Shown piece by piece: positions 1 through 21,488 of a stretch of 21,488 nucleotides of DNA. The position numbers and the translations under genes were made by a program. The first letter of the stretch is position 1; every line of letters begins with the position of its first letter. The DNA is from a virus. Under the pieces are notes generated by a model. That model did no database searches, was not told where the DNA came from, and worked only from the letters and a program-made list of their open reading frames with translations. The stretch spans positions 1 to 21,488 of IMG/VR virus record IMGVR_UViG_3300046028_001120; one strand, written 5' to 3'.

Positions 1-679
1 GATTTCCAACAACGACCAAAGCGGCACCGGTTCTTCCGTGGCTACTGGTGGCGCTGATGGTCTGCGTGGCTTGAATCAGTATCCTGGCGCGAACAGCACC
101 TACGCTGGCGGCACGACTTCGGCTCCCGCATTCGGTACTTCCGGCACTGGTTCCACGACTGGCCTGCACAGTCTTGCAACTTATGACCAGTTGACCACCA
201 ATGCGAACACCGTTGGCGCGAACAACATCCAGTACAAAGACGTGATCAATACGATCTACGCTTTGCCTCAACAGTACTGGACGGAATCTGCTCGCTTCAT
301 GGTCAGCCCGATCCTGTTGCAAGCCATCCGTGGTCTGCAAGACACCAACGGTCGTCCGATTTTCAACTCTGTTGAATCTCTGTCGGTCAACGGTATCGTC
401 GGTCAACTGTTGGGCTTCGATGTGGTTGTCAACAAGTACCTGGACGCACCAAGCCAATTGGCTACCGGCGCGGCTGGCACTGTGAGCAAGTACCCAATGT
501 TCTTCGGCGACTGGACTCGTGGCCACACGATCATCGACCGCCTGAACATGGTTATGCGCCGCTATGACCAAACCCTGCCTGGCTTCATCACCTTCTACGG
601 TGAAAAGCGTCTGGCAACCTCGGTGCGCGATCCTAACGCCCTGGTGCGTTACCGCTCGACCGGCACTGCTGCTGCTTAA
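1..679 (+). CDS. Major capsid protein, HK97 fold (5' end outside window)
   Basis: This is the C-terminal 225 residues of a major capsid protein, open from base 2 to the TAA at 677-679; the start lies before the window. HK97-fold capsid proteins build the icosahedral shell. The visible part aligns along its length with the complete capsid gene that follows: both have NNDQ(S/T)GT followed by DGLRGLN and YPG, then LP-QYW, a (L/I)(F)G--VV-N-YL block, and a C-terminal TPGF(I/V)T-Y-EKR block followed by VR(D/N)P. Such C-terminal VR-P blocks are usual in this family. This copy is about 30 residues longer over the shared region. An intrinsic terminator lies just downstream, as is common after the most highly expressed phage gene, so I infer that this copy is the abundant shell protein. 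The N-terminal arm and any delta domain cannot be seen. Confidence 0.85.
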   Translation, partial: ISNNDQSGTGSSVATGGADGLRGLNQYPGANSTYAGGTTSAPAFGTSGTGSTTGLHSLATYDQLTTNANTVGANNIQYKDVINTIYALPQQYWTESARFMVSPILLQAIRGLQDTNGRPIFNSVESLSVNGIVGQLLGFDVVVNKYLDAPSQLATGAAGTVSKYPMFFGDWTRGHTIIDRLNMVMRRYDQTLPGFITFYGEKRLATSVRDPNALVRYRSTGTAAA

Positions 680-692
680 TTGTTGCTGCATA

Positions 693-718
693 GATGGGGG
701 CTTCGGCCCCCGTCTTTT
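693..718 (+). terminator. Intrinsic terminator between the two capsid genes
   Basis: A nine-pair stem (693-701 with 706-714, one G.T wobble) closes a TTCG tetraloop, an extra-stable loop, and is followed by TCTTTT ending at 718. It starts 14 nt after the stop codon of the first capsid gene and ends only 15 nt before the ATG of the second. No promoter fits in the remaining 15 nt, so downstream late genes probably depend on readthrough, antitermination or RNA processing at this hairpin. Confidence 0.85.
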
Positions 719-733
719 AACCTTGGAACAAAA

Positions 734-1783
734 ATGAAAACCATCACCGAAAAAATCCTCGACGGCATTAAGCAAACTCTGGAAAACGGAGAAAAAGTCA
801 CTATTGATCTGCGCGAAGCGGCCTCGTTGGGTGGAAGCGGCGATGATCAAGGTGGTAAGACTTATTTTGATGACGCATTCGCAGCGTTGCGATATGCAAA
901 CCCATTCCGTATTGGCGCACGACAAGTTAAGGTTGCTGGTTCCAGCGGTCAATTTGTTGCCAAGACTGGTAATGCGGCCAACCAAACAAATCCTTGGGGA
1001 TACACAATTAGCCCCAACACCGGCACACCCGGCACTACCACTTCGATTTGGCAGATTCCAACTCGCGTGATCACGGCTCAATTGCCGATCCGCACGGCTG
1101 CTATGTCGGACATCAACTACCTGAATGAAACCATTGTTCAAGACTTGATGCTGGAATTCTCTCAAATTGAAGGTTCTTCAATGGGCCTCAACAACGACCA
1201 AACTGGCACCACAACTACCACGACCGGCGGCACTGATGGCTTGCGCGGCCTCAACTCTTACCCAGGCGCTGCCGGTGCTACTGCGGCTTACGGTTCGTCT
1301 GGCGTTGCCATTACCAACGGCCTGCACACGCTAAACACAATCGGAGCAACAGCAAGTGGCGCTAGTTCATTGAGGGAAGCAACTTTGTCAGATATGCGTT
1401 TGTCTTTGCCTGGTCAATACTGGAATATGCCCGGTACTGCTTGGCATATGCACCCTACTGCTATTGACTACTTAACTACTTCTTCCGCCACTGGTGCAAA
1501 GCCAGATTTGGTTGAAACAGGAACTGACAATGGCGGTGCAGTTGTAAATATATTTGGCTGGCCTGTTGTCGCCAATCCATACCTTGCTCCTTGGCACTCT
1601 GTTGGAGGTATTTCTGTTTATTTGGCAAATTGGCCTCAATTTTTGACCGTCATGGACGTTGAGGAAATGTCAATCCAAGCGATGGAAGAAACCACCCCCG
1701 GTTTTGTGACCCTGTATGCCGAAAAGCGTATGGTAAGCACCGTTCGCAACCCGTTTGCCGGTGTTCGTTTGATTGGTATCTAA
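734..1783 (+). CDS. Second HK97-fold capsid protein (paralogue of upstream gene)
   Basis: A complete 349-residue capsid protein of the HK97 fold. I chose the ATG at 734 (MKTITEKILDGIKQTL) because the in-frame TTG at 680 would read through the terminator hairpin. A short helical, charged N-terminus (about 1-35) is followed by a region with ANPFRIG and W-IPTRVITAQLPIRTAAMS, then a long helix (NETIVQDLMLEFSQIEGSSM) matching the spine-helix part of the family, then NNDQTGT, DGLRGLN, an A-domain stretch with GQYW and FGWPVVANPYL, and the C-terminal TPGFVTLYAEKR block. There is no obvious protease or long delta domain. It is diverged from the upstream copy but keeps the same blocks. It could be a minor or vertex shell protein, a decoy or alternative capsid protein, or a co-assembling major protein; sequence alone does not decide. 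The ribosome-binding site is weak (GGA at 725-727). Confidence 0.87.
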   Translation: MKTITEKILDGIKQTLENGEKVTIDLREAASLGGSGDDQGGKTYFDDAFAALRYANPFRIGARQVKVAGSSGQFVAKTGNAANQTNPWGYTISPNTGTPGTTTSIWQIPTRVITAQLPIRTAAMSDINYLNETIVQDLMLEFSQIEGSSMGLNNDQTGTTTTTTGGTDGLRGLNSYPGAAGATAAYGSSGVAITNGLHTLNTIGATASGASSLREATLSDMRLSLPGQYWNMPGTAWHMHPTAIDYLTTSSATGAKPDLVETGTDNGGAVVNIFGWPVVANPYLAPWHSVGGISVYLANWPQFLTVMDVEEMSIQAMEETTPGFVTLYAEKRMVSTVRNPFAGVRLIGI

Positions 1784-1785
1784 GG

Positions 1786-2532
1786 ATGGCAGCAGATAGC
1801 AATCCATCGGCGTTGCCCTTCGGGGCAAGTACGCGCAACCCGTTCAGCTACATTAAAGTTGAACAGCTTTCGCGCGACAACAGCACGGCATGGTTAACTG
1901 AAACTGAAATCACCAATCAACTCAACTTGTTTGGTGATACCAGCCAAGACAGCTATCTTGCATTGCTTGAACTTGCGACTCGGCAAGCGATTGAAGACTA
2001 TCTTGGGATGTCAATTTTCCCAATTACCTATCGCGTTTGGTATGGAGTGGAAAGCCTTGCAGCTTCGCCTATTTGCATTGATCTGCCTGAAGTGAGCCAA
2101 AATGCCGACTCAGCTTTGCCTGGCGTTACCATTGAAGCACTTCGGTATTGGAGCAACGACTTCCCCCCGATTGCGATCACGGTAGACCCAGACAGCTATT
2201 ATTACGATCCATCGGGCAACAAGGTGATCATCAATACGCTGCCATTGAATACGGCGCTTATTCCAACAACACCGGAAGTTTGGATCAACAACTTTCTTCA
2301 GACTGTTGGGTGGACTGACTCAGGCATGAACACAAGCATGACTGCGCCAATTTTTATTGATTACTCGACCGTTGCGAACCCGCTGGCCGCTTACCCGGTA
2401 ATCAAGCAGGCTGGCCTGCTGTTGCTCACGCACCTGTACAACAACCGCAGCAATACGGTTGATCGGAAGCTGCACGACATTCCTTTTGGCGTGGCTACCT
2501 TGCTCCGTCCTTACAAGCCTTTGGTGATGTAA
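1786..2532 (+). CDS. Head-tail connector protein (gp6 / phiE125 gp8-like)
   Basis: A 248-residue protein starting 2 nt after the capsid stop. The N-terminal half has the pattern of the gp6-like connector family: a helical segment with LALLELATRQAIEDYLGMSI and then a hydrophobic beta strand (ITYRVWY), followed by a beta-rich middle region and a C-terminal helix (KQAGLLLLTHLYNNR). In the family these helices pack into a ring of subunits under the portal and form the DNA exit channel of the neck. It is somewhat longer than minimal gp6 proteins (around 100 residues) and fits the longer phiE125 gp8 type. Its place directly after the capsid genes is the standard one. The identification rests on pattern and position, with no search performed. 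Confidence 0.75.
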   Translation: MAADSNPSALPFGASTRNPFSYIKVEQLSRDNSTAWLTETEITNQLNLFGDTSQDSYLALLELATRQAIEDYLGMSIFPITYRVWYGVESLAASPICIDLPEVSQNADSALPGVTIEALRYWSNDFPPIAITVDPDSYYYDPSGNKVIINTLPLNTALIPTTPEVWINNFLQTVGWTDSGMNTSMTAPIFIDYSTVANPLAAYPVIKQAGLLLLTHLYNNRSNTVDRKLHDIPFGVATLLRPYKPLVM

Positions 2533-2877
2533 ATGGCAATCGCACGGTTTGAAAATCTGGCAATCAATAACCTCACGTTTGGTCAATCGACCTTTGGTGA
2601 GCAAAGCACGACCCAGACTTTGTGGTTCAATACTCGCGGTCGTGTCCATGCAGTTGCAAACACTGTAAAAATCACCGACAAATATCGCGTCTACTCTGAC
2701 GTGGTGGAATTTACGTTGAACTACACGCCCAACATAAAAGCCATCATCGACAGCCAGAACCTGTATTCGATTACTTGGCGCGGCTTCGACTGGCGAATCG
2801 ACAATGTGCGCGAAGCAGATGACCGCATGACGGCATTGTTTTTGTGCGTTCGCAATGATCCTGTTACGGCGGTTTAA
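2533..2877 (+). CDS. Head-tail adaptor / head closure protein
   Basis: A 114-residue protein whose ATG follows the connector stop codon without a gap. The C-terminal half (YSITWRGFDWRIDNVREADD) has the beta-hairpin and R-I-NVRE-D signature seen in the SPP1 gp16-like head-tail adaptor (head closure) family, where a small beta barrel plugs the connector and receives the tail. The N-terminal part contains WFNTRGRVHAVANT and beta strands typical of the barrel. Length is normal for the family. It sits between the connector and the putative tail terminator, as expected for neck genes. The assignment is by motif and gene order. Confidence 0.68.
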   Translation: MAIARFENLAINNLTFGQSTFGEQSTTQTLWFNTRGRVHAVANTVKITDKYRVYSDVVEFTLNYTPNIKAIIDSQNLYSITWRGFDWRIDNVREADDRMTALFLCVRNDPVTAV

Positions 2878-3296
2878 TGGCAACACAACAAAACCCGGTT
2901 CAGTACGCAAAGGCAATCCAGTATCAACTGGCAAGCATTGTCACGCCCGTGCCGGTGTATGCCGCCTTCAATCGGAACTTTGCAACTCAACCCAAGTTCA
3001 TCACTTGGATGTTGCGCAATGTCCACCAGCCGGTCTATACTGGCGGGAATCAAGCCAACAAGGGCATTGATCGTCCCGTAATCCAGATTTCAATCTTTAC
3101 CCAAGTGATTGAAGATGGATTTACAATATCGAATCAGATTTTGCAATCGCTTCATGGTTACACCGGTCTTTTTGGCGGTGTGACAGATGGATTCCAGATT
3201 TCAAAAGCGGATGTGCAATGGCTCTACAATTCCTACGACAACGAAACCAAGTTGGCGCAGATATTTTTGGATTGCACATTGGACATACCAACATAA
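2877..3296 (+). CDS. Tail terminator / tail completion protein (DUF3168-like)
   Basis: A 139-residue protein translationally coupled to the adaptor (TAATG overlap at 2875-2879). Features consistent with the tail-terminator fold are an N-terminal helix (YAKAIQYQLAS), a long strand with RPVIQISIFTQ, a helix (ISNQILQSLHG) and a C-terminal strand (TKLAQIFLDCTLDI). Members of this family form a hexameric ring that caps the tail tube and docks the tail to the neck. The gene lies just upstream of the tail tube genes, the usual position for a tail terminator. The gp10-like neck protein often found next to it is missing here and appears later, at 5972-6460. Function is inferred from gene order and fold-like pattern; the sequence itself is weakly conserved in this family. 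Confidence 0.55.
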   Translation: MATQQNPVQYAKAIQYQLASIVTPVPVYAAFNRNFATQPKFITWMLRNVHQPVYTGGNQANKGIDRPVIQISIFTQVIEDGFTISNQILQSLHGYTGLFGGVTDGFQISKADVQWLYNSYDNETKLAQIFLDCTLDIPT

Positions 3297-3330
3297 GATA
3301 ATCCGTACCACTCTTTGAAGGAAATGTAAA

Positions 3331-3825
3331 ATGGCTTTACCCAATAAAATTCTTCCCGGCTTCAGTGCCTCGATGTATGCCCAACCTCTGGCTACTCCTG
3401 TGCCATTGACCTTGGCTCAACTGTCAACCCTTGCCAGCGTTGCTGCAATTGCCGTGTCTGGCAACTTGATGAACATTGAAGCAGTACCTGCTTTCGGCCA
3501 AGATGATGCAGTAGCTTCGTACTCGGTTGCCGGTTCGCGTCAAAGTGACAAGATTCCCGCTCAATCGGCTCCCACTTCGATGACTATCACGGCGGCTTGG
3601 AATCCTTCTGACGCGGTGACTTTGTTGCTTCGCACGGACGCATACAGCGGTATCGTTGATCGCACTTTTGTGATCGCTGCTGTTGAAGGTGCCAACATCG
3701 TTTATTACTCCTTCATTGGTCGCGTGTCGCAATTCCAAATTGACGCCCAGCCCGGTGCAGAAGCCAAATGTGTCTACACGATTCACCCTCGCGGAAATCT
3801 GTACGGCTGGACGAACAACGCTTAA
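3331..3825 (+). CDS. Major tail (tube) protein, copy 1
   Basis: A 164-residue protein with AAGGAAATG upstream of ATG 3331. It is very likely a tail tube subunit. It lies between the tail terminator and the tail chaperone, where the major tail protein is normally found, and is rich in short beta strands. The core has FGQDDAVASYSVAG, QSAPTSMTITAAWNPSDA, DRTFVIAAV and GRVSQFQIDAQPGAEAKC-YTIHPRG, all shared with the next gene. Tube proteins stack as hexameric rings around the tape measure. The stretch from residue 48 to 95 matches copy 2 at 44 of 48 positions, yet the DNA differs at many third positions, so both copies appear old and under protein-level selection. I recognise no family name for it; the assignment is from position, size and pairing. 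Confidence 0.7.
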   Translation: MALPNKILPGFSASMYAQPLATPVPLTLAQLSTLASVAAIAVSGNLMNIEAVPAFGQDDAVASYSVAGSRQSDKIPAQSAPTSMTITAAWNPSDAVTLLLRTDAYSGIVDRTFVIAAVEGANIVYYSFIGRVSQFQIDAQPGAEAKCVYTIHPRGNLYGWTNNA

Positions 3826-3841
3826 TTTTTAGGAGTCAATC

Positions 3842-4360
3842 ATGGCAGCACCAGCAGTAGTATTACCCGGCTTTAGTGCCTCAATGTGGATGCAGTCGGG
3901 TGCCACGCCCACGGCATTCTCCACCGCAAACTTGTCGGTGTGGGCGCTTCAAGTCGCCACCATCGTCGGCACCGTGGCAAACGGAACCGGCGCAGCAGGT
4001 ACAGCGTTGAACGTGGAAGCAGTCCCGGCCTTTGGTCAGGACGATGCAGTGGCATCTTTCAGTGTGGCTGGCACCCGTCAGTCAGACAAGATTCCAACGC
4101 AATCCGCGCCCACCAGCATGACGATCACAGCCGCCTGGAATCCTTCGGATGCCGGTCTGTTGTTGATTCGTGGCGATGCCATCAGCGGCGTCATTGACCG
4201 CACCTTCGTGGTTGCAGCCGTCAGCGGCGCCAGCACGATTGCCTACGCTTTCAATGGCCGCGTAAGCCAGTTCCAGATCGACGCTCAACCTGGCGCTGAA
4301 GCCAAGTGCATGTTCACGATCCACCCCCGTGGCAATCAGTACGGCTGGAGCAACACGTAA
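3842..4360 (+). CDS. Major tail (tube) protein, copy 2
   Basis: A 172-residue paralogue of the preceding gene, 16 nt downstream, with TAGGAG as ribosome-binding site. It begins with the same LPGFSASM pattern, carries an insertion of about nine residues near position 42-55 (GTVANGTGAAG region), and then follows copy 1 closely, including an identical 18-residue block GRVSQFQIDAQPGAEAKC. Either this copy or copy 1 may form the bulk of the tube, with the other making a minor ring, a terminal ring or a mixed tube. The better ribosome-binding site suggests that this copy is well expressed. The stop TAA overlaps the next ATG (4358-4362). Confidence 0.7.
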   Translation: MAAPAVVLPGFSASMWMQSGATPTAFSTANLSVWALQVATIVGTVANGTGAAGTALNVEAVPAFGQDDAVASFSVAGTRQSDKIPTQSAPTSMTITAAWNPSDAGLLLIRGDAISGVIDRTFVVAAVSGASTIAYAFNGRVSQFQIDAQPGAEAKCMFTIHPRGNQYGWSNT

Positions 4361-4563
4361 TGGCAACCCTTGACCAAGTGGTTAAGGGATTGGTTTCAGC
4401 CAATGGAGACTTGGACTTAATCGCCAGGTTTTCAGTGGTTGATGCCAACGAAGTTGCTGCCGCATTGGCCTCTGCTGACGCTGATTCGGCTGAAGGTGTG
4501 GCACTTGCCTTGCTGGCGAAGTACAACCCTGTCTTGGCTGTGGCAAAGAAGTCCAAGTCATGA
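4360..4563 (+). CDS. Small phage protein of unknown function (67 aa)
   Basis: A 67-residue ORF whose ATG overlaps the stop of the tail tube gene and whose TGA overlaps the next start (ATGA at 4560-4563). Two starts were possible; the upstream one at 4306 lies inside the tail tube gene, so I use 4360. The protein is acidic and alanine-rich (DANEVAAALASADADSAEGVALALLAKY) and ends in a basic AKKSKS tail; it looks helical. I do not recognise a family. Its position immediately after the tail tube genes suggests a small tail assembly factor, without further support. Confidence 0.6.
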   Translation: MATLDQVVKGLVSANGDLDLIARFSVVDANEVAAALASADADSAEGVALALLAKYNPVLAVAKKSKS

Positions 4564-4946
4564 AATTCAGCGTAGAGCAATCTCAGGCGAATCCAGTTGG
4601 CGAGTTTGCGACTTGCCTGCTGCACAGCGTGACCGGCGCACATATGCTGCACCTGGCAACGTACAGCCTTGCAGAGCATAAGGCTCTGGAAGCCTTCTAT
4701 TCGGCCATTGGCGACCTCGTGGACAGCTTCGTAGAGGCATATCAGGGAAAGTACGCCAATCGCGTTTCCTATCTTCCAGAATTTATCTTGCCAGGCGACG
4801 CTGTTGACTACTTGACCTACCTCAAAGATGAGGTGGCGACTCTGCGTTTTGCAGATGGATTCCCTAAAGACTCCGAACTGCAAAACATCACTGATGAAAT
4901 TGCTTTATTGATTGACAGCACGCTATACCAACTCACACTCAAATGA
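4560..4946 (+). CDS. Dps/ferritin-like phage protein (DUF5856-like)
   Basis: A 128-residue, predominantly helical protein, coupled to its neighbours by ATGA overlaps at both ends. The N-terminal half (HMLHLATYSLAEHKALEAFY, then DLVDSFVEAYQGKY) resembles the Dps-like phage family I know as DUF5856. Residues H28, H40, E44, D55 and E59 have the same spacing (+12, +4, +11, +4) as the ferroxidase ligands H51, H63, D67, D78 and E82 of E. coli Dps. Dps proteins bind and oxidise iron and form dodecameric cages, some binding DNA. The C-terminal half (70-128) is less conserved in appearance but also helical. Its place between tail tube and tail chaperone genes is unexpected for an iron protein. It could be a host-protection factor, a virion component, or a helical-bundle protein that no longer binds iron. 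Confidence 0.65.
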   Translation: MKFSVEQSQANPVGEFATCLLHSVTGAHMLHLATYSLAEHKALEAFYSAIGDLVDSFVEAYQGKYANRVSYLPEFILPGDAVDYLTYLKDEVATLRFADGFPKDSELQNITDEIALLIDSTLYQLTLK

Positions 4947-5170
4947 CACAACAAACGACAATACAAAACACCGGCGACCTGCTGAACTTTCTCGCAAAGC
5001 AATCAGAGACTCGCAAAGACTGGTTTGGGTTTATGCAGCAGCGGATGACCGCAGTTACACTAGCCCACGAGATTGCCAAGCATCACGCACATCACATGAC
5101 CCCATGTGAGATTGTTGCGTATGCGCTGGCGCTCAATCAAGAAATTTTCAACAAGATCATCAAAGGATAA
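4943..5170 (+). CDS. Small histidine-containing helical protein (75 aa), unknown
   Basis: A 75-residue ORF starting in an ATGA overlap with the Dps-like gene and ending 3 nt before the tail chaperone start. It looks largely helical and carries a cluster AHEIAKHHAHHMTP (five histidines in 14 residues), which could bind a metal ion. I recognise no family. The tight coupling suggests it is made together with the Dps-like protein, and a metal-related role would fit both, but this is only a guess from composition and position. It might equally be another tail assembly factor. Confidence 0.6.
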   Translation: MTQQTTIQNTGDLLNFLAKQSETRKDWFGFMQQRMTAVTLAHEIAKHHAHHMTPCEIVAYALALNQEIFNKIIKG

Positions 5171-5173
5171 AAC

Positions 5174-5629
5174 ATGAGCAAGCTCAATTCTGCATTTGGC
5201 GATTCAAAATCGCTGCGCATCAAAACCTTCGCCTTGGCTGGACACGACTTCAAAGTGCGTGTTCCACTGTCCAAGGAGCTTGAAGACATCCAAGCCCGCG
5301 TCAGCGCCGTTGACAAAGACAAGGCAGAGGCCCGTTACATCAAGATGGCGGCTCCATTCTTGGCTGACACCTCTATCAGTGGCGTGGAAATCAAAGAAGA
5401 CGATGTGGTGGTTGATGGCCGCTCCTTGCGCGATCTGGTGAAGACGGTTTCCATGATGGAGTCAAAGATCGTTGAGTACATCAAGCTGCTGGTGCCAATT
5501 GAAGGCACCTTGGATGACATCACCTACGAAGAAATCGAAGCTGAGTGGCCCACCCAAGTGCAGATGGAATTGCTGGAAAAGATTTCTGATGCAATCCAAC
5601 CCGGCTACAAGGACGCTCGAAAAAACTAA
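5174..5629 (+). CDS. Tail assembly chaperone, short form (gpG-like)
   Basis: A 151-residue protein, ATG preceded by AAAGGATAAAAC. It is in the standard position of the first tail assembly chaperone, between tail tube and tape measure genes, and is acidic and helical, with KELEDIQARVSAVDKDKAEARY in the N-terminal half and ITYEEIEAEWPTQVQMELLEKI near the C-terminus. In lambda the equivalent gpG, with its frameshift product gpGT, coats the tape measure and recruits tube subunits, and neither ends up in the virion. The last three codons before the stop form a canonical slippery heptamer, which is the strongest evidence for this identity. The sequence itself does not resemble lambda gpG in any way I can point to. 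Confidence 0.8.
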   Translation: MSKLNSAFGDSKSLRIKTFALAGHDFKVRVPLSKELEDIQARVSAVDKDKAEARYIKMAAPFLADTSISGVEIKEDDVVVDGRSLRDLVKTVSMMESKIVEYIKLLVPIEGTLDDITYEEIEAEWPTQVQMELLEKISDAIQPGYKDARKN

Positions 5630-5970
5630 TCAAGGACACACACTCGCAGGCCAGGGCATACGTTCTGGCTCACGGTGGGTGTCCTGATGAAATTAACTCT
5701 GAAGACTTCAGGAATATTGAGATACTGCTGAGTGACGGCTACATCGGGAACAAGGCAATAGTTCTGGCATTGAGTTGCTTGACTACAGGCAACCTGAATG
5801 CGAAACTCAAGCAAGGTGTTTCACCGTACACAATAAAAGATGTGCTGCCATCAATGCACGAATACATTATCCCGCCCCTTGATGAAGAAGTGCAGCAAGT
5901 GCAGGTTCAAAACCAATTGCTTTCCTTCATGATGTCAAGACCTGAATCGAAGGACTTTTTGAAAGTGTGA
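5174..5970 (+). CDS. Tail assembly chaperone, G-T frameshift fusion
   Basis: A -1 frameshift at 5620-5626 would join the 151 codons of the short chaperone to an open frame running to the TGA at 5968-5970, adding 114 residues and giving a 265-residue fusion. The added part begins LIKDTHSQARAYVLAHGGCP and ends MMSRPESKDFLKV. It has no stop from 5626 onward and no good ATG start with a ribosome-binding site of its own, as expected for a T domain made only by frameshifting. In lambda the T part contacts the tail tube protein and G binds the tape measure, so the rare long form links the two. The tape measure gene is separated here from the T frame by one more gene (5972-6460). Confidence 0.82.
5620..5685 (+). 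promoter_or_regulatory. Programmed -1 frameshift signal: slippery site plus stem-loop
   Basis: The heptamer A_AAA_AAC (5620-5626), in the zero frame cgA AAA AAC, is the classic X_XXY_YYZ slippery site and is followed at once by the zero-frame stop TAA (5627-5629). After a 6-nt spacer, bases 5633-5639 pair with 5679-5685 (seven pairs), extended by 5641-5643 with 5675-5677 after one mismatch; inside the loop, 5650-5654 pairs with 5665-5669. A stem starting 5-9 nt after the slippery site is the usual stimulatory arrangement. The pairings were found by eye. Confidence 0.85.
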
Positions 5971-5971
5971 A

Positions 5972-6460
5972 ATGGCCGACTACTCCCCAAACAATAGGAC
6001 GATCAAGCTGGAAGGCTTCGCTGAGTTTGAGGAGCAGTTGAAGGCTATGGCGCAAGGGTTCCGGGCTGACTTGGTGGCCCGCAATACGCTGGCGAAGGCG
6101 GCTGGTGATGCAATGCAGGTCGTTGAGGTTGCCGCAAGGTCTAGGGCGCCATATGATGAGGAAAACACGTCTGGCATCCATATGCGAGACACCATCAGGA
6201 CTGAATTCAGAATACCTCACTCGAAAGACAAGGAATCTGCCTATGTCAATGAAACCGATGCGGCAATCGCAATTGTTTCAGTCAAGAGAAGCAAGGTTTC
6301 TCTAGCAAATGAATTCGGTACGGCTAAAATGGCCGCGCAGCCATTTCTTCGGCCAGCGTTAGATAGCAACGCAGAAGCTGTTTTGTCTGCTTTTAAAGAG
6401 CGGCTGTCCATACTCATCCCAGCTTACGCGCTGAAACTTTCCAGACGAAGGAAGAAATAA
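5972..6460 (+). CDS. HK97 gp10-like neck / tail completion protein
   Basis: A 162-residue protein starting 1 nt after the T-frame stop. It shows the gp10-family pattern: an N-terminal LEGFAEFEEQLKAM helix, a middle helix followed by VAARSRAPYD and a TSGIHMRDTIR region (corresponding to the family's P--TG-L-DSI/RDTI), and the signature NEFGTAKMAAQPFLRPALD near 112-130, then a final helix and a basic RRRKK end. The family is thought to act in head-tail joining or tail completion. It usually lies between the head-tail adaptor and the tail terminator; here it is downstream of the chaperone. Its stop overlaps the tape measure ATG (TAATG, 6458-6462). Confidence 0.8.
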   Translation: MADYSPNNRTIKLEGFAEFEEQLKAMAQGFRADLVARNTLAKAAGDAMQVVEVAARSRAPYDEENTSGIHMRDTIRTEFRIPHSKDKESAYVNETDAAIAIVSVKRSKVSLANEFGTAKMAAQPFLRPALDSNAEAVLSAFKERLSILIPAYALKLSRRRKK

Positions 6461-8898
6461 TGGCTTCAAACAACATTGCTCGACTTGGCGTTGTCCTTGG
6501 ATTGGACACGGCTGAATTTACCGCATCAATCGACAAGGCGATTCAGGAAAACAAGAAGCTGGGCCAGGCCATTAAGCGCGACTCAAACGCTGCTGCTGGC
6601 GAAATTATTTCACTGAAAAATGCCACGGATGATTATGGCAAGACCTTGACCAAGGTTCAATTGATTGAGCGTGAAATCAGTCAAGGCAGATTCCGCATGG
6701 CAACGGACGAGGTTAAGTCGCAACTGCTTGCCCAGGCCGCTGCCTATGACAAGGTGGCCGCAGGCGCCCACAAGGCCGCTGGTGGCCTCACGGCGTGGCA
6801 AAAGCAAGGTCTGATGTATCAGACTACCGACTTCTTCACGCAGATCGCCTCTGGCCAAAGCGTGATGATTGCCGCCATCCAGCAGGGTGGACAGTTGAAG
6901 GATCAGATGGGCGGCTTGGGCAATATGTTCCGGGTGCTGACTCCCATCGTGTTCAGCGTTACCGGCGCATTTGTTGCTGTTGGTGTAGGTATTGCTGGCG
7001 CTGCTTTTGCAGCCTATTCTGGCCGCAAGGAATTTGACGCCCTGACCAACTCAATCATCTTGACCGGAAACTATTCCAAGATCACGGTGGACGAGTTTGG
7101 CGTGATGGCAAGCACCATTGCCAATACATCTCGGGCATCCATTGGTGACGCCAAAGACATCCTGAATGCCATGATTGGTTCTGGGCAATTCACCAACAAG
7201 ACCTTTGATTCTGTCTCCAAGACCATTCAGCGGTTCTCTGAACTGAGCGGATTGGCTGCGAGTGAAGCTGCCGCAAAATTGATCCCAGCCCTTGATGGCT
7301 CGGCATCCAGCGCCAGAAAGCTGAACGATCAATACAACTTCTTGACGCTTGAGCAATACAAGCACATTGAGGCGCTCGACAAGCAAGGCAAGAAGCAAGA
7401 GTCCATCATCTACACCAGCGATCTTCTGAAGGAGAGTTTTGACAAAACCAAAACAGAGCTTGGATATTTAGATCAAGCTCTTGATGGCACCACAAAAATG
7501 TGGGGTGATTTTTGGAATGCAGCGATGAATATGGGTAAACCAGATACCGTTGCTGAAAAAATCATAAACATTCAGAAGAAGATAAATTTAGCAAACAATT
7601 TGAGGCCAGCAGCAGACCCAACAAAGATTGGAATGACGCTTCCAGGCGATGCCGCATACGATAGAAAACTGGCTAGTTTGGAGGATAAGAAAAACAAGCT
7701 GGTTGCTGAACTTGTAAAAATTCAAGCAGACTCAGAAAAGATGGAAGGCCAGAAGGGCGCCATCAAGAAGTACGGTGATTCCGGTGGCGTTGATACCGAG
7801 CTTTCTCGCAAGAAGCAAGCGGCAGATGCCAAGCGAGCATTGGAGTACGCATACCTTTTGGCGGCTGCTGATGATGAGCAAAAGATTTATCTTGAGTCGA
7901 ATAAGATTCGGGAAGATATGTATGCAAATTATCTGCTTGACATTGCCACCAAGGACAAAGACTTTCAAGGTCAACGTCTGCGCGTCTATCTGTCTGAGGT
8001 AGAGAAAGAAGGCGTTGAATACTTGGCAAAGCTAGACGACTTCAATCAGAAGCGCATCAACAAGGCTGTGGACGCCGCCCAGGCGGAACGCTTTGCCCGC
8101 CAAAAGATTGATGATGAGGAAAGCAACAAGCGGCTTGAGCGGCTTGGTGAGTACACCAATGCGTACTACGCATCTGCTGGCGCGAATCAAGCGGAAAAAG
8201 ACAAGCTGGAAGCCCAGATAAAGATGGTCGGCATGAGCGAAAAGCAGGTAAAGTTTGCTGAGATTGAAGCCAAGTATCAAGCGGACATTGCAAAAAATAT
8301 TCTTGAGGCCAAAGGCGACAAAGGTGTTTTGGATCAATGGAATGCACTTGCAGCCGCAAAGAAAAATGACGCAAAGCTGAATGTTGAGCTTACGGATCAA
8401 CTGACCTACATGAAAGAGGTCAACGACACCGTGTGGAAGGACATGACCTCCGCACTGGATGAGTTCGTCAACACCGGGTCGATCAACTTCAGCAAGCTGA
8501 CTCAGAGCATCATTCAGGACTTGTTGAAAATTCAACTGAAGAAGCAAGCCCTGGCGCTTTGGGAGACGGCAAGCGGCGGAGGTGGTGTCACGGGTGCAAT
8601 TGCAATTGCCGCTAAATTCATGGGCTTTGCCGATGGCGGTGAGCCACCTGTTGGTGTGCCATCAATGGTCGGTGAGCGCGGGCCAGAATTGTTTGTGCCA
8701 AAGACGGCTGGAACGATCATTCCGAACAACATGCTTAAAGGCAATGACAGCGGTCAGACGATTAACTACAATGGCCCGTACATCGCCAACATGAGCGCCA
8801 TCGACACCCAGAGCGGTGTAGCATTTCTGGCTAAAAACAAGCAGGCAGTTTGGGCAACGTACCAATCAGCCAATCGTAGTGTCCCAATGTCTCGTTAA
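6460..8898 (+). CDS. Tail tape measure protein (lambda gpH-like, TMP_2 type)
   Basis: An 812-residue protein. It opens with LGVVLGLDTAEFTASIDKA, the usual start of tape measures. It then carries the gpH-type block with GLMYQTTDFFTQIASGQSVM at about 125-145, a hydrophobic segment (VLTPIVFSVTGAFVAVGVGI, about 160-180) and a long helical region containing LNDQYNFLTLEQYKHIEAL. A charged helical stretch rich in K, E and A follows (about 360-660). The end has the glycine-rich signature MVGERGPELFVPKTAGTIIP (about 733-752). Tape measures fix tail length at about 1.5 angstroms per residue, which would give a tail in the order of 120 nm, and help pass DNA through the host envelope. The hydrophobic segment may be the membrane-inserting part. 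Confidence 0.93.
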   Translation: MASNNIARLGVVLGLDTAEFTASIDKAIQENKKLGQAIKRDSNAAAGEIISLKNATDDYGKTLTKVQLIEREISQGRFRMATDEVKSQLLAQAAAYDKVAAGAHKAAGGLTAWQKQGLMYQTTDFFTQIASGQSVMIAAIQQGGQLKDQMGGLGNMFRVLTPIVFSVTGAFVAVGVGIAGAAFAAYSGRKEFDALTNSIILTGNYSKITVDEFGVMASTIANTSRASIGDAKDILNAMIGSGQFTNKTFDSVSKTIQRFSELSGLAASEAAAKLIPALDGSASSARKLNDQYNFLTLEQYKHIEALDKQGKKQESIIYTSDLLKESFDKTKTELGYLDQALDGTTKMWGDFWNAAMNMGKPDTVAEKIINIQKKINLANNLRPAADPTKIGMTLPGDAAYDRKLASLEDKKNKLVAELVKIQADSEKMEGQKGAIKKYGDSGGVDTELSRKKQAADAKRALEYAYLLAAADDEQKIYLESNKIREDMYANYLLDIATKDKDFQGQRLRVYLSEVEKEGVEYLAKLDDFNQKRINKAVDAAQAERFARQKIDDEESNKRLERLGEYTNAYYASAGANQAEKDKLEAQIKMVGMSEKQVKFAEIEAKYQADIAKNILEAKGDKGVLDQWNALAAAKKNDAKLNVELTDQLTYMKEVNDTVWKDMTSALDEFVNTGSINFSKLTQSIIQDLLKIQLKKQALALWETASGGGGVTGAIAIAAKFMGFADGGEPPVGVPSMVGERGPELFVPKTAGTIIPNNMLKGNDSGQTINYNGPYIANMSAIDTQSGVAFLAKNKQAVWATYQSANRSVPMSR

Positions 8899-8906
8899 GG
8901 AAAATC

Positions 8907-11759
8907 ATGGCAGTCCCAAATACATTCGCCAGCGCCACAAGCGCAATCCCGCTTGCTGACCTAGACGCAAACTTTGCGTACTACGATGCAGGATTTTCGC
9001 TAAGTGGCGCAGCAGTCACGTTTGCTGGCGCCATTACGCTTAATACGGGAACAGCCAATGGCGTTGCCTACCTCAATGGCTCCAAAGTATTAACTACAGG
9101 TGCGGCACTAACTTTTAACGGGACGAATTTTGGCATTGGTACAAACAACCCTGCTGTGGAACTTGAGGTTTCTAGCGCGACAGGCTCTGCAACGCCAGCG
9201 CCTACTGAAGTCCGAATTTCAACCGCAACTTCTGCAAGTGATTGGTCAACAACTTTGCCTTGGGGTCGCCTGAGCTTTTACAGCGCGGATGTAAGCGATG
9301 CTGGCCCTAAGATTCAAGGCGCGGTTGATATTGTTGCCGACCTACTAAACGGCGGCAGGTCTTCTATGGTGTTCAGCACCTCTGCACCAACTACGGGAAT
9401 ACTCACTGAGCGTATGCGCATTGGAAGTGGCGGCGACATCACTATGGCAAACGGCGTAGCCAACGGGGTAACCTACTTCAACAGCAACAAAGTGCTGTCA
9501 AGCGGTACGGCGCTGGTGTTTAACGGGACGAACTTGGGCCTTGGCACCACAGCACCGGCTGTTAAGTTGGAGATAGCCGGAACCAACACCAACACTTGGG
9601 TAGTAACCGCGTCAATTACTGGCGCAACGATGGATGTGACCGCAGTAACCACCGGAACTATCGCTGTTGGTGATTTGGTGTACGGCCCAGACGTGCAACC
9701 CTACACTAGGGTGACTGCTCTTGGAACAGGGACAGGCGGCATTGGTACCTACACGGTCAGCGTTTATCAGACGGTTGCATCAACAGCCGCTATGGTTGGC
9801 ACCCCGACATACGGCGGTACGCTTATCCGCATAACGGACACAGACACAGCGCAATCAGTTAATCAGCCAAACGGTGCCCTACAGTTTTACACCTCTGACT
9901 CTTCCACCCCAACTGCCGGTGTTGGTGCCTACGTAGCTGCGCTTGCTGAAAGCAGCGGGCCAGACACGGCTCTTGTATTCGGCACACGGAACAACGCGGG
10001 TGGTGCTGTTGACGCCAACGAGCGTATGCGCCTTAATTCGGACGGCAACCTTGGCTTGGGAACTGCCGCACCTACGGCTAAGTTGGACGTTGTTGGCACT
10101 GCTGCAATCAGCGGGGCGGTAACTCTCTCAGGAGGCACAGCCAACGGCGTGCCTTACTTGAATGGCAGTAAGGTAATTACCACGGGTACGGCGCTGGTGT
10201 TTGATGGGACGAATTTGGGTGTTGGGGGGTCTTCTTCAGGGGCAAAACTTTCCGTAAACAAAGGTGCTTCTGGAGCAATATTGCGGTTAACAGATGGCAG
10301 CCAACAGAGTATGGATGTTTCATCTAATGCTGGAGCCGGAGCAGCAGGTGTTATTACGACCGATACTTTAAACGCAGGCGCTCAGGCTTGGGCTATTGGC
10401 TCCACAGAACAAATGCGCCTAACCAGCACAGGGCTGGGCATTGGGACGAGTTCTCCTGCTGAAAAACTGCACGTTGCAGGTGCTGTTCGCATTGTCACAA
10501 CAGGAACGCCAAGCGGTGTTGCTGCCTTGCAGATTTCTGCCGATGCCACCAATGCTAGAACCATACGCATGACCAACACGGGCGCAGGGGGCAGGACATA
10601 TGACTTTATCAATGGTGCCGCCGGGGTTGCTGGCAACTTCGGCTTTTTTGACGATACGGCTGGCGCTTACCGTTACATCATAGACACCGCAGGCAACCTT
10701 GGCTTGGGGGTTACTCCTAGTGCTTGGTTTAGCATCTATAGAGCATTGCAGATTGGCTCTTATGGCGCTTCTATTGCGGGTCAAACAAATGACCAAGCTC
10801 TGTCATTGTGGAGCAATGCCTATCCAAACGCAAGTAACGTAGATACTTATGTTGCCTCAAATTCCGCAACAAAATACCGAACTGAAAACGGCACTCACGC
10901 TTGGTTTAACGCCCCCTCCGGCACAGCAGGCAACGCCATAACCTTCACCCAAGCAATGACGCTGGACGCCAGTGGGAATTTGTCGGTGGGTACAACCACA
11001 CCAAGTGGAAGACTGACTGTCCTTCGCAGCTTAACTGGCGCAACCGACTACACCACAGAACAGGTTTCTGTTATTAACAGCGCAACGGGTGCAACGGGGA
11101 ATCAAGCCACTATCGGTTTCCACTTGAACAATGCGAATTGGGGGCCAGCAACTACGTATGCCCGTATTTCAGCAGTTTCGGAAAACGGCACAACTGGCGC
11201 AACAGCGTTAGCTTTTGGTACGGCTACAGATGGTTCTTTAGCAACCCCCACAGAACGCATGCGCATAGACTCCAGTGGAAATTTGTTGGTGGGGACTACG
11301 GCGACAATCAACGCTGCAAAAGCAGTCATCCAGTTTACCAGTGCAAACAACGGCCTGTATTTAGACGAGATTTCAAACTCGAGTGGCACTCAATATATTA
11401 GGTTTTCACAAAGCGGGACGACTACAGGCTCTATTACTCGTGTGGGTACTACTGCTGCCGTTTTATACAACACCTCCTCCGACTACCGCCTGAAGAACAT
11501 CACCGGCCCCATCACTGCCAGCGGCGCTTACATCGACAGCCTGAAGCCCGTTGAAGGCACATGGAAAGCTGACGGCTCCGCGTTTGTTGGTTTGATCGCC
11601 CACGAAACTCAGGAGGTGTCACGCACCACCGTTGCAACCGGCACCAAGGACGGCGAAGAAATGCAGGGCATGGATTACTCCAGCGCCGAAATCATCGCCA
11701 ACCTGATTGCAGAACTCCAATCCCTCCGCGCCCGTGTGGCACAACTTGAAAGCAAATGA
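8907..11759 (+). CDS. Tail fibre with C-terminal S74 self-cleaving chaperone domain
   Basis: A 950-residue receptor-binding fibre with TAAGGAAAATC before the ATG. The N-terminus (MAVPNTFASATSAIPLADLD) matches a common phage fibre start. The shaft has three copies of a 31-residue unit (G-ANGV-Y-N--KV---G-AL-F-GTN-G-G) at 48-78, 183-213 and 410-440, and repeated E(R/Q)MR(I/L)--(S/T)-G turns. The end, from about residue 857, is an intramolecular chaperone of the peptidase S74 type: S858-D-Y-R-L-K863 gives the Ser and Lys of the autoproteolytic dyad, followed by FVGLIAHETQEV and a C-terminal coiled coil (IIANLIAELQSLRARVAQLESK). In this family the domain drives trimer folding and is then cut off before the serine. 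Its place between tape measure and tail-tip genes is not usual. Confidence 0.88.
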   Translation: MAVPNTFASATSAIPLADLDANFAYYDAGFSLSGAAVTFAGAITLNTGTANGVAYLNGSKVLTTGAALTFNGTNFGIGTNNPAVELEVSSATGSATPAPTEVRISTATSASDWSTTLPWGRLSFYSADVSDAGPKIQGAVDIVADLLNGGRSSMVFSTSAPTTGILTERMRIGSGGDITMANGVANGVTYFNSNKVLSSGTALVFNGTNLGLGTTAPAVKLEIAGTNTNTWVVTASITGATMDVTAVTTGTIAVGDLVYGPDVQPYTRVTALGTGTGGIGTYTVSVYQTVASTAAMVGTPTYGGTLIRITDTDTAQSVNQPNGALQFYTSDSSTPTAGVGAYVAALAESSGPDTALVFGTRNNAGGAVDANERMRLNSDGNLGLGTAAPTAKLDVVGTAAISGAVTLSGGTANGVPYLNGSKVITTGTALVFDGTNLGVGGSSSGAKLSVNKGASGAILRLTDGSQQSMDVSSNAGAGAAGVITTDTLNAGAQAWAIGSTEQMRLTSTGLGIGTSSPAEKLHVAGAVRIVTTGTPSGVAALQISADATNARTIRMTNTGAGGRTYDFINGAAGVAGNFGFFDDTAGAYRYIIDTAGNLGLGVTPSAWFSIYRALQIGSYGASIAGQTNDQALSLWSNAYPNASNVDTYVASNSATKYRTENGTHAWFNAPSGTAGNAITFTQAMTLDASGNLSVGTTTPSGRLTVLRSLTGATDYTTEQVSVINSATGATGNQATIGFHLNNANWGPATTYARISAVSENGTTGATALAFGTATDGSLATPTERMRIDSSGNLLVGTTATINAAKAVIQFTSANNGLYLDEISNSSGTQYIRFSQSGTTTGSITRVGTTAAVLYNTSSDYRLKNITGPITASGAYIDSLKPVEGTWKADGSAFVGLIAHETQEVSRTTVATGTKDGEEMQGMDYSSAEIIANLIAELQSLRARVAQLESK
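9048..10226 (+). repeat. Three 93-bp imperfect repeats in the fibre shaft
   Basis: Units at 9048-9140, 9453-9545 and 10134-10226 each code for 31 residues of one repeat. Units 2 and 3 share the identical 18-base run GGTACGGCGCTGGTGTTT at 9504-9521 and 10185-10202, while unit 1 is more diverged. All keep the reading frame. Spacing differs (405 and 681 bases), so they mark module boundaries rather than a simple tandem array, and could serve as recombination points. Confidence 0.8.
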
Positions 11760-12061
11760 TGACTACCTACCTCTGGACAATTCAACAAATGGAGCGCCTG
11801 ACCTCTGACGGCTTTGTTGTCACCGTGCATTACAACGTGAGTGCCACCGACGACACTTACCAAGCCAGCACCTACGGCACCACCAGCTACACTCAAACCC
11901 CCGGCGAGACTTACATCCCCTACGACGACCTGACGCAAGCCGTTGTGGTGGGCTGGGTGCAGGAAGCCTTGGGCAAAGACACTGTGGAAGCCAGCCTGCA
12001 AGGCCAGATCGACGCGCTCAAGAATCCGGTGCAAGAGTCCGGCCTGCCTTGGGCGGCATAA
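11756..12061 (+). CDS. Conserved-type phage protein after fibre (101 aa)
   Basis: A 101-residue protein overlapping the fibre stop (ATGATG at 11756-11761, so the start may be either ATG). It opens with TTYLWTIQQMERLTSDGFVVTVHY, a beta-rich pattern that I have seen in small proteins encoded beside phage tail fibres (Pfam has a DUF7936-like family of this appearance), and ends with VQEALGKDTVEASLQGQIDALKNP, a helix that is likely to be conserved. It could be a fibre chaperone or a small virion protein; position is the main clue. Function is unknown. Confidence 0.6.
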   Translation: MMTTYLWTIQQMERLTSDGFVVTVHYNVSATDDTYQASTYGTTSYTQTPGETYIPYDDLTQAVVVGWVQEALGKDTVEASLQGQIDALKNPVQESGLPWAA

Positions 12062-12072
12062 GTTAACGGGAC

Positions 12073-12094
12073 GCTGCCACCCGCTATTGGCAGC
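12073..12094 (+). other. Stem-loop in the 50-nt gap between accessory genes
   Basis: A perfect 7-bp stem (12073-12079 with 12088-12094) with an 8-nt loop lies between the stop at 12059-12061 and the ribosome-binding site AAGGAAACGAA of the next gene. There is no run of T after it, so it is not an intrinsic terminator of the usual type. It may be an RNA processing or stability element, or nothing. Confidence 0.45.
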
Positions 12095-12111
12095 ACACTA
12101 AAGGAAACGAA

Positions 12112-12345
12112 ATGAGCAAACAAAATAGCCCTCAAATTGTCACTATTGACGGAACTGAATTCAACGCCAATGACTTCAATGAACAGCAAACCGCGTTGCT
12201 TCAGCATTGCATTGACCTTGATCGTAAAATCAACTCGACGCAGTTTCAGCTCCAGCAGCTCCAAGTGGGCAAGGACTCGTTCCTGAAGCTGCTGAAGGAC
12301 GCGCTGGCTGTGCAGGATGTTGAAGCCCTCGGCGGAACGGATTAA
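12112..12345 (+). CDS. Small coiled-coil phage protein (DUF6447-like, 77 aa)
   Basis: A 77-residue protein with a good ribosome-binding site (AAGGAAACGAA) before ATG 12112. A short beta start with I-TIDGTEFNANDFNEQQ is followed by a helical stretch (LLQHCIDLDRKINSTQFQLQQLQVGKDSFLKLLKDAL) of coiled-coil type. This layout (IDG-E followed by a Q/L-rich helix and KDAL) resembles the phage family DUF6447, of unknown function. It lies between the fibre and tail-tip genes; a role as a small assembly factor is possible but not shown. Confidence 0.6.
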   Translation: MSKQNSPQIVTIDGTEFNANDFNEQQTALLQHCIDLDRKINSTQFQLQQLQVGKDSFLKLLKDALAVQDVEALGGTD

Positions 12346-12347
12346 TC

Positions 12348-13028
12348 ATGAGCCTGCAAACTATTCTCTCGGTCGCCGAAACGGTCGGCATCAACGATCA
12401 TAAATTTGCAGGCCAAATGATGTCCCGCAATATGCGGATCAGCACATCTGAAATTCTGACGAGCCAACCCTTCATGTTCACCATGAAGCCCAACAACTAC
12501 TTGTTGTACTCGCAGAACAAAGCTGTGCTGTCCGCATTGCGCGTGGCTGACCGAATCACTGAGCAATACCTAAATTTCGGCTCGACCGGTTGGTTGAACT
12601 ACATTGCCTATGGCGGCGATATGTCGGGCGTCCAAGCTGCCGCCTGCCAGGTTCAAACAACCACGACCGGGAAGACCATCGTTCTTGGGAATCTCCCGGC
12701 AATCCTGTCCACGCAATACGTTGTGCGGGCTGGCGACTTCATCCAGATCGACCGCTATGCATACATAGCCACGGAAGACGTTTTGCGGGGCGTTGCTGGC
12801 ACCGTAGACATCCCGGTGCATCGTTCTGTACTCACAACCGTTTCGTCGCCTGTAGGGGCTGTAATCGGCCAGTACGGCACAACCACGGCGCTTGGCGGGT
12901 CAACCTACACCGGCGTCACCTTCTGTGTGGTGGCGAAGGACTACCCGACCTACAACCTGGTGCCTATCACCAACGACAGCTTTATTTCGTGGGACGGCGC
13001 ATTCTCCGCGATGGAGGTGATCCTGTGA
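12348..13028 (+). CDS. Putative minor tail / distal tail protein (226 aa)
   Basis: A 226-residue protein, ATG 2 nt after the previous stop, in the position of tail-tip proteins after the tape measure. It looks largely beta-rich, with RAGDFIQIDRYAYIATEDVLRGVAGTVDIPVHRSV in the middle and a C-terminal ISWDGAFSAMEVI, a motif (aromatic, D-G-x-F, then E) common at the end of distal tail and minor tail proteins. The family is not clear to me. It is coupled to the next gene, whose ribosome-binding site lies within its last codons. The likely role is in the ring joining the tail tube to the tip complex. Confidence 0.55.
   Translation: MSLQTILSVAETVGINDHKFAGQMMSRNMRISTSEILTSQPFMFTMKPNNYLLYSQNKAVLSALRVADRITEQYLNFGSTGWLNYIAYGGDMSGVQAAACQVQTTTTGKTIVLGNLPAILSTQYVVRAGDFIQIDRYAYIATEDVLRGVAGTVDIPVHRSVLTTVSSPVGAVIGQYGTTTALGGSTYTGVTFCVVAKDYPTYNLVPITNDSFISWDGAFSAMEVIL
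13013..13022 (+). promoter_or_regulatory. Very strong Shine-Dalgarno site deciding a GTG start
   Basis: GGAGGTGATC at 13013-13022 matches the 3' end of 16S rRNA over ten consecutive bases and lies 7 nt (counted from GGAGG) upstream of GTG 13025. It sits inside the last codons of the preceding gene. It is the reason for choosing GTG 13025 rather than the long in-frame ORF that opens at 12590 within the preceding gene. Confidence 0.85.
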
Positions 13029-13702
13029 ATGTAATTGGCCCGGTCCAAGATACCAATGTCATTCGCTACGCCGATTTCTTTCGGCTTGGCATGCAAGACG
13101 GCACCTATTATTTTGCGACAACCCCAGCGCCGATTACCGTTCCATCAATTTCTGATACGCCATTTACAGCCTTGGGCCAGCTCGTAAGCGTTGGAAATGT
13201 TCAGCGCGACATCAAAAGCACGGCAAACGAAACCACGATCACGCTGGTCGGCGTTGACACGGCCATGCTTGGTCTGGTGCTGAATGCAAAAATCAAGGGT
13301 TCATCCATTGACCTTTGGCATGGATTTTTTGATAGCAATAATGAATTGATTACTTCAATTACTGTTCCTTGGATAAACAGCGTTGGAAATCAAATACCGT
13401 GGACTAACACATATTTTTCCGAAATAAATTGGACATCTGCTGCTGCTGGCACTGGCGTCTACAAATACTTCAGCGGCTATGTCAATTCGTTCTCAATTTC
13501 AGAGCAATGGATGGAAGAAACCCGCTCCTATGTTGGCGTGGTCACCATCAGCGCGTCCAGCTTTCAGTTGATCCTTCAGAATCGCACGGCGGGCCGATAC
13601 ACCAATGACAATGCTTGGGCATCCGTAACTCCTGGCGACACATCCATGAACCGGGTCAACTACATCTCCACCATTAACTACGCCTTTGGCAAAACGCCAT
13701 GA
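13025..13702 (+). CDS. Putative tail-tip / hub protein (225 aa)
   Basis: A 225-residue protein starting with GTG 13025, in a GTGA overlap with the previous stop and with an almost ideal ribosome-binding site. It is beta-rich: ISDTPFTALGQLVSVGNVQRDIKST, TITLVGVDTAMLGLVLNAKIKGS and IDLWHGFFDSN suggest a barrel-like hub domain, and the C-terminus has SSFQLILQNRTAGRYTNDNAW. The layout resembles the DUF2163/hub-like proteins found next to J-type tip proteins, but I cannot name the family with confidence. It lies between another tip gene and a GNAT gene, followed by the J-like gene, so a place in the tail-tip complex is likely. Confidence 0.6.
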   Translation: MNVIGPVQDTNVIRYADFFRLGMQDGTYYFATTPAPITVPSISDTPFTALGQLVSVGNVQRDIKSTANETTITLVGVDTAMLGLVLNAKIKGSSIDLWHGFFDSNNELITSITVPWINSVGNQIPWTNTYFSEINWTSAAAGTGVYKYFSGYVNSFSISEQWMEETRSYVGVVTISASSFQLILQNRTAGRYTNDNAWASVTPGDTSMNRVNYISTINYAFGKTP

Positions 13703-14157
13703 TCCGCAAAGCCACGCCATTTGATATGCCTGCGCTTGTAAGTATGATGCGGGGCTACGCGAAAGAAATTCCAATGGAGACTTTGAAGGACTCCAGCCTG
13801 CATGACCAAGCGCACATTGAATCGTTGATGGCAAGCCTCATGGCTGGGCGCGGGTTTGTCTTGATTGATGACCTATACCGTGGCTTCATTGCAGCCGTAA
13901 TCAATCAAAACACTTGGTGTCCATCCGTCTACGAATTGAATGAATTGGCTTGGTGGGTGATGCCAGAACATCGCGGAGGAACGACTGGCGGCAGGCTTTG
14001 GAAAAAATTTGATTTGTTGGCACAAGACCTGTTGGATAATGGGCGCGTTCAAATTATTTGCACGTCATTAAACGCAAATTCTCCCGGCATTAATTACGAA
14101 AAACACGGATACCAATTAATGCAAAAAACATATTTTAAGGAATTACAATGCCAGTAA
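13699..14157 (+). CDS. GNAT family N-acetyltransferase
   Basis: A 152-residue protein starting in an ATGA overlap. It has the GNAT fold pattern: N-terminal IRKATPFDMPALVSMM, a central GFVLIDDLYRGFIAAVI strand pair, motif A at 82-104 (NELAWWVMPEHRGGTTGGRLW) with the R92-G-G-T-T-G-G pyrophosphate-binding loop for acetyl-CoA, and the C-terminal INYEKHGYQLMQKTYFKEL segment. GNAT enzymes transfer acetyl groups to amines of proteins or small molecules; the substrate here is unknown. The gene is coupled upstream to a tip gene and its 3' end overlaps the J-like gene, so it is made with the tail tip. Similar genes occur next to tail-tip genes in other phages as far as I recall. It might modify a virion protein or a host target. 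Confidence 0.8.
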   Translation: MIRKATPFDMPALVSMMRGYAKEIPMETLKDSSLHDQAHIESLMASLMAGRGFVLIDDLYRGFIAAVINQNTWCPSVYELNELAWWVMPEHRGGTTGGRLWKKFDLLAQDLLDNGRVQIICTSLNANSPGINYEKHGYQLMQKTYFKELQCQ

Positions 14158-17100
14158 TAACTGCAATTATGGCAACGGCGTCATACGCATTGCTGGCTTG
14201 GGCGGCTGTTGGTGTCGTTGGGCAATTTGCAATTACGATGATTGCGTCTTCCATCATCAGCAAAGCCTTTGCGCCAACCATTGACAATCCTTCAATAAAC
14301 TCAGTCAACCCCGGAAACCCCCAGCAGCAGCCCCCGGCGTCCGACAATAAGTTGCCGGTGGTTTATGGCACAGGCTGGGTGGGCGGCATTGTGACCGATC
14401 TCAGTATCACCACGAACAATCAGGTGATGTACTACGTCCTGGCGCTTTCGGAATGCACTCAAAGCCCTGACGCGATTACGTTTGGTGATGTGTTCTTTGG
14501 TGGGAAAAAATGTGTATTTGATCCGACAGACGAATACAAGGTGACCGGCCTTTTGGATCAGTCAACCGGACTGACTGACACGACCGTGAATGGATACCTG
14601 AGCATCTACCTGTACAGCAAGGGATCGGCTTCACCAGCAAACTCATCTGTTTCGGCAATCACTGTCATGCAGGACTCTGCATTGGTTTACCAATGGGACG
14701 CCAGCAAACTGATGACGGACTGCGCATTTGCAATCGTCAAGATCACTTACAACCAAAATGCCAGCCTGACGGGATTGCAGCCAACCAAGTTCCAGTTGAC
14801 CAACAGCCGCAACTCTCCTGGCAGTTGCTTCTTGGATTACCTGACATCCACCACCTATGGCGCAGCAATTCCGCTGACCGGCGTTGACACCGACTCATTG
14901 GCCGCACTTGATGTCTACTCAAGCGAGTTGATGAATTACACGCCATACACCGGTGGCTCTGCAACTCAAACCCGTTTCCGTTTCGATGGCGTGATTGACA
15001 CCAATCAGACCATCATGAACAACTTGCAACTCATGGCTTCGTGCTGCGACTGCTTGCTGCGCTACAACGAAATCACTGGCCTTTGGGGTGTAATTGTTCA
15101 ACAGCCAAGCTACACGTTGGCGATGGATTTAACCGACTCAAATATTATTTCCTCAATCCAGGTGACGCCAATTGACATTTCAAGCAGCTACAACATCGCT
15201 GAAGTGAAATTTGTGGACGGCACACAGCAAGACTCATTCATCACCGCGACCTACAACTTGGCGGTTTTGAATCCAGGGTTGCTCTATCCCAATGAGCCGG
15301 TGAACAAGCAAACCATTGCGCTGCCATTGGTGAACAACTCGGTTCGCGCCCAGTACCTTGCCAATCGCTTTCTGGAGGGTGCGCGAGAAGACTTGCAGAT
15401 CAAATGCAAAGTCAACTACGTCGGGCTTCAGCTTGAGGCTGGCGACATCGTTACTCTGACCAACGGGAACTATGGCTGGGCCGCAAAACTATTCCGCATC
15501 GGCCAGGTGGTGGAGGAATTCAACGAAGACGGAACCATCACCACTGGCTTGTCCTTGATGGAATACAACCCAACGGTCTATGACGATGTGAACGTGGTTC
15601 AATTCACGCCAGCGCCAAACACCGGAATCGGCAATCCCTTGAACTTTGGCACCCTAACCGCCCCAGTGGTAGCCAGTTCGTCGCCAAACGCAGCCACGCC
15701 GTCAATTAGCCTGTCTGTGACGGCTTCCAGCGCGGGTATTGTCCAGTACGCAGAGGTCTGGTACAGCGCCTACTCCAATCCCAGCGCAGCGCAGCGCATC
15801 TTTGCTGGGACTACTGCTGTCAACTCCAATGGCAACCCGTACACGCCAAGCGCAAGCATGGGTACAGTGACGCTTTCCAATATTGCCCAAGGCGACTGGT
15901 ACTTTTTTGTGCAGATGGTCAATGGACTTGGGAAAAGCAATTTCTCTGCGCCATCTTCTATTCTGGTGTGGCGCCCGACTACCTTCCAGTACGTAGATCG
16001 CTACATCAACGTCCGATACGCCAGCAGCATCACTGGAACTGGGTTCAGCAGCAGCCCACGCGGCCTGACCTACTACGGCCTACAGAACACGCCGACAACC
16101 ACTGGAAGCACCAACCCAGCCGACTACGCCTGGTATCTCGCTCCGGTGGCTTTTGGCGCGGCTGGCCCATCTGCAAATTACTTGCTTTTCGCAAACCGGA
16201 GCAACCGCAAATTCAGCTTTGATGCTGGAACTGCCGCGCAAGCAAATTCAACAGCCGCTTTTGTGCCAACGCTCACTTCCGTGTATGACGCCACCATTTG
16301 GTCTGGCTTGCCGGATGGGATTAACTCAATTGATCTTGACGCCAGAACAGGTCAACTAACTACCACGGGAACAACATCCGTAAGCAGTGCTGATGGCCTG
16401 CTGAACGTGACGAACAACACGACTGGAAATATGGTCGTATCTTTGGCGCAGTTCCTTAATTTTGGCGCTGGCGTCTATTCCAAAACAGCAGCCGTTTCTA
16501 CGTTGACGATTGACATTTATGGTCGCGTAATTGGCTTTGCTTCGCCTGATGCTTTCTATTACACCGAAACAGTATTTACGGCAACTGCGGCTCAAACAAC
16601 ATTTAGTGTTACGCACGTTGTTGGAAATGTGCTTGTCTTTAAAAATGGAATTCTTTTAGACTTGACGGAATACAGTGAAACCTCGACTACCGTAGTGCTT
16701 GCAACAGCATGCGCTGTTGGTGAGATTGTGATCGTGATTAACGCGCGTGCCGTCAGCACCACAGATTACTACGAGCCAAACAACATCACGATTGCATCCA
16801 GTACAACCAACACAGTCACGTACACAAACGCGCCATTTCAAACTATTGAAGTGGGCAACTTGCTTTGCTTTGCTAACACTGGGACGCCGACAACTTACAC
16901 GGTGCAATCAATTAACACGACTACCAAGGTCATCACTTTCACCACAACGATTGCCGGGGCAACGGCAGGTTTGACCATCTACCGATTCCGCGCGGCTGGC
17001 ACAACTTATCGTCCTTGGAGTCGATACACGCAAACTGTGACTTCTGCATCCAGTCTTACACCAACAACTTGGGCGGTAAATAATGGATATGAGGAAATAT

Positions 17101-17456
17101 TTGTAAATGGTTCGCAGTTCAATGAAATTGACTACGATATTGTTGGAGGATCAGTCACCGGATTCCCGGCCACTGTGACTGGAAACTTCACGCTTATCCA
17201 ATGGAATCAAAACAATCTCGGTGTTCCATGCTCCAACATTATTAACACTGTAGCTTATTCTGTTGCTGGTCAACTGGCTTATACTTACGCAAGTAATCCA
17301 CTGTCTATGGAGCTTTACGCAAATGGCGTTTTGCTTGCAAAAGGGGCCGGGTATGATTACACCGCAACATCCACAAACTGGATTCTTTCCACTGCGTTCC
17401 CGACAAGCTCGACACTCATCAATCAACAAACTTTTGCCCGTGATGGAGCCGCATAA
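14148..17456 (+). CDS. Tail tip / host-specificity protein (J-like)
   Basis: A 1102-residue protein; ATG 14148 overlaps the end of the GNAT gene and has AAGGAAT upstream. The N-terminus is hydrophobic (about 5-40, ALLAWAAVGVVGQFAITMIA), followed by a proline/asparagine linker and KLPVVYGTGWVGGIVTD (68-84), the block that starts many J-like proteins. A phage-tail_3-type domain is suggested at about 340-480 (QLEAGDIVTLTNGNYGW and KLFRIGQV), then a fibronectin III-like stretch (about 505-610), and variable C-terminal parts. Near 807-866 is a common fibre module (FTATAAQTTFSVTHVVGNVL, FKNGILLDLTEY), and a related module ends the protein. J-type proteins form the hub and central fibre that binds the receptor. 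Confidence 0.85.
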   Translation: MPVITAIMATASYALLAWAAVGVVGQFAITMIASSIISKAFAPTIDNPSINSVNPGNPQQQPPASDNKLPVVYGTGWVGGIVTDLSITTNNQVMYYVLALSECTQSPDAITFGDVFFGGKKCVFDPTDEYKVTGLLDQSTGLTDTTVNGYLSIYLYSKGSASPANSSVSAITVMQDSALVYQWDASKLMTDCAFAIVKITYNQNASLTGLQPTKFQLTNSRNSPGSCFLDYLTSTTYGAAIPLTGVDTDSLAALDVYSSELMNYTPYTGGSATQTRFRFDGVIDTNQTIMNNLQLMASCCDCLLRYNEITGLWGVIVQQPSYTLAMDLTDSNIISSIQVTPIDISSSYNIAEVKFVDGTQQDSFITATYNLAVLNPGLLYPNEPVNKQTIALPLVNNSVRAQYLANRFLEGAREDLQIKCKVNYVGLQLEAGDIVTLTNGNYGWAAKLFRIGQVVEEFNEDGTITTGLSLMEYNPTVYDDVNVVQFTPAPNTGIGNPLNFGTLTAPVVASSSPNAATPSISLSVTASSAGIVQYAEVWYSAYSNPSAAQRIFAGTTAVNSNGNPYTPSASMGTVTLSNIAQGDWYFFVQMVNGLGKSNFSAPSSILVWRPTTFQYVDRYINVRYASSITGTGFSSSPRGLTYYGLQNTPTTTGSTNPADYAWYLAPVAFGAAGPSANYLLFANRSNRKFSFDAGTAAQANSTAAFVPTLTSVYDATIWSGLPDGINSIDLDARTGQLTTTGTTSVSSADGLLNVTNNTTGNMVVSLAQFLNFGAGVYSKTAAVSTLTIDIYGRVIGFASPDAFYYTETVFTATAAQTTFSVTHVVGNVLVFKNGILLDLTEYSETSTTVVLATACAVGEIVIVINARAVSTTDYYEPNNITIASSTTNTVTYTNAPFQTIEVGNLLCFANTGTPTTYTVQSINTTTKVITFTTTIAGATAGLTIYRFRAAGTTYRPWSRYTQTVTSASSLTPTTWAVNNGYEEIFVNGSQFNEIDYDIVGGSVTGFPATVTGNFTLIQWNQNNLGVPCSNIINTVAYSVAGQLAYTYASNPLSMELYANGVLLAKGAGYDYTATSTNWILSTAFPTSSTLINQQTFARDGAA

Positions 17457-18476
17457 ATGACACAAAGCTATAACCTATCTCAACTTGCCAACAACCTGAA
17501 CACGGCGGGGCAGCTTGATGCTACCGATGGCCTTGTTGGCGCTGTTCCACCGGCAAATGGCGGGACTGGATTGGCAAGCTACGCAGTTGGCGACTTGATC
17601 TATGCAAGCGGCACAACAGCCATCGCCAAGTTGCCTGATGTAGCCACCGGCAACGTGCTTCTTTCTGGTGGTGTTGGAGTGGCGCCAGGATATGGCAAAG
17701 TGGGGTTGACTACTCATGTGAATGGAACACTCGGCCTTGCAAATGGCGGCACCAATTCAACCTCTACACCAGTGGCCGGGTCGGTCATTGTTGGGACGGG
17801 TAGCGCAATGGCGGCAACGGCAGCAGGCACAGCGGGCCAAGTCCTGACAAGTGCAGGCGCCGGGGCGCCAACATGGTCAAATGCTGCTTCTACATCGCTT
17901 CTTGGCACTGCAATTACAACCACCGGGATGCCTCAGACGTTTACTATCCCAGCAGGTGTGACTAAACTGAAGGTCACAATTGTTGGTGGTGGCGGCGGTG
18001 GTGGCTCTGGAGACTTTAGCACCTTGTCAGGCGGAGGCGGTGGAGGCGGCGGAACATCTATTGTTTGGCTTTCTGGACTGACGCCTGGCTTAACAATAAA
18101 TGTCACTGTTGGTCTTAGCGGAAGCGCCGGAGCAACTGGCGGAACATCAAGTATTTCATCTGGCACTCAATCAATTACATCCACAACAGCAACAGGCGGT
18201 GCTGGTGGATCAAGCCTTACAGGCGGAAGCGGCGGCAGTGGAACTGGGGCCACAATTATTGTTGGTGGTGGCGCTGGAAATCATGGCCTTCTCAATGGAT
18301 CATCTGGCCCTGGCGGCACTGGCGGATCAAGCACTTTTGGTGGAGGTGGTCTAGGATCACCGGGAGGCGGCGTGGCCGGATCGGCAGGACGAAATTATGG
18401 TGGTGGTGGCGGTGGAGGCGGGTTCAGCAACGTGGGTGGAGTTGGTGGCCCCGGAATTGTCTTGTTTGAATACTAG
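17457..18476 (+). CDS. Glycine-rich tail adhesin
   Basis: A 339-residue protein; ATG directly follows the stop of the J-like gene. Residues 30-145 carry two fibre-type repeats (ANGGTG--SYAVGDLIYASG at 33-52; ANGGTNSTSTPVAGSVIVGT at 95-114). From 162 the FTIPAGVTKLKVTIVGGGG block opens a glycine-rich domain of the type in Pfam Gly_rich_2, with seven- and eight-glycine runs at 177-183 and 192-199 and another at 315-322, and the typical end GIVLFEY. Glycine-rich domains in phage tips can form polyglycine-II helix bundles with loops that set receptor choice, as in the gp38 adhesin of S16-type phages. A role as tip adhesin with the J-like protein is likely. Confidence 0.8.
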   Translation: MTQSYNLSQLANNLNTAGQLDATDGLVGAVPPANGGTGLASYAVGDLIYASGTTAIAKLPDVATGNVLLSGGVGVAPGYGKVGLTTHVNGTLGLANGGTNSTSTPVAGSVIVGTGSAMAATAAGTAGQVLTSAGAGAPTWSNAASTSLLGTAITTTGMPQTFTIPAGVTKLKVTIVGGGGGGGSGDFSTLSGGGGGGGGTSIVWLSGLTPGLTINVTVGLSGSAGATGGTSSISSGTQSITSTTATGGAGGSSLTGGSGGSGTGATIIVGGGAGNHGLLNGSSGPGGTGGSSTFGGGGLGSPGGGVAGSAGRNYGGGGGGGGFSNVGGVGGPGIVLFEY

Positions 18477-18484
18477 GATCAATC

Positions 18485-18706
18485 ATGGACTATCAAGTTC
18501 TGTTCAATGGCGCCGTGGTATTGGCGTCCTTCTTCGGCGGCTGGACACTGAACAGCATCACCAAATCAATTGAGCGGCTTGACAGCGATGTCAGGGCCAT
18601 GCCGGTCAACTACGTGGCCCGCATCGACTACCGCGAGGACATCCGCGAATTGAAGGACATCATGAACAAGGTCTTTGACCGGCTTGAGAACAAGGTAGAC
18701 AAATGA
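18485..18706 (+). CDS. Small membrane-anchored coiled-coil protein, lysis cassette
   Basis: A 73-residue protein, ATG 8 nt after the adhesin stop. Residues about 7-24 (FNGAVVLASFFGGWTLNS) form one membrane segment; the rest is charged and helical (SITKSIERLDSDV, EDIRELKDIMNKVFDRLENKVDK), so a short coiled coil is likely. I have seen this form of small protein near phage holins in phages of aquatic Proteobacteria. It could be a holin accessory, antiholin or spanin-type protein; the sequence does not decide. Its stop overlaps the next start (ATGA at 18703-18706). Confidence 0.65.
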   Translation: MDYQVLFNGAVVLASFFGGWTLNSITKSIERLDSDVRAMPVNYVARIDYREDIRELKDIMNKVFDRLENKVDK

Positions 18707-19185
18707 TTGACCCGATCACCGCTTTCGCCACGGCGCAAGCCGCCATAAAGGGCGTCCAGGCGGCGATCAAGATGGGCAAGGACATCAGTGCGGTGTCGGG
18801 TGACTTAATGAAGTTCTTTGAGGCCAAGGACGTCGTTGCCAAGGCGGCGTCTCAGCCCAAGAAGGCCACTTTCGGCAAGTCGGATACCGCGCAGGCGTTT
18901 GAGACTGTGATCCACGCCAAGCAGTTGCAGGACGCCGAAAACGAATTGAAGCAGATGCTGATCTGGTCGGGCAATGCAGATGTGTGGCAGTCGATCTTGA
19001 TGGAGCGAAACAACATCGTCCACAAGCGCAAAGCAGAGGAACTCGAAATGGAAAATGCCAAAGCCAAGCGGCGCAAGGAAATCGAGGAAGTGGTGACAAT
19101 GGGCCTGCTGGCCGTTTGCGGCGCCCTGATCGTTGGCCTGGTGGCCTGGGGAACAATGGAATACGTTGACTTTATGCGGAGATGA
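18703..19185 (+). CDS. Membrane protein with C-terminal anchor, lysis cassette
   Basis: A 160-residue protein. A helical N-terminal part (about 5-50, rich in A, I and K) is followed by a linker (SQPKKATFGKS), a helical charged region (QLQDAENELKQML, about 75-87, and RKAEELEMENAKAKRRKEIEEV, about 109-130) and one membrane segment (about 131-150, VTMGLLAVCGALIVGLVAWG), ending in MRR. The long charged helix before the membrane segment suggests a cytoplasmic or periplasmic coiled coil. It is coupled on both sides. It might act in lysis as a spanin-like or holin-regulating protein, but it could also be a tail-tip-linked membrane protein; I recognise no named family. Confidence 0.6.
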   Translation: MIDPITAFATAQAAIKGVQAAIKMGKDISAVSGDLMKFFEAKDVVAKAASQPKKATFGKSDTAQAFETVIHAKQLQDAENELKQMLIWSGNADVWQSILMERNNIVHKRKAEELEMENAKAKRRKEIEEVVTMGLLAVCGALIVGLVAWGTMEYVDFMRR

Positions 19186-19186
19186 T

Positions 19187-19681
19187 ATGGAAACTTTACT
19201 CAACCTTCTCAAAGGTATTGCTCCTGCCGTGGCTACTGCTGTTGGTGGGCCTCTCGGTGGTCTTGCGATTTCTGCTATCGCTGACAAATTTGGCGTTGCA
19301 GATTCTGTGGACGCAGTGGCAAAGGCTATCGCTGGCGATCCACAAGCCGCACAAAAACTCGCAGAGCTAGACCTTCGCCAGTTCGAGCTGGAGAACGCTG
19401 ACCGCGATTCGGCTCGTCACATGCAAGAGACTGCCCTCAACCAAGAAGACAAGTACGCCAAGCATTTCATCTACAACTTCGCATGGTTTTGGTCTGTCGG
19501 CTCAATGGCCTACTTCTTTGCCGTCACTTTTGGCACGGTTCCATCAAGCGGCAAGGACTTTGGCAACATCATTCTGGGCTTTCTGCTTGGTACAGCGGTT
19601 GCGACTATCATCAGCTTCTTCTATGGATCAAGCAAGTCCAGCAAGGACAAAACTGATGCTTTGAAAGGTGGCCTGAAATGA
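19187..19681 (+). CDS. Holin, GTA_holin_3TM-like
   Basis: A 164-residue protein. I chose ATG 19187 since GGAG at 19178-19181 lies 5 nt before it; an upstream in-frame start (19133) lies in the preceding gene. The N-terminal part (VATAVGGPLGGLAISAIADKFG, about 15-36) and the following FELENADRDSARHM block have the pattern of the GTA_holin_3TM family, and two further hydrophobic segments (about 96-115 and 126-146) end in FFYGSSKSSKDKTDAL, also typical. Holins form pores in the inner membrane and control lysis timing. Position directly before an endolysin supports the role. The stop TGA overlaps the endolysin ATG (19678-19681). Confidence 0.83.
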   Translation: METLLNLLKGIAPAVATAVGGPLGGLAISAIADKFGVADSVDAVAKAIAGDPQAAQKLAELDLRQFELENADRDSARHMQETALNQEDKYAKHFIYNFAWFWSVGSMAYFFAVTFGTVPSSGKDFGNIILGFLLGTAVATIISFFYGSSKSSKDKTDALKGGLK

Positions 19682-20097
19682 CCCCTCACTTCTCCTTGGC
19701 TGAACTGACGGCCACCCAGCACCGGCAATTTGACAACACGCCCAATGATGAGGAAAAAGCCAATCTGCTGCGCTTGGCGGAGTTGTTGGAGCGGGTCAAG
19801 TACATGCTCGACATGCGCCCCACCATGGTGACCAGCGCATTCCGATCCAAAGCGGTGAACGATGCCGTTGGCAGCAAAGACACCAGCCAGCACCGTTTAG
19901 GCTGCGCAGCCGACTTCCGGGTGCCAGGAATGACCCCAGATGAGGTTGTGCGCGTCTTGGTGGCCTCTGGGCTACCCTACGATCAGATCATCCGCGAATT
20001 CGATTCCTGGGTGCATATCAGCGTTCCCAGCCATGCCAATCATCCACCCCGCCGCCAGGCTTTGATAATTGACAAGACTGGGACACGTCATTTCTGA
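19678..20097 (+). CDS. Endolysin, peptidase M15 (M15_3-like)
   Basis: A 139-residue D-Ala/L-Ala-type carboxy- or endopeptidase of family M15, acting on peptidoglycan cross-links or stem peptides. Motifs: TSAFRSKAVNDAVG (52-65), S70-QHRLGCAADF with zinc ligands H72 and D79, E107 as probable catalytic acid, and W111-VHIS with H113 as the third zinc ligand. There is no signal peptide and no separate wall-binding domain, so it is a single-domain enzyme that needs the holin for access. It starts in an ATGA overlap with the holin gene. Its last 10 bases overlap the convergent minus-strand gene. Confidence 0.92.
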   Translation: MTPHFSLAELTATQHRQFDNTPNDEEKANLLRLAELLERVKYMLDMRPTMVTSAFRSKAVNDAVGSKDTSQHRLGCAADFRVPGMTPDEVVRVLVASGLPYDQIIREFDSWVHISVPSHANHPPRRQALIIDKTGTRHF

Positions 20098-20300
20098 TCG
20101 TCCATCTGGCGCTGCTCCTCCTGCATCTCGCGCTTGAGGTAGATCACGGCATCCAGTAGTTCCTCGTACAGGTGCTGGCGCCATTGAGCTTTGGTCAGCG
20201 GGTTTTCAGATACGGTGGTGCCGTACTTCTTGATACCCATCGCCTGGCGCATGGCGATGTCGTTGCAAACAGCCAATTCAGTTCCGGTTGGTAGCATCAT
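20088..20300 (-). CDS. MazG-like small protein (70 aa)
   Basis: A 70-residue protein starting at either of two adjacent ATGs with AAAGGAAAAA upstream; the first ATG overlaps the stop of the gene before it. The pattern IAMRQAMGIKKYGTTV, then NPLTKAQWRQHLYEELLDAV and IYLKREMQEEQ, has the E-E-x-x-D helix typical of all-alpha NTP pyrophosphohydrolases (MazG-like), and G-x-x-KYG is common in phage proteins of this type. MazG enzymes hydrolyse NTPs or ppGpp-type nucleotides; at 70 residues it is much shorter than full MazG, so it may be a minimal or degenerate form or only a look-alike. It is the last gene of the minus-strand operon. Confidence 0.55.
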   Translation of the reverse strand: MMLPTGTELAVCNDIAMRQAMGIKKYGTTVSENPLTKAQWRQHLYEELLDAVIYLKREMQEEQRQMDDQK

Positions 20301-20539
20301 TTTTTCCTTTCTGGTTTAGGGCAATTTTCTGGTGGCAGGACTGCGCACCACACGGCGCTTATGTACCGGCCATGTTCTTTCGTTTCCCAACGGTCGATGT
20401 AAACGTCTGGCATGCACTTGAGGGATCGGTTGATGCCGTCTACATCCAAGCCGGTCACGCTGGATAACTGGGCCACAGTGAGCCCGTCAATGTACAGCCG
20501 CAGCATAGCTCGCAGCGGGGTTTGGTTTGATTTCTTCAC
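20297..20539 (-). CDS. Small phage protein, possible winged-helix (80 aa)
   Basis: An 80-residue protein starting with GTG in a GTGA overlap with the preceding gene. LRAMLRLYIDGLTVAQLSSVTGLDVDGINRSLKCMPDVYIDRW has the helix-turn-helix and wing spacing of small winged-helix DNA-binding proteins (a helix, a TVAQLSSVTGLDVDGINRSLK recognition pair, then a beta hairpin). The C-terminus (WCAVLPPENCPKPERKK) is basic and proline-containing. A regulator role is possible; no family is recognised. The ribosome-binding site is weak, so translational coupling probably matters. Confidence 0.5.
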   Translation of the reverse strand: MKKSNQTPLRAMLRLYIDGLTVAQLSSVTGLDVDGINRSLKCMPDVYIDRWETKEHGRYISAVWCAVLPPENCPKPERKK

Positions 20540-20733
20540 TTCTTGTCTTCTTTCGTCATGTTGCGCTTAGGTAGCGGCAGCCAGCCCAAGCACCAGTTGT
20601 GGTTCCACGTTCCCGTGGTGCAGATGCCACCACGAGTAAGCAGCAGCAGCTTGGTACTCTCAGGCGCCGGTGGATCGCCAGCATGAGGGTAGAAGAACTC
20701 TTGTCCCCCGGCTAGATAGCGTTGCTCGGTCAT
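20536..20733 (-). CDS. Small DUF551-like phage protein (65 aa)
   Basis: A 65-residue protein with AAGGGGA before ATG 20733, in an ATGA overlap with the gene upstream. It shows KLLLLTRGGICTTGTW and a C-terminal NWCLGWLPLPKRN; the final W-PLP pattern resembles phage DUF551 proteins, whose function is unknown. It is probably an early accessory protein. The name is tentative. Confidence 0.5.
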   Translation of the reverse strand: MTEQRYLAGGQEFFYPHAGDPPAPESTKLLLLTRGGICTTGTWNHNWCLGWLPLPKRNMTKEDKK

Positions 20734-20753
20734 GCTTTTCCCCTTGCTCTAAT
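20730..20753 (-). repeat. Gene-boundary repeat, copy A
   Basis: A 24-base junction that encodes the C-terminus IRARGKA and the stop of the 101-aa gene, the ribosome-binding site AAGGGGA, and the start of the next gene in an ATGA overlap. It matches copy B (21032-21055) at 19 of 24 positions. The shared core is GAGCAAGGGG and the 3' end CATGA. Confidence 0.7.
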
Positions 20754-21035
20754 GCTCTCTGCGGCTGATTCCAATGCCGAGCCGCCTAGGTCTTCATAGA
20801 TCGGAGCCATGCGATCACACACCTTCGCACAAGCTTCACGCTCAGAGCGAACTAGGTGCTGAATGTGTGCGTCCAGAGCATTGATAACGTGCTGTGCGGC
20901 TTCGTCAAGAGGTATCTCTGGGCTAATAGTCACGCCGTTCTTATCAATCCGCATGACCTCTTTGCCTGCGTTTTCCAGAAAGGTGATGTTTGGCTCAACA
21001 GCCCCACAGACACCTAAAGTAAAGTCGCTGCTCAT
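20730..21035 (-). CDS. Small phage protein of unknown function (101 aa)
   Basis: A 101-residue protein with AAGGGGG before ATG 21035. An N-terminal beta part (EVMRIDKNGVTISPEIPLDEAA) is followed by a helical part with REACAKVCDRMA and a C-terminal SIRARGKA. The REACAKVCD---...A--IRARG pattern recurs in small phage proteins; two cysteines in CAKVC may bind metal or simply pack. The last codons also form the ribosome-binding site of the following gene, and nearly the same DNA ends the preceding gene. Function is not known. Confidence 0.55.
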   Translation of the reverse strand: MSSDFTLGVCGAVEPNITFLENAGKEVMRIDKNGVTISPEIPLDEAAQHVINALDAHIQHLVRSEREACAKVCDRMAPIYEDLGGSALESAAESIRARGKA

Positions 21036-21055
21036 GTGTTCCCCCTTGCTCGGAT
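21032..21055 (-). repeat. Gene-boundary repeat, copy B
   Basis: The second copy of the junction, encoding IRARGNT and stop of the 88-aa gene, the ribosome-binding site AAGGGGG, and the ATG of the 101-aa gene. It may be a shared end module that joins small genes into one operon. Confidence 0.7.
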
Positions 21056-21298
21056 GGCGGAAAGTACGCGATCACCAAGTTCCTGCGCATCAGCCCATGT
21101 CACCAAGCTTCCCTCACGCATTACAGCAGTCCAGTCAATTTTCTCAAGCGCCTTACGCTCGTCGGCACGCATGAGGGCGGCAAACTTTTGCATTGTTTCT
21201 TGGTCTACGCCATCGGTATTTGCATTGGCAAACTCATCCTCAAATTCCCGATAAACCATGCCTGTTTGCTTTGCAAGCTCTTTGTCTCGTTCGTTCAT
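21032..21298 (-). CDS. Small helical phage protein of unknown function (88 aa)
   Basis: An 88-residue, mostly helical, acidic protein with an excellent ribosome-binding site (AAGGAGGAT) before ATG 21298, which overlaps the stop of the gene upstream. It ends in SAIRARGNT, closely resembling the end of the next gene product. I see no catalytic motif. Membership in an early accessory operon is the only functional clue. Confidence 0.55.
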   Translation of the reverse strand: MNERDKELAKQTGMVYREFEDEFANANTDGVDQETMQKFAALMRADERKALEKIDWTAVMREGSLVTWADAQELGDRVLSAIRARGNT

Positions 21299-21488
21299 TG
21301 GTATCCTCCTTCTGGTGGCGTGCAGGTGTGTATCGCAGTCAAGTCAGCCGTGCGCTTACCGCAGCGGGGGCAGAAGTTGCGGGGTTCTGGTGGCTGTGCT
21401 AGGACTTTATTGATTGCCTCAATGGCGTGGAGCATTTCGTAACTAGTGCTATTTGAGTTCCCCATTGCCTTCTTTGCCAGCTTCAATG
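21295..21488 (-). CDS. Zinc-ribbon-like small phage protein, 5' end outside window or at edge
   Basis: At least 63 residues, reading leftward from the window edge. The frame is open to the end, so the true start may lie outside; a TTG at 21486 and an ATG at 21465 are possible starts. The C-terminal half has CPRCGKRTADLTAIHTCTPP: a CxxC pair followed by HxC, which would suit a small zinc ribbon. The final PPEGGYQ codons contain the strong ribosome-binding site of the next gene. Function is unknown. Confidence 0.5.
   Translation of the reverse strand, partial: LKLAKKAMGNSNSTSYEMLHAIEAINKVLAQPPEPRNFCPRCGKRTADLTAIHTCTPPEGGYQ

Follow-up and report, generated by a model that had tools for sequence, protein, structure and literature searches.

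A Dps-like DUF5856 protein encoded in an optional slot of a phage tail module

The tail gene module of a phage includes a small gene whose product resembles the miniferritin Dps, raising the question of what such a protein does there and how close the resemblance is. The gene lies in a 21,488-base IMG/VR virus record, the whole of which was analyzed and is referred to here as the window. An initial annotation placed a Dps-like protein with the exact ferroxidase ligand spacing of E. coli Dps between tail tube and tail chaperone genes. It offered three possible roles: guarding host or phage DNA against oxidation late in infection, binding iron in the virion tail, or acting as a helical assembly factor with the same fold. 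The open reading frame is present at the coordinates then given (Table 1). We conclude that its product is a genuine Dps-like protein from a phage family that is large and already known, and that the exact Dps spacing and the tie to the tail were taken too literally.

Table 1. Coordinates in the window of the Dps-like gene, its borders and the codons of candidate ligand residues
Feature	Position	Strand	Remarks
DUF5856 / PHROG 858 gene, Dps-like four-helix protein	4560..4946	+	128 aa; Pfam, PHROG, AlphaFold2
ATGA overlap of DUF5856 gene start with stop of small upstream gene 4360-4563	4560..4563	+	sequence
ATGA overlap of DUF5856 gene stop with start of next gene 4943-5170	4943..4946	+	sequence
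Small gene, upstream slot border	4360..4563	+	67 aa; usually present with or without DUF5856
Small gene, downstream slot border	4943..5170	+	75 aa; present with or without DUF5856
His28 codon, helix A	4641..4643	+	135/136; His51 equivalent in the initial annotation, more likely an extra histidine
His31 codon, helix A	4650..4652	+	136/136; probable Dps His51 equivalent (profile-profile alignment)
His40 codon, helix B	4677..4679	+	invariant; Dps His63 equivalent
Glu44 codon	4689..4691	+	aligned with Dps Asp67; variable across the family
Asp55 codon, helix B	4722..4724	+	invariant; Dps Asp78 equivalent
Glu59 codon, helix B	4734..4736	+	invariant; Dps Glu82 equivalent

Family membership and predicted fold

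The window protein belongs to Pfam family PF19174 (DUF5856; E 1.7e-17, 64.7 bits against a curated cut-off of 34.6) and to phrog_858 (E 1.8e-24), for which the PHROG label is 'starvation-inducible transcriptional regulator'. The closest IMG/VR relatives are up to 99% identical. Relatives were identified by tblastn in 1,284 phage records, mainly of T4-like phages and Ackermannviridae, and usually carry either the PHROG label or 'hypothetical protein'. The DUF5856 gene of T4-like phages is rI.-1, which adjoins rI. One relative, from an uncultured phage record of 642 kb (L277:1501-1881), has a longer N-terminus and a longer A-B turn. The literature searched yielded no paper naming DUF5856.

Direct matches to ferritins were not identified. 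The window protein matched neither the Pfam Ferritin family nor any NCBIfam family, and PDB sequence searches with the protein or its close alignment as query returned chance matches only. As E. coli Dps used as a query found no relative in IMG/VR, the Dps comparison sequences (n = 31) were drawn from bacterial genomes.

AlphaFold2 predicts four helices (residues 12-33, 37-65, 81-95 and 105-126), with a mean pLDDT that rises from 89.9 for an alignment of 38 sequences to 94.5 for one of 60 diverse sequences. Foldseek ranked E. coli Dps top among PDB structures in both runs, and Dps chains occupied most of the leading ranks. The probabilities of these Dps matches were mostly 0.9-1.0, yet the E-values were weak (best 0.012). 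TM-scores were moderate, up to 0.69 to Dlp-2 (3.4 Å) and about 0.5 to E. coli Dps. Matches to viral models included 'Putative DpsA' cr106_1 and RI.-1 of RB43. As modeled, the protein is a ferritin-like four-helix bundle, and its closest solved structures are those of Dps. Structure prediction and a search against Dps and DUF5856 had been proposed as checks on the initial annotation; in these, Dps led the Foldseek ranks and DUF5856 matched above its cut-off.

The model places H28 and H31 within the two final turns of helix A, and H40 within the opening turn of helix B. The H51 and H63 ligands of Dps occupy matching places, at the end of helix A and the start of helix B. A helix-wheel analysis puts the helix-B ligands about 157 degrees off the hydrophobic direction (112 in Dps); for helix A it is uninformative. 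The BC helix of Dps is absent from the model. The N-terminus has one lysine in its first 20 residues (pI 4.56) and no Lys/Arg-rich DNA-binding tail. Such a basic N-terminal tail is a feature of E. coli Dps and is absent from some Dps.

Conserved residues and their register with Dps

The offsets between H28, H40, E44, D55 and E59 are +12, +4, +11 and +4, and are the same as those between H51, H63, D67, D78 and E82 of E. coli Dps, the sequence of which was verified against PDB 1f30. The motif is unique in the six frames of the window, and shuffled copies of the protein matched its loose form at 1.9e-4 and its exact form at 3.5e-5, rates that make a chance origin improbable. The arithmetic of the initial annotation is therefore correct, and the question becomes which of these residues the family keeps.

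Conservation was evaluated in 136 DUF5856 members, most of which share 25 to 85% identity with the window protein. H31, H40, D55 and E59 are invariant (136/136), and H28 (135/136), D112 (135/136), G63 (132/136) and S36 are near-invariant; the window protein carries all of them. Position 44 is mostly G (G in 70 members, E in 43, Q in 10, D in 7 and others in 6). E44 is thus not a feature of the family, whereas H28 and H31 both are. The corresponding D67 position holds D or E in 27 of the 31 Dps sequences. Among the residues first proposed, homologues therefore keep H28, H40, D55 and E59 and do not keep E44.

Aligning the 136 DUF5856 members with the 31 Dps sequences in hhalign gave a probability of 81% and an E-value of 1.2e-5, values that refer to one comparison and not to a database search. 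H40 is paired with H63, D55 with D78 and E59 with E82; H31, not H28, is paired with H51, the A-B turn being gapped by three residues. The Dps profile aligned three individual members (L093, MW202484 and L148) in the same register. Two others (L127 and L129) have an A-B turn three residues longer, so that their equivalent of H31, here followed by leucine (HL), lies at +12 from the H40 equivalent. A crAss-like member, L278, has lysine at position 28 and the complete motif HW-x10-H-x3-D-x10-D-x3-E. It matches the Dps profile with an E-value of 1e-8, and plain phmmer against the PDB retrieved mostly Dps (best E 0.0014). Despite its full Dps motif, this protein (L278:1468-1860) passes the DUF5856 Pfam cut-off (47.9 bits). 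L278 is a bridge between the DUF5856 and Dps families.

The exact +12 spacing from H28 looks coincidental, because the members with longer turns place the H31 equivalent at +12 and L278 has lysine at position 28. The Dps-like ligand set itself is real. We rejected H28 as the counterpart of Dps His51 in favor of H31, based on the profile alignment and on L278, L127 and L129. Thus, the offsets first reported stand as numbers, but the residue assigned to His51 was the wrong one and E44 is not a conserved ligand. The window protein also departs from Dps in the pattern around its first ligand: H31 and H40 are separated by +9 and residue 32 is L, in place of +12 with HW. The latter combination was seen only in L278, and tryptophan follows the first histidine in only 9 of the 136 members.

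Could the resemblance to Dps be a superficial convergence of four-helix bundles? The weak Foldseek E-values, the lack of conservation at the D67 position and the lack of a direct ferritin-profile match for the window protein are all consistent with this. We nevertheless regard convergence as very improbable, given a bridging member with the complete HW...H...D...D...E motif and an E-value of 1e-8 to the Dps profile, and a register obtained independently by profile-profile alignment. The identification of a Dps-like protein with a metal-type residue set is borne out by AlphaFold2, Foldseek, the profile comparison and the conservation across 136 members.

An optional gene among tail genes

The DUF5856 gene is preceded by two tail-tube-like genes and a small ORF, and followed by small ORFs, an HK97-gp10-like gene and a tape-measure gene. 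No promoter or terminator signal above that of shuffled sequences was found near it. The initial annotation was right about the tail-tube-like side of this neighborhood. On the other side, gene 5174-5629 had no library match, and its identity as a tail chaperone is a guess from position. The downstream neighbor of the DUF5856 gene encodes a protein with a histidine-rich stretch (AHEIAKHHAHHMTPCEIV) that is kept at the slot edge with or without DUF5856; it has no significant family match in Pfam, PHROG or NCBIfam.

We defined the slot as the interval between the tail-tube gene and the small gene 4943-5170, and read it in 80 records (not dereplicated) of relatives with the same tail genes. DUF5856 occupies the slot in 26 of the 80, and in the other 54 the slot is empty, with the flanking genes close together. 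Five of the records with an empty slot (32.8-40.0 kb) have a single DUF5856 gene elsewhere; in four filled-slot records the gene is likewise present once. No DUF5856 gene was found in three empty-slot records of 30-33 kb and in shorter ones, which may be fragments. No phage record searched has more than one copy.

Outside the tail module, the upstream neighbors of DUF5856 genes are small HNH or RusA nucleases, and the downstream neighbors are ParB/methyltransferase, HNH or terminase small-subunit genes. Other members sit beside lysis genes (rI in T4-like phages), and most relatives are found outside tail modules. The gene is thus a movable, optional passenger of the late operon, and its tail location is incidental, since 54 of 80 slots are empty, five of these phages have a copy elsewhere and the neighbors differ in other phages.

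These observations bear on the suggestion that the protein is a helical chaperone for tail assembly in the phage group of the window. In one group of relatives the gene does always sit between one particular pair of small genes, with 4-base overlaps on the downstream side, and such an overlap occurs in 24 of the 26 relatives with DUF5856 in this slot. However, tails are encoded by the same genes where the slot is empty, some of these phages carry DUF5856 elsewhere, and most family members are outside tail modules. We therefore rejected the assembly role, which the empty slots and other placements largely refute and which we now consider hardly tenable.

In a tree of the tail-slot alleles, the best topology requires 3-4 changes, and a single origin is compatible with the data. 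A DUF5856 gene located outside the slot, in a phage whose slot is empty (L032), branches as the sister of one cluster of in-slot alleles (support 92/96). In another relative (L029), identity to the window is 85-97% for most of the flanking genes but only 63% for DUF5856, which suggests that alleles have been exchanged. The chaperone-like and HK97-gp10-like genes in 5174-6460 vary in order and similarity among relatives, the HK97-gp10-like gene sitting about +0.6 or +1.4 kb from DUF5856; thus, this portion of the tail module is exchanged too.

Several other features of the window were recorded. The adjacent tail-tube-like genes 3331-3825 and 3842-4360 are similar, with the common stretch VEAVPAFGQDDAVAS.SVAG.RQSDKIP.QSAPTSMTITAAWNPSDA. 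Because both were matched in the relatives examined, the pair suggests a two-protein tail tube. The adjacent capsid-like genes 38-679 and 680-1783 encode similar C-termini (TLPGFITFYGEKR... and TTPGFVTLYAEKR...), and possibly represent a duplicated major capsid gene. By eye, we identified a GNAT-type acetyltransferase-like protein among the tail genes (13699-14157), a fibre-like protein with an end resembling an intramolecular-chaperone (S74-type) domain (8907-11759), and a fibre-like protein with a glycine-rich tip (17457-18476).

Proposed role and relation to known systems

We favor, with moderate confidence, the explanation that DUF5856 (the T4 rI.-1 family) is a phage-specific, shortened branch of the Dps/miniferritins, and that its members are metal-binding, late-made and optional passengers. 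The family membership, fold, conserved residues and optional location on which this explanation builds were computed directly. We predict that two subunits pair as in Dps, and that the helix-A and helix-B histidines of one subunit would face D55 and E59 of the other. Together these residues could bind iron or another divalent metal. Fe(II) may be oxidized or sequestered in this way late in infection, which would reduce Fenton damage to DNA. Given an optional gene of varying place in the late operon, the protein is probably made late and may act in the infected cell or ride with the virion, possibly after packaging, and it is probably not a part of tail assembly. Protection of DNA from oxidation is the most economical putative role. 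Weighing against this explanation are the weak Foldseek E-values, the TM-score of about 0.5 to E. coli Dps, the lack of a direct ferritin match, the unconserved D67 position, and the absence of a BC helix (in the model) and of a basic N-terminal tail.

Two members of the family have been detected in purified virions of Ackermannviridae. ORF78 of the Dickeya phage LIMEstone1 (117 aa, 13.15 kDa) is described in PMC3296691 as a 'confirmed structural protein', with 3 unique peptides and 28% coverage by virion mass spectrometry and a putative late promoter just upstream. Its PHROG 858 name, and a gene order that matches the DUF5856 genes of related phages, identify ORF078 as a family member. For gp217 of the Salmonella phage Sajous1, PMC10892097 reports 10 spectra from virions purified in CsCl, and Phyre2 matched it to 'Ferritin' at 96.7%. 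By its translation, gp217 is closely related to the DUF5856 protein encoded by EspM4VN. Because family members were found in these particles, virion association of the window protein is plausible by analogy.

These detections would be accounted for if the protein were part of the virion and either took iron with it, inside or on the particle (the 'Ferrojan horse' role proposed for gp217 in PMC10892097), or guarded DNA internally. Such a component would also suit a gene within a structural operon, as in the window, and the LIMEstone1 authors' statement in PMC3296691 that ViI has structural counterparts of all the unknown structural proteins of LIMEstone1. However, PMC10892097 reports that TonB and FeoB mutants were infected like wild type by the Sajous1 group, and phages that are otherwise alike may have or lack the gene. 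The virion data come from distant relatives and may reflect co-purification, as a protein cage filled with iron might have the density to accompany phage in CsCl. We consider an iron-carrying or DNA-guarding virion component rather unlikely. Bolder, and less likely still, is the idea that DUF5856 is a virus-adapted miniferritin with a remodeled site, in which three conserved histidines and two carboxylates replace the five-ligand set of Dps, and which would be made late, packaged, and used to guard DNA or to deliver iron into the next host.

We also considered a regulator that uses the old Dps fold without metal, perhaps to set the time of lysis, a role put forward for T4 rI.-1. The gene adjoins rI in T4-like phages, and over-expression of rI.-1 slightly delays the collapse of lysis inhibition (Golec et al. 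2010, cited through the review PMC6832632). The over-expression effects given there are small, and H31, H40, D55 and E59 are strict in phages without rI as a neighbor, a pattern that a metal site fits better. A metal-free regulator is accordingly improbable in our view, and we retain the metal-binding miniferritin.

The ferritin and virion ideas are already known for the family. As far as our searches show, the new elements are the residue-level link to Dps, the revised register and the evidence that the slot is optional. The residue assignment is corrected, and the gene is shown to move between genome modules. In the collection searched, a relative occurs in more than 1,200 phage records, those of T4-like phages included. 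If the family is a metal-binding branch of Dps, a single assay of T4 rI.-1 or LIMEstone1 ORF78 would give all of it a function, and would put to the test the idea that phages themselves supply control of iron and oxidative stress.

Compared with Dps (E. coli Dps, Dlp-2 and MrgA), the window protein has the same four-helix bundle, and its H31, H40, D55 and E59 fall on H51, H63, D78 and E82. It lacks about 40 residues relative to E. coli Dps, its A-B turn is shorter by 3 residues, and like its family it has an extra near-invariant histidine (H28) and does not keep the D67 position; the BC helix (by the model) and the basic N-terminal tail are missing. Within DUF5856 / PHROG 858, T4-like rI.-1 is of the same family by the curated cut-off, with similar length and conserved residues. 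The T4-like genes adjoin rI whereas the window member sits among tail genes, and the RB51 protein is only about 28% identical to it. The Ackermannviridae gene, unlike that of the window, sits in a myovirus of 150 kb, close to primase and further structural genes. Typical Dps genes are likewise phage-borne in Lactobacillus, Streptomyces and gut 'Gratiaviridae' phages, and a guard against oxidative damage has been proposed for those of Lactobacillus and gut phages (PMC6669764, PMC8008677). Those proteins are recognized by their similarity to Dps, whereas DUF5856 forms a separate, shorter branch.
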